From positions 1 through 43,293 of the forward strand of contig NZ_JOJM01000067.1 of assembly GCF_000720325.1 (NCBI RefSeq): a stretch of DNA of 43,293 bases, written 5' to 3'. The translations under genes and the position numbers were made by a program. Source of the DNA: Streptomyces sp. NRRL B-1347 (GTDB lineage Bacteria > Actinomycetota > Actinomycetes > Streptomycetales > Streptomycetaceae). Below are positions 1-43,293 of the stretch, piece by piece. How positions within the stretch are numbered: the stretch's first letter is position 1; each line of letters starts with the position of its first letter. The notes under the pieces were generated by a model. That model was not told the origin of the DNA. It saw only the letters and a list, made by a program, of their open reading frames with translations, and did not search any database.

Positions 1-39
1 GCCTCGGTCTCGTGGGCTCGGAGATGTGTATAAGAGACA
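1..39. other. Illumina Nextera adapter left on the contig end (not genomic)
   Basis: Positions 7-39 match the Nextera read-2 adapter, ending in the Tn5 mosaic end (agatgtgtataagagacag, 22-40, with the last base c instead of g). Positions 1-6 (gcctcg) equal the last six bases of the Nextera N710 index as I remember it. This is untrimmed library sequence, so genomic DNA starts at about position 40. The apparent ATG at 26 lies inside the mosaic end and is not a real start codon. Confidence 0.95.
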
Positions 40-40
40 C

Positions 41-421
41 CCCCGGGCCTGCCCCTGCGGCCCCGCCCTGCCGTACGACGAGTGCTGCGGCCGTCTGCAC
101 CGCGGCGAGGCGGCCGCCGCCACGCCCGAGGAGCTGATGCGGTCCCGCTACAGCGCCTTCGCCGTGCGCGACGAGGCGTATCTGCTGCGCACCTGGCACC
201 CGCGGACCCGCCCGCCCGGCATCGACTTCGACCCCGCCCTGCGCTGGACCGGCCTGGAGATCGAGGACACCACCGACGGCACCGCCTTCCACAGCACCGG
301 CACCGTCACCTTCCGCGCCTCCTACCGCGACGGCGGCCGTACGGACGCCCTGCACGAGCGCAGCCGGTTCGAGCGGGTCGACGGCGCCTGGGTCTACGTG
401 GACGGCGACTTCATCGACTGA
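41..421 (+). CDS. YchJ-family (UPF0225) SEC-C motif protein, 5' truncated by contig end
   Basis: The reading frame enters from the contig edge and ends with TGA at 419-421. The genomic part begins PRACPCG and continues to YDECCG, the cysteine pattern of a SEC-C zinc-binding motif. It is followed by the ~100-residue NTF2-like domain typical of the YchJ/UPF0225 family (RSRYSAFAV, then LLRTWHP). The residues MYKR in front come from the sequencing adapter, so the true N terminus, probably 10-25 residues, is missing. The family has no firmly established function; SEC-C motifs occur in proteins that associate with SecA or with other enzymes. The family call is confident. Nothing upstream is available for context, and the gene is separated by 281 bp from the next one. 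Confidence 0.85.
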   Translation, partial: PRACPCGPALPYDECCGRLHRGEAAAATPEELMRSRYSAFAVRDEAYLLRTWHPRTRPPGIDFDPALRWTGLEIEDTTDGTAFHSTGTVTFRASYRDGGRTDALHERSRFERVDGAWVYVDGDFID

Positions 422-702
422 CGCGCCCCCACCCCGCGCCCCCGCGCCAGGGCGCGACCCGGCCACCCCCGCACCCGGCGCGGTGGGGTGCGTGGGAACC
501 GAGGCCCGCGAGGGACGCGCACCGCCCGGCGCCGCGGCCGCCGCAAGCCGCTGACGGGCCCGAACGGCGCCGCCCGCCCGCCAGTTCGACCCCGGGCGCG
601 GCCCGCGCACATGGCGGGATCGCGCGCTGCGGCCGCCCGGCGCCGCCAGTAGCGTCGACGCCTCCCGCCGTGTATGCGACCTCGTGCGAAGGGAAGCGCC
701 CG

Positions 703-3561
703 ATGGCCCAAGCGACACCGTACGAGCGGAGTTACGAGCGCTATCTGGACGGCAGCCCGGAAGCGGAGCGCCGCGTCTTCGAGCGGCTCGCCCGCGAGCT
801 GATGAAGGTCCAGGACGTCAACAAGCGCGCCGCGGGCGCCGGTTCCCCGGCCCGCACCCAGCACGCCAAGGCCGCGCTCGGCGTGGAGAACGCGCGCCTG
901 CGCTTCCACGACGACCTGCCCGACGCGCTGCGCCACGGCTTCGCCGAGCCTGGCGCCGAGTACCCGGCGACCGTACGGATCTCCAACGCGAGCGGCATCC
1001 GGCAGGCCGACGGCGCCGCCGACCTGCGCGGCATCGCCGTGCGCGTCGCCGTGTCCGCGGAGGAGAGCCACGACCTGCTCGCCACCAACTGGCCGGTGTC
1101 GCACGCCAGGGACGCCCGCGAGTTCGTCGCCTTCGCCAAGGCCATGGCGGGCGCCCGCACCCCGCTCCAGGCCGCCTTCGGCCTCTTCGTCAAGCTCCCG
1201 CTCGCCGTCGGCCTCGCCAACGCCACCCGCATGCGGCGCAACGTACGGGCCGCCACCCGGCACGCCGTCACCAGCCTCGCGGGCGAGACGTACTGGAGCC
1301 GCGGCGCGATCCTGTGGGGCGACGCGGGGCCCGTCCGGTACCTGCTGCGCCCGGCGGGCGGCGCCGCGCCGGGACCGCGCTCCGACCGGCGCGACCCCAA
1401 CCACCTGCGCCGCGACCTCGAACACCGCCTCGCCACCGCCGACGTCTCCTTCGACCTGTGCGTCCAGCGGTACGTCGACGAGCCGCGCACCCCCGTCGAG
1501 GACGGCGCCACCGACTGGCGCGAGGCCGTCGCGCCCGCCCTGCCGATCGCCCGGCTCACCATCCCGAGCCAGGACCTCGACACCGCCGAGGCCCGCGCCG
1601 CCGCCGGCCGCGTGGAGGAGCTGGCCTTCAACCCCTGGTACACCACCGACGACTTCCGGCCGCTCGGCAACCTCAACCGGGCCCGCAAGGCCGCCTACGA
1701 GGCGAGCGCCGCCCACCGCGCGGGCCTGCGCTTCCGCTCCGAGGAACCGCGGCGCAACCGGATCCTCTCGGCCCCCGCGGGCGCCGCCTTCCGGCTCCTC
1801 AACCGCTATGTGCCCTGGCACCGCCTGGGCACCCAGACGAGCCTGCTCAACCTGGTCTTCCTGCGCAAGGCGCTGCGCCGCTTCAACCTCATCGACACCG
1901 ACGCGCACGAGGCGCCGCCGAAGCCCGTGCCCGTACCGCCTCCGGCCGACGAGCGGCTGCGCGCCGCACGCAGCTACGACGGCACGTACAACGACCTGTC
2001 CGCACCCACCATGGGCTCCGTCGGCGCGGCCTTCGGACGCAACCTCGCCCCCGTCTACCGCCCCGACCTCTTCGACACGCCCAACCCCGTCACCGTCAGC
2101 AGGCAGCTCCTGCACCGGGAGACCTTCCTGCCCGCGACCTCGCTCAACATCCTCGCCGCCGCCTGGATCCAGTTCCAGGTGCACGACTGGGTCAACCACC
2201 GCCGCCACCCCGCGGGCACCAAGACCGTCGAGGTGCCGCTGCCCGGCGGGATGTCCTGGCGCAACACGCCCGGCGGCCCCGCCGAGACCGTGATGCGCTT
2301 CGCCGAGAACGAGGGCCTGCCCGTGCCCGAGGGGCAGCCGCCGGTCCTCTTCGGCAACACCGCGTCGCACTGGTGGGACGGCTCCGAGGTGTACGGCGAG
2401 GACGAGACGACCGCGCGCTCCCTGCAGGCCCCCGACGGCGGCGCCCACCTGCGCCTGGAGCAGGGGCACCTGCCGATCGGCCAGAACGGCGTCCCGCTCA
2501 GCGGCTTCACCGACAACTGGTGGCTCGGCCTGAGCGTCATGCACACCCTCTTCGCCCGCGAGCACAACGCCGTCTGCGACGCCCTGCGGCAGACCTACCC
2601 CTCCATGAGCCAGGAGTCCATCTACCACACGGCCCGGCTCGTCGTCTCCGCCCTCATCGCCAAGATCCACACCGTGGAGTGGACCCCCGCGATCCTCGCC
2701 ACCGAGGCCCTCGACATCGGTCTGCACACCAACTGGGACGGCCCGCCGGACCGCTGGCTCACCAAGCTCGGCCTGTGGCTCTTCGACGCCCACGCCCTCA
2801 CCGGCATCCCGGCGACCCTGCCCGACCACCACGGCGCGCCGTACTCCCTCACCGAGGACTTCGTCACCGTCTACCGCATGCACCCGCTGATCCCCGACGA
2901 CTTCGAGCTGCGCGAGCACCACTTCGGGCAGCGCCTCGAAACCGTCGGGTTCCTCGACATCAACGGCGCCGCCGCCGAGGGCGCCGTCCGCAAGACGGGC
3001 CTCGCCAACACCCTCTACTCCTTCGGCATCGCCCACCCCGGCGCCATCACGCTGCACAACTTCCCCCGCGCCCTCCAGGCCTTCGAACGCGAGGGCGAGA
3101 TCATCGACCTGTCCGTCGTCGACCTCGTCCGTACGCGGCGCCGGGGCGTGCCGCGCTACAACGACTTCCTCGCGGGCCTGCACAAGCCGCGCGTCCGCCG
3201 CTTCGAGGACCTGACCGAGGACCCGGAGACGCTGGCTCGGCTCAAGGACGTCTACTCATCCGTCGACGAGATCGACACCATGGTCGGCCTGTTCGCGGAG
3301 AACCCGCCCACCGGATTCGGCTTCAGCGACACGGCGTTCCGCGTCTTCATCCTCATGGCCACGAGGCGCCTGCAGAGCGACCGCTTCCTGACCGTCGACT
3401 TCCGCCCCGAGATCTACACCCCGCTCGGCATCGACTGGGTCCAGAAGGGCGGCATGAAGTCCGTCATCCTGCGCCACTGCCCCGAACTCGCCGCACTCCT
3501 GCCCCGGACGGCCACGGCCTTCGCCCCGTGGCGCCAGGTGCCGCCCCATCCCACGCGCTGA
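703..3561 (+). CDS. Catalase-like / cyclooxygenase-like haem dioxygenase fusion (putative oxylipin synthase)
   Basis: A 952-residue two-domain haem protein. Residues ~20-350 are catalase-like. They keep the distal His in RTQHAKA (His54), an Asn in ATNWPVS (Asn129) and the proximal RxxxY haem-ligand signature RKAAY (Arg328, Tyr332). Residues ~425-935 are an animal-haem-peroxidase/alpha-dioxygenase domain with distal His494 in QVHDW and the YRMHPL motif, giving the catalytic Tyr724 and proximal His727. The ATG at 703 is chosen because aagggaag lies just upstream and homology begins there; the frame stays open further upstream but that part looks like noise. In cyanobacteria a COX-like linoleate 10S-dioxygenase works beside a catalase-related hydroperoxide lyase encoded as a separate protein (known work, from memory). 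By inference this fusion makes a fatty-acid hydroperoxide and converts it further. The substrate cannot be read from the sequence. It is convergent with the next gene. Confidence 0.85.
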   Translation: MAQATPYERSYERYLDGSPEAERRVFERLARELMKVQDVNKRAAGAGSPARTQHAKAALGVENARLRFHDDLPDALRHGFAEPGAEYPATVRISNASGIRQADGAADLRGIAVRVAVSAEESHDLLATNWPVSHARDAREFVAFAKAMAGARTPLQAAFGLFVKLPLAVGLANATRMRRNVRAATRHAVTSLAGETYWSRGAILWGDAGPVRYLLRPAGGAAPGPRSDRRDPNHLRRDLEHRLATADVSFDLCVQRYVDEPRTPVEDGATDWREAVAPALPIARLTIPSQDLDTAEARAAAGRVEELAFNPWYTTDDFRPLGNLNRARKAAYEASAAHRAGLRFRSEEPRRNRILSAPAGAAFRLLNRYVPWHRLGTQTSLLNLVFLRKALRRFNLIDTDAHEAPPKPVPVPPPADERLRAARSYDGTYNDLSAPTMGSVGAAFGRNLAPVYRPDLFDTPNPVTVSRQLLHRETFLPATSLNILAAAWIQFQVHDWVNHRRHPAGTKTVEVPLPGGMSWRNTPGGPAETVMRFAENEGLPVPEGQPPVLFGNTASHWWDGSEVYGEDETTARSLQAPDGGAHLRLEQGHLPIGQNGVPLSGFTDNWWLGLSVMHTLFAREHNAVCDALRQTYPSMSQESIYHTARLVVSALIAKIHTVEWTPAILATEALDIGLHTNWDGPPDRWLTKLGLWLFDAHALTGIPATLPDHHGAPYSLTEDFVTVYRMHPLIPDDFELREHHFGQRLETVGFLDINGAAAEGAVRKTGLANTLYSFGIAHPGAITLHNFPRALQAFEREGEIIDLSVVDLVRTRRRGVPRYNDFLAGLHKPRVRRFEDLTEDPETLARLKDVYSSVDEIDTMVGLFAENPPTGFGFSDTAFRVFILMATRRLQSDRFLTVDFRPEIYTPLGIDWVQKGGMKSVILRHCPELAALLPRTATAFAPWRQVPPHPTR

Positions 3562-3573
3562 CGGGGCGGGCGG

Positions 3574-3636
3574 ACGCGTCGAGGTACCGGTCGTACGCGT
3601 CGCGGCAGCGGTCGCACGCGTCGGGGCGCCGGCCGG
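3574..3636. repeat. Three 21-bp tandem repeats after a stop codon
   Basis: Three units begin acgcgtcg at 3574, 3595 and 3616, exactly 21 bp apart, and share the pattern acgcgtcg-gg--ccggtcg. They fill the gap between the convergent fusion gene (stop at 3561) and the TPP enzyme (stop at 3640). I see no clear rho-independent terminator here. Confidence 0.8.
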
Positions 3637-3639
3637 GCG

Positions 3640-5202
3640 TCACGCGATGGGCGGCACCACGCACTCCACCAGGAACGGGCCCGGCTCCGCCAAACCCCGC
3701 TCAAGCAGCGAGGCGAATCCCTCCACGGTCGTGGCCCGTCCCGCGGGAACCCCCATCCCGCGCGCCAGCGCGACGAAGTCGAGGTCGGGTCGCCCGAGAT
3801 CGAAGAGATCCCGCGCCGCGGCCCCCACGGAGGCCCCCATCATCGCCTGCTCAAGGCCCAGGATCGCGTACGCGCGGTTGCTGAAGACCACGGTCGTGAC
3901 GTCGAGCCCCTCCCGCGCCTGCGTCCACAGCGCGGGCAGCGTGTACATCGCGGCCCCGTCCGCCACGAGCGCGACGACGGGCCGCTCGGGCCGCGCCACG
4001 GCCGCGCCCACGGCGAGCGGCATCCCCTGCCCGAGCGCCCCGCCGGTGAGGGTCAGCCAGTCGTGCGGCGGCGCCCCGGCCGTGGCGCTGGGCAGCCAGA
4101 GCCCGGACGTGTTGGACTCGTCCACGACGACGGCCCCCTGCGGAAGCAGCGCGCCCACCACGGCGGCCGCGGTCTCCGCGGTGAGGTCCCCGCCGGGCAC
4201 CCGGGGCCGCCCCGGTTCGCGCGCCACCGCCGCCGCCGTGCCCCCGCCCACGGCGGCGGCCAGCTCCCGCAGGGCCACCCCCACGTCCTGCCCCGCACCA
4301 CCGAGCTCGCGGACCTCGCACCCGTCGGGCACGACGATCCCGCTCTGCCCCGGGTACGCGAAGAACGGCACCGGCACCGACGCCCCGGCGAGCACGAGAT
4401 GGCGTACGCCGGAGAGCTGCCCCGCGGCGTCGGCCGCGCGATAGCCCAGGCGCTCGACGGGCGGAAGCCCCGCACCCCGCTCAAGGCGCGCGGGAAACGT
4501 CTCGCACAGCAGCCGCGCCCCCGTCGCCCCCGCGACCTGCGCGGCGGCCCTGAGCCCTGCCCCGTGCGTGGCGGCGCCGCCGAGCAGCAGCGCGGCGGGC
4601 TCCCCGGACCGCAGCACCGCGGCGGCCTCTTCGAGCCCCCGCTCGGACACGAACCCGTGCGGGACGGCGGCCCGGCGCCGCGGCGCGGCGGGCTTCTCGG
4701 CGTCCGCCCAGGCCACGTCGGCGGGTACGACCAGCGTGGCGACGGCCCCCGGCGGCCCGGCCGCGGCCGCGACGGCGTCGGCGACGTCGTCCGCGAGGTC
4801 CGTGGCGTCGTACGCGCGCCGCGTCCACGCGGACACCGTGCGGGCGAGCGCGGTGATGTCCGACTCCAGGGGCGCGTCGAGGCGTTTGTGCCGCAGCGCG
4901 TGGTCACCGACGACGTTCACCACGGGCGTACCGGCCCGGCGCGCGTTGTGCAGGTTCGGCAGTCCGCCCGCGAGGCCGGGGCCGAGGTGCAGCAGCGTGC
5001 TCGCGGGGCGGCCGGTCATCCGCCCGTACCCGTCGGCGGCACCCGTCGCGACGCCTTCGAAGAGGCACAGGACCGGCCGCATCCGTGGCACGTCGTCGAG
5101 CGCCGTCACGATGTGCAGCTCGGACGTGCCGGGGTTGGCGAAGCACACCTGGACTCCGGCCTCGACAAGACCGCTGATGATGGACTGGGCTCCGTTCGGC
5201 AT
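3640..5202 (-). CDS. Thiamine-diphosphate enzyme of the acetolactate synthase / benzoylformate decarboxylase family
   Basis: A 520-residue protein with the three-part TPP-enzyme layout. The N-terminal pyrimidine-binding domain contains the catalytic Glu in LFEGVATGAADGYGRMTG (Glu49 counted from this start). A central domain follows, then a C-terminal diphosphate-binding domain with the motif ADGAAMYTLPALWTQ ending at FSNRAYAIL. The family motif usually reads GDG; here it is ADG. Databases tend to label such proteins 'acetolactate synthase large subunit', but there is no ilvH partner or other branched-chain gene nearby, so a role in valine/isoleucine synthesis is unlikely. A 2-oxoacid decarboxylase or ligase is more plausible. 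An in-frame TTG lies two codons upstream; I chose ATG 5202 because the family begins near PNGAQ. It stands alone and is convergent with the haem fusion gene. Confidence 0.8.
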   Translation of the reverse strand: MPNGAQSIISGLVEAGVQVCFANPGTSELHIVTALDDVPRMRPVLCLFEGVATGAADGYGRMTGRPASTLLHLGPGLAGGLPNLHNARRAGTPVVNVVGDHALRHKRLDAPLESDITALARTVSAWTRRAYDATDLADDVADAVAAAAGPPGAVATLVVPADVAWADAEKPAAPRRRAAVPHGFVSERGLEEAAAVLRSGEPAALLLGGAATHGAGLRAAAQVAGATGARLLCETFPARLERGAGLPPVERLGYRAADAAGQLSGVRHLVLAGASVPVPFFAYPGQSGIVVPDGCEVRELGGAGQDVGVALRELAAAVGGGTAAAVAREPGRPRVPGGDLTAETAAAVVGALLPQGAVVVDESNTSGLWLPSATAGAPPHDWLTLTGGALGQGMPLAVGAAVARPERPVVALVADGAAMYTLPALWTQAREGLDVTTVVFSNRAYAILGLEQAMMGASVGAAARDLFDLGRPDLDFVALARGMGVPAGRATTVEGFASLLERGLAEPGPFLVECVVPPIA

Positions 5203-5324
5203 GGTCAAGTGTCATCCGCCACACCCACCCAACGGCAGCCACATTCCAGCCAGCCCCCACCCCGCACGGCCCCCCGACCCCCACAAGACCCGGAGGAACG
5301 CGGGAAAACCCCGCCAAAAACACG

Positions 5325-5351
5325 AATGACCCCAGAAGCTCTGGGGTCATT
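5325..5351 (-). terminator. Rho-independent terminator of the tRNA-Leu gene
   Basis: A perfect 12-bp inverted repeat (aatgaccccaga at 5325-5336, tctggggtcatt at 5340-5351) with a 3-base loop lies directly downstream of the tRNA 3' end. On the minus strand it is followed by cgtgttttt, giving a U tract. Confidence 0.9.
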
Positions 5352-5353
5352 GC

Positions 5354-5441
5354 TGGTGTCCGAGGGGGGACTTGAACCCCCACGCCCGATAAAGGGCACT
5401 AGCACCTCAAGCTAGCGCGTCTGCCATTCCGCCACCCGGAC
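5354..5441 (-). tRNA. tRNA-Leu (anticodon GAG), CCA encoded
   Basis: Read on the minus strand, the acceptor stem gtccggg pairs with ctcggac near the 3' end, followed by discriminator A and an encoded CCA. The anticodon stem ctagc/gctag encloses the loop ttgaggt, giving anticodon GAG, which decodes CUC and CUU. A long class II variable arm, expected for tRNA-Leu, lies before the T arm containing ggttcaagtcc. The length is 88 nt including CCA. Confidence 0.95.
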
Positions 5442-5478
5442 CGGTGGTCTGTCGCGGTTTCCCGCGGCGACGTGGAAA

Positions 5479-5507
5479 ACCATAGCAAACATTCGGGGGT
5501 ACCTGAT
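5479..5507 (-). promoter_or_regulatory. Possible promoter of tRNA-Leu
   Basis: On the minus strand, tgctatggt at 5479-5487 resembles an extended -10 element about 38 bp before the mature tRNA 5' end. There is no good -35 box 17 bp upstream. The call is weak and rests on position and the -10 match only. Confidence 0.3.
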
Positions 5508-5619
5508 CACGCAGGTCATGAGCGTGAACGGCGTATGACGACGGCCGCCCGCCCTTGGGCCGGGACGGCAAGCGCGGGAGGATGGCAGGGACCGAGAGTG
5601 CGACAGCGGGAGGAACAGC

Positions 5620-6963
5620 GTGAGCGAGCCGACCACGGGCGGCAGGGTGAACGGGGCGGGGGCCGTGTCCGGTGAGGACGAGGTCGTCGACCTCTGCCGG
5701 GACCTGATCCGCATGGACACCAGCAACTACGGCGACCACTCGGGGCCGGGGGAGCGCAAGGCCGCCGAGTACGTCGCGGAGAAGCTCGCGGAGGTGGGGC
5801 TCGAACCGCGGATCTTCGAGTCGCACCCGGGGCGCGCCTCCACGGTGGCCCGCATCGAGGGCGAGGACCCGTCGCGGCCCGCGCTGCTCATCCACGGCCA
5901 CACCGACGTCGTGCCCGCCAACGCCCAGGACTGGACGCACCACCCCTTCTCCGGGGAGATCGCGGACGGCTGCCTGTGGGGCCGCGGCGCCGTCGACATG
6001 AAAGACATGGACGCGATGACCCTCGCGGTCGTGCGCGACCGGCTGCGCAGCGGCCGCAAGCCGCCGCGGGACATCGTGCTCGCCTTCCTCGCGGACGAGG
6101 AGGCGGGCGGCACGTACGGGGCGCGGTACCTGGTGGACAACCACCCGGACCTCTTCGACGGCGTGACCGAGGCGATCAGCGAGGTCGGCGGCTTCTCCTT
6201 CACCGTCAACGAGAAGCTGCGGCTGTACCTCGTGGAGACGGCCCAGAAGGGCATGCACTGGATGAAGCTGACCGTGGACGGCACCGCGGGACACGGCTCC
6301 ATGATCCACAAGGACAACGCGATCACGGAGCTGTCGGAGGCCGTCGGGCGGCTCGGGCGGCACAAGTTCCCGATCCGGGTCACCAAGACGCTGCGGCACT
6401 TCCTCGACGAGCTGGGCGACGCCCTCGGCACCGAGCTCGACCCGGAGAACATGGACGAGACGCTCGCCAAGCTCGGCGGCATCGCCAAGCTGATCGGCGC
6501 CTCGCTCCAGAACACCGCGAACCCGACGCAGCTGGGCGCCGGCTACAAGGTCAACGTGATCCCGGGGCAGGCCACCGCGCACGTGGACGGGCGGTTCCTG
6601 CCGGGGTACGAGGAGGAGTTCCTCGCCGACCTGGACCGGATCCTGGGGCCGAACGTCAGGCGTGAGGACGTGCACGCGGACAAGGCCCTGGAGACCACCT
6701 TCGACGGCGCGCTCGTGGACGCCATGCAGCTGGCGCTCCAGGCCGAGGACCCCATCGCCCGCGCCGTGCCGTACATGCTCTCGGCCGGCACGGACGCCAA
6801 GTCCTTCGACGACCTCGGCATCCGCGGCTTCGGCTTCGCGCCGCTCAAGCTGCCGCCGGAGCTGGACTTCGCGGGCATGTTCCACGGCGTGGACGAGCGG
6901 GTACCGGTGGACGGGCTGAAGTTCGGCGTGCGCGTACTCGACCGCTTCATCGACGCTTCGTAA
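5620..6963 (+). CDS. M20-family metallopeptidase / dipeptidase
   Basis: A 447-residue zinc hydrolase of the M20/ArgE/DapE family. The metal-binding pattern is complete: HGHTD (His94, with Asp96), VDMKD (bridging Asp126) and DEEAGG (catalytic Glu160 and metal Glu161), and the late C-terminal histidine is present in MFHGVDERV. The central dimerisation domain is visible from about residue 200 to 320. There is no signal peptide, so the enzyme is cytoplasmic. The GTG start at 5620 has gggagga upstream. The family cleaves dipeptides, acyl-amino acids or similar amides; the substrate cannot be told from the sequence. It lies directly upstream of the chaplin genes but is separated from them by 182 bp, so probably not co-transcribed. 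Confidence 0.9.
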   Translation: MSEPTTGGRVNGAGAVSGEDEVVDLCRDLIRMDTSNYGDHSGPGERKAAEYVAEKLAEVGLEPRIFESHPGRASTVARIEGEDPSRPALLIHGHTDVVPANAQDWTHHPFSGEIADGCLWGRGAVDMKDMDAMTLAVVRDRLRSGRKPPRDIVLAFLADEEAGGTYGARYLVDNHPDLFDGVTEAISEVGGFSFTVNEKLRLYLVETAQKGMHWMKLTVDGTAGHGSMIHKDNAITELSEAVGRLGRHKFPIRVTKTLRHFLDELGDALGTELDPENMDETLAKLGGIAKLIGASLQNTANPTQLGAGYKVNVIPGQATAHVDGRFLPGYEEEFLADLDRILGPNVRREDVHADKALETTFDGALVDAMQLALQAEDPIARAVPYMLSAGTDAKSFDDLGIRGFGFAPLKLPPELDFAGMFHGVDERVPVDGLKFGVRVLDRFIDAS

Positions 6964-7145
6964 CCAGCGAGGACGCCGTCGCATAATCCAGTCAATAAGC
7001 CGAAACGAAACTCCAATAATCGGCTGCGCGTGCGTATTGGACTGAAAAGAGTGAAAGCAGTCCGGCGCTCGTAGCCGTCCTATGGCCTCCTCGTTACAGG
7101 TGGTGCGGTCCGCGGCTGGGGCCGCATTGCCAACTAGGAGGAACA
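6964..7145 (+). promoter_or_regulatory. Upstream region of chpH
   Basis: This 182-bp gap is more AT-rich than its surroundings and must hold the chpH promoter. A small inverted repeat (ggactg at 7039-7044, cagtcc at 7058-7063) is visible, and a very strong ribosome binding site, aggagg, lies just before the chpH ATG. I cannot assign a sigma-factor promoter with confidence. Confidence 0.35.
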
Positions 7146-7379
7146 ATGATCAAGAAGGTTGTCGCCGCCGCGGTTGCCACCGGCGGCCTGGTGCTCGCCG
7201 GTGCGGGCGTCGCCGCTGCCGACGCCGGTGCGCAGGGCGCCGCCGTGCACTCCCCGGGCGTCGCCTCCGGCAACGTCGTGCAGATCCCCGTGCACGTGCC
7301 GGTGAACGCCTGCGGCAACACCATCTCGGTGATCGGCGTGCTCAACCCTGCCTTCGGCAACTACTGCGTCAACAAGTGA
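7146..7379 (+). CDS. chpH: Short chaplin (ChpH-like)
   Basis: A 77-residue secreted protein. Residues 1-25 form a Sec signal peptide with probable cleavage after VAAA. The mature ~52 residues are a single chaplin domain with HSPGVASGN, VPVNACGN and LNPAFGNYC, and contain the two conserved cysteines (Cys56, Cys74), which form a disulfide in the family. Chaplins assemble into amyloid-like fibrils at the air-water interface and help aerial hyphae emerge (known for S. coelicolor). The sequence closely resembles ChpH, and the neighbouring chpC supports that call. A strong ribosome binding site (aggagg) agrees with high expression. Confidence 0.93.
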   Translation: MIKKVVAAAVATGGLVLAGAGVAAADAGAQGAAVHSPGVASGNVVQIPVHVPVNACGNTISVIGVLNPAFGNYCVNK

Positions 7380-7435
7380 CGTTGCTGTGCCTCGCCCCTT
7401 GAGGGGCGTCACCCCAATGAGGGTCTGAGTCCATC

Positions 7436-7468
7436 GGCCCCGGAGTGCGTGCCATGCACTCCGGGGCC
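7436..7468 (+). terminator. Terminator hairpin between chpH and chpC
   Basis: A perfect 13-bp inverted repeat (ggccccggagtgc at 7436-7448, gcactccggggcc at 7456-7468) with a 7-base loop sits 57 bp after the chpH stop. A smaller hairpin (cgcccc/ggggcg, 7393-7408) precedes it. Together they suggest chpH and chpC are at least partly separate transcripts. Confidence 0.7.
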
Positions 7469-7535
7469 GCGGGCATTGGGCGCACGGCGCAACGAGGCCC
7501 GTGCGCATTCCGGAATGCTAAGGGCAGGGAAAGCA

Positions 7536-8537
7536 ATGCGACAGGTCACGCGCAAAGGGTTGATCACCGCGGCGGCCGCCGGTGGCGTACTCGCGGTCAC
7601 CAGCGGCTACGCCCACGCCGACTCGAATGCGAATGGCGGCAGTTCGAATTCCCCGGGGGTCCTTTCGGGCAATTCAGTGCAGGCGCCCGTGCACGCCCCG
7701 GTGAACGCGTGCGGAAACACCGTGAACGTGGTGGGTGCGCTGAATCCCGCGATCGGCAACAGCTGTACGAACTCGTCCGGCTCGCCAGGACACGGGGGCG
7801 GGTACGGGGGTGGCCACGGAGGTGGCTACGGCGAGGGGCACGGGGGCGGATACGGGGAGCAGCCCTCGGCGGGCGGCGGCTCGTCGGCCCACGGCGGTAC
7901 GCAGCACTCGCCCGGCATCGGCTCCGGCAACACCGTGCAGGCGCCGGTGTACGCCCCGGTGAACGTCTGCGGCAACAGCGTCACCATCGGCGGCGCGGGC
8001 AACGCCGTCACGGGCAACGACTGCGCGAACAACGGGGGCGGCGATACGACGCAGCCCGGGAATCCGGGCCAGCCGGGCAACCCGGGCCGGCCCGGGGAAC
8101 CGGGGAAGCCGGGAGAGCCCGGTCAGCCGGGGAAGCCTGGAGAGCCCGGCAAGCCTGGTCAGCCCGGGAAGCCGGGCGAGCCCGGTCGGCCCGGAGAGCC
8201 TGGAACGCCCGGTCAGCCCGGTCAGCCCGGCCACCCTGGACAGCCGGGACAGCCGGGACAGCCGGGACAGCCGGGACAGCCGGGACAGCCGGGACAGCCG
8301 GGCGAGCCGGGGCAGCCCACCGCGCCCGACCGCCCCGGCGCGGAGGTCCCCACCCACCCCGGCACGGCGCACCCCGCCGACACCCCGAACCTGCCGGACA
8401 CCCAGGTCATCACCCCGCCCGAGGGCAAGGACCAGCTCGCCGCCACCGGCAGCCCCTTGTCGGCGGGCATCGCCCTGCCGATGGGCGCGGGCATGCTGCT
8501 CGCGGGCTCGGTCCTGTACCGCAAAGCGCGTGCTTGA
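7536..8537 (+). CDS. chpC: Long cell-wall-anchored chaplin with collagen-like stalk (ChpC-like)
   Basis: A 333-residue surface protein. Order: signal peptide (1-29), first chaplin domain (~37-78, Cys59 and Cys77), Gly/His/Tyr-rich linker (~81-120), second chaplin domain (~122-163, Cys145 and Cys163), a collagen-like Gly-X-Pro region (~174-260), a Pro/Thr segment, the class E sortase signal LAATG (301-305), a membrane helix (~308-327) and a basic tail (RKARA). Sortase would link it to peptidoglycan, where long chaplins present their domains to short chaplins. The ATG at 7536 is chosen over an in-frame upstream ATG at 7449 because agggaaag lies directly before it and the signal peptide starts there. 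The collagen-like stalk makes it longer than the S. coelicolor long chaplins as I recall them. Confidence 0.92.
   Translation: MRQVTRKGLITAAAAGGVLAVTSGYAHADSNANGGSSNSPGVLSGNSVQAPVHAPVNACGNTVNVVGALNPAIGNSCTNSSGSPGHGGGYGGGHGGGYGEGHGGGYGEQPSAGGGSSAHGGTQHSPGIGSGNTVQAPVYAPVNVCGNSVTIGGAGNAVTGNDCANNGGGDTTQPGNPGQPGNPGRPGEPGKPGEPGQPGKPGEPGKPGQPGKPGEPGRPGEPGTPGQPGQPGHPGQPGQPGQPGQPGQPGQPGQPGEPGQPTAPDRPGAEVPTHPGTAHPADTPNLPDTQVITPPEGKDQLAATGSPLSAGIALPMGAGMLLAGSVLYRKARA
8241..8302 (+). repeat. 9-bp tandem repeat coding for Gly-Gln-Pro in chpC
   Basis: The unit cagccggga is repeated six times without change (8241-8294), followed by a seventh partial copy to 8302. It lies within the larger, less regular Gly-X-Pro coding region (about 8055-8315). 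Identical units suggest recent slippage expansion. Confidence 0.95.
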
Positions 8538-8597
8538 GGTGGTGTGAGTAGGGAGAGGGCCCCGCGATCGCGGGGCCCTCTCCCTACTCACACCACC
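8538..8597. terminator. 60-bp perfect palindrome, bidirectional terminator
   Basis: The arms are exact reverse complements over 30 bp each; the left arm begins ggtggtgtgagtagg and the centre is gcgatcgc. It starts immediately after the chpC stop and ends 13 bp before the stop of the convergent gene at 8611. As RNA it forms a ~28-bp stem from either strand. Confidence 0.9.
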
Positions 8598-8610
8598 CGC
8601 CCGCAACGGC

Positions 8611-8799
8611 TCACCAAGTGGCCCGTACCTGGCGGATGATGCGCCGTCGCAGCCGCACCCGCCGACTGCCGTCGGCGTGCAGGCTGAGGCGGTCCAACTC
8701 CCAGTGTCCGTACTCTGCGTGGTCCGTCAGGAGACGTGTGGCTTCCTTGCGGGAGACCCCGCGGGGAACGTACACATCGACAAATTCGTATTCCGGCAT
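8611..8799 (-). CDS. DUF5703-like small conserved protein
   Basis: A 62-residue protein, MPEYEFVDVYVPRGVSRKEA at the start, with an arginine-rich C terminus (RRVRLRRRIIRQVRATW). It resembles the DUF5703 family of short actinobacterial proteins, whose function is unknown. It has no signal peptide or membrane segment. The basic tail could bind nucleic acid, but that is a guess. It is divergent from the next gene, with only 47 bp between the two starts. Confidence 0.75.
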   Translation of the reverse strand: MPEYEFVDVYVPRGVSRKEATRLLTDHAEYGHWELDRLSLHADGSRRVRLRRRIIRQVRATW

Positions 8800-8846
8800 C
8801 GCATCTATTGTGCGGGCACAGGCCCGGTACGGATAGCGTCTGCACT

Positions 8847-9620
8847 ATGTCTGATGCTGCGCAGCCCACCGCTGCCGAGGTACGCGCCGCCGCCGAGGCG
8901 GTCAAGACCGCGCTCGACCGCCATCTCGCCGCGGTCGAACGCAGGTCGGGCGAGGACGATCCGGCCGTCTACGAAGCGTTCAACGAGCTGGCCGCCGCGG
9001 CCGAGGCCTATGACGAGCTGCTCTACGACCGCTACGACGAGGTCACCCCCTTCGAGATCCCCGGCGCGGACGACAGCCTGCCGCCGTACCAGGGCCCCGC
9101 GGAGCCGACCGCCCTGAGCGTGCTGATCCGGCGCGACTACGCGGTGGCGGAGCCGCAGCGGCTCCTCGCCCAGGCCGCGCGCGTCGAGGCCGCGGACGAG
9201 GACGCCACGGACGACGACCGGCAGGCGGGCACGCTGCCGGGCGCCATCGGGCTGCTGTTCGGCGAGTTCGAACCGGACGAAATCGCCTCCAGGCACAAGG
9301 AGTTCGGCCTGGAGGAGGGTGACTCCACGCTGTGGGTCACGGCCCAGGACGAGCCCGCGGAGGCGGGCGAGTGGCTGGAGTCCCCCTTCGACCAGACCGA
9401 CCCCCAGCGGGTGGTGTGCCGCTTCGACGTCAGCGCGGTCTTCGACGACGAGCAGGACGGTCTGGAGGACCTGGACGACCTGGAGGACGCCGACGACGGT
9501 CCGGACCAGGCCGATCCCGACCTGGACGGCGAGCTCGACTACGACCCGGACGAGGTCGTGTCGCTCGACGACGTCGACGACGTGGAGGTCGTCGAGCGCG
9601 AACGCGGCGAGCCCGCGTAA
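8847..9620 (+). CDS. Conserved acidic protein of unknown function
   Basis: A 257-residue protein, MSDAAQPTAAEVRAAAEAVK at the start. The N-terminal ~60 residues look helical (a mixed-charge Ala/Glu/Arg helix). The middle carries a conserved-looking globular part with LLFGEFEPDEIASRHKEFGL and TLWVTAQDEP. The last ~60 residues are extremely acidic (runs of Asp and Glu, such as DGLEDLDDLEDADDG). I do not recognise a named family beyond 'conserved Streptomyces hypothetical'. No ribosome binding site is seen. The hexamer tagcgt (8834-8839) lies 7 bases before the ATG, which fits leaderless transcription. Acidic tails often occur in chaperone-like or nucleic-acid-mimic proteins, but no function is claimed. 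Confidence 0.7.
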   Translation: MSDAAQPTAAEVRAAAEAVKTALDRHLAAVERRSGEDDPAVYEAFNELAAAAEAYDELLYDRYDEVTPFEIPGADDSLPPYQGPAEPTALSVLIRRDYAVAEPQRLLAQAARVEAADEDATDDDRQAGTLPGAIGLLFGEFEPDEIASRHKEFGLEEGDSTLWVTAQDEPAEAGEWLESPFDQTDPQRVVCRFDVSAVFDDEQDGLEDLDDLEDADDGPDQADPDLDGELDYDPDEVVSLDDVDDVEVVERERGEPA

Positions 9621-9677
9621 GCGCTTCGCTGGAAGTAACGCGCTGTGCCGTCACTCTGCTACGGCGCCGTCGTGGCT

Positions 9678-9710
9678 GGTCGCGCAGTTCCCCGCGCCCC
9701 TTCGGGGCGC
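9678..9710. repeat. Streptomyces intergenic repeat element (cgcgcagttccccgcgcccc type)
   Basis: The core tcgcgcagttccccgcgccc is one I recognise as very common between Streptomyces genes. It ends in a hairpin, gcgcccc (9694-9700) / ggggcgc (9704-9710). Recognition is from memory. It sits in the gap between two convergent genes. Confidence 0.65.
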
Positions 9711-9785
9711 TCCCGTACCGCAGCGGACTTCGCCGCACCCGCTTAGGGCCTGCCCCCCGGGCAGGGCGCGCTCGCCCGGACATGT

Positions 9786-9820
9786 GGATGCCCCCGGCCG
9801 GGACCTGGCCGGGGGCATCC
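9786..9820. terminator. Terminator between convergent genes
   Basis: A perfect 14-bp inverted repeat (ggatgcccccggcc at 9786-9799, ggccgggggcatcc at 9807-9820) with a 7-base loop lies 9 bp beyond the stop of the RecD2-like gene. It could serve both strands. Confidence 0.85.
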
Positions 9821-9828
9821 GCGCGCTC

Positions 9829-12057
9829 TCAGCCCGCCTCGGGAAGCTGGGGCCGCAGCAGGGTGCGCAGCCGCGTGGTGCGCTCCTTGGCCGGGCGCTC
9901 CGCGACCGCCTGAGGCAGGGCCTGCGCGACCCCCTGGACCACCGACAGATGGCGCTCGGCACGGCTGAACGCCGCGTACACCCAGGGCCGGGTCAGGGCC
10001 GCGGCGGCGTCACCCGGAAGCACCACGACCGCGGCGGGCCAGCGGCGCCCCGCCGCCTGGTGCGCGGTGACGGCCCAGGCGTGCCGCACGCTCTGCTCCA
10101 CCCGCTCCTTGGCCACGACCACGGGGGCGCCGTCGCACTCCAGGTGCAGGCCCTCCGCGTCGGCCCGCACGACACGGCCGAGCGCCGTGCGGCCCGGCAC
10201 CGGGGCGTGGGCGACGCGGTCGCCCGGGTCGAAGCCGCCGAAGCGGCCCGGGCCGGGATTCAGCCGCTCCTTCAGCGCCGCGTTCAGCGCCCGGGTGCCC
10301 GCGGCTCCGCCGTGGCCCGGCGTGATGACCTGCGTGTGCTCGGACGGCACCCCGATCGCGCGCGGCACGGAGTCCGCGACGAGCTGCACCGTGCGCCGGA
10401 TCGCGTCGTCGGCGTCGCGCACCGGGACGATCACGACCTCCTTGTGCGGCGCGGCGACCTCGGTGAGCTCGCCGACGCCGATGCCGGACACCAGCTCCCC
10501 GACAGGACCGGGGTCCGGGGTGCGCGAGACGACCTGCGGGCAGGCGCGGGCCGCCAGCACGTCGGCGAAGACCCGGCCAGGGCCCGCCGACCAGAGCACG
10601 CCGGGATCGCCGCTGAGCACCAGGCGGGCGCCGTCCGGCAGCGACTCGACGAGCATCGCCGCCGCCTCCACGTCCAGCTGTGGTGCGTCCAGGACCACGA
10701 GGAGGTCCAGGGCGAGGGCGCCGTCCGCGTCCCGGCCCGGCGCCTGCTGCCCGGACAGCAGCCCGGCCACGGTGACGGCTTCGCCGTCGGCATCGTCGGT
10801 GCCGGTGTGCTCGGTGAGGCGGCGCTGCCCGTCCGCGGTGTGCGCGGCCGCGCACACCCGCAGGCCCAGCGAGCGCGCCGCCGCCACCAGGGCGGCGGGC
10901 TCGGCCCGTGCCGCCTCGCCGCCGGTGTGCAGCACCAGGCCGTGCGCGGCGACGGCGCGGATGAGCTCGGCGGCGGAGCCGGACGCCGCGCCCGCGGCGG
11001 ACTCCCACGCCTCGGCTCCCGGGCCCGCCCCGTCGTCCTTCGGCAGGGAGTTGATGACGCGGGCGAGGCCGTCGGCGAGGCTCTCCTCCGCCAGCGCGTA
11101 CCGCTCGAGGCCGAACAGGACGCGGACCGGGGGCGCGGCCTCCTCGTCGGACTCGCCGTCCTCGCCGGCCGGGGCCGTGACGGGGGCGCCCTGCGGGGCG
11201 TCGTCCAACGCGTCCTGGAAGACGAGCACATCGCCCTCGGCGAGGGCGCTCTGCACGGCCTCGTCCGGGTCCGGCACCGCGCGCTGCCCGAGCGCGGCGG
11301 TGAGGGCGGCCGCGTCGAGGGCCGTGTGCCCCGCGAGCGCGGCCTGCTCCAGGAGCCACACCGTCAGGGCGCGGCCCCGGCGCTCGTCCCCGGGCCCGCA
11401 CGCGTCGCCGAGCAGCGCCCGCGCGAAACCGTCGGCCTGCTCGGGCCGCACTCCGGGCACGCGCAGCAACTGCCAGGGGTCCTCGCGCAGGTGTCCGTCG
11501 GCGCCCTCGCCGAGCGCGGCCGCCGCCTTGGCCGCGAGCGCGGCGGGCGCGCCGCCCTCGCCGAGCACCGCCGCCACCGCGGCGACGGCTTCCCCGGCGG
11601 GCTCGGCCGGGGCCGCGGGCGCCGCGGGGGCCTGCCGCCGCACCGGCTCCGCCGCGGGCCTGCGCGGCGCGACGGGCTCCGGCTCGCGGAACGCCGAGGC
11701 CACGGGCTTCTCCCCGCTCTCCACGGCCCGCACCGCCGCCAGCAGGTCCGCCGCCGTGCCCTGGAGCTTGGTGCCGGCCGCCACCGGGGCTGTCCTGGCC
11801 GCCTTGCGCTCCTCGATCCGCTGCCGCAGCTCCCGCTGGGCGGCCAGCTCGGCCTCGGCCTCGGACAGCTCGCCGTCCGCCGAGCCCTCGGCGTCCGTGG
11901 TGGCCTCGGCTTCGGCCGCGTCGTCCGTCCCGGCCGCGTCGGCCCCGGCGTCCTCCGGCGTGGCCCCGGCTTCCGGTGCGGCCTCGGCCTCGGGCTCCGC
12001 CGCGGCCTCCGGGGCCTCGGGCTCGGCAACCTCCGCGGCAGCGGACTCCGTACTCAC
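9829..12057 (-). CDS. RecD2-like helicase-fold protein with degenerate ATPase motifs
   Basis: A 742-residue protein. The first ~75 residues are Ala/Glu-rich and acidic. Residues ~185-260 resemble the helix-hairpin-helix region of RecD2 (EDPWQLLRVPGVRPEQADG). Residues ~365-510 occupy the helicase domain 1A position. Residues ~600-710 match the UvrD_C_2 end domain (AWAVTAHQAAGRRWPAAVVVL, then YAAFSRAERHLSVV). The Walker A position reads HTGGEAARAE instead of a GxxGxGKT loop, and the Walker B position reads VVLDAPQLD instead of DEAS. Motif III (GDPGVLW) and the motif VI arginine remain. It is therefore probably unable to hydrolyse ATP, so a structural or DNA-binding role is inferred. The GTG start overlaps the stop of the aldo/keto reductase gene by 4 bp (GTGA), so translation is coupled. 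Confidence 0.75.
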   Translation of the reverse strand: MSTESAAAEVAEPEAPEAAAEPEAEAAPEAGATPEDAGADAAGTDDAAEAEATTDAEGSADGELSEAEAELAAQRELRQRIEERKAARTAPVAAGTKLQGTAADLLAAVRAVESGEKPVASAFREPEPVAPRRPAAEPVRRQAPAAPAAPAEPAGEAVAAVAAVLGEGGAPAALAAKAAAALGEGADGHLREDPWQLLRVPGVRPEQADGFARALLGDACGPGDERRGRALTVWLLEQAALAGHTALDAAALTAALGQRAVPDPDEAVQSALAEGDVLVFQDALDDAPQGAPVTAPAGEDGESDEEAAPPVRVLFGLERYALAEESLADGLARVINSLPKDDGAGPGAEAWESAAGAASGSAAELIRAVAAHGLVLHTGGEAARAEPAALVAAARSLGLRVCAAAHTADGQRRLTEHTGTDDADGEAVTVAGLLSGQQAPGRDADGALALDLLVVLDAPQLDVEAAAMLVESLPDGARLVLSGDPGVLWSAGPGRVFADVLAARACPQVVSRTPDPGPVGELVSGIGVGELTEVAAPHKEVVIVPVRDADDAIRRTVQLVADSVPRAIGVPSEHTQVITPGHGGAAGTRALNAALKERLNPGPGRFGGFDPGDRVAHAPVPGRTALGRVVRADAEGLHLECDGAPVVVAKERVEQSVRHAWAVTAHQAAGRRWPAAVVVLPGDAAAALTRPWVYAAFSRAERHLSVVQGVAQALPQAVAERPAKERTTRLRTLLRPQLPEAG

Positions 12058-13043
12058 AGCGTGCTCCAGTCCTGGTCTGGGTAGCGATGCACGGGCGCCG
12101 ACACGTCGTCGAGCGCCTGGCAGATCTCGTCAGGAAGACTAAGGGTCTCCACTGACAATGCCGCCGTGAGCTGCTGCGCGTTGCGCGCGCCGACGATCGG
12201 GGCGGCCACTCCCGGGCGGTCGCGCACCCACGCGAGCGCCACCTGCAGCGGGGTCACGGCGAGTCCGTCGGCCGCTATCGCGACGGCGTCCACGACACGG
12301 CTCGCCGCCTCGTCCAGATACGGCGCGACGAAGGGGGCGAACTGCTCGGACGCGCCCCGCGAGTCGGCGGGTGTCGCGTGCCGGTACTTGCCGGTCAGGA
12401 CGCCGCGGCCGAGCGGGGACGACGGCAGCAGGCCCACGCCTAGGTCGCGGGCGGCGGGCAGCACTTCGCGCTCGATGCCGCGCTGGAGCAGGGAGTACTC
12501 CATCTGCGTACTGGCGAGACGGGTGCGGGAGCTGGGGGCGGCCAGCTGCCAGGTCGCGGCCTTCGCCAGCTGCCAGCCGCTGAAGTTGGACACGCCCGCG
12601 TACCGTGCGCGGCCGCTGGTGACCGCGATGTCCAGGGCCTGGAGCGTCTCCTCCAGGGGGGTCTCCGGATCGAAGGCGTGCACCTGCCAGATGTCCACAT
12701 AGTCCGTGCCGAGGCGGGCGAGGGAGGCGTCGAGGGCCGACAGGAGGTGGCCGCGCGAGCAGTCGAAGCGGCGGTCGGGGTCCGGCACGCTGCCCGCCTT
12801 GGTCGCGATGACGAAGTCGCGGCGCGGCACGAGCCGCTCCACCATGCGGCCGAGGAGGTACTCGGCCTCGCCGTCGCCGTACACGTCGGCCGTGTCGACG
12901 AGGGTGCCGCCCGCCTCCCAGAAGGCCTTCAGCAGGTCCGCGGCGTCGTTCTCACCGGTCTCTTCGGGGCGGCCCCAGGTGAGGGTGCCGAGCCCGATCC
13001 GGGACACGCGCAGACCCGTGCGGCCGAGATGCCTCTGCTCCAT
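12054..13043 (-). CDS. Aldo/keto reductase
   Basis: A 329-residue TIM-barrel NADPH-dependent oxidoreductase. It begins MEQRHLGRTGLRVSRIGLGT and keeps the catalytic set: Asp and Tyr in VDTADVYGDGEAE, Lys in IATKAG and His in WQVHAFDPE. The SNFSGWQL and GVLTGKY segments are typical. It reduces carbonyls; the physiological substrate is unknown. I chose ATG 13043. A GTG 21 bp upstream has no better ribosome binding site, whereas the minus-strand hexamer TAATCT lies exactly 7 bases before ATG 13043, which suggests a leaderless transcript. The stop overlaps the start of the RecD2-like gene. Confidence 0.9.
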   Translation of the reverse strand: MEQRHLGRTGLRVSRIGLGTLTWGRPEETGENDAADLLKAFWEAGGTLVDTADVYGDGEAEYLLGRMVERLVPRRDFVIATKAGSVPDPDRRFDCSRGHLLSALDASLARLGTDYVDIWQVHAFDPETPLEETLQALDIAVTSGRARYAGVSNFSGWQLAKAATWQLAAPSSRTRLASTQMEYSLLQRGIEREVLPAARDLGVGLLPSSPLGRGVLTGKYRHATPADSRGASEQFAPFVAPYLDEAASRVVDAVAIAADGLAVTPLQVALAWVRDRPGVAAPIVGARNAQQLTAALSVETLSLPDEICQALDDVSAPVHRYPDQDWSTL

Positions 13044-13206
13044 GGCCGCGAGATTACTGGCCACGCCTGGACACGTGGCATGCCTGTGGACAAACGCGCG
13101 GGTGTGGACAACCCGATGACCCCGACGGCCGGACCGGGACGGACCAGGGCGGCCCGGCCGCGGCAGGGCCGCGGCGTCGGCCGGGGCGCACCCGCGCGGT
13201 CCACCC

Positions 13207-13236
13207 CTGACGGATCACGCGGCCGCGCGCTACAGT
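13207..13236 (+). promoter_or_regulatory. Promoter of the LLM oxidoreductase gene
   Basis: ctgacg (13207-13212) and tacagt (13231-13236), 18 bp apart, resemble a vegetative sigma -35/-10 pair. The predicted start lies near 13243, about 36 bp before the ATG. Confidence 0.45.
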
Positions 13237-13252
13237 CCCCGGCACAGGGACG

Positions 13253-13266
13253 TTACTCATCAGTAA
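13253..13266 (+). promoter_or_regulatory. Candidate repressor operator (ttact-catc-agtaa)
   Basis: A perfect 5-4-5 inverted repeat lies about 10 bp beyond the predicted transcription start and just before the aagggg ribosome binding site. A bound repressor here would block the polymerase. The size suits a TetR-like protein, but no regulator gene is adjacent. Confidence 0.4.
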
Positions 13267-13278
13267 GGGGATTCGGCC

Positions 13279-14334
13279 ATGCAGCTCGGGATCAACCTCG
13301 GCTACTGGGGCGCGGGGATGGACGCGGACAACCTCACCGTCGCGAAGGAGGCCGACAAGCTGGGATACGCGGTCTGCTGGGCGGCCGAGGCCTACGGCTC
13401 GGACGCGGCCACCGTGCTCTCCTGGGTGGCGGCCCAGACCGAGCGCATCGACATCGGCTCGGCCATCTTCCAGATCCCGGCGCGCCAGCCCGCGATGACG
13501 GCGATGACGGCGGCCACCCTCGACTCGCTGTCCGGCGGCCGCTTCCGCCTGGGCCTCGGCGTCTCGGGCCCGCAGGTCTCCGAGGGCTGGTACGGCGTGA
13601 AGTTCGACAAGCCGCTTGCGCGCACGCGCGAGTACGTCGAGATCGTCCGCAGGGCCATGACCCGCGAGCGCCTGTCGTACGAGGGTCAGCACTGGACGCT
13701 GCCCCTGCCGGGCGGTCCCGGCAAGCCCATCAAGCTCACCGTGCACCCGCAGCGCGAGCACATCCCGCTGTACATCGCCGCGATCGGCCCCAAGAACCTG
13801 GAGCAGACGGGCGAGATCGCCGACGGCGCCCTGCTGATCTTCCCGGCCGCCGAGCACCTGGAGGAGACCGCCCTCAAGCACCTGCGGGCCGGGCGCGAGA
13901 AGGCCGGGAAGACGATGGAGGGCTTCGACGTCGTCCCGACGCTGCCCCTCGCGGTCGGTGAGGACTCCCAGGTCGACGCCCTGGCCGACATGTTCCGCCC
14001 GTACACCGCGCTGTACGTGGGGGGCATGGGCAGCCGCAAGCAGAACTTCTACAACCAGCTCGCGAGCCGCATGGGCTACGAGAAGGAAGCGGCCGAGATC
14101 CAGGAGAAGTACCTGTCCGGTGACAAGGACGGCGCGGCCGCCGCCGTGCCGCGCTCGCTCATCGACTCGACGTCGCTGCTCGGCTCCGTGGACCGGATCG
14201 CCGACCGGATGCGGGCCTATGCGGCGGCCGGGGTCACCACCCTCACCCTGGCGCCCGCGGGCTTCACGCTGGAGGAGCGGCTCACCGCCCTGCGGGCGGG
14301 CACCGAGGCCCTGGAGCGGGCCGGAGTGGCCTGA
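13279..14334 (+). CDS. LLM-class F420-dependent oxidoreductase
   Basis: A 351-residue member of the luciferase-like monooxygenase superfamily. It begins MQLGINLGYWGAGMDADNLT and contains RFRLGLGVSGPQVSEGWYGV, matching the F420-dependent subgroup common in actinobacteria, in which the strand-3 and loop residues hold the deazaflavin. The substrate is unknown. The ribosome binding site is aagggg. The gene has its own promoter, operator-like repeat and terminator, so it appears to be a single-gene unit. It is divergent from the aldo/keto reductase, with 235 bp between the starts. Confidence 0.88.
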   Translation: MQLGINLGYWGAGMDADNLTVAKEADKLGYAVCWAAEAYGSDAATVLSWVAAQTERIDIGSAIFQIPARQPAMTAMTAATLDSLSGGRFRLGLGVSGPQVSEGWYGVKFDKPLARTREYVEIVRRAMTRERLSYEGQHWTLPLPGGPGKPIKLTVHPQREHIPLYIAAIGPKNLEQTGEIADGALLIFPAAEHLEETALKHLRAGREKAGKTMEGFDVVPTLPLAVGEDSQVDALADMFRPYTALYVGGMGSRKQNFYNQLASRMGYEKEAAEIQEKYLSGDKDGAAAAVPRSLIDSTSLLGSVDRIADRMRAYAAAGVTTLTLAPAGFTLEERLTALRAGTEALERAGVA

Positions 14335-14343
14335 CGATTTCTG

Positions 14344-14384
14344 CGGCCGTGGTGGGGGCTCGGGGGTCTTCCCCGCCACGGCCG
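14344..14384 (+). terminator. Terminator after the LLM oxidoreductase gene
   Basis: A 14-bp stem (cggccgtggtgggg at 14344-14357 with ccccgccacggccg at 14371-14384, one G-T pair) and a 13-base loop start 9 bp after the stop codon. Confidence 0.75.
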
Positions 14385-14555
14385 TCACGAAGCACAACGC
14401 CGCGACGCGCCCTCCGGTTACGGCCCCGTTCGGCCCGTCAAACTCCTTCGTTCGGCTGAGCTGGCCCATACAGCTGTTGCCTACTGCCGCGCTCCGCATT
14501 TGACTCGTTCTTTGCGGAAGTCCGTATGGTCAGGGAAGGCATGGAGGTGCCTGCG

Positions 14556-15344
14556 ATGCTTTCGGCCAAGAGTCTCTTCGAGGAGATCGTCGACAACGAC
14601 GAGTCGTTCCGGCTGTTCTGCTCCATCGCGGCCAGCGGGGAGTCCCAGGGAGGCTGGGAGAACGGGCGCATCGCCGCCCTCGTCCCCGAGAGCCAGCGCG
14701 CCCTCGCCCCCAAGATCACCCGGCACGGCGCCGACGAGGACAAGCACGGACGCATCTTCAACGCGCTCCTGAGGAAGCGCGGCCTGGAGCCCTGCGAGGT
14801 CCCGCACGACACCGACTACACGATGCTCCTGGAGCGGCACGGCATCGGCCTCGCGCACGACAAGCTCCGCGCCGACACGCCCCTGACCGAGCAGGACATC
14901 ATCACGTACCTGTCGCACAGCCGGGTCACCGAGCAGCGCGCCGCCGACCAGATGGTGATGCTCCGCAAGCACTTCGCCGACCACCCGGAGATCGGCAAGG
15001 CCGTGAAGATGATCTCGAACGACGAGGACAACCACCTGGCCTACTGCCACGAGGAGCTGCTCCGCTTCGCGTACGCGGGCCACGGCCGCACCATCCAGCG
15101 CACCCTCCAGGAGACCGCGCACGTCGAGATCCGCGTCTACCGCGACGTCAGCCTCGCCGTCATGGAGCGCATGGGCCGCATCCTCGGCTGGACGCCCACC
15201 AAGGCCAAAGCGCTCGCGGCGGGCATCCACGCCATGTACGCGTACGAACGCGTCGGCGGCTGGCGCAAGATGGTGAGCCTGAAGATGCCCGAGCGGCGCG
15301 ACGCCCTGGGCGGGCCCGCCACCTCGGCACCCGAATTCGCCTGA
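14556..15344 (+). CDS. Ferritin-like domain protein
   Basis: A 262-residue all-helical protein with repeated Glu/His metal-ligand motifs: GADEDKHGR, VTEQRAADQM and NDEDNHLAYCHEELLR. This is the pattern of ferritin-like (rubrerythrin-type) di-iron four-helix bundles. Its role might be iron handling or a di-iron oxidation; the exact function is unknown. ATG 14556 is chosen because a near-perfect Shine-Dalgarno, ggaggtg (14543-14549), lies 6 bases upstream; in-frame ATG 14541 overlaps that site and lacks good spacing. The C-terminal 30 residues (after LKMPERRD) are not conserved-looking. It is convergent with corA. Confidence 0.82.
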   Translation: MLSAKSLFEEIVDNDESFRLFCSIAASGESQGGWENGRIAALVPESQRALAPKITRHGADEDKHGRIFNALLRKRGLEPCEVPHDTDYTMLLERHGIGLAHDKLRADTPLTEQDIITYLSHSRVTEQRAADQMVMLRKHFADHPEIGKAVKMISNDEDNHLAYCHEELLRFAYAGHGRTIQRTLQETAHVEIRVYRDVSLAVMERMGRILGWTPTKAKALAAGIHAMYAYERVGGWRKMVSLKMPERRDALGGPATSAPEFA

Positions 15345-15355
15345 CGGACCTGGCG

Positions 15356-15385
15356 CACGCGCGCGTGACCCGCCACGCGCGCGTG
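15356..15385. terminator. Bidirectional terminator between ferritin-like gene and corA
   Basis: Two copies of the self-complementary sequence cacgcgcgcgtg (15356-15367, 15374-15385) form a 12-bp stem with a 6-base loop within the 43-bp gap of the two convergent genes. Confidence 0.75.
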
Positions 15386-15387
15386 GG

Positions 15388-16395
15388 CTACAGCCAGCCG
15401 CGGCGCTTGAACATCCGGTACAGGACCACTTCCAGAGCGGCCATCAGCAGGATCACCGCCGGGTACGCCCACCACCACCGCAGCTCGGGCATGTGGTCGA
15501 AGTTCATGCCGTAGACACCCGCGATCATCGTGGGCACGGCCGCCATGGCCGCCCAGGCGGAGATCTTCCGCATGTCGTCGTTCTGCCGCACGCTCATCTG
15601 CGCCAGATGCGCGGACAGGATGTCGGTCACCAGGCGGTCCAGGCCCTCCACGGACTCGTTCACGCGCGTCAGATGGTCGCTGACGTCCCGCAGATAGGGC
15701 TGCGCCGACTCGTTCACGTACGGCACCGCGCGGCCGGGCGGGCCCACCCCGGCGAGCCGGGCGAGCGGCATCGCGAGCGGCCCCGTGGCCCGGCGGAACT
15801 CCAGGATCTGGCGCTTGAACCGGTAGATCCGCGACGCCGAGTTCCGCGAGCCCCCGCTGTCGGGCGAGAACACCTCGGCCTCCAGGACCTCCAGGTCCGT
15901 CTGCAGCTCCTCGGCGACCTCCAGATAGTGGTCCACGACGGCGTCGGCGATCGAGTAGAGCACCGCCGTCGGACCGTGCTTCAGAACTTCCGGTTCCGCT
16001 TCAAGGCGGTGCCGGACGCTGCCGAGCGGCGCGCCCTCGCCGTGCCGGACGGTCACCACGAACGAGTCACCCATGAAGATCATGAGCTCGCCCGATGACA
16101 CCGTGTCGCTCTCCGGCTCGTACACCACCGGCTTCAGGACCATGAAGAGCGAGTCCTCGTACACCTCCAGCTTCGGCCGCTGGTGCGCCTTCAGGGCGTC
16201 CTCGACCGCCAGCGGATGCAGTGCGAACTCCTCCGTGACCCGGTCGAACTCGGCCTCCGTCGGCTCGTGCACGCCGATCCACACGAACGCGTCCCCCGCC
16301 GCGCGCGCCTCGTCCAGGGCGTCGGAGAAGTCCGCGGGACCCTCGGTCCGGCGCCCGTGCTGGTAGATGGCACAGTCGACGATCACGCTGGGCAT
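15388..16395 (-). CDS. corA: CorA-type Mg2+/Co2+ channel
   Basis: A 335-residue membrane protein: a soluble N-terminal alpha/beta funnel domain, a long stalk helix (from about residue 220) and two C-terminal membrane helices. The signature pore motif is present (VYGMNFDHMPE), and the basic tail RMFKRRGWL closes the protein. CorA pentamers carry Mg2+ (and Co2+ or Ni2+) into the cell. The ATG at 16395 is chosen over one 27 bp upstream because PSVIVDCAIY starts the conserved domain; the ribosome binding site gggaag is unusually close to the start. It is divergent from the phosphatase gene, with 53 bp between the starts. Confidence 0.92.
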   Translation of the reverse strand: MPSVIVDCAIYQHGRRTEGPADFSDALDEARAAGDAFVWIGVHEPTEAEFDRVTEEFALHPLAVEDALKAHQRPKLEVYEDSLFMVLKPVVYEPESDTVSSGELMIFMGDSFVVTVRHGEGAPLGSVRHRLEAEPEVLKHGPTAVLYSIADAVVDHYLEVAEELQTDLEVLEAEVFSPDSGGSRNSASRIYRFKRQILEFRRATGPLAMPLARLAGVGPPGRAVPYVNESAQPYLRDVSDHLTRVNESVEGLDRLVTDILSAHLAQMSVRQNDDMRKISAWAAMAAVPTMIAGVYGMNFDHMPELRWWWAYPAVILLMAALEVVLYRMFKRRGWL

Positions 16396-16448
16396 TCTTC
16401 CCAAGCCACACTGCTGCCGCACCCGCTCGGCGGCTTAGGCTGATCCGC

Positions 16449-17135
16449 ATGCCCACGCTGATCCTCGTCAGGCACGGCCGTTCCACGGCCAACACCGCAG
16501 GCCTGCTCGCCGGGTGGACCCCCGGCGTCGGCCTCGACGAGCGCGGTGCCCGCCAGGCCGCCGCGCTGCCCGGACGCCTCGCCGCGCTGCCGCTCGCCGA
16601 AGCCGTCACCAGCCCCCTCCAGCGCTGTCAGGAGACCCTCGCACCGCTCGGGGCCGCCCGCCCGGACCTCACCGTGCACACCGACGACCGCATCGGAGAG
16701 TGCCACTACGGCGACTGGTCCGGCCGCAAGCTCGCCGAGCTCGCCGACGAGCCGCTGATGGAGGTCGTCCAGCAGCACCCGTCCGCCGCCGCCTTTCCCG
16801 GCGGCGAGTCCCTGCGCGCCATGCAGACCCGTGCCGCCGAGGCCGTCCGCGAGTGGAACGCACGCGTGGAGCGCGACCACGGCCCCGACGCCGTGTACCT
16901 CATGTGCTCCCACGGCGACATCATCAAGTCCCTCGTCGCCGAAGCCATCGGACTGCATCTCGACCTCTTTCAGCGCATCTCCGTAGAACCGTGTTCCATC
17001 ACGGCGATCCGCTACACCCGGCTGCGCCCCTTCCTCGTCCGTCTCGGGGACACCGGGGACTTCGCCTCCCTGGCCCCGCGCGCCGAGCCCGCGAGCCAAG
17101 ATGCTCAGGTGGGGGGAGACACGGGCACACCGTGA
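16449..17135 (+). CDS. Histidine phosphatase family protein (MSMEG_4193-type phosphomutase)
   Basis: A 228-residue histidine-phosphatase superfamily protein. LVRHGRSTAN carries the phospho-accepting His9; a second active-site His lies in MCSHGD and a Glu in RIGECHYGDWSG. The closest match by memory is the MSMEG_4193 family (TIGR03848), which in actinobacteria is usually encoded near the DUF3090 and SCO1664-type genes and mshC, exactly as seen here. Its substrate is not known. Tagget-like hexamer taggct (16436-16441) lies 7 bases before the ATG and no ribosome binding site is visible, which suggests a leaderless mRNA. It is likely the first gene of an operon running to mshC or to the kinase-like gene. 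Confidence 0.88.
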   Translation: MPTLILVRHGRSTANTAGLLAGWTPGVGLDERGARQAAALPGRLAALPLAEAVTSPLQRCQETLAPLGAARPDLTVHTDDRIGECHYGDWSGRKLAELADEPLMEVVQQHPSAAAFPGGESLRAMQTRAAEAVREWNARVERDHGPDAVYLMCSHGDIIKSLVAEAIGLHLDLFQRISVEPCSITAIRYTRLRPFLVRLGDTGDFASLAPRAEPASQDAQVGGDTGTP

Positions 17136-17225
17136 GACGCGCGATGACCGTGATCGTCGCCCGCAGTAGGGTTCAGTGCAGTTGTCGCGCCAAGAACATG
17201 CAGTCGATTCCAATGGAGACAGGAC

Positions 17226-17816
17226 GTGTCCCGTCAGGTGTTCCTCTACGACCCGCCGGAACGCTTCGTGGCCGGAACGGTCGGGCTGCCCGGGCGGCGT
17301 ACCTTCTTCCTCCAGGCGTCCGCCGGAGTGCGAGTGACCAGCGTCGCCCTGGAGAAGACCCAGGTGGCCGCCCTCGCCGAGCGCATGGAAGAGCTCCTCG
17401 ACGAGGTGGTACGGCGTAGCGGGGGCAGCGCGGCGGTGCCCGCAGTGGCGCCCACCGAGGTCGCGGACAGCGCCCCGCTCGACTCGCCCGTCGAGGAGGA
17501 GTTCCGGGTCGGCACGATGGCCCTGGCCTGGGACGGCGAGGCCGAACGGATGATCGTGGAGGCGCAGGCGCTCGTCGAGCTGGACGCGGACTCCGACGAG
17601 GACCTCGCGGAAGCCGAGGAAAGGCTCCTGCAGGACGAGGAGAACGGCCCCCCGATGCTGCGCGTCCGGCTCACCGGGGCGCAGGCCAGGGCCTTCGCCA
17701 AGCGTGCCCTCGACGTCGTGAACGCCGGGCGCCCGCCGTGCCCGCTGTGCAGCCTGCCGCTCGACCCGGAAGGACACGTATGCCCGCGCCAGAACGGATA
17801 CCGGCGGGGAGCCTGA
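17226..17816 (+). CDS. DUF3090 family protein
   Basis: A 196-residue actinobacterial protein, MSRQVFLYDPPERFVAGTVG at the start, ending in a four-cysteine/histidine knuckle CPLCSLPLDPEGHVCPRQNG that probably binds zinc. It matches DUF3090 (TIGR03847), function unknown, which co-occurs with the SCO1664-type kinase-like gene and the phosphatase upstream. The start is GTG 17226 with ggagacagg upstream. The 3' end overlaps the next gene by 37 bp in another frame, so translation of the two is tightly linked. Confidence 0.9.
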   Translation: MSRQVFLYDPPERFVAGTVGLPGRRTFFLQASAGVRVTSVALEKTQVAALAERMEELLDEVVRRSGGSAAVPAVAPTEVADSAPLDSPVEEEFRVGTMALAWDGEAERMIVEAQALVELDADSDEDLAEAEERLLQDEENGPPMLRVRLTGAQARAFAKRALDVVNAGRPPCPLCSLPLDPEGHVCPRQNGYRRGA

Positions 17817-18619
17817 CCGCCACGGAACTGCTCGCCCGGGGCGAGCTGACCGTGCGCGGACAGATCCGGCAGGCGTCCAACGCGGTGCTGTACTGCTCGG
17901 TCGCGCACGACGGCGCCTCGGCAACCTGCGTGTACAAGCCCGTCCGCGGGGAGCGGCCCCTGTGGGACTTCCCCGACGGCACGCTCGCCGAGCGCGAGGT
18001 CGCCGCGTACGAGGTGTCCGAGGCGCTGGGCTGGGGCCTCGTGCCGCCCACCGTGCTGCGGGACGGGCCCTACGGAGAGGGCATGGTCCAGCTGTGGATC
18101 GACTCGCCGGGTGAGGACGCCGGAGCCGCCGAGGGTGAGGAGCTGCTCGCCCTCGTCGACGGGGACCAGCCCGGCGACGGCTGGAAGGCCGTCGGGTTCG
18201 CCGAGGTGGGAGAGGGGCGGACGGCGCTGCTCGTGCACGCGGACGACGCCCGGCTGCGCCGCCTGGCCGTGCTCGACGCGGTGATCAACAACGCGGACCG
18301 CAAGGGCGGGCATCTGATCGCGGGCGCCGAGGGGCGGCTGTACGGCATCGACCACGGGGTCACGTTCCACGTGGAGGACAAGCTGCGGACGCTGCTGTGG
18401 GGCTGGGCGGGGGAGAAGCTCACGGACGAGGCGGTGGCCGGCCTGGGGACCCTGCGGGACGGGCTGGCCGCGGGCGGGGCCCTTGGCTCGCGCCTCGGCG
18501 AGCTGCTCACCTCCGCCGAGGTGGCGGCCACCCGGGCGCGGGTGGCCGCGCTGCTCGCCGCCGGGCGGCATCCCGCGCCCTCGGGTGAGTGGCCCGCCAT
18601 CCCCTGGCCGCCGGTGTGA
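17780..18619 (+). CDS. SCO1664-family protein with PI3/4-kinase-like fold
   Basis: A 279-residue protein of the SCO1664 family (TIGR03843). Kinase-like motifs are visible: a possible ATP-lysine in CVYKPVRGERPLWDFP, a catalytic-loop-like DAVINNADRKGGHLI and a metal-binding-like GIDHGVTFH. These resemble phosphatidylinositol 3/4-kinase and HipA-type folds. No substrate is known. ATG 17780 is chosen over an in-frame ATG 42 bp upstream because ggaagg lies 6 bases before it. It overlaps the DUF3090 gene by 37 bp. The steady neighbourhood with mshC suggests a role tied to mycothiol or protein modification, but that is inference only. Confidence 0.88.
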   Translation: MPAPERIPAGSLTATELLARGELTVRGQIRQASNAVLYCSVAHDGASATCVYKPVRGERPLWDFPDGTLAEREVAAYEVSEALGWGLVPPTVLRDGPYGEGMVQLWIDSPGEDAGAAEGEELLALVDGDQPGDGWKAVGFAEVGEGRTALLVHADDARLRRLAVLDAVINNADRKGGHLIAGAEGRLYGIDHGVTFHVEDKLRTLLWGWAGEKLTDEAVAGLGTLRDGLAAGGALGSRLGELLTSAEVAATRARVAALLAAGRHPAPSGEWPAIPWPPV

Positions 18620-18721
18620 GCCCCCGCTGAACCGCCGCACGGCAGGCGCCGGGCACGGCGGGGAACAGGGGGATCGTCCCCGGGGTCGTATGTGGACGGT
18701 GCATCCGGTTAGGCTCATGGC

Positions 18722-19951
18722 ATGTATGCCTGGCCCGCTTCTGAGGTCCCCGCCCTGCCTGGCAAGGGCCGCGACCTCCGGATCCACGACACCGCGACCG
18801 GTGACCTCGTCACCCTCGAGCCCGGTCCCGTCGCCCGTCTCTACGTCTGCGGCATCACTCCGTACGACGCGACCCACATGGGTCACGCGGCGACCTACAA
18901 CGCGTTCGACCTCGTGCAGCGCGTGTGGCTCGACACGAAGCGGCAGGTGCACTACGTACAGAACGTGACCGACGTGGACGATCCGCTCCTGGAGCGGGCG
19001 AACCGCGACGGCAAGGACTGGATGGAGCTCGCGCAGTCCGAAACCGCGCTGTTCCGCGAGGACATGACCGCCCTGCGGCTGCTTCCGCCCCAGCACTACG
19101 TGGGCGCCGTCGAGTCGATACCCGGGATCGTGCCGCTCGTGGAGCGGCTGCGGGACCAGGGTGCCGCGTACGAGCTCGACGGGGACGTCTACTTCTCCGT
19201 GGAGGCCGATCCGCACTTCGGCGAGGTGTCGGGGCTCGACGCCGCCGCCATGCGGCTGCTCTCCGCCGAGCGCGGCGGCGACCCGGACCGGCCCGGCAAG
19301 AAGAACCCGCTCGACCCGATGCTGTGGATGGCGGCCCGCGAGGGCGAGCCCAGCTGGGACGGCGCCTCGCTCGGCCGCGGCCGGCCGGGCTGGCACATCG
19401 AGTGCGTGGCGATCGCCCTCGACCACCTGGGGATGGGCTTCGACGTCCAGGGCGGCGGCTCCGACCTCGCCTTCCCGCACCACGAGATGGGCGCGTCCCA
19501 CGCGCAGGCCCTCACCGGGGAGCACCCCTTCGCCAAGGCGTACGTGCACGCCGGGATGGTCGCGCTCAACGGCGCCAAGATGTCCAAGTCCAAGGGCAAC
19601 CTGGTGTTCGTGTCGAAGCTCCGGCACGACGGCGTCGACCCCGCCGCCATCCGGCTCGCGCTCCTCGCCCACCACTACCGCGCCGACTGGGAGTGGACCG
19701 ACCAGGTCCTCCAGGACGCCGTCGAGCGCCTCGGGCGCTGGCGCGCCGCCGTGTCCCGGCCGGACGGGCCGTCCGCCGACGGACTCGTCGAGGAGCTGCG
19801 CGAGGCCCTCGCCAACGACCTGGACGCGCCCGCCGCGCTCGCCGCCGTGGACCGCTGGGTCGCCCGTCAGGACGCCGAGGGCGGCGCGGACGAGGGGGCG
19901 CCCGGAGTGGTGTCGCGCGCCGTCGACGCACTGCTCGGCGTGGCCCTGTAG
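18722..19951 (+). CDS. mshC: Cysteine:glucosaminyl-inositol ligase (mycothiol synthesis)
   Basis: A 409-residue paralogue of cysteinyl-tRNA synthetase that joins cysteine to 1-D-myo-inosityl-2-amino-2-deoxy-alpha-D-glucopyranoside, the fourth step of mycothiol synthesis. Visible: zinc-ligand Cys43 in YVCGITPYD, the HIGH-like motif THMGH (51-55), [10 protein letters not shown] and the KMSKS loop (286-290). It lacks the tRNA anticodon-binding domain and has the length expected for MshC. The hexamer taggct (18710-18715) lies 6 bases before the ATG, so transcription may start at the initiation codon itself. A 102-bp gap separates it from the upstream gene. Its stop codon is the first base triplet of a 15-bp tandem repeat. 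Confidence 0.96.
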
Positions 19952-20009
19952 GCACCTGCTTCGTAGGTACTTGCTTCGTAGGCACCTGCTTCGTAGACGC
20001 GCGCTTCCG
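19949..20009 (+). repeat. 15-bp tandem repeat starting at the mshC stop codon
   Basis: Three units taggcacctgcttcg, taggtacttgcttcg and taggcacctgcttcg (19949-19993) and a decayed fourth (to ~20009). Each unit starts with TAG in the mshC frame, so the stop codon is present four times in a row. Confidence 0.9.
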
Positions 20010-20044
20010 TAGCCGCGCTCTGGCGAGTACGCGGACAGCGGCGA

Positions 20045-20080
20045 GCGGCGCCGGGCGGGAAGGACTCCGCCCGGCGCCGC
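20045..20080. terminator. Terminator between mshC and the Gln-rich gene
   Basis: A perfect 14-bp stem (gcggcgccgggcgg at 20045-20058, ccgcccggcgccgc at 20067-20080) with an 8-base loop lies between the convergent genes and can serve both. Confidence 0.85.
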
Positions 20081-20115
20081 CGTCCCACCGGTGCCTCACA
20101 CGGCTGCCGTACGGG

Positions 20116-20799
20116 TCACCTGGTGATCACGATGGCGAGCAGGATGCCCGGGTTGTTGGTGTCGTAGTAGCCGATGACCGGCTGCCCGTACGCGAAGGCC
20201 TCCTGCACCTGGTCGCGGGTGCGGTCGAGCGGGTTGATGAAGACGCGCCAGTCGCCGTCCACGTGCAGATAGAGCAGCGTGGCCTGGCCGGGCAGGGGCT
20301 GGATGACGTCCCAGAAGCTCTCCGCCACGTTGCCCGACAGGGCCTGCGTGGAGATCGTGGGCGCCTGCGCCTGCGGGACCTGCTGCTGCCCGAGCTGCTG
20401 GAGCAGCTGCTGGAACGGCTGCTGCTGGCCGAGCTGCTGCATCTGCTGGCGCAGGTGCGGCGGGATCTGCTGGCCCTGGATCTGCTGCTGGCCGAAGGGC
20501 TGCTGCTGACCTTGCTGGCCGAACGGCCGCTGCTGGCCGATCTGGCCCTGCTGACCGGTCTGCGGCGGCGCGGTGCTCGGGCCCTGCTGGCCGTGCTGCT
20601 GGCCGATGCCCTGCTGGCCGTACTGCTGCTGTGAGAACGGCTGCTGTTGCTGGCCGAAGGGCTGCTGCTGGGAGAACGGCTGTTGTTGCGAGAACGGCTG
20701 CTGCTGGCCGAACGGTTGCTGTTGGCCGTACTGCTGCGAGCCGAAGGGCTGCTGACCGTACTGCTGGCCCAGCTGACTCATTTGCGGGGTGGTGCTCAT
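20116..20799 (-). CDS. Prion-like glutamine-rich protein sharing a C-terminal domain with the adjacent S8 protease
   Basis: A 227-residue protein. Residues 1-147 are low complexity: about 66 are Gln, arranged as degenerate repeats of the type GQQQPF and SQQQPF with Tyr, Phe and Gly. This is the composition of prion-like or phase-separating sequences. Residues ~150-227 are globular. Residues 176-227 (LYLHVDGDWR to AIVITR) align without gaps over 38 positions with the C terminus of the protease encoded just upstream (residues 535-584 of that protein). Of the first 32 positions, 14 are identical, including GxWR, AFAxG and P. The ATG at 20799 is chosen because ggaaggtgg precedes it; an in-frame start 21 bp upstream is less well placed. 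No signal peptide or membrane segment. The gap to the protease gene is 64 bp, so one operon is likely. I do not recognise a named family. Inference: a scaffold or substrate partner of the protease. Confidence 0.8.
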   Translation of the reverse strand: MSTTPQMSQLGQQYGQQPFGSQQYGQQQPFGQQQPFSQQQPFSQQQPFGQQQQPFSQQQYGQQGIGQQHGQQGPSTAPPQTGQQGQIGQQRPFGQQGQQQPFGQQQIQGQQIPPHLRQQMQQLGQQQPFQQLLQQLGQQQVPQAQAPTISTQALSGNVAESFWDVIQPLPGQATLLYLHVDGDWRVFINPLDRTRDQVQEAFAYGQPVIGYYDTNNPGILLAIVITR

Positions 20800-20863
20800 G
20801 CGGGTGCCACCTTCCGTCAATGGTCGGTCCGTTTGCCTTGCTTCCTGTGCTTGCCGCGGTGGT

Positions 20864-22618
20864 TCAGCCCGTGACGACCAGGCCCACGACCTCGTCGCCC
20901 GCGAACCAGACGCGTACGTCGGGGGACCCGCCCGCGAAGGCGGAGTGCACCGCCTGGCGGATCTCGGGCGTCGGATGGTTCAGGTTGCGCCACTCCCCGG
21001 TCACGAAGAGCCGCAGGCGCGGCGGGAGTTCCGGCGGATAGGGGAGCAGTTCGTCCCAGTAGCGCTCGGCGCGGCCCGAGCCCACCGCCGACGGCAGGAG
21101 CTTGGTGACCGCCGCCTTGATGTCGGGGCGGTTGCCGATCCGCTGCGACGCCGGGCGGCCCGGCGCGTCCTGCTGCGGCGAGCCCGTCGCCCGCAGCACC
21201 GCACGCGCGCGTGCGGACGTCATCAGCTGCTGGTCCGCCGCCTTGAGCATGCCCTGCAGCGAGACGATCGCGCCGACCACGATCGGGGACGCCGACGACG
21301 TGCCGGAGAACGTGTCGGTGTACCAGGCGATCTCGTCCACACCGCCCTGGAGGTCGCCCGGCTGGTTCCAGAAGCCGCCGGTGGTCGTGGTCTCGCGGCC
21401 CCAGCCCTGCGCGTCCACGCGCGCCCCGTAGTTGGAGAACGCCAGGCGCGAGCGGTCCGGGCCGTGGTCGCGGCCGTGCGTGCCGGGCGGCGGCGCGCCC
21501 GCGCCGACCAGGACGGCTTCGGACGACGGGTTGGACGGGTTGAACGGGTTGCGCCACCAGGACGGGAACTCGTCCGGACGGCGCTCGTAGCGCGCGTCGT
21601 CGAGCGACTCGGCGCCGTTGCCCGCCGCCCCGACGACGACGATGCCCTTGGCCGTGGCGTAGCGGACCGCCGCGTAGTCGTCGGGCCACCACTCGACGGC
21701 GATGTAGCCGCGCTGGTCGTCGCGGTCCTCGAAGTCGAACCTCGGTCCGGGCCGGTGCAGTTCGATGAGGATGACGTCGCCGGGCCCGAGCCGGTCCGCG
21801 GCCGCGTGGATGGTCGCCGCGGTGCCGCTGGGCAGGAAGGACGCGGCCGCCGTCACGGCGTCCGGCACGATGCCGGTGACCCCGGACCCGTTGCGGTCGC
21901 CGCCGATTACGCCGATCACGGCGGTGCCGTGGTTGCGCCACGACAGGTCCTGGATCGGGGTGCCGATGACCACGCCCGCGAGCCTCGCGGACAGGTCCTC
22001 GTGGCTGAGCTGCCAGGCGCCCTCGATGTCGATGACGGTCACGCCGTCACCGCCGCCGCCGGGCCGCTGCCAGGCCCACTGCGCGTCCACGCCCTCGGGG
22101 GCCGGGCGCAGATAGCCCTGACGGCCGGTGAAGTCGGGGGTGACCGGCGCACCTTCCTTGCGGCGCCGGCCCTCGTCCGGCTCGCTGCCGCCGCCCTGCT
22201 GGCCGATCGTGCCCAGCGTGGCGGGGACGGCGCCGGGTTTGACGTACGCCGTGTCGATGCCGGGCAGCGCCGAGATCCGCGCGCGCAGTTCGGGGGCGCG
22301 GTCCGTGCCGCCGCGCACCCGGTAGAAGAGGGTCAGGTCGGGCACGTCGTCCAGGCTGCCCGCCACCGACGCCTGGAGCCGGTCCTCGCTGCCGAACAGC
22401 GGCTCCAGGGTGAGTTGTTCGTCGCTGAGGAACATGTTCAGGGCCGAGACGTCGGCACCCGTCGCCGAGCGGACGCCGTGCTCCTGGGCGCGCAGCCGGG
22501 CCTCCGGCCGCGCGACGACGATGAGTTCCTGCTCGGTCGCCCGATAGGTGAATCCCGCTCCGTCGGGTCCAGGGCCACTGCCTCCCGGATCGCCGCCCTG
22601 CCGCACCTGGTCGGTCAT
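20864..22618 (-). CDS. Cytoplasmic S8 (subtilisin-family) serine protease
   Basis: A 584-residue protein with a complete catalytic triad: Asp197 in VTVIDIEG, His230 in WRNHGTAVIG and Ser441 in FSGTSSASP, plus the oxyanion Asn334 in AAGNGAE. Residues ~23-135 form an extra N-terminal domain (TYRATEQELIVVARPEARLR to PGIDTAYVKPG) that may act as an inhibitory propeptide. Residues ~512-584 form a C-terminal domain; its last 50 residues are shared with the Gln-rich protein encoded next. There is no signal peptide: the N terminus is MTDQVRQGGDPGGSGPGPDG. Most Streptomyces subtilisins are secreted, so this one probably acts inside the cell. ATG 22618 is preferred to one 51 bp upstream because family-like sequence starts there. 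Function unknown; a regulated intracellular protease paired with a partner is inferred. Confidence 0.87.
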   Translation of the reverse strand: MTDQVRQGGDPGGSGPGPDGAGFTYRATEQELIVVARPEARLRAQEHGVRSATGADVSALNMFLSDEQLTLEPLFGSEDRLQASVAGSLDDVPDLTLFYRVRGGTDRAPELRARISALPGIDTAYVKPGAVPATLGTIGQQGGGSEPDEGRRRKEGAPVTPDFTGRQGYLRPAPEGVDAQWAWQRPGGGGDGVTVIDIEGAWQLSHEDLSARLAGVVIGTPIQDLSWRNHGTAVIGVIGGDRNGSGVTGIVPDAVTAAASFLPSGTAATIHAAADRLGPGDVILIELHRPGPRFDFEDRDDQRGYIAVEWWPDDYAAVRYATAKGIVVVGAAGNGAESLDDARYERRPDEFPSWWRNPFNPSNPSSEAVLVGAGAPPPGTHGRDHGPDRSRLAFSNYGARVDAQGWGRETTTTGGFWNQPGDLQGGVDEIAWYTDTFSGTSSASPIVVGAIVSLQGMLKAADQQLMTSARARAVLRATGSPQQDAPGRPASQRIGNRPDIKAAVTKLLPSAVGSGRAERYWDELLPYPPELPPRLRLFVTGEWRNLNHPTPEIRQAVHSAFAGGSPDVRVWFAGDEVVGLVVTG

Positions 22619-22818
22619 CGCTTCACCGCTCCCTTCGGTTTCCGCACCCCGGGCGTTCGGTCGCTGCACACCCTGCTACCGCCAGGCCGGGACGTCCAGA
22701 CCCCTTTCCCTCAACTGCGTTTGAACAGAAGTTGATTGGGGAACCGTGTGCAATTCATCGACAATCCCGTGTCACGCCGCATACCGGCCAAAAGCAGCGA
22801 GACGGATGGGGTGCGAGC

Positions 22819-22860
22819 GCACGAAGGGGCGGCACCCGTGCGGGTGCCGCCCCTTCGTGC
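22819..22860 (-). terminator. Long terminator hairpin after the PAC2 gene
   Basis: A perfect 20-bp inverted repeat (gcacgaaggggcggcacccg at 22819-22838 with its complement at 22841-22860). It lies about 105 bp downstream of the PAC2 stop within the 346-bp gap to the protease gene. The rest of that gap holds the 23-bp repeats and the protease promoter region, in which I see no other gene. Confidence 0.85.
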
Positions 22861-22889
22861 TGCCGGACGGGCCGACGCGTCCCTCGGCG

Positions 22890-22975
22890 CGGCCGCTCAG
22901 TCCTGACCGGCGCGGTCGCTCGGTCCCGACCGACACGGCCGCTCAGTCCTGACCGGTGCGACGCTCAGTCCTCGG
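22890..22975. repeat. ~23-bp tandem repeat, four units, running into the PAC2 stop codon
   Basis: Units share ctcagtcctgaccgg, found at 22896, 22919 (as ctcggtcccgaccga), 22942 and 22964 (shortened). Spacing is 23, 23 and 22 bp. The last unit contains the PAC2 stop (tca, 22965-22967), so the stop-codon neighbourhood has been copied about three times downstream. Confidence 0.85.
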
Positions 22976-24104
22976 AGGAATCCCCCGGCTCGGCGTCCGG
23001 CGCGGTGCCGGGCTTCTGGCCCGGCTCCGCCGTGTCCGCCTTGCCCTGGGGCTTGTCGCCCGGCTCGTCGTCCGGCTTGTCGCCCGTCCTGTCCTCGGAC
23101 TTGTCGTCCGCCGCGGGTCTGGCCGTGGCGCCGGTGCCGGACTCCGGGCCTGTGTCCGGGCGCGGCTGCGGCTTCGGCGGGCGGGTGCGCTCGCTCGGCG
23201 CGTCCCGCAGATAGGCCGCGCCCTCGCCCTCCGACGCGACGCCGCCGACCTGGCCGGGGCCGCCCCCGTCGCGCCGCCGCAGATAGCGCTCGAACTCGCG
23301 GGCGATCGCCTCGCCCGAGGCCTCTGGCAGCTCCGCGGTGTCGCGGGCCTCCTCCAGGGACTGGACGTACTCGGCGACCTCGCTGTCCTCGGCCGCCAGC
23401 TGGTCGACGCCCAGCTGCCAGGCGCGCGCGTCCTCCGTCAGCTCGCCGAGCGGGATCCTGAGGTCGATCAGGTCCTCCAGGCGGTTGAGGAGGGCGAGCG
23501 TCGCCTTCGGGTTCGGCGGCTGCGAGACGTAGTGCGGCACGGCGGCCCACAGGCTGACCGCCGGGACGCCCGCGTGCGTGCACGCCTCCTGGAGGATGCC
23601 GACGATGCCCGTCGGGCCCTCGTACTTCGTCTCCTCCAGGTCCATGGTGCGCGCCAGGTCCGCGTCGGAGGTGACGCCGCTGACCGGAACCGGCCGGGTG
23701 TGCGGGGTGTCGCCGAGCAGCGCGCCCATGATCACGACCAGCTCGACGCCCAGCTCGTGGGCGAAGCCCAGCAGCTCGTTGCAGAACGAACGCCAGCGCA
23801 TGGACGGCTCGATGCCCCGCACCAGGACCAGGTCGCGCGGCTTGTCGCCGCCGACGCGGACGACCGAGAGCCGGGTCGTCGGCCACGTGATCTTGCGCAC
23901 GCCGCCGTCCAGCCACACCGTGGGGCGGTTGACCTGGAAGTCGTAGTAGTCCTCCGCGTCCAGTGCCGCGAAGACCTCGCCCTTCCACTCCTTGTCGAGA
24001 TGCGCGACCGCGGTGGAGGCGGCGTCGCCGGCGTCGTTCCAGCCCTCGAACGCGGCCACCATGACCGGGTCGATCAGCTCGGGTACCCCCTCGAGCTCGA
24101 TCAC
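22965..24104 (-). CDS. PAC2-family protein, probable ParJ-like chromosome-segregation factor
   Basis: A 379-residue protein. Residues 1-~285 form a PAC2 (proteasome assembly chaperone 2-like) domain with VMVAAFEGWNDAGDAAS, DLVLVRGIEPSMRWRSF, VVIMGALLGDTPHTRPVPV and SLWAAVPHYVSQPPNPKA. The C-terminal ~90 residues are disordered and rich in Asp, Pro, Lys and Gly. PAC2 proteins next to mshC are conserved in actinobacteria. From memory, the S. coelicolor gene in this position (SCO1662) is parJ, whose product limits ParA polymerisation during sporulation; I infer orthology from position and fold, without a search. The GTG start at 24104 has an ideal ribosome binding site, aaggagg, 5 bases upstream. 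Confidence 0.85.
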   Translation of the reverse strand: MIELEGVPELIDPVMVAAFEGWNDAGDAASTAVAHLDKEWKGEVFAALDAEDYYDFQVNRPTVWLDGGVRKITWPTTRLSVVRVGGDKPRDLVLVRGIEPSMRWRSFCNELLGFAHELGVELVVIMGALLGDTPHTRPVPVSGVTSDADLARTMDLEETKYEGPTGIVGILQEACTHAGVPAVSLWAAVPHYVSQPPNPKATLALLNRLEDLIDLRIPLGELTEDARAWQLGVDQLAAEDSEVAEYVQSLEEARDTAELPEASGEAIAREFERYLRRRDGGGPGQVGGVASEGEGAAYLRDAPSERTRPPKPQPRPDTGPESGTGATARPAADDKSEDRTGDKPDDEPGDKPQGKADTAEPGQKPGTAPDAEPGDSSED

Positions 24105-24160
24105 CCAGGCCTCCTTCCGACGTTCTCCTCTAAGTACGCCCCAACCTTACGGCGTCCCGC

Positions 24161-24179
24161 GGGGGCCTCCGCAGCCCCC
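24161..24179 (-). terminator. Weak hairpin downstream of the FadR-type regulator gene
   Basis: A 6-bp GC stem (gggggc/gccccc) with a 7-base loop lies in the 158-bp gap between the regulator stop and the PAC2 start. It is short, so terminator function is uncertain. Confidence 0.35.
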
Positions 24180-24262
24180 CGGCGGCGCCGAGTGCCGGAT
24201 CACTGCCCAGGTCATCCGCACCTCACTCCTGCCGCTTCGGGTGGAGCCGCGGAGCGCGGAGT

Positions 24263-24934
24263 TCAGAGCGTGGAGCGCAGCCACTGCTCCACGCTCGCGA
24301 TGTGCACGGTCGCCCAGGACCTGGCCGCCTCCGCGTCCCGGTCGCGCAGGGCGGCGAGGATCGCCCGGTGCTCGTGCAGGGTGCGGCTGACCGCGTCCTC
24401 CTGGGTGAGGCCGCGCCAGACGCGGGCCCGCGTCGTCGGCCCGGACAGGCCGTCGAGGAGCGAGCACAGGACGGAGTTCCCCGACGACTGGACGATGCCC
24501 CGGTGGAACTCCAGGTCGCAGGCCACCAGCTCCTCCACCGACGGCGCGGCGCCGAGGGCGTCCAACTGCTCCGTCAGGGTGTCCAGTTCCGCCTCGCTGA
24601 TCCGCGCGGCCGCCATCGCCGTCGCGGCGGGCTCCAGGATGCGGCGTACGGCGAGGAACTCAAGGACCGTGTCGTCGCGGTGGAAGTCGACCACGAAGCT
24701 CAGAGCTTCCAGGAGCAGCTGGGGATCGAGGCTGGTGACGTACGTGCCGTCGCCCTGCCGTACGTCGAGGATGCGGATCAGGGAGAGCGCGCGCACCGCC
24801 TCGCGCAGCGAGTTGCGGGACAGGCCGAGTTCGGCGGCCAGTTCGCTCTCCTTGGGCAGCCGGTCGCCGGGGCGCAGCGCACCCGAGACGATCATGCCCT
24901 TGATCTTTTCGATGGCCTCGTCCGTGACAGCCAT
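24263..24934 (-). CDS. FadR-subfamily GntR transcriptional regulator
   Basis: A 223-residue regulator. Residues 1-~70 form the winged helix-turn-helix (AIEKIKGMIVSGALRPGDRLP, then ELAAELGLSRNSLREAVRAL). Residues ~80-220 form the all-helical FCD effector domain, with the metal/ligand residues Asp and His in DLEFHRGI and His in LHEHRAIL. The group responds to organic acids or sugar acids; the effector here is unknown. ATG 24934 is chosen because gcgaggt lies upstream; an in-frame ATG 39 bp further up has no ribosome binding site. An operator-like palindrome lies ~62 bp upstream, which suggests self-regulation. It may also control the oxidoreductase operon that ends just upstream at 25049. Confidence 0.88.
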   Translation of the reverse strand: MAVTDEAIEKIKGMIVSGALRPGDRLPKESELAAELGLSRNSLREAVRALSLIRILDVRQGDGTYVTSLDPQLLLEALSFVVDFHRDDTVLEFLAVRRILEPAATAMAAARISEAELDTLTEQLDALGAAPSVEELVACDLEFHRGIVQSSGNSVLCSLLDGLSGPTTRARVWRGLTQEDAVSRTLHEHRAILAALRDRDAEAARSWATVHIASVEQWLRSTL

Positions 24935-24970
24935 GGGGACCTCGCCTCGGTGGAGAGCAGCAGGAACGGA

Positions 24971-25011
24971 CACCGGATGCCCAGTGTGGAAATAGACATC
25001 CGATGTATCGG
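24971..25011 (-). promoter_or_regulatory. Candidate operator of the FadR-type regulator
   Basis: A perfect palindrome acatc-c-gatgt (24996-25006) overlaps a second one, ccgat-gt-atcgg (25000-25011). A degraded copy (caccggatgcc, 24971-24981) lies 25 bp closer to the gene. Pairs of small palindromes in front of a GntR gene usually bind its own product. Confidence 0.45.
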
Positions 25012-25048
25012 CACATTATGTCCCTGGGCGCCCCGGGCGGAACGGGGT

Positions 25049-25793
25049 TCAGCCGAAGCGTTCGATCCTGATCCGGTCCACCGGCTGCCCGCCCTCCACC
25101 AGGAGCCGCGAGGCGTGCTCGGCGAAGCCGTTGGAGCCGCAGACGTACGCCTCCCAGCCGTCAGCGGGCCGACCGGCGCCGAGGTGGTGCGCCAAGTGCC
25201 CGGCGTCGAGGCGTCCTTCGGAGCGGGTGAGGATCACGTCCGTCTCGGCGCCGTACTCGTCGGCGTAGAGGAGGTCCGCGCGGGTGCGGGCCGAGACGAG
25301 CAGGCGCAGCGGCATCGTCAGGCCGGCCCGCCGGTGGTGGCGGATCATCGACATCAGCGGGACCACGCCGGAGCCCGCCCCGAGCAGCAGCGCGGGCCGG
25401 TCGCCCGGCCAGGCGAAGAAGCCGGACAGCGGGCCGCGCACCTCCACGGTGTCGCCCTCGCGCGCGACGGTGTGCAGGTGTCCGGAGACCTCGCCGCCCG
25501 GCACGTGGTCCAGGGTCAGCTCGATCTCGCCGCTGTCGTCGGGCGCGGAGGCCAGCGAGTAGTGGCGCTGGGCGACATAGCCGTCCGCGGCGGTCAGGCG
25601 CAGCATCAGGTGCTGGCCCGGCAGGTGCCCCTGCCAGTCGGGCACCTTGAGCCGGAAGGTCGCGGCGGCGTGCGTCTCGCGGCGGATCTCCGTGATCAGG
25701 GCCTGCTGCCAGTGGGCCGCGGCCTGCTCGCTCACGGCGATGCGCCCGGGCACGGCGAAGGCGGTCGGGGGGACGAAGGCCCCCGTGGAGTGC

Positions 25794-25801
<8 letters not shown>
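25049..25801 (-). CDS. FAD/NAD(P)-binding ferredoxin-reductase-type oxidoreductase
   Basis: A 250-residue flavoprotein of the ferredoxin-NADP reductase superfamily. The FAD site reads RHYSLAS (79-85), the NAD(P) site GAGSGVVPLMSM (141-152), and the closing CGSNGF motif (from Cys221) ends in IRIERFG. There is no 2Fe-2S domain, so it hands electrons to or from another protein. The GTG start overlaps the stop of the sulfite-oxidase-like gene by 8 bp; the pair is therefore probably a two-component system in which this protein is the NAD(P)H-linked electron partner of the molybdoenzyme. It is the last gene of a four-gene minus-strand operon. Confidence 0.88.
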
Positions 25802-26419
<618 letters not shown>

Positions 26420-26423
<4 letters not shown>

Positions 26424-27742
26424 GACAGGTACGCGGGTTCGGTCGGGGCCACGGCGTCGGCCAGGGCGCGCAGCGCGTGCGGCTCGTCGAGGGTGCGCAG
26501 GACGCGGTCGCGCATCAGGACGCGGCCGTCGACGACGGTGTCGCGCACGTCGGCGGCAGCGGCGGCGTAGGCGAGCGTCGCGTACGGGTCGTGGCGCGGC
26601 GCCAGGTGCGGCCGGTCGAGGCCGACGACGATGAGGTCCGCGCGCTTGCCGGGCTCCAGGGAGCCGAGCTGGTCGCCGAGGCCGAGCGCCCGCGCCGACT
26701 CGACGGTGGCCATCCGCACGGCCTGCTCGGCGCCGACCGCTGTCGGGTCGCCGCCCGCCTTGTGCACGAGCGCCGCGAGCCGGACCGCGCCGAGCACGTC
26801 GAGGGTGTTCGAGCTCACAGCGCCGTCCGTGCCGATGCCGACGGTGACGCCCGCGTCGAGCAGGTCCGGTACGCGGGCGATGCCGCAGCCCAGCTTCAGG
26901 TTCGACGCCGGGCAGTGCGCGACGGCGGTGCCGGTGCGGGCGAGCGCCGCGATCTCCGCGTCGGTCAGCTCGACGGCGTGCGCCAGGAGCGTGTCCGGGC
27001 CGAGCACGCCGAGCGAGTCCAGGAGCTCCACCGGGCGCATGCCGTACCGCTCGGTGACCATGGCCACCTCGGCCGCGTTCTCCGCGGCGTGCAGATGCAG
27101 CAGGGCGCCGTGGGCGCGGGCGAGCGCGCTGATCGCGGCCAGCTGGTCGGGCGCGAGAGTGTACGCGGAGTGCGCGAAGAGGACGGGACGGGTGCCCGGC
27201 GCGGCCGTGCGGGCGGCCAGATGGGCACCCGCCCAGCCGAGCCGCTCCGCGTACGGGCGGCCGTCCGGCGGCTCCGGCACGTCCATGAACGTCGGCCCGG
27301 TCAGCAGCCGCCACCCGGCCTCGCGCGCCACCTCCTCGGCGGCCTCGTGGAACCAGTACATGTCGAGCGCGGTGGTCACGCCGCCGCGCACCGACTCGGC
27401 GATCGCCGCCCGCAGGCCCACCGCGACGGTCTCCGGCGTGAGCAGCTCGGCCTCGCGCGGCACGACCCGCTCCAGGAAGCCCTGGAGGGTGACGTCGTCG
27501 GCGGTGCCGCGCAGGAGCGTCATCGCCAGGTGCGTGTGCGTGTTGACGAGCCCCGGCAGGACCAGACAGCCGCGCGCGTCGATCTCCTCGGCCGGGGCGT
27601 ACTGCGCGCGCAGCCGCTCGGCGGGGCCGACGGCCACGATCTCGCCGGCGCGCACGGCGACGGCGCCGTCGCTCACCACGGTGCCGGACGCGTCGACGGT
27701 CAGGACGTCGCCGCCGTGGACGAGGAGGTCTATGGGGAGCAT
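26420..27742 (-). CDS. Amidohydrolase, probable MTA/SAH deaminase
   Basis: A 440-residue amidohydrolase-superfamily enzyme. Metal and catalytic motifs: NTHTHLAM, the active-site HSAYTL, LHLHAAEN, LLAHAVEL and GTDGAVSSNTLD. This layout matches the 5'-methylthioadenosine/S-adenosylhomocysteine deaminase and TrzN/AtzB group, and the C-terminal KRADLIVVGLDRPHLAP is also typical. In Pseudomonas aeruginosa an MTA deaminase feeds methylthioinosine to a phosphorylase and then MtnA. Here a phosphorylase gene lies 37 bp upstream in the same operon and mtnA is the next gene beyond, so the same role is inferred. Alternatives are guanine, aminofutalosine or other purine deaminases. Confidence 0.82.
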
Positions 27743-27779
27743 GTGGCGCGTATCTCCAGGGTGTTTCCGCGGGCGGTTC

Positions 27780-28580
27780 TCACCGGGTCTCTCCGGCCTG
27801 CGCCGGGACGTCGGCGGCCAACAGGCGCAGCGCGTCCAAGGTTATCCGGGCGCCGCGGGAGACTCCGTCGGCGACCACCGACCGGTGCGGGTCGTAGCCG
27901 CCGGTGGCCTCCTCGTCGACCAGCTCGTCGGCGTTCGCGCCGTCCACGACGAGCGCGCCGCCCGCGACCAGGCCGCGCGTCGAGGCGAACACGTACAGGG
28001 CGCTCAGCTCCATCTCGATCGCGGCGACGCCCGCCCGCTCGTACGCATCGGCGGGCAGCGCCACGAAGCCGGGCTGGAAGGCGGCCCGCGTCCACACCAC
28101 GCCCCGGTGGTGCGGGGCCCCGGCGGCACGGGCGGACCGCTGCAGCGCGAGCACCGCCTCCGGGGCCCCGAACGCCGGGTACTCGGCCGGGATCAGCTGC
28201 CCCGTCACGCCGTCGTCGCGCACCGCCGCGTCCGCGATCACCAGATCGCCGTCCGCGATGCCGCGCCGGATCGCGCCCGCCGTGCCGAGCCGGATGAAAT
28301 GCGTCACACCCGCCTGCGCCAGCTCCTGGAAGAGCAGCAGCGCCCCGGGCGCGCCCACGCCGTGTGAGGACACGACGACGGGCAGCTCCCGCCAGCTGCC
28401 GGTGAAGGTGCGGTACTCGCGCCGGTACGACACCTCCTTGGCGTCGTCGAGGAGCTCCGCGACGGCCGCCGCGCGGGCGGGGTCGCCGACGACGACGGCG
28501 TACGGCGGCAGGCCGGTGCGCGGGACGCCGGTGATGGGCAGCGGTGCGGGGGACGCGGCGGACGCCGGTGGCATGGTCAT
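27780..28580 (-). CDS. Nucleoside phosphorylase (putative methylthioinosine phosphorylase)
   Basis: A 266-residue member of the PNP/UDP (NP-I) phosphorylase family. Seen: the phosphate-loop segment VVGDPARAAAVAELL, RLGTAGAIRRGIADGD, the ribose-binding AIEMELSALY and the base-site region VVDGANADELVDEE. Such enzymes cleave nucleosides with phosphate to release a base and ribose 1-phosphate. Its place at the head of the operon with an MTA-deaminase-like gene and divergent from mtnA suggests it releases hypoxanthine from methylthioinosine and supplies 5-methylthioribose 1-phosphate. Uridine or other nucleosides remain possible. Two ATGs lie 6 bp apart; the first (28580) has aggag 8 bases upstream. 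Confidence 0.8.
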   Translation of the reverse strand: MTMPPASAASPAPLPITGVPRTGLPPYAVVVGDPARAAAVAELLDDAKEVSYRREYRTFTGSWRELPVVVSSHGVGAPGALLLFQELAQAGVTHFIRLGTAGAIRRGIADGDLVIADAAVRDDGVTGQLIPAEYPAFGAPEAVLALQRSARAAGAPHHRGVVWTRAAFQPGFVALPADAYERAGVAAIEMELSALYVFASTRGLVAGGALVVDGANADELVDEEATGGYDPHRSVVADGVSRGARITLDALRLLAADVPAQAGETR

Positions 28581-28757
28581 GGGCGCGCTCCTGGCTGGAC
28601 TCCGTGGGCTTCGGGGGAAGTGTGCCGAAAGCCGGGCGCGGCGCCCGCGCCGGGGTGGGCGAGCGGCGTCGAACTGCCGTTCCGGCTGGTCCGGTACGGT
28701 GGCCGCACCTGCCGTCGCGCGAGCCGAACCCGCACCCGCCACCGGGAGTTGACCCAC

Positions 28758-29801
28758 ATGAGCAAGGCGAGCACCGAGGACCTCAGGGCCGTCGTCTGGG
28801 CGGACACCGACAGCGGCCCCGCGCTCTCCCTCATCGACCAGACGGCACTGCCGCACGACCTGAAGCGCCTCGACGTGCGCACGGTCGACCAACTCGTGGA
28901 CGCCATCGTGCGGTTGGTGGTGCGCGGCGCGCCCGCCATCGGCGCGGCCGGGGCGTACGGCGTCGCCCTCGCCCTGCTCCAGGGGGAGCGCGAGGGCTGG
29001 GACCGCGCGCGGGTCGACGCCGAAGTCGCCCGCGTCCGCGCGGCACGCCCCACCGCTGTCAACCTGATGACCTGCGTGGACCGCGTCGCCGCGCGCCTCG
29101 ACGAGGGCCTGCGCGCGGTGCTCGCCGAGGCGGACGCCGTTGTCGGGGAGGACCTCGCGGCCAACCACGCCATGGGCCGGCACGGCGCCGACTGGCTCCT
29201 CGAACGCCTCGGTGGGGACCGGCCGCTGCGCGTCCTCACGCACTGCAACACCGGCGCGCTCGCCACGGCGGGCTGGGGCACGGCCCTCGGCGTCATCCGG
29301 GAGCTGCACCGGCGCGACCGCCTCGACACCGTCTACGCCGACGAGACCCGGCCGCTGCTCCAGGGCGCGCGGCTCACCGCCTGGGAGCTCACCCGTGCGG
29401 GCATCGCGCACTACGTGCAGGCGGACGCGGCCGCCGCGGGCGTCATCCTGCGCGGCGAGGTCGACGCGGCGGTCGTCGGCGCCGACCGGATCGCCGCGAA
29501 CGGCGACACCGCGAACAAGGTGGGCACCGTGGGCATCGCCCTGGCCTGCGCGCACGCGGGCATCCCCTTCGTGGTGGCCGCGCCCAGCACGACCGTGGAC
29601 CTCGCCACGGCCTCCGGGGCGGACATCCCCATCGAGCTGCGCGCCGGTGACGAGGTCCTGGAGTGGGCGGGCGTCCGCACCGCCTCCGCCGCCTCGCGCG
29701 GCCACAACCCCGCGTTCGACGTCACCCCGGGCACGCTGGTGACCGCCCTGGTCACCGAGCGGGGCGTCCGCGAGGTGGCGAAGGGGGAGCTGCCGCTGTA
29801 G
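28758..29801 (+). CDS. mtnA: 5-methylthioribose-1-phosphate isomerase
   Basis: A 347-residue isomerase that converts 5-methylthioribose 1-phosphate to 5-methylthioribulose 1-phosphate in methionine salvage. Signature segments: RGAPAIGAAGAYG, THCNTGALATAG with the catalytic Cys163 and GADRIAANGDTANKVGT with Asp243, the usual MtnA pair. The fold is related to eIF2B subunits. ATG 28758 has cgggag upstream. It is divergent from the nucleoside phosphorylase operon (177 bp between the starts) and convergent with mtnB (21 bp between the stops, with no hairpin seen). Confidence 0.95.
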   Translation: MSKASTEDLRAVVWADTDSGPALSLIDQTALPHDLKRLDVRTVDQLVDAIVRLVVRGAPAIGAAGAYGVALALLQGEREGWDRARVDAEVARVRAARPTAVNLMTCVDRVAARLDEGLRAVLAEADAVVGEDLAANHAMGRHGADWLLERLGGDRPLRVLTHCNTGALATAGWGTALGVIRELHRRDRLDTVYADETRPLLQGARLTAWELTRAGIAHYVQADAAAAGVILRGEVDAAVVGADRIAANGDTANKVGTVGIALACAHAGIPFVVAAPSTTVDLATASGADIPIELRAGDEVLEWAGVRTASAASRGHNPAFDVTPGTLVTALVTERGVREVAKGELPL

Positions 29802-29822
29802 CCCCCCGTGCCCTCGCGCGGG

Positions 29823-30428
29823 TCACCCGGCCAGGGCCAGTTCGAGGAGCCACTCCACGACCTCGGCGCGGTGCCGCGCCTGCCGCGGGTCGTCGCCCCA
29901 CACATAGAGGCCGTGCCCCGCCACGACCACCGCGGGCATCCCCGGCCGCAGCGCCGCCTCCAGACGGTCCCCGAGCTCCGCCATGTCCTGGCTGTTCTCG
30001 ATCACCGGAAGGACCACCGCGACCTCGTGCGTCTTGTGCCCGAGGCCCTTGAGCATCTCCAGGTCCCGGAACTCGATCCCCTCCGGCCGCCGCCGTCCCA
30101 TGGCCACCGACGCCACGGTGTGCACGTGCACGACGGCACCCGCCCCGGTGAGCCGTACCACGCGCGCGTGCAGGGCCGCCTCGGCCGACGGCCGCCCGGC
30201 GCCGACCGCGGCGCCCTCCGCGTCCGTCAGGACCACGTCCGCGGCGGTCAGTTCGCCCTTGTCGAGCCCGCTGGCGGTCACGGCCAGCCGTACGGGGGCC
30301 CGCGAGACGACCACGGAGAGGTTCCCCGAGGTCCCGCGCATCCAGCCGAAGGAGGCGAACCGCGCGGCCTCCGCCGCGAGCACCGCCCCGGCCTCCGCGA
30401 GACCGATGTCCAGGTCGAGTTCGCTCAC
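29823..30428 (-). CDS. mtnB: 5-methylthioribulose-1-phosphate dehydratase
   Basis: A 201-residue class II aldolase-family zinc enzyme that dehydrates 5-methylthioribulose 1-phosphate to the diketo compound used by MtnC. It shows MRGTSGNLSVVV (phosphate-binding loop), VVHVHTVAS (zinc-ligand HxH) and VVAGHGLYVWG (third zinc-ligand His). GTG 30428 overlaps the mtnC stop by 4 bp (GTGA), so it is translated in coupling with mtnC. It is the last gene of the mtnDCB operon. Confidence 0.93.
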   Translation of the reverse strand: MSELDLDIGLAEAGAVLAAEAARFASFGWMRGTSGNLSVVVSRAPVRLAVTASGLDKGELTAADVVLTDAEGAAVGAGRPSAEAALHARVVRLTGAGAVVHVHTVASVAMGRRRPEGIEFRDLEMLKGLGHKTHEVAVVLPVIENSQDMAELGDRLEAALRPGMPAVVVAGHGLYVWGDDPRQARHRAEVVEWLLELALAG

Positions 30429-31147
30429 GACGCCTCCAGCCCCACCTCGTCGAACGACCCCACTTCCGGATGCCCGCCGACGCCGTCGGCGAAGTACGGC
30501 TCCCCGGCACGGCGCACGCCGACCGTCCGCCACCCGGCCTCCCGGGCCGCGTTCAGCTCGCCGAGCCGGTCGGACAGGAACACCGTGCGGCCGGGCGGCA
30601 CGCCGACCGCGGCGGTGATGGCCCGGTAGGAGCCGGGGTCCTGCTTGGGCCCCGCGTTCTCCGTGTCGTACCAGCCGCTGACCAGGCCGGTGAGCGACCC
30701 GTGAGTCGAGTGCGCGAACCACGCGCGCTGCGCCGCCACCGACCCCGACGAGTACACATAGAGCCGGATCCCGGCCGCGTACCAGCTCCGCAGCCGCGGC
30801 ACGACATCGTCGAAGAAGGGCGCGACGAGGTCGCCGCGCGCGAAGCCCTCCGCCCAGACGACGCCTTGGAGCGCCTTCAGCGGAGTCGCCTTGCGGTCCT
30901 CGTCGATCCAGGCGCCGAGGACCTTCTCGATCCGTACGGCGTCCGCGTCGGGCTCCCCGATCTCCTCGCGGACCTGGGCGGCGGCCCGCGCGACGACGGC
31001 CTCGTGGGACCGCTCGCCGAGCAGCGCGCCGAACCGCTCCCGGGCGTAGGGGTACATGACGTCCACGACGAACCCGGTGGCGCTGGTGGTGCCCTCGATG
31101 TCGAGCACCACCGCGTCCACGGCGCCGGCCCCGAAGTCCACGCTCAC
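30425..31147 (-). CDS. mtnC: Enolase-phosphatase E1 (2,3-diketo-5-methylthio-1-phosphopentane phosphatase)
   Basis: A 240-residue HAD-superfamily protein that enolises and then dephosphorylates the MtnB product to give acireductone. The nucleophile motif is [15 protein letters not shown], in which the DIEGTT form is specific to MtnC; motif II is VYSSGS and motif IV lies near [14 protein letters not shown]. Both ends overlap neighbours by 4 bp (GTGA with mtnD before it, GTGA with mtnB after it). Confidence 0.95.
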
Positions 31148-31737
31148 GCCGCCGACCCCGCGTGACCGGAGTGGATCGTGTCGAAGTCCGGGAAGCGCCC
31201 GGCGATGTCGCTGCCGGTGAAGGTGCCGATCCAGCCGTCCTCCTCGTGGAAGAAGCGGATCGCCGTGAACGAGGGCGTGGTGCCCATGTCGAACCAGTGC
31301 GCCGTGCCGCGCGGCACCCCGAGCAGATCGCCCTTCTCGCAGTAGACGGCGTGCACTTCGCCGCGTACGTGCAGATAGAAGATCCCCGCGCCCGCGACGA
31401 AGAAGCGCACCTCGTCATCGTCGTCGTGCGTGTGCTCGGCGAGGAACTTCTCGCGGGCCGCCCGTGCCTTTACCGGCCAGTCCGGGGCGTCGCTCGGGTG
31501 CAGCGCGACGACGTCGACGGTGCGGAAGCCCTCCGCGGCGTTGAGCTTGTCGATCTCCGGTCCGTACGCGGCGAACACGGTGTCGCCGTCCGCGTCGGCC
31601 GGTACGTCCTCGCGCACCGGCCACCGTTCGTAGCGCACGCCCAGGGGCGCGAGTGCGGCGGCGATCTCGACGGGGTCCGACGTGCGGCGCACGACGGTCT
31701 CGGGGCCGGACTCCGGCCAGGTCGTGAGGAGGGTCAT
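31144..31737 (-). CDS. mtnD: Acireductone dioxygenase
   Basis: A 197-residue cupin that oxidises acireductone with O2. With Fe2+ it yields the methionine precursor 4-methylthio-2-oxobutanoate; with Ni2+ it yields an off-pathway product. The metal site is His102-x-His104, Glu109 and His147 ([13 protein letters not shown], then GTAHWFDMG). One more Asp is present between His104 and Glu109 than in the sequences I remember (HxHx4E rather than HxHx3E). It is the first gene of the mtnDCB operon. No mtnE aminotransferase for the last step is in the window. Confidence 0.94.
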
Positions 31738-31816
31738 CGGTCGCTCCCAAGGGGCAGACTGCGGTGCGTGCGTCGGCCGGACGCCTGTGCGGATCGTAGC
31801 CCGGCCCGGGCCGCCG

Positions 31817-32881
31817 TCACGAGGGGTCCCACAGCCGGGACGGCGCCTCCCTGCGCACCACCGGCGCGATCTCCTCCGCGAACCGCTGGAGGGTCTCGAC
31901 CTGTTCGCCGCGCGGGAGGCCGAAGCCGTCGACGGAGATGGACTGCAGGTCGTGCCGGTACACCTCGTGGTAGCCGAGGATCTTGTCGATGATCTGCTGC
32001 GGCGAGCCGATGAGCTGGGGCCCGTCGGCGATCGCCTCCTCGATGGTGCGGAAGGGCGTGTTGTAGCCCGCCTTGCCCTCCAGGTGGGGCTTGAAGGTCT
32101 GGCGCACCTTCGCCTCGTACAGGTCCCGGTAGCGGCTCACCGCCCGTTCCGCGCTGTCGGCGATGAGCAGCCCGCCCGAGCCCGCCGCCACATGGGCGTC
32201 GGCGGGGTCGTGGCCGTGGGCCTCGAACCGCTCGCGGTAGTGCGCGATCAGCTTCGCGTACGCCGCGCGCGGCTGGATCGCGTTGGCGGTGAACAGCGGA
32301 TCGCCGTGCTTGGCGGCGAGTTCGGGGGAGTTGAGGGAGGTCGCGGAGCCGTGCCAGACGCGCGGCGCCCCCGCGTACGGGCGCGGCACCGTCGTCACGT
32401 CCTTCAGGGCGGGACGGAACTCGCCCCGCCAGTCGACGTTCTCCTCCCGCCACAGCCGCCGGAGCAGCTCGTACTTCTCCTCCTGGAGGTCCCACTGGCG
32501 CGCCTCGTCGAGCCCGAACAGATCGAAGTGGCCGGCCTCCGCGCCCTTGCCGATGACCAGCTCCACGCGCCCGCGCGAGAGCTGGTCGAGCGTCGCGTAG
32601 TCCTCGGCGATCCGCACCGGGTCGAGGATGGCGACGACGGTGACTCCGGTCAGGAGCCGGATGCGGGACGTGCGGGCCGCAAGCGCGCCGAGGACGACCG
32701 TCGGGCTCGACGACAGGAAGTCGCCCGCGTGCCGCTCGCCCACGGCGTACGCGTCGTACCCGAGCCGCTCCGCCTCGACGCCGACCTCGACGACGTCGGC
32801 GAACCGGTCGGCCGCGGCGGGGAGTTCACCGGTCAGCGGGTGCGGGGAGTGGGAGATGAGGGAAAGCACCTGAAACTTCAT
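31817..32881 (-). CDS. LLM-class flavin-dependent monooxygenase
   Basis: A 354-residue luciferase-like monooxygenase. It begins [20 protein letters not shown] and contains [42 protein letters not shown] and [14 protein letters not shown]. This is the FMN-dependent (LuxA/SsuD-like) type rather than the F420 type encoded at 13279. It lies 79 bp upstream of mtnD on the same strand and may be co-transcribed with mtnDCB. Some relatives attack sulfonates or thioethers, which would fit, but the substrate is not known. Confidence 0.85.
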
Positions 32882-32949
32882 GCTTCAAATGTGCGGGCCG
32901 AACGTTGCCGGGGTGTGGCGGCGGTATGGCACCCCCGGGGAAGCACACG

Positions 32950-32982
32950 CGAGGCATGAGTGAGGCATGAGCGAGGCACGAG
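32950..32982. repeat. Three 11-bp direct repeats upstream of the LLM gene
   Basis: cgaggcatgag, tgaggcatgag and cgaggcacgag follow each other at 32950, 32961 and 32972. The 11-bp spacing is one helical turn. They lie 69-101 bp upstream of the LLM gene start (32881). Confidence 0.8.
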
Positions 32983-33015
32983 TAAGGGGCGGTCGCCATG
33001 GCGACCGCCCCTTAC
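32982..33015. terminator. Terminator of the gyl operon (34-bp perfect palindrome)
   Basis: gtaaggggcggtcgc (32982-32996), catg, gcgaccgccccttac (33001-33015). The whole 34 bp is its own reverse complement. It lies 32 bp downstream of the glpD stop on the minus strand. Confidence 0.88.
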
Positions 33016-33018
33016 CTA

Positions 33019-33032
33019 GTGCACTAGTGCAC
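33019..33032. promoter_or_regulatory. 14-bp perfect palindrome gtgcactagtgcac
   Basis: A perfect palindrome between the glpD stop and the terminator hairpin, overlapping a second one (ctagtgcactag, 33015-33026). It could bind a dimeric regulator. Nothing else indicates its role. Confidence 0.35.
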
Positions 33033-33046
33033 CTACTGCCCTGAGG

Positions 33047-34666
33047 TCAGCTCTTCTTGCCGAGCAGGTCCTCGACCTTGCCGCGGATCTCGTCCGTGGC
33101 CAGACCGCGGATCGTCAGCGTCGTACGGCGGCGCAGCACGTCGTCGGCCGTCTCGGCCCACTCGTTGTCGCGCGCGTACACGACCTGCGCCCAGATCTCC
33201 GGGGCGTCCGGGTGGACGCGCTCGGCGAGCTCCGGGTTCTCGTTCGCCAGGCGGGCGATGTCGAAGGACAGCGAGCCGTAGTGCGTCGCCAGGTGGCGGG
33301 CGGTGTCCGGCGCCATGCGCGGGCCGGGGGCCGGGCCGTCGACGAGCAGCCGGTGGGCGACCGCGCGCGGGTTGGCGATGCCGGGCAGCGGCAGCTTCTT
33401 CGGCAACGTGGAGATCGGCTCGTAGTCGTCGCCCAGCGGGTGGCCCGGCAGCGACTCCAGCTTCTTCATGATGGTGCGGCCGATGTGGCGGAACGTCGTC
33501 CACTTGCCGCCCGCGATCGACAGCATGCCGCCGCGGCCCTCGGTGACGACCGTCTCGCGCTTGGCCTTCGAGGTGTCGCCGGGACCGCCCGGAAGCACCC
33601 GCAGACCCGCGAAGGAGTACGTGATCAGGTCCCGGGACAGCTGCTGGTCGCGGATGGAGAACGCGGCCTCGTCCAGGATCTGCGCGGTGTCCTTCTCGGT
33701 GACCGAGACGTCGCGCGGGTCGCCCTCGTACTCCTCGTCGGTCGTGCCGAGCAGCAGCATGTCCTCCCACGGCAGGGCGAACGTGATGCGGTACTTGTCG
33801 ATCGGCGTGGCGAGCGCGGCCTTCCAGGGGGCGGTGCGCTTGAGCACCAGGTGCGCGCCCTTGGACAGGCGGATGGAGGGCGCCGCGTTCGGGTCCTCCA
33901 TCTTGCGCAGGTGGTCGACCCAGGGACCGGTGGCGTTCAGGACGAGCCGGGCGCTGACGCCGAACTCGTCGCCGGACTGGCGGTCCTTGAGGTCCGCGCC
34001 CGTGACCCGGCCGTTGCTGAAGCGCAGGCCGGTGACCTCGGCGTGGTTGAGGACCACGGCGCCCGCCTCGACGGCCGCGCGGACCGTCATCAGGGCCATG
34101 CGGGCGTCGTTCATCTGGTCGTCGCCGTAGACCGCGACGGCCTTCAGGTTGTCGGTGCGCAGCTCCGGCACGTCCTGCGCCGCCTTGGCGGGGGAGAGCA
34201 GGTGGCCGACGCCGTCGCCGAACGCGGAGAGCGCCGAGTAGGCGAACACGCCCGCGCCGAGCTTGGCGGCACCGTGCGGGCCGCCCTTGTACACCGGCAG
34301 GTAGAAGGTGAGCGGGTTGGCGAGGTGCGGTGCCACCTGACGCGACACCGCACGCCGCTCGAAGTGGTTCTCCGCCACCAGCTTCACCGCGCCGGTCTGC
34401 AGGTAGCGCAGACCGCCGTGGAGAAGCTTGGAGGAGGCGGAGGAGGTGGCGCCGGCGAAGTCGCCGGCGTCCACCAGGGCCACCCTGAGACCCGACTGCG
34501 CGGCGTGCCAGGCGGTGGAGATGCCCAGGATGCCGCCACCGATCACCAGGAGGTCGTACGCCGCCTTGGAAAGGCGTTCCCGGGTCTCGGCACGGCTCGG
34601 GTTGCCGCCGGCCGCCGGCGGCGTCCCGAGTGCCGAGATGACGGGGCCGCTCTCTAGGGTGGTCAT
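33047..34666 (-). CDS. glpD: Glycerol-3-phosphate dehydrogenase
   Basis: A 539-residue FAD enzyme that oxidises sn-glycerol 3-phosphate to dihydroxyacetone phosphate and passes electrons to the respiratory quinone pool. It has the N-terminal dinucleotide fold DLLVIGGGILGIS, the GDFAGATSSASSKLLHGGLRYL segment typical of GlpD, and a full-length C-terminal helical domain. The start is ATG 34666 with gaggag 8 bases upstream. It is the third gene of glpF-glpK-glpD, 30 bp after glpK. This set corresponds to the S. coelicolor gyl operon (gylA = kinase, gylB = dehydrogenase). Confidence 0.95.
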   Translation of the reverse strand: MTTLESGPVISALGTPPAAGGNPSRAETRERLSKAAYDLLVIGGGILGISTAWHAAQSGLRVALVDAGDFAGATSSASSKLLHGGLRYLQTGAVKLVAENHFERRAVSRQVAPHLANPLTFYLPVYKGGPHGAAKLGAGVFAYSALSAFGDGVGHLLSPAKAAQDVPELRTDNLKAVAVYGDDQMNDARMALMTVRAAVEAGAVVLNHAEVTGLRFSNGRVTGADLKDRQSGDEFGVSARLVLNATGPWVDHLRKMEDPNAAPSIRLSKGAHLVLKRTAPWKAALATPIDKYRITFALPWEDMLLLGTTDEEYEGDPRDVSVTEKDTAQILDEAAFSIRDQQLSRDLITYSFAGLRVLPGGPGDTSKAKRETVVTEGRGGMLSIAGGKWTTFRHIGRTIMKKLESLPGHPLGDDYEPISTLPKKLPLPGIANPRAVAHRLLVDGPAPGPRMAPDTARHLATHYGSLSFDIARLANENPELAERVHPDAPEIWAQVVYARDNEWAETADDVLRRRTTLTIRGLATDEIRGKVEDLLGKKS

Positions 34667-34696
34667 GGTTATTGCTCCTCGTCAGCTGAGCTGTGG

Positions 34697-36235
34697 TCAG
34701 CTCTCGTCTTCGAGCCAGCCCATGGTCCGCTCCACGGCCTTGAGCCAGTTCTTGTACTCACGGGCGCGGGTGTCCGCGTCCATGCGGGGGGTCCATTCGG
34801 CGGCCCGGCGCCAGTTGGCGCGCAGGTCGTCGGTGGAAGACCAGAAGCCGACGGCGAGGCCGGCGGCGTATGCGGCGCCGAGGCAGGTCGTCTCGGCCAC
34901 CATCGGACGCACCACGGGCGCGTCCAGGAAGTCCGAGAGGGTCTGCATCAGCAGGTTGTTGGAGGTCATGCCGCCGTCGACCTTGAGGGCCGCGAGCTCG
35001 ACGCCGGAGTCCTTCGTCATGGCGTCGGTGATCTCGCGGGTCTGCCAGGCGGTGGCCTCCAGGACGGCGCGCGCGATGTGCGCCTTGGTGACGTACCGGG
35101 TCAGACCGGCGATCACACCGCGGGCGTCGGAGCGCCAGTACGGTGCGAACAGACCGGAGAAGGCCGGGACGAAGTAGGCGCCGCCGTTGTCCTCGACCGA
35201 GGACGCGAGCGTCTCGATCTCGGCGGCGGAGTTGATCAGGCCCATCTGGTCGCGCATCCACTGCACCAGCGAACCGGTGACGGCGATGGAGCCCTCCAGG
35301 GCGTAGACCGGCTTCTGGTCGCCGATCTGGTAGCCCACGGTGGTGAGCAGCCCCGAGTAGGAGTTGATGGCCTTCTCACCGGTGTTCATCAGCATGAACG
35401 TGCCGGTGCCGTACGTGGACTTGGCCTCGCCCTCCTCGAAACAGGTCTGGCCGAACAGGGCCGCCTGCTGGTCGCCGAGGGCGGAGGCGACGGGGATGCC
35501 GCCGAGCAGGTCGCCCAGCTTGCCGCCGGTGACCTCGCCGTAGACCTCGGCGGAGGAGCGGATCTCGGGGAGGATCTGCATCGGCACGCCGATGGAGTCG
35601 CAGATCCGCTCGTCCCACTGCATGCTGTGGAGGTCCATCAGCATGGTGCGGGAGGCGTTGGTGACGTCGGTGACGTGCTTGCCGCCGTTCACACCGCCCG
35701 TCAGGTTCCAGATGACCCAGGAGTCCATGGTGCCGAAGAGGATGTCGCCCGCCTCGGCGCGCTCGCGCAGGCCCTCGACGTTGTCGAGCAGCCAGCGGGC
35801 CTTGGGGCCGGCGAAGTAGGACGCCAGCGGCAGACCGGTCTCGCGCCGGAAGCGGTCCTGGCCGACGTTGCGGCCGAGCTCCTTGCAGAGCGCGTCGGTG
35901 CGGGTGTCCTGCCAGACGATGGCGTTGTACACCGGCTCGCCGGTGTTCTTGTCCCACAGCAGCGTGGTCTCACGCTGGTTGGTGATGCCGATGGCCTTGA
36001 TGTCGTCGCGGGTGATGCCGGCCTTCTCGACGGCTCCGGCGACGACCTCCTGGACGTTGGTCCAGATCTCCGTGGCGTTGTGCTCGACCCAGCCCGGCTT
36101 GGGGAAGATCTGCTCGTGCTCCTTCTGGTCGACGGAGACGATGCGGCCGTCCCGGTCGAAGACGATGCAGCGGCTGGACGTGGTGCCCTGGTCGATGGCC
36201 GCGATGAAGGGGCCTGCGGTGTGCGCGTCGGTCAC
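34697..36235 (-). CDS. glpK: Glycerol kinase
   Basis: A 512-residue FGGY-family kinase that phosphorylates glycerol to sn-glycerol 3-phosphate. It begins with the ATP-site segment [21 protein letters not shown] and has [25 protein letters not shown] and the C-terminal [17 protein letters not shown] 36235 has gaggag 6 bases upstream. It lies 46 bp after glpF and 30 bp before glpD, so the three genes form one operon. Confidence 0.96.
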
Positions 36236-36281
36236 GGTGTGCTCCTCAAGTACGTCGTGGTCGTGTGGTCGGCGGGTTCGC

Positions 36282-37067
36282 TCAGAACAGCTTGAAGATG
36301 TAAGCGGCGAGAGCGCCGCCGATCAGCGGACCGACCACGGGAATCCACGCGTACGACCAGTCGGAGCCACCCTTGTTGGGGAGCGGGAGCAGCGAGTGGA
36401 CGATGCGGGGACCAAGGTCGCGGACCGGGTTGATGGCGTAACCGGTGGGGCCGCCGAGCGAGAGGCCGATGCCCACCACGACGAGCGCGGTGATCAGGGC
36501 GCCCAGGGTGCCGAGGCCGTTGCCGCCGTCGTTGAGGCCCTGGGTGAGGATCGCCAGGACGAGCACGGTCGTGGCGATGATCTCGGTGATGAGGTTCTGC
36601 ACGGCGTTCCGGATCTCCGGACCGGTGGAGAAGATGCCGAGCACGGGACCGGCCGCGGGGGCCGCCTTCTGGTCGACGAGGCCTTCCTCGGCGGGCTGCG
36701 CCTTGATGATCTCGGGGTCCGTGAGGTGGGCCTGGAACTGCCCGTAGTACGTCGCCCACACGAGCACGGCACCGATCATGGCGCCCAGGAGCTGCGAGCC
36801 CAGGTAGAGCGGTACGTCGCCCCACTTGGTGCCGCCCTCGACGGCGAGGCCGATGGTGACCGCCGGGTTCAGGTGGGCGCCCGAGACGCCACCGGCCAGG
36901 TAGGCGGCGGTGAGGACCGCGAAGCCCCACCCGAAGGTGATGGCGAGCCAGCCGGCGTCCTTGGCCTTCGAGCGCTTGAGCGTGACGGCGGCGCACACGC
37001 CGCCGCCCAGCAGAATGAGAACGGCGGTACCGATGGTCTCGCCGAGGAAGATGTCGTGGCTGGACAC
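36282..37067 (-). CDS. glpF: Glycerol uptake facilitator (aquaglyceroporin)
   Basis: A 261-residue MIP-family channel with six membrane helices. The first half-helix motif is HLNPAVTIG. The second reads [12 protein letters not shown], with NPV in place of the usual NPA, and the Asp after the Arg marks a glycerol channel. A charged loop, GLVDQKAAP, lies in the longer central segment. GTG 37067 has aaaggag 6 bases upstream. It is the first gene of the gyl operon, so glycerol entry, phosphorylation and oxidation are encoded in order. Confidence 0.94.
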
Positions 37068-37173
37068 CCGCGACTCCTTTGTCCTTCGTCCAGGGGAAAG
37101 CCGAACCCCGGGTCCCTCCGGTGGTCCGCGCCCTCAGGTGAGAGCGTTGCCGGCCCTTGGCTCGCCCCACTCT

Positions 37174-37210
37174 AACGCGTAATGCCGTTAGCTGTTCGAC
37201 AATGCCGACC
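37174..37210 (-). promoter_or_regulatory. gyl operon promoter/operator (probable GylR sites)
   Basis: Plus-strand reading: gttcgacaatgccgacc (37194-37210), an imperfect 8-1-8 palindrome, has the same consensus as the site in front of gylR. A second half-site, tgccgtta, starts at 37183, exactly 20 bp from the half-site tgccgacc at 37203. The minus-strand hexamer TAGAGT (37174-37169) lies next to it as a possible -10. A 10-bp-spaced direct repeat (gatcgtt at 37272 and 37282) lies farther upstream. Confidence 0.6.
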
Positions 37211-37341
37211 GGTGGACGCGAGTCTGACTCCGGGGTTACCAGCGCGTCAAGACTTCTGTAATTGAAAACACGATCGTTATTGATCGTTTCGCCCTATCGG
37301 TGGGCAGGGCATGAGGGCGTCGGCCCGCACCGGGCACCTTC

Positions 37342-37430
37342 TAGCCCGTCCGGCGTTTGAGGACGAGGCGCGGAGCGCCGAAAAACGGGGGTCCAAGGGG
37401 GCGGAGCCCCCTTGTTCGGGAAGGGGCGGG
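37342..37430. repeat. Streptomyces intergenic repeat (cccgtccggcgtttgaggac type) with two hairpins
   Basis: This stretch, beginning agcccgtccggcgtttgagg, is a repeat I recognise as abundant in Streptomyces intergenic DNA (from memory). It has two hairpins, both with the loop gga: ggcgc/gcgcc (37367-37379) and caagggggc/gccccccttg-type (37394-37414). It lies in the 394-bp gap between gylR and glpF, 32 bp after the gylR stop, so the second hairpin may end gylR transcription. I see no gene in the gap. Confidence 0.75.
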
Positions 37431-37461
37431 CCCGGGGCGCCCCGCGAGGCCCCACCGGCGG

Positions 37462-38226
37462 TCAGAAGCGGCTGGCGCCCAGGTCCCGCGAAACCGCCCG
37501 CGCACAGTCCCGCACCGCCGCGATCAGCTCGGCCCGCAGCTCCCCGTCCGGGCACACCCGCTCGACGGCACCCGTGACCCCGACCGCCCCCACCGGCATC
37601 CGCCGCCGGTCGTAGATGGGCGCGGCCACGGAGGCGATCCCCTCCCAGGTCTCTTCCTCGTCGGTCGCGTACCCGCGTGCCCGCGTGAGGTCGAGGACCC
37701 CCTCGAACTCCTCGGGGCCGCAGACCGTGCGGTCCGTGAACGCCCGCCGCTCGCTCTCCAGGGCCTCGCTGTGCGCCACCGGGTCGTAGGCCGCGAGCAC
37801 CTTGCCGAGTGCCGTGGAGTGCAGCGGCTGCATGGCCCCCACCTCCAGGACCTGGCGGCTGTCGTCGGGCCGGAAGACGTGGTGCACGATCAGCACGCCC
37901 TGCTGGTGCAGCACGCCCAGGTACACGCTCTCGCCGCTGGAGCGGGCCAGGTCGTCGGTCCACACCAGGGCGCGGGCCCGCAGCTCGTGCACGTCCAGGT
38001 AGCTGTTGCCGAGCCGCAGCAGCTCCGCGCCCAGCTGGTAGCGCCCCGACGCGGCGTCCTGCTCGACGAACCCCTCCTGCTGGAGGGTGCGCAGAATGCC
38101 GTGGGCCGTGCCCTTGGCCAGGCCGAGGGCGGAGGCGATGTCCGAGAGGCCGAGCCGGCGCTCGCCGCCCGCGAGCAGGCGCAGCATCGCCGCGGCCCGT
38201 TCGAGCGACTGGATGTTGCGTGCCAT
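37462..38226 (-). CDS. gylR: IclR-family glycerol operon regulator
   Basis: A 254-residue IclR-type regulator, the length of S. coelicolor GylR. Residues ~5-65 form the winged helix-turn-helix (LERAAAMLRLL, then LSDIASALGLAKGTAHGIL). Residues ~75-250 form the effector-binding domain with ARSSGESVYLGVLHQQGV and MQPLHSTALGKVLAA. GylR represses the gyl genes and its own gene and is relieved when glycerol 3-phosphate is present (known in S. coelicolor). ATG 38226 is chosen because ggaggaaagg lies upstream; an ATG in frame farther up is not supported. It lies upstream of and co-oriented with glpFKD and is divergent from metH. Confidence 0.93.
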   Translation of the reverse strand: MARNIQSLERAAAMLRLLAGGERRLGLSDIASALGLAKGTAHGILRTLQQEGFVEQDAASGRYQLGAELLRLGNSYLDVHELRARALVWTDDLARSSGESVYLGVLHQQGVLIVHHVFRPDDSRQVLEVGAMQPLHSTALGKVLAAYDPVAHSEALESERRAFTDRTVCGPEEFEGVLDLTRARGYATDEEETWEGIASVAAPIYDRRRMPVGAVGVTGAVERVCPDGELRAELIAAVRDCARAVSRDLGASRF

Positions 38227-38307
38227 CGCAGCCCTTTCCTCCATCCCGTGTCCCGCACCCCTGTGTGCCGGGCACTGGTTCCGCGGCTCCTCGCCAACGG
38301 GGTCGCC

Positions 38308-38344
38308 GTTCGGCAATGCTGAACACTATCGGTCGTTGCCGACC
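38308..38344 (-). promoter_or_regulatory. gylR promoter/operator (probable GylR sites)
   Basis: gttcggcaatgctgaac (38308-38324, plus-strand reading) is a near-perfect 8-1-8 palindrome (7 of 8 arm pairs). The half-site tgccgacc at 38337 is exactly 20 bp from the half-site at 38317 and is identical to one in front of glpF. The minus-strand hexamer TAGTGT (38328-38323) lies 9 bp from the 38337 half-site, the same distance as TAGAGT at glpF. Confidence 0.6.
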
Positions 38345-38414
38345 TCTGGCTAAGGGTGAGCGCTCCCTCGTTGCGCGGCGGGCCCTCCGACGGCGATTTC
38401 CAGCCACACGTCCG

Positions 38415-38482
38415 TCCCGTGGAATGCCCTCACACCAGAACGCCCGTCCCGGCTACGCTGACCGGGTGCGCCTTCCACGGGA
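38415..38482 (+). promoter_or_regulatory. Inverted repeat in the metH leader
   Basis: tcccgtggaa (38415-38424) and ttccacggga (38473-38482) are perfect complements 48 bases apart, and the second lies 42 bases before the metH ATG. If transcribed they could fold into a leader structure. No B12 box (gccactg-type) is present, so this is not a recognisable cobalamin riboswitch. Confidence 0.35.
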
Positions 38483-38524
38483 AGCCGCAAAGCCGACAGC
38501 CGTCGCACTCCAGGGAGCTCATTC

Positions 38525-41500
38525 ATGGCCTCGTCGCCGACCCCCTCATCCGTTTCCGCAGCGGACGCCTCCGCCGGGAACCGAGCCGACGCCCTTCGCG
38601 AGGCGCTCGCCACCCGCGTGGTGGTGGCCGACGGCGCGATGGGCACGATGCTGCAGGCACAGGACCCCACCCTCGAGGACTTCCAGAACCTGGAAGGCTG
38701 CAACGAGGTCCTGAACGTCACCCGTCCCGACATCGTGCGCTCCGTGCACGAGGAGTACTTCGCCGCGGGCGTCGACTGCGTCGAGACCAACACCTTCGGC
38801 GCGAACTACGCCGCCCTCGCCGAGTACGACATCCCCGAGCGCGTCTTCGAGCTCTCCGAGTCCGGCGCCCGCATCGCCCGCGAGGTGGCCGACGAGTTCA
38901 CCGCGCGCACCGGCCAGCAGCGCTGGGTGCTCGGCTCCATGGGCCCCGGCACCAAGCTGCCCACCCTCGGCCACGCCCCGTACACCCTGCTGCGCGACGC
39001 CTACCAGCAGAACGCCGAGGGCATGATCGCGGGCGGCGCCGACGCGCTCCTGGTGGAGACCACCCAGGACCTGCTGCAGACCAAGTCGGCCCTGCTCGGC
39101 GCCCGCCGCGCCCTGGAGGCCACCGGCTCGAACCTGCCGCTGATCTGCTCCGTCACCGTCGAGACGACCGGCACGATGCTCCTCGGCTCGGAGATCGGCG
39201 CCGCGCTCACCGCCCTGGAGCCCCTCGGCATCGACATGATCGGTCTGAACTGCGCGACAGGACCGGCCGAGATGAGCGAGCACCTGCGCTATCTGGCCCG
39301 CCACTCGCGCGTGCCGCTCGCCTGCATGCCCAACGCGGGCCTGCCCGTCCTCGGCAAGGACGGCGCCCACTACCCGCTGTCGGCCGCCGAGCTGGCCGAC
39401 GCCCAGGAGACGTTCGTCAACGAGTACGGCCTGTCCCTCGTCGGCGGCTGCTGCGGTACGACGCCCGAGCACCTGCGCCAGGTCGTCGAGCGGGTGCGCG
39501 GTCTCACCCCGGCCGCGCGCGACCCGCGCCCCGAGCCGGGCGCCGCCTCGCTCTACCAGACTGTCCCGTTCCGCCAGGACACGTCGTACCTCGCGATCGG
39601 CGAGCGCACCAACGCCAACGGCTCCAAGAAGTTCCGCGAGGCCATGCTGGCCGCCCGCTGGGACGACTGCGTGGAGATGGCCCGCGACCAGATCCGCGAG
39701 GGCGCCCACATGCTCGACCTGTGTGTCGACTACGTGGGCCGTGACGGCGTCGCGGACATGGAGGAGCTCGCCGGACGCTTCGCCACCGCCTCCACGCTGC
39801 CCATCGTCCTCGACTCCACCGAGGTCGACGTCATCCAGGCGGGCCTGGAGAAGCTGGGCGGCCGCGCCGTCATCAACTCCGTGAACTACGAGGACGGCGA
39901 CGGCCCCGAGTCCCGCTTCGCCAAGGTCACCGAACTCGCCCAGGAGCACGGCGCCGCCCTCATCGCCCTCACCATCGACGAGGAGGGCCAGGCCCGCACC
40001 CCGGAGAAGAAGGTCGAGATCGCCGAGCGGCTCATCGACGACCTCACCGGCAACTGGGGCATCCACGAGTCGGACATCCTCATCGACACCCTGACCTTCA
40101 CCATCTGCACCGGTCAGGAGGAGTCCCGCAAGGACGGCATCGCGACCATCGACGCGATCCGCGAGCTCAAGCGCCGCCACCCGGACGTCCAGACCACGCT
40201 CGGCCTCTCCAACATCTCCTTCGGCCTCAACCCGGCCGCCCGCATCCTGCTGAACTCCGTCTTCCTGGACGAGTGCGTCAAGGCGGGCCTGGACTCCGCG
40301 ATCGTGCACGCCTCGAAGATCCTGCCGATCGCCCGCTTCAGCGACGAGGAGGTCACCACCGCCCTCGACCTGATCTACGACCGCCGCGCCGAGGGCTACG
40401 ATCCGCTGCAGAAGCTGATGGCGCTGTTCGAGGGTGCCACCGCCAAGTCCCTCAAGGCCGGCAAGGCCGAGGAGCTGGCGGCCCTGCCGCTGGAGGAGCG
40501 CCTCCAGCGCCGCATCATCGACGGCGAGCGCAACGGCCTGGAGGCCGACCTCGACCAGGCCCTGGAGACCCGCAAGGCCCTCGACATCGTCAACGACACC
40601 CTCCTGGAGGGCATGAAGGTCGTCGGCGAGCTGTTCGGATCCGGCCAGATGCAGCTGCCGTTCGTGCTCCAGTCCGCCGAGGTCATGAAGAACGCGGTCG
40701 CCCACCTCGAACCGCACATGGAGAAGTCCGACGCCGAGGGCAAGGGCACCATCGTCCTGGCCACCGTGCGCGGCGACGTCCACGACATCGGCAAGAACCT
40801 CGTCGACATCATCCTGTCCAACAACGGCTACAACGTGGTCAACCTCGGCATCAAGCAGCCCGTGGCCGCGATCCTCGAAGCCGCGCAGGAGCACAAGGCC
40901 GACGTCATCGGCATGTCCGGCCTCCTGGTCAAGTCCACCGTGATCATGAAGGAGAACCTGGAGGAGCTCAACCAGCGCCAGATGGCCGCCGACTACCCGG
41001 TCATCCTCGGCGGCGCCGCCCTCACCCGCGCCTACGTCGAGCAGGACCTGCACGAGATCTACGAGGGCGAGGTCCGCTACGCCCGCGACGCCTTCGAGGG
41101 CCTGCGCCTGATGGACGCCCTCATCGCGGTCAAGCGCGGCGTGCCCGGCGCGACCCTGCCCGAGCTCAAGCAGCGCCGCGTGCCCAAGCGGGACGCGGCC
41201 GCGGTCGAGGTCAAGGAGCCCGAGGGCCCGGCCCGCTCCGACGTCGCCATCGACAACCCCGTGCCCACGCCGCCGTTCTGGGGCACCCGCGTCATCAAGG
41301 GCATCCAGCTCAAGGAGTACGCCTCCTGGCTGGACGAGGGCGCCCTGTTCAAGGGCCAGTGGGGCCTGAAGCAGGCCCGCACCGGCGACGGGCCGACGTA
41401 CGAGGAGCTCGCCGAGACCGAGGGTCGGCCCCGGCTCCGCGGTCTGCTCGACGACCTGCAGACCAAGGGCCTGCTCGAAGCCGCCGTCGTCTACGGCTAC

Positions 41501-42055
41501 TTCCCCTGCGTCTCCAAGGGCGACGACCTGATCATCCTGGACGAGCAGGGCAACGAGCGCACCCGCTTCTCCTTCCCGCGCCAGCGCCGCGGCCGCCACC
41601 TGTGCCTCGCGGACTTCTTCCGGCCCGAGGAGTCGGGCGAGACCGACGTGGTGGGCCTCCAGGTCGTCACCGTCGGCTCCAGGATCGGCGAGGCCACCGC
41701 CGAGCTCTTCGCCTCCGACTCCTACCGCGACTACCTGGAACTGCACGGCCTGTCCGTGCAGTTGGCCGAGGCCCTCGCCGAGTACTGGCACGCACGCGTG
41801 CGTGCCGAGCTCGGCTTCGGCGGCGAGGACCCCGCCGACGTCGAGGACATGTTCGCGCTCAAGTACCGCGGCGCGCGCTTCTCGCTCGGCTACGGCGCCT
41901 GCCCGGACCTGGAGGACCGCGCGAAGATCGCCGAGCTCCTGCGGCCCGAGCGCATCGGCGTCGAGCTCTCCGAGGAGTTCCAGCTCCACCCCGAACAGTC
42001 CACGGACGCCATCGTCATCCACCACCCGGAAGCGAAGTACTTCAACGCGCGCTGA
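38525..42055 (+). CDS. metH: Cobalamin-dependent methionine synthase
   Basis: A 1176-residue, full-length modular enzyme that transfers the methyl group of 5-methyltetrahydrofolate to homocysteine through cobalamin. Order: homocysteine domain (~20-330) with zinc ligands Cys243, Cys309 and Cys310 (GLNCATGPAEM, GGCCGTTPEHL); folate domain (~355-620) starting YLAIGERTNANGSKKF; cobalamin cap and Rossmann domain (~640-900) with the cobalt-ligand His753 in GDVHDIGKNL; and the S-adenosylmethionine reactivation domain (~930-1170) with RGARFSLGYGACPDLEDR. ATG 38525 has agggagc upstream. It is divergent from gylR. It connects to the methylthioadenosine salvage genes only by pathway, not by operon. Confidence 0.97.
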   Translation: MASSPTPSSVSAADASAGNRADALREALATRVVVADGAMGTMLQAQDPTLEDFQNLEGCNEVLNVTRPDIVRSVHEEYFAAGVDCVETNTFGANYAALAEYDIPERVFELSESGARIAREVADEFTARTGQQRWVLGSMGPGTKLPTLGHAPYTLLRDAYQQNAEGMIAGGADALLVETTQDLLQTKSALLGARRALEATGSNLPLICSVTVETTGTMLLGSEIGAALTALEPLGIDMIGLNCATGPAEMSEHLRYLARHSRVPLACMPNAGLPVLGKDGAHYPLSAAELADAQETFVNEYGLSLVGGCCGTTPEHLRQVVERVRGLTPAARDPRPEPGAASLYQTVPFRQDTSYLAIGERTNANGSKKFREAMLAARWDDCVEMARDQIREGAHMLDLCVDYVGRDGVADMEELAGRFATASTLPIVLDSTEVDVIQAGLEKLGGRAVINSVNYEDGDGPESRFAKVTELAQEHGAALIALTIDEEGQARTPEKKVEIAERLIDDLTGNWGIHESDILIDTLTFTICTGQEESRKDGIATIDAIRELKRRHPDVQTTLGLSNISFGLNPAARILLNSVFLDECVKAGLDSAIVHASKILPIARFSDEEVTTALDLIYDRRAEGYDPLQKLMALFEGATAKSLKAGKAEELAALPLEERLQRRIIDGERNGLEADLDQALETRKALDIVNDTLLEGMKVVGELFGSGQMQLPFVLQSAEVMKNAVAHLEPHMEKSDAEGKGTIVLATVRGDVHDIGKNLVDIILSNNGYNVVNLGIKQPVAAILEAAQEHKADVIGMSGLLVKSTVIMKENLEELNQRQMAADYPVILGGAALTRAYVEQDLHEIYEGEVRYARDAFEGLRLMDALIAVKRGVPGATLPELKQRRVPKRDAAAVEVKEPEGPARSDVAIDNPVPTPPFWGTRVIKGIQLKEYASWLDEGALFKGQWGLKQARTGDGPTYEELAETEGRPRLRGLLDDLQTKGLLEAAVVYGYFPCVSKGDDLIILDEQGNERTRFSFPRQRRGRHLCLADFFRPEESGETDVVGLQVVTVGSRIGEATAELFASDSYRDYLELHGLSVQLAEALAEYWHARVRAELGFGGEDPADVEDMFALKYRGARFSLGYGACPDLEDRAKIAELLRPERIGVELSEEFQLHPEQSTDAIVIHHPEAKYFNAR

Positions 42056-42123
42056 GGCCGTCCCACCGGTCCTTACTCAAGAGCGTTCGCGCCGGACGAG
42101 TCGTACACTGGTCGGTCCAGTAC

Positions 42124-42151
42124 AGGCCGGTCTCCTTCTGGGGACCGGCCT
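42124..42151 (+). terminator. Hairpin between metH and the HAD phosphatase gene
   Basis: A perfect 9-bp stem (aggccggtc at 42124-42132, gaccggcct at 42143-42151) with a 10-base loop lies 69 bp after the metH stop and 25 bp before the next ATG. It is either the metH terminator or an attenuator for the next gene. Confidence 0.6.
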
Positions 42152-42176
42152 TCTCGTCCCTCATGGAGGTGTACGG

Positions 42177-42887
42177 ATGACCAGTACGGTCCCCGCGCTC
42201 GGTACCCGAACGGCCGAAGGCTCCGCCCTGCAGGCCGTTCTCCTCGACATGGACGGAACGCTCGTCGACACCGAGGGCTTCTGGTGGGACGCCGAGGTCG
42301 AGGTGTTCGCCGCGCTCGGCCACTCGCTCGACGAGGCCTGGCGCGACGTCGTCGTCGGCGGCCCCATGTCCCGCAGCGCGGGCTTCCTCATCGAGGCCAC
42401 CGGCGCCGACATCACCCTCGACGAGCTGACGGTCCTGCTCAACGACGGCTTCGAGGACCGCATCAGCCGCGCCCTGCCGCTGATGCCCGGCGCCGCCAGA
42501 CTCCTCGCCGAGCTCTCCGCCCACGAGGTGCCGATGGCCCTGGTCTCCGCCTCGCACCGGCGCATCATCGACCGCGTCCTCGGCTCCATCGGCGCCCACC
42601 ACTTCGCGCTGACCGTCGCGGGCGACGAGGTGGCCCGCACCAAGCCGCACCCCGACCCGTATCTGCTCGCCGCGTCCGGCCTCGGCGCCGACCCGGCCCG
42701 CTGCGCGGTCATCGAGGACACCGCGACCGGCGTGGCCGCCGCCGAGGCCGCGGGCTGCCGCGTGGTGGCCGTGCCGTCCGTGGCCCCCATAGGCCCGGCC
42801 GCGGGCCGGACCGTCGTACCCTCTCTCGAACACGTCGACCTGTCGTTCCTGCACGGCCTGATGAGCACGCCTGCGGCGCGCAACTGA
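42177..42887 (+). CDS. HAD-family phosphatase (beta-phosphoglucomutase-like)
   Basis: A 236-residue haloacid-dehalogenase-superfamily hydrolase with a C1 helical cap. The nucleophile motif is LLDMDGTLVDTEG (Asp24, Asp26); motif II is ALVSASHRR; motif III Lys lies in RTKPHPDPYL; motif IV is AVIEDTATGVAAA. It resembles sugar-phosphate phosphatases and beta-phosphoglucomutases; its substrate is unknown. ATG 42177 is chosen for the ggaggt Shine-Dalgarno at 42165-42170, 6 bases before it. A frame open further upstream overlaps metH and is not real. It may be an end-of-operon partner of metH or its own unit. Confidence 0.9.
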   Translation: MTSTVPALGTRTAEGSALQAVLLDMDGTLVDTEGFWWDAEVEVFAALGHSLDEAWRDVVVGGPMSRSAGFLIEATGADITLDELTVLLNDGFEDRISRALPLMPGAARLLAELSAHEVPMALVSASHRRIIDRVLGSIGAHHFALTVAGDEVARTKPHPDPYLLAASGLGADPARCAVIEDTATGVAAAEAAGCRVVAVPSVAPIGPAAGRTVVPSLEHVDLSFLHGLMSTPAARN

Positions 42888-43195
42888 GCGCCCGGGGCGC
42901 TCCGGCACCCGGCGCCCGACCGCCTCCGGGGTTGTGGGGAACCAGCCAACCACCTGCCCATGGCCGAAAAGCCCAGACAGCGCGCCCAGTTGAAAGTGTG
43001 ACCTTTCCCACTGGGAAGAGGGTCGACAGCTGCGAGCACTTGTGCAGGTGGGGTGGTGCGCCCCGGTTGAGGCATGTCCTTGTGTCCTGATTGGACCGGC
43101 GGTGCACGAAACCTTCCGGTGTCGGGTTATCGGTGCGTCCACGCCCGGTATCCCTGCGTGATGGCAGCCCAACTCCGGTCTCCGTCAACGCTCCT
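42888..43195. other. Non-coding stretch before the insertion sequence
   Basis: About 308 bp with no convincing gene. It is less GC-biased than the coding regions. A palindrome, ttccc-act-gggaa (43005-43017), follows ttgaaa (42990-42995), which looks like promoter or operator DNA for a plus-strand gene now cut off by the insertion sequence. A short open frame from 43074 runs into the insertion sequence, but its codon use does not look like a real gene. Confidence 0.5.
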
Positions 43196-43293
43196 AGGGC
43201 CTGTATCGAGTCGTGATCAAGGATTGGTTCGTGTGAGGTCGTTGATCCAGATCATGGAGGCGCGGAGATGGAGTCCGGCGAGGTAGCTCTGCG
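43193..43293 (-). mobile_element. End of an insertion sequence (IS5-like), cut by the contig end
   Basis: The minus strand from the contig end encodes QSYLAGLHLRASMIWINDL then a stop at 43217-43219, which resembles the C terminus of IS5-superfamily transposases (SYLAGLHL-type ending). About 20 bp later comes gggcctgtatcgagtcgtga preceded by cta, a likely terminal repeat with its target-site side. Only ~100 bp are present. Contigs often break at such repeats. Confidence 0.6.
43217..43293 (-). CDS. Transposase C-terminal fragment (partial at contig end)
   Basis: The last 24 residues of a transposase, ending in NDLTRTNP and TGA. The rest lies outside the window. The family call (IS5-like) is made from the hydrophobic SYLAGLHL...MIW pattern only and is tentative. 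The stop codon lies inside or next to the putative terminal repeat, as in many compact insertion sequences. Confidence 0.55.
   Translation of the reverse strand, partial: QSYLAGLHLRASMIWINDLTRTNP

Follow-up and report, generated by a model that had tools for sequence, protein, structure and literature searches.

Question and locus

Why should a putative intracellular peptidase have its small C-terminal domain in common with the glutamine-rich protein encoded beside it? The question is raised by two genes in a stretch of 43,293 nucleotides (hereafter the window) from the 10.2 Mb genome of Streptomyces sp. NRRL B-1347. The first, P1 (20864..22618, minus strand), encodes an S8 (subtilase) peptidase of 584 residues, and the second, P2 (20116..20799, minus strand), a Gln-rich protein of 227 residues. 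An initial annotation had placed the two on the same strand with a spacing of 64 bp, and the coordinates agree, with P2 downstream. The pair is flanked by genes for the mycothiol ligase MshC (18722..19951, plus strand; TIGR03447, 680 bits, cut-off 485) and a PAC2-family protein (22965..24104, minus strand; PF09754, 216 bits), and the other flanking genes identified encode SCO1664-family, DUF3090 and histidine phosphatase proteins; no NTPase was found among them. P2 is preceded by a nearly invariant ribosome-binding region, ACGGAAGGTGGCACCCGC (20800..20817, minus strand), and GGAAGGTG lies at most 40 nt from the P2 start in all 62 relatives.

Two proteins with a common C-terminal domain

P1 belongs to peptidase family S8 both by profile (PF00082, 40.2 bits, cut-off 21.8) and by its catalytic residues. 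Its catalytic domain (residues ~160-500; 21119..22141, minus strand) contains D197, H230, N334 and S441. All four are conserved in 42 of the 43 aligned sequences, the exception being L118, where the Asp is missing. No signal peptide is visible by eye, and P1 is probably a cytoplasmic peptidase. Residues ~24-130 (22229..22549, minus strand), for which no Pfam match was found, form a separate alpha/beta unit in the AlphaFold2 model, and Foldseek returned long alignments of P1 with pro-subtilisins in their unprocessed form, 3whi and 2e1p among them, pointing to a prodomain-like N-terminal domain. Named relatives of P1 are from Streptomyces, with up to 91% identity. Two narrower assignments were rejected: as a type VII mycosin (TIGR03921) P1 scores 34.1 bits against an equivalog cut-off of 278.75, and as an intracellular subtilisin (ISP) it should carry a LIPY or LIPF string, neither of which is present.

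The first 145 residues of P2 (20365..20799, minus strand) are of low complexity, Gln-rich and almost free of lysine, and their pLDDT, taken per ten residues, is at most 63 in the predicted structure. In the 62 relatives this part spans 81-181 residues, with 33-50% Gln and about 2% charged residues; one Lys in total was counted in it across all of them. An STAPP/STSPY-like motif and MSxxP at the chosen start are present in every relative, and an LGQQQPF-like motif in 51 of the 62 under a strict pattern. Towards the end of the low-complexity part, a conserved LGQQQPFQQLLQ stretch (residues ~114-136; 20392..20460, minus strand) is predicted with low confidence to form two short helices.

Both proteins end in the same small domain of about 75 residues, comprising residues ~511-584 of P1 (20867..21088, minus strand) and residues ~153-227 of P2 (20119..20343, minus strand). 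The initial annotation was right about the sharing, including its count of 14 identities in the first 32 positions, which is exact on recount, but the boundaries that it gave (535-584 and 176-227) are too short. BLASTP aligns P1 and P2 with 36% identity over 58 residues (E 3e-7 as a single comparison). Their Smith-Waterman score of 89 exceeds that of every one of 20,000 shuffles (mean 23.8, s.d. 4.4, maximum 57), and the match is therefore not due to chance. That annotation had also named a profile-profile search and the predicted folds as ways of judging the sharing, and both speak for it: families of 28 rows each, built on P1 and on P2, match in hhalign with 98.3% probability (E 1.8e-14, 67 columns), and the models of the two domains have the same order of elements, strand-strand-strand-helix-strand-strand. 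Five strands with a helix between the third and the fourth is the arrangement of an OB fold, and the shared domain is predicted to be an OB-like barrel.

The domain is also particular to this pair within its own genome, where a model of the P2 domain retrieved only the P1 and P2 places at E <=1. As a control we took the 17 other S8 matches of the genome, of which one lies below the Pfam cut-off and some are near contig ends. In 13 of the 17, the last 110 residues showed no likeness to any frame within 6 kb, and the remaining four matched neighbours only as two tandem S8 pairs.

Distribution and evolution of the pair

A scan of contigs for P1-type S8 peptidases gave 75 loci, 62 of which, all from Streptomyces, carry P1 with the OB-like domain. 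At each of these 62 close loci a P2 relative lies directly downstream on the same strand, so that the adjacency of the S8 and Gln-rich genes, on which the initial annotation had made its proposal depend, holds throughout. All 62 pairs are beside PAC2 and 61 are beside MshC, the count being one lower since the stretch of L030 ends short of that gene. In eight (L050, L051, L053, L054, L056, L059, L060 and L062), about 3 kb separates P2 from MshC. A long reverse-strand gene, by eye for a secreted glycoside hydrolase, occupies this interval at L050:8596-12081 and L056:8493-11552.

A genus sample of 392 genomes, which overlaps the previous set (12 of 30 loci compared are common to both), contained the OB-like domain in 64, and all 59 P2 genes found in it adjoin P1. 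The departures from the rule are few. Two genomes (G011 and G108) have a full P1 at the same locus, with intact catalytic residues and without P2. In two others (G018 and G258) the S8 protein is diverged and encoded elsewhere; the one in G018 has no triad Asp and adjoins a TerB gene (PF05099), and the neighbouring gene in G258 looks similar by eye. G168 (locus L119, about 5840-6095) has the start of P1 running in frame into an intact OB-like domain, with no P2 adjoining, a reduced P1 gene that is provisional given a genome 95% complete with 6% contamination. Finally, G300 has the usual pair and, elsewhere, a second P1 followed by a diverged Gln-rich gene with the LGQQQPF motif, which escaped the P2-domain model.

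Outside this range the domain is scarce. Among 394 genomes sampled across the class it was found in seven, all from one genus of 137, and a protein search with the P2 domain gave 10 proteins, the named ones being Streptomyces hypotheticals; among the matches listed are the P2 relatives P0009 and P0010 from Streptomyces venezuelae. The S8 family itself is patchy, occurring in 10 of the 394 class genomes and three genera at E <=1e-40, and in five plasmid records of archaeal, cyanobacterial, proteobacterial and Bacillota origin. The best reading is that P1 and P2 constitute a dedicated two-gene unit. Against this, common ancestry at a single site, between PAC2 and MshC, may account for most of the adjacency.

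Between close relatives, dN/dS is 0.19 in the P2 domain (39 pairs) and 0.15 in the P1 domain, which indicates purifying selection on both. Over larger distances the two domains part: the P2 domain falls below 45% identity in 534 genome pairs, where its median dN is 0.59 against 0.105 in the P1 domain. With one domain nearly frozen and the other so plastic, an interface tightly conserved over the whole surface is doubtful. The P2 types mostly track the MshC tree, on whose 62 rows they require five changes where shuffled types require 22.3; for either main P2 type, three changes are forced by starred branches.

A different domain in the same layout

At the other 13 of the 75 loci the OB-like domain is absent. 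Four of these distant S8 proteins stop at the catalytic domain (L072, L076, L078 and L080), L082 is a longer protein, and L073 has another tail of 145 residues with no copy nearby. The remaining seven (L069, L070, L074, L075, L077, L079 and L081) carry a different C-terminal domain of about 85 residues, which we named WPAHW after its motif and which has no detectable likeness to the OB-like domain (hhalign 0.6%). At six of the seven, a neighbouring small ORF encodes a free copy of WPAHW (49-60% identical, E 1e-25 to 1e-36), and a plasmid of Haloferax mediterranei has both a carrier and a free copy (78%, E 5e-41).

The same arrangement extends to other carriers. In the class sample, the three genomes with convincing matches each have a carrier with a free copy next to it (a fourth match, with E 5e-4 and an internal stop, was set aside), and two of the three carriers, in which no S8 domain was found, look by eye like repeat beta-propellers. 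The genus sample has WPAHW in five genomes: four have a carrier accompanied by a free copy, the carrier being S8 in two and astacin-like in two, and the fifth has a single occurrence (the G303 sequence is that of L074 and was counted once). The astacin-like and propeller-like carriers are named by motif and are presumably what these names imply; PF01400 was found on a related fragment. Taken by carrier, a free copy of about 84 residues is adjacent or one small gene away in 13 of 15, the misses being L081 and G097. In a large protein set, where the search admitted carriers of about 320-1030 residues, 127 were found, and PF00082 is present in 119 of the 120 listed, with one PF09471 (M64) protein. 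Solitary WPAHW proteins, sought between about 46 and 147 residues, are 84-90 residues long in 48 of the 49 among the matches listed.

Beside the free WPAHW copy there is in 13 of 13 cases a gene for a small low-complexity protein, mostly with repeated DAG/DGG-AP-like motifs, which are weak in L133; proteins with repeated DAG/NGG-AP-like motifs are found, for example, at L163:8501-8773, L149 from 7023, L077:8000-8362 and L132 from 1788. P2 unites in one chain the free domain and the low-complexity part that are separate genes in the WPAHW set.

Some of these loci have a further small gene. Six of the distant S8 genes are immediately preceded by one (L074:5608-5895, L075:5610-5897, L077:5571-5900, L080:5638-5895, L081:5656-5925 and L073:5637-5909), whose product resembles the S8 N-terminal region; ..YVKP.. 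occurs near the end of the five printed in full, and the BLAST likeness is weak in three (E 0.008-0.04). It is possibly a free-standing prodomain-like inhibitor. The Paenibacillus plasmid pART37 (L152) has a cluster of S8, trypsin-like, prodomain-like, S8 and histidine phosphatase genes, in which the annotation divides the second S8 protein and its prodomain-like part between two genes that overlap.

What the partner may do

Because the two domains are the same, share a predicted topology, belong to genes adjacent in all close loci and have a counterpart in the WPAHW layout, docking is the best reading of the pair, and the sequences suggest that the shared domains bring enzyme and partner together. 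The C-terminal domain of P1 would be a docking module, and P2, whose gene has a conserved ribosome-binding site to itself, a free docking module on a disordered, Gln-rich and lysine-poor tail. These modules could co-assemble, like with like or in mixed oligomers, the multivalency of the tails would hold P1 in a low-complexity assembly, and this assembly may govern the timing of prodomain release. We give this whole sequence of events a probability of about 45%. Its weakest step concerns the tail, which is more likely a scaffold than a substrate. The docking reading draws support from the second pair in G300, the free OB-like domain in G168, the intact catalytic residues and the purifying selection; against it stand the near invariance of the P1 domain while that of P2 diverges, and the two genomes that keep P1 without P2. 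The same facts bear on the two-component system proposed in the initial annotation, an idea that is partly supported, being strengthened by the recurrence of the layout with WPAHW in distant S8 relatives and weakened by the solitary P1 genes and by the divergence of the P2 domain.

Other explanations would give the shared domain a different role. P2 could be the dedicated substrate of P1, with the domain serving as a tether that keeps the Gln-rich tail at the active site so that P1 trims or releases it. Consistent with this, a motif of the tail is kept in all 62 relatives, the neighbours of WPAHW peptidases likewise include genes for low-complexity proteins, and every P2 of the genus sample has its P1; yet a similar protein is encoded beside the two propeller-like carriers that have no S8 domain, and we consider this reading rather unlikely. 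Those same loci imply that a free domain need not control proteolysis. Domain-only regulators act as decoys or caps in other signalling systems, and by analogy P2 might be a brake whose free domain either caps the site used by the P1 domain or competes with that domain for it. The tail-less WPAHW solos, the rapid divergence of the P2 domain and a ribosome-binding site that could yield an excess of P2 are all compatible with such a role, which would, however, have no need of a long Gln-rich tail and sits badly with the tolerance of P1 without P2 in two genomes; it appears quite improbable.

It is also conceivable that the domain copy has no such role, being a by-product of partial gene duplication, and that the two genes are neighbours only as descendants of a single insertion, located between PAC2 and MshC. 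The single site of all 62 loci, the broad agreement of P2 types with the MshC tree and the unequal divergence of the two domains would follow from it. A by-product would be less expected to show purifying selection between close P2 domains, to recur as a pair at a second site in G300, or to have a parallel with WPAHW across Actinobacteria and on a haloarchaeal plasmid, and we think this account unlikely.

Comparison with known systems

Docking through a small domain has a precedent in effector-associated domains (EADs), described as small non-enzymatic, mostly alpha-helical domains that a peptidase has in common with the protein encoded next to it, and for which homotypic contact was proposed (Kaur et al. 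2020, PMC7159879; 2021, PMC8195603). P1 and P2 likewise place one small domain on a peptidase and on its neighbour. Compared with what is described there, their domain is predicted to be an OB-like barrel, it is restricted to the pair in its own genome at E <=1 with no further copies on other effector or signalling proteins, the partner is Gln-rich and of low complexity, and the flanking genes identified include no NTPase. As the genome-wide spread of the domain and a core NTPase in the flanks were not found, we describe the pair as working like an EAD system and do not call it one.

With intracellular subtilisins, P1 shares an S8 domain without a visible signal peptide and Foldseek matches to ISP precursors; it differs from them, as far as the available account of the LIPY/F motif in the ISP propeptide goes (PMC6220982), in its larger prodomain-like region without that motif, its added C-terminal domain and its partner gene. 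An intracellular protease with a dedicated partner is also found in the nuclease-protease pairs (PMC12799240) and presumably in the CARD-NLR-like system (PMC13236601), although the trypsin-like proteases of these immunity systems have another fold and other partners, and the portions of both papers at hand do not mention an OB-like domain. P1 and P2 had no profile match at E <=1 among the known anti-phage defence families of PADLOC, and our literature search found no published description of a peptidase, free domain and low-complexity protein in this layout.

Broader meaning

The two domains may be instances of a general architecture that has no name as yet, in which a leaderless hydrolase (S8, astacin-like, M64 or propeller-like) with a C-terminal docking domain is accompanied by a neighbouring gene for the free domain and by a low-complexity polypeptide, separate or fused, the whole forming a higher-order particle or a condensate through which the enzyme is stored, activated or delivered. 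Such an architecture would have arisen at least twice, from unrelated-looking domains, and spread between Bacteria and Archaea; we put it forward tentatively, as a possibility that falls short of an even chance. If it is correct, it would add to the means of protease control or delivery a module made of a free docking domain and a low-complexity chain, and one layout would have been reached with two different-looking domains. The domain appended to leaderless peptidases would then be an assembly handle rather than a substrate-binding appendage.
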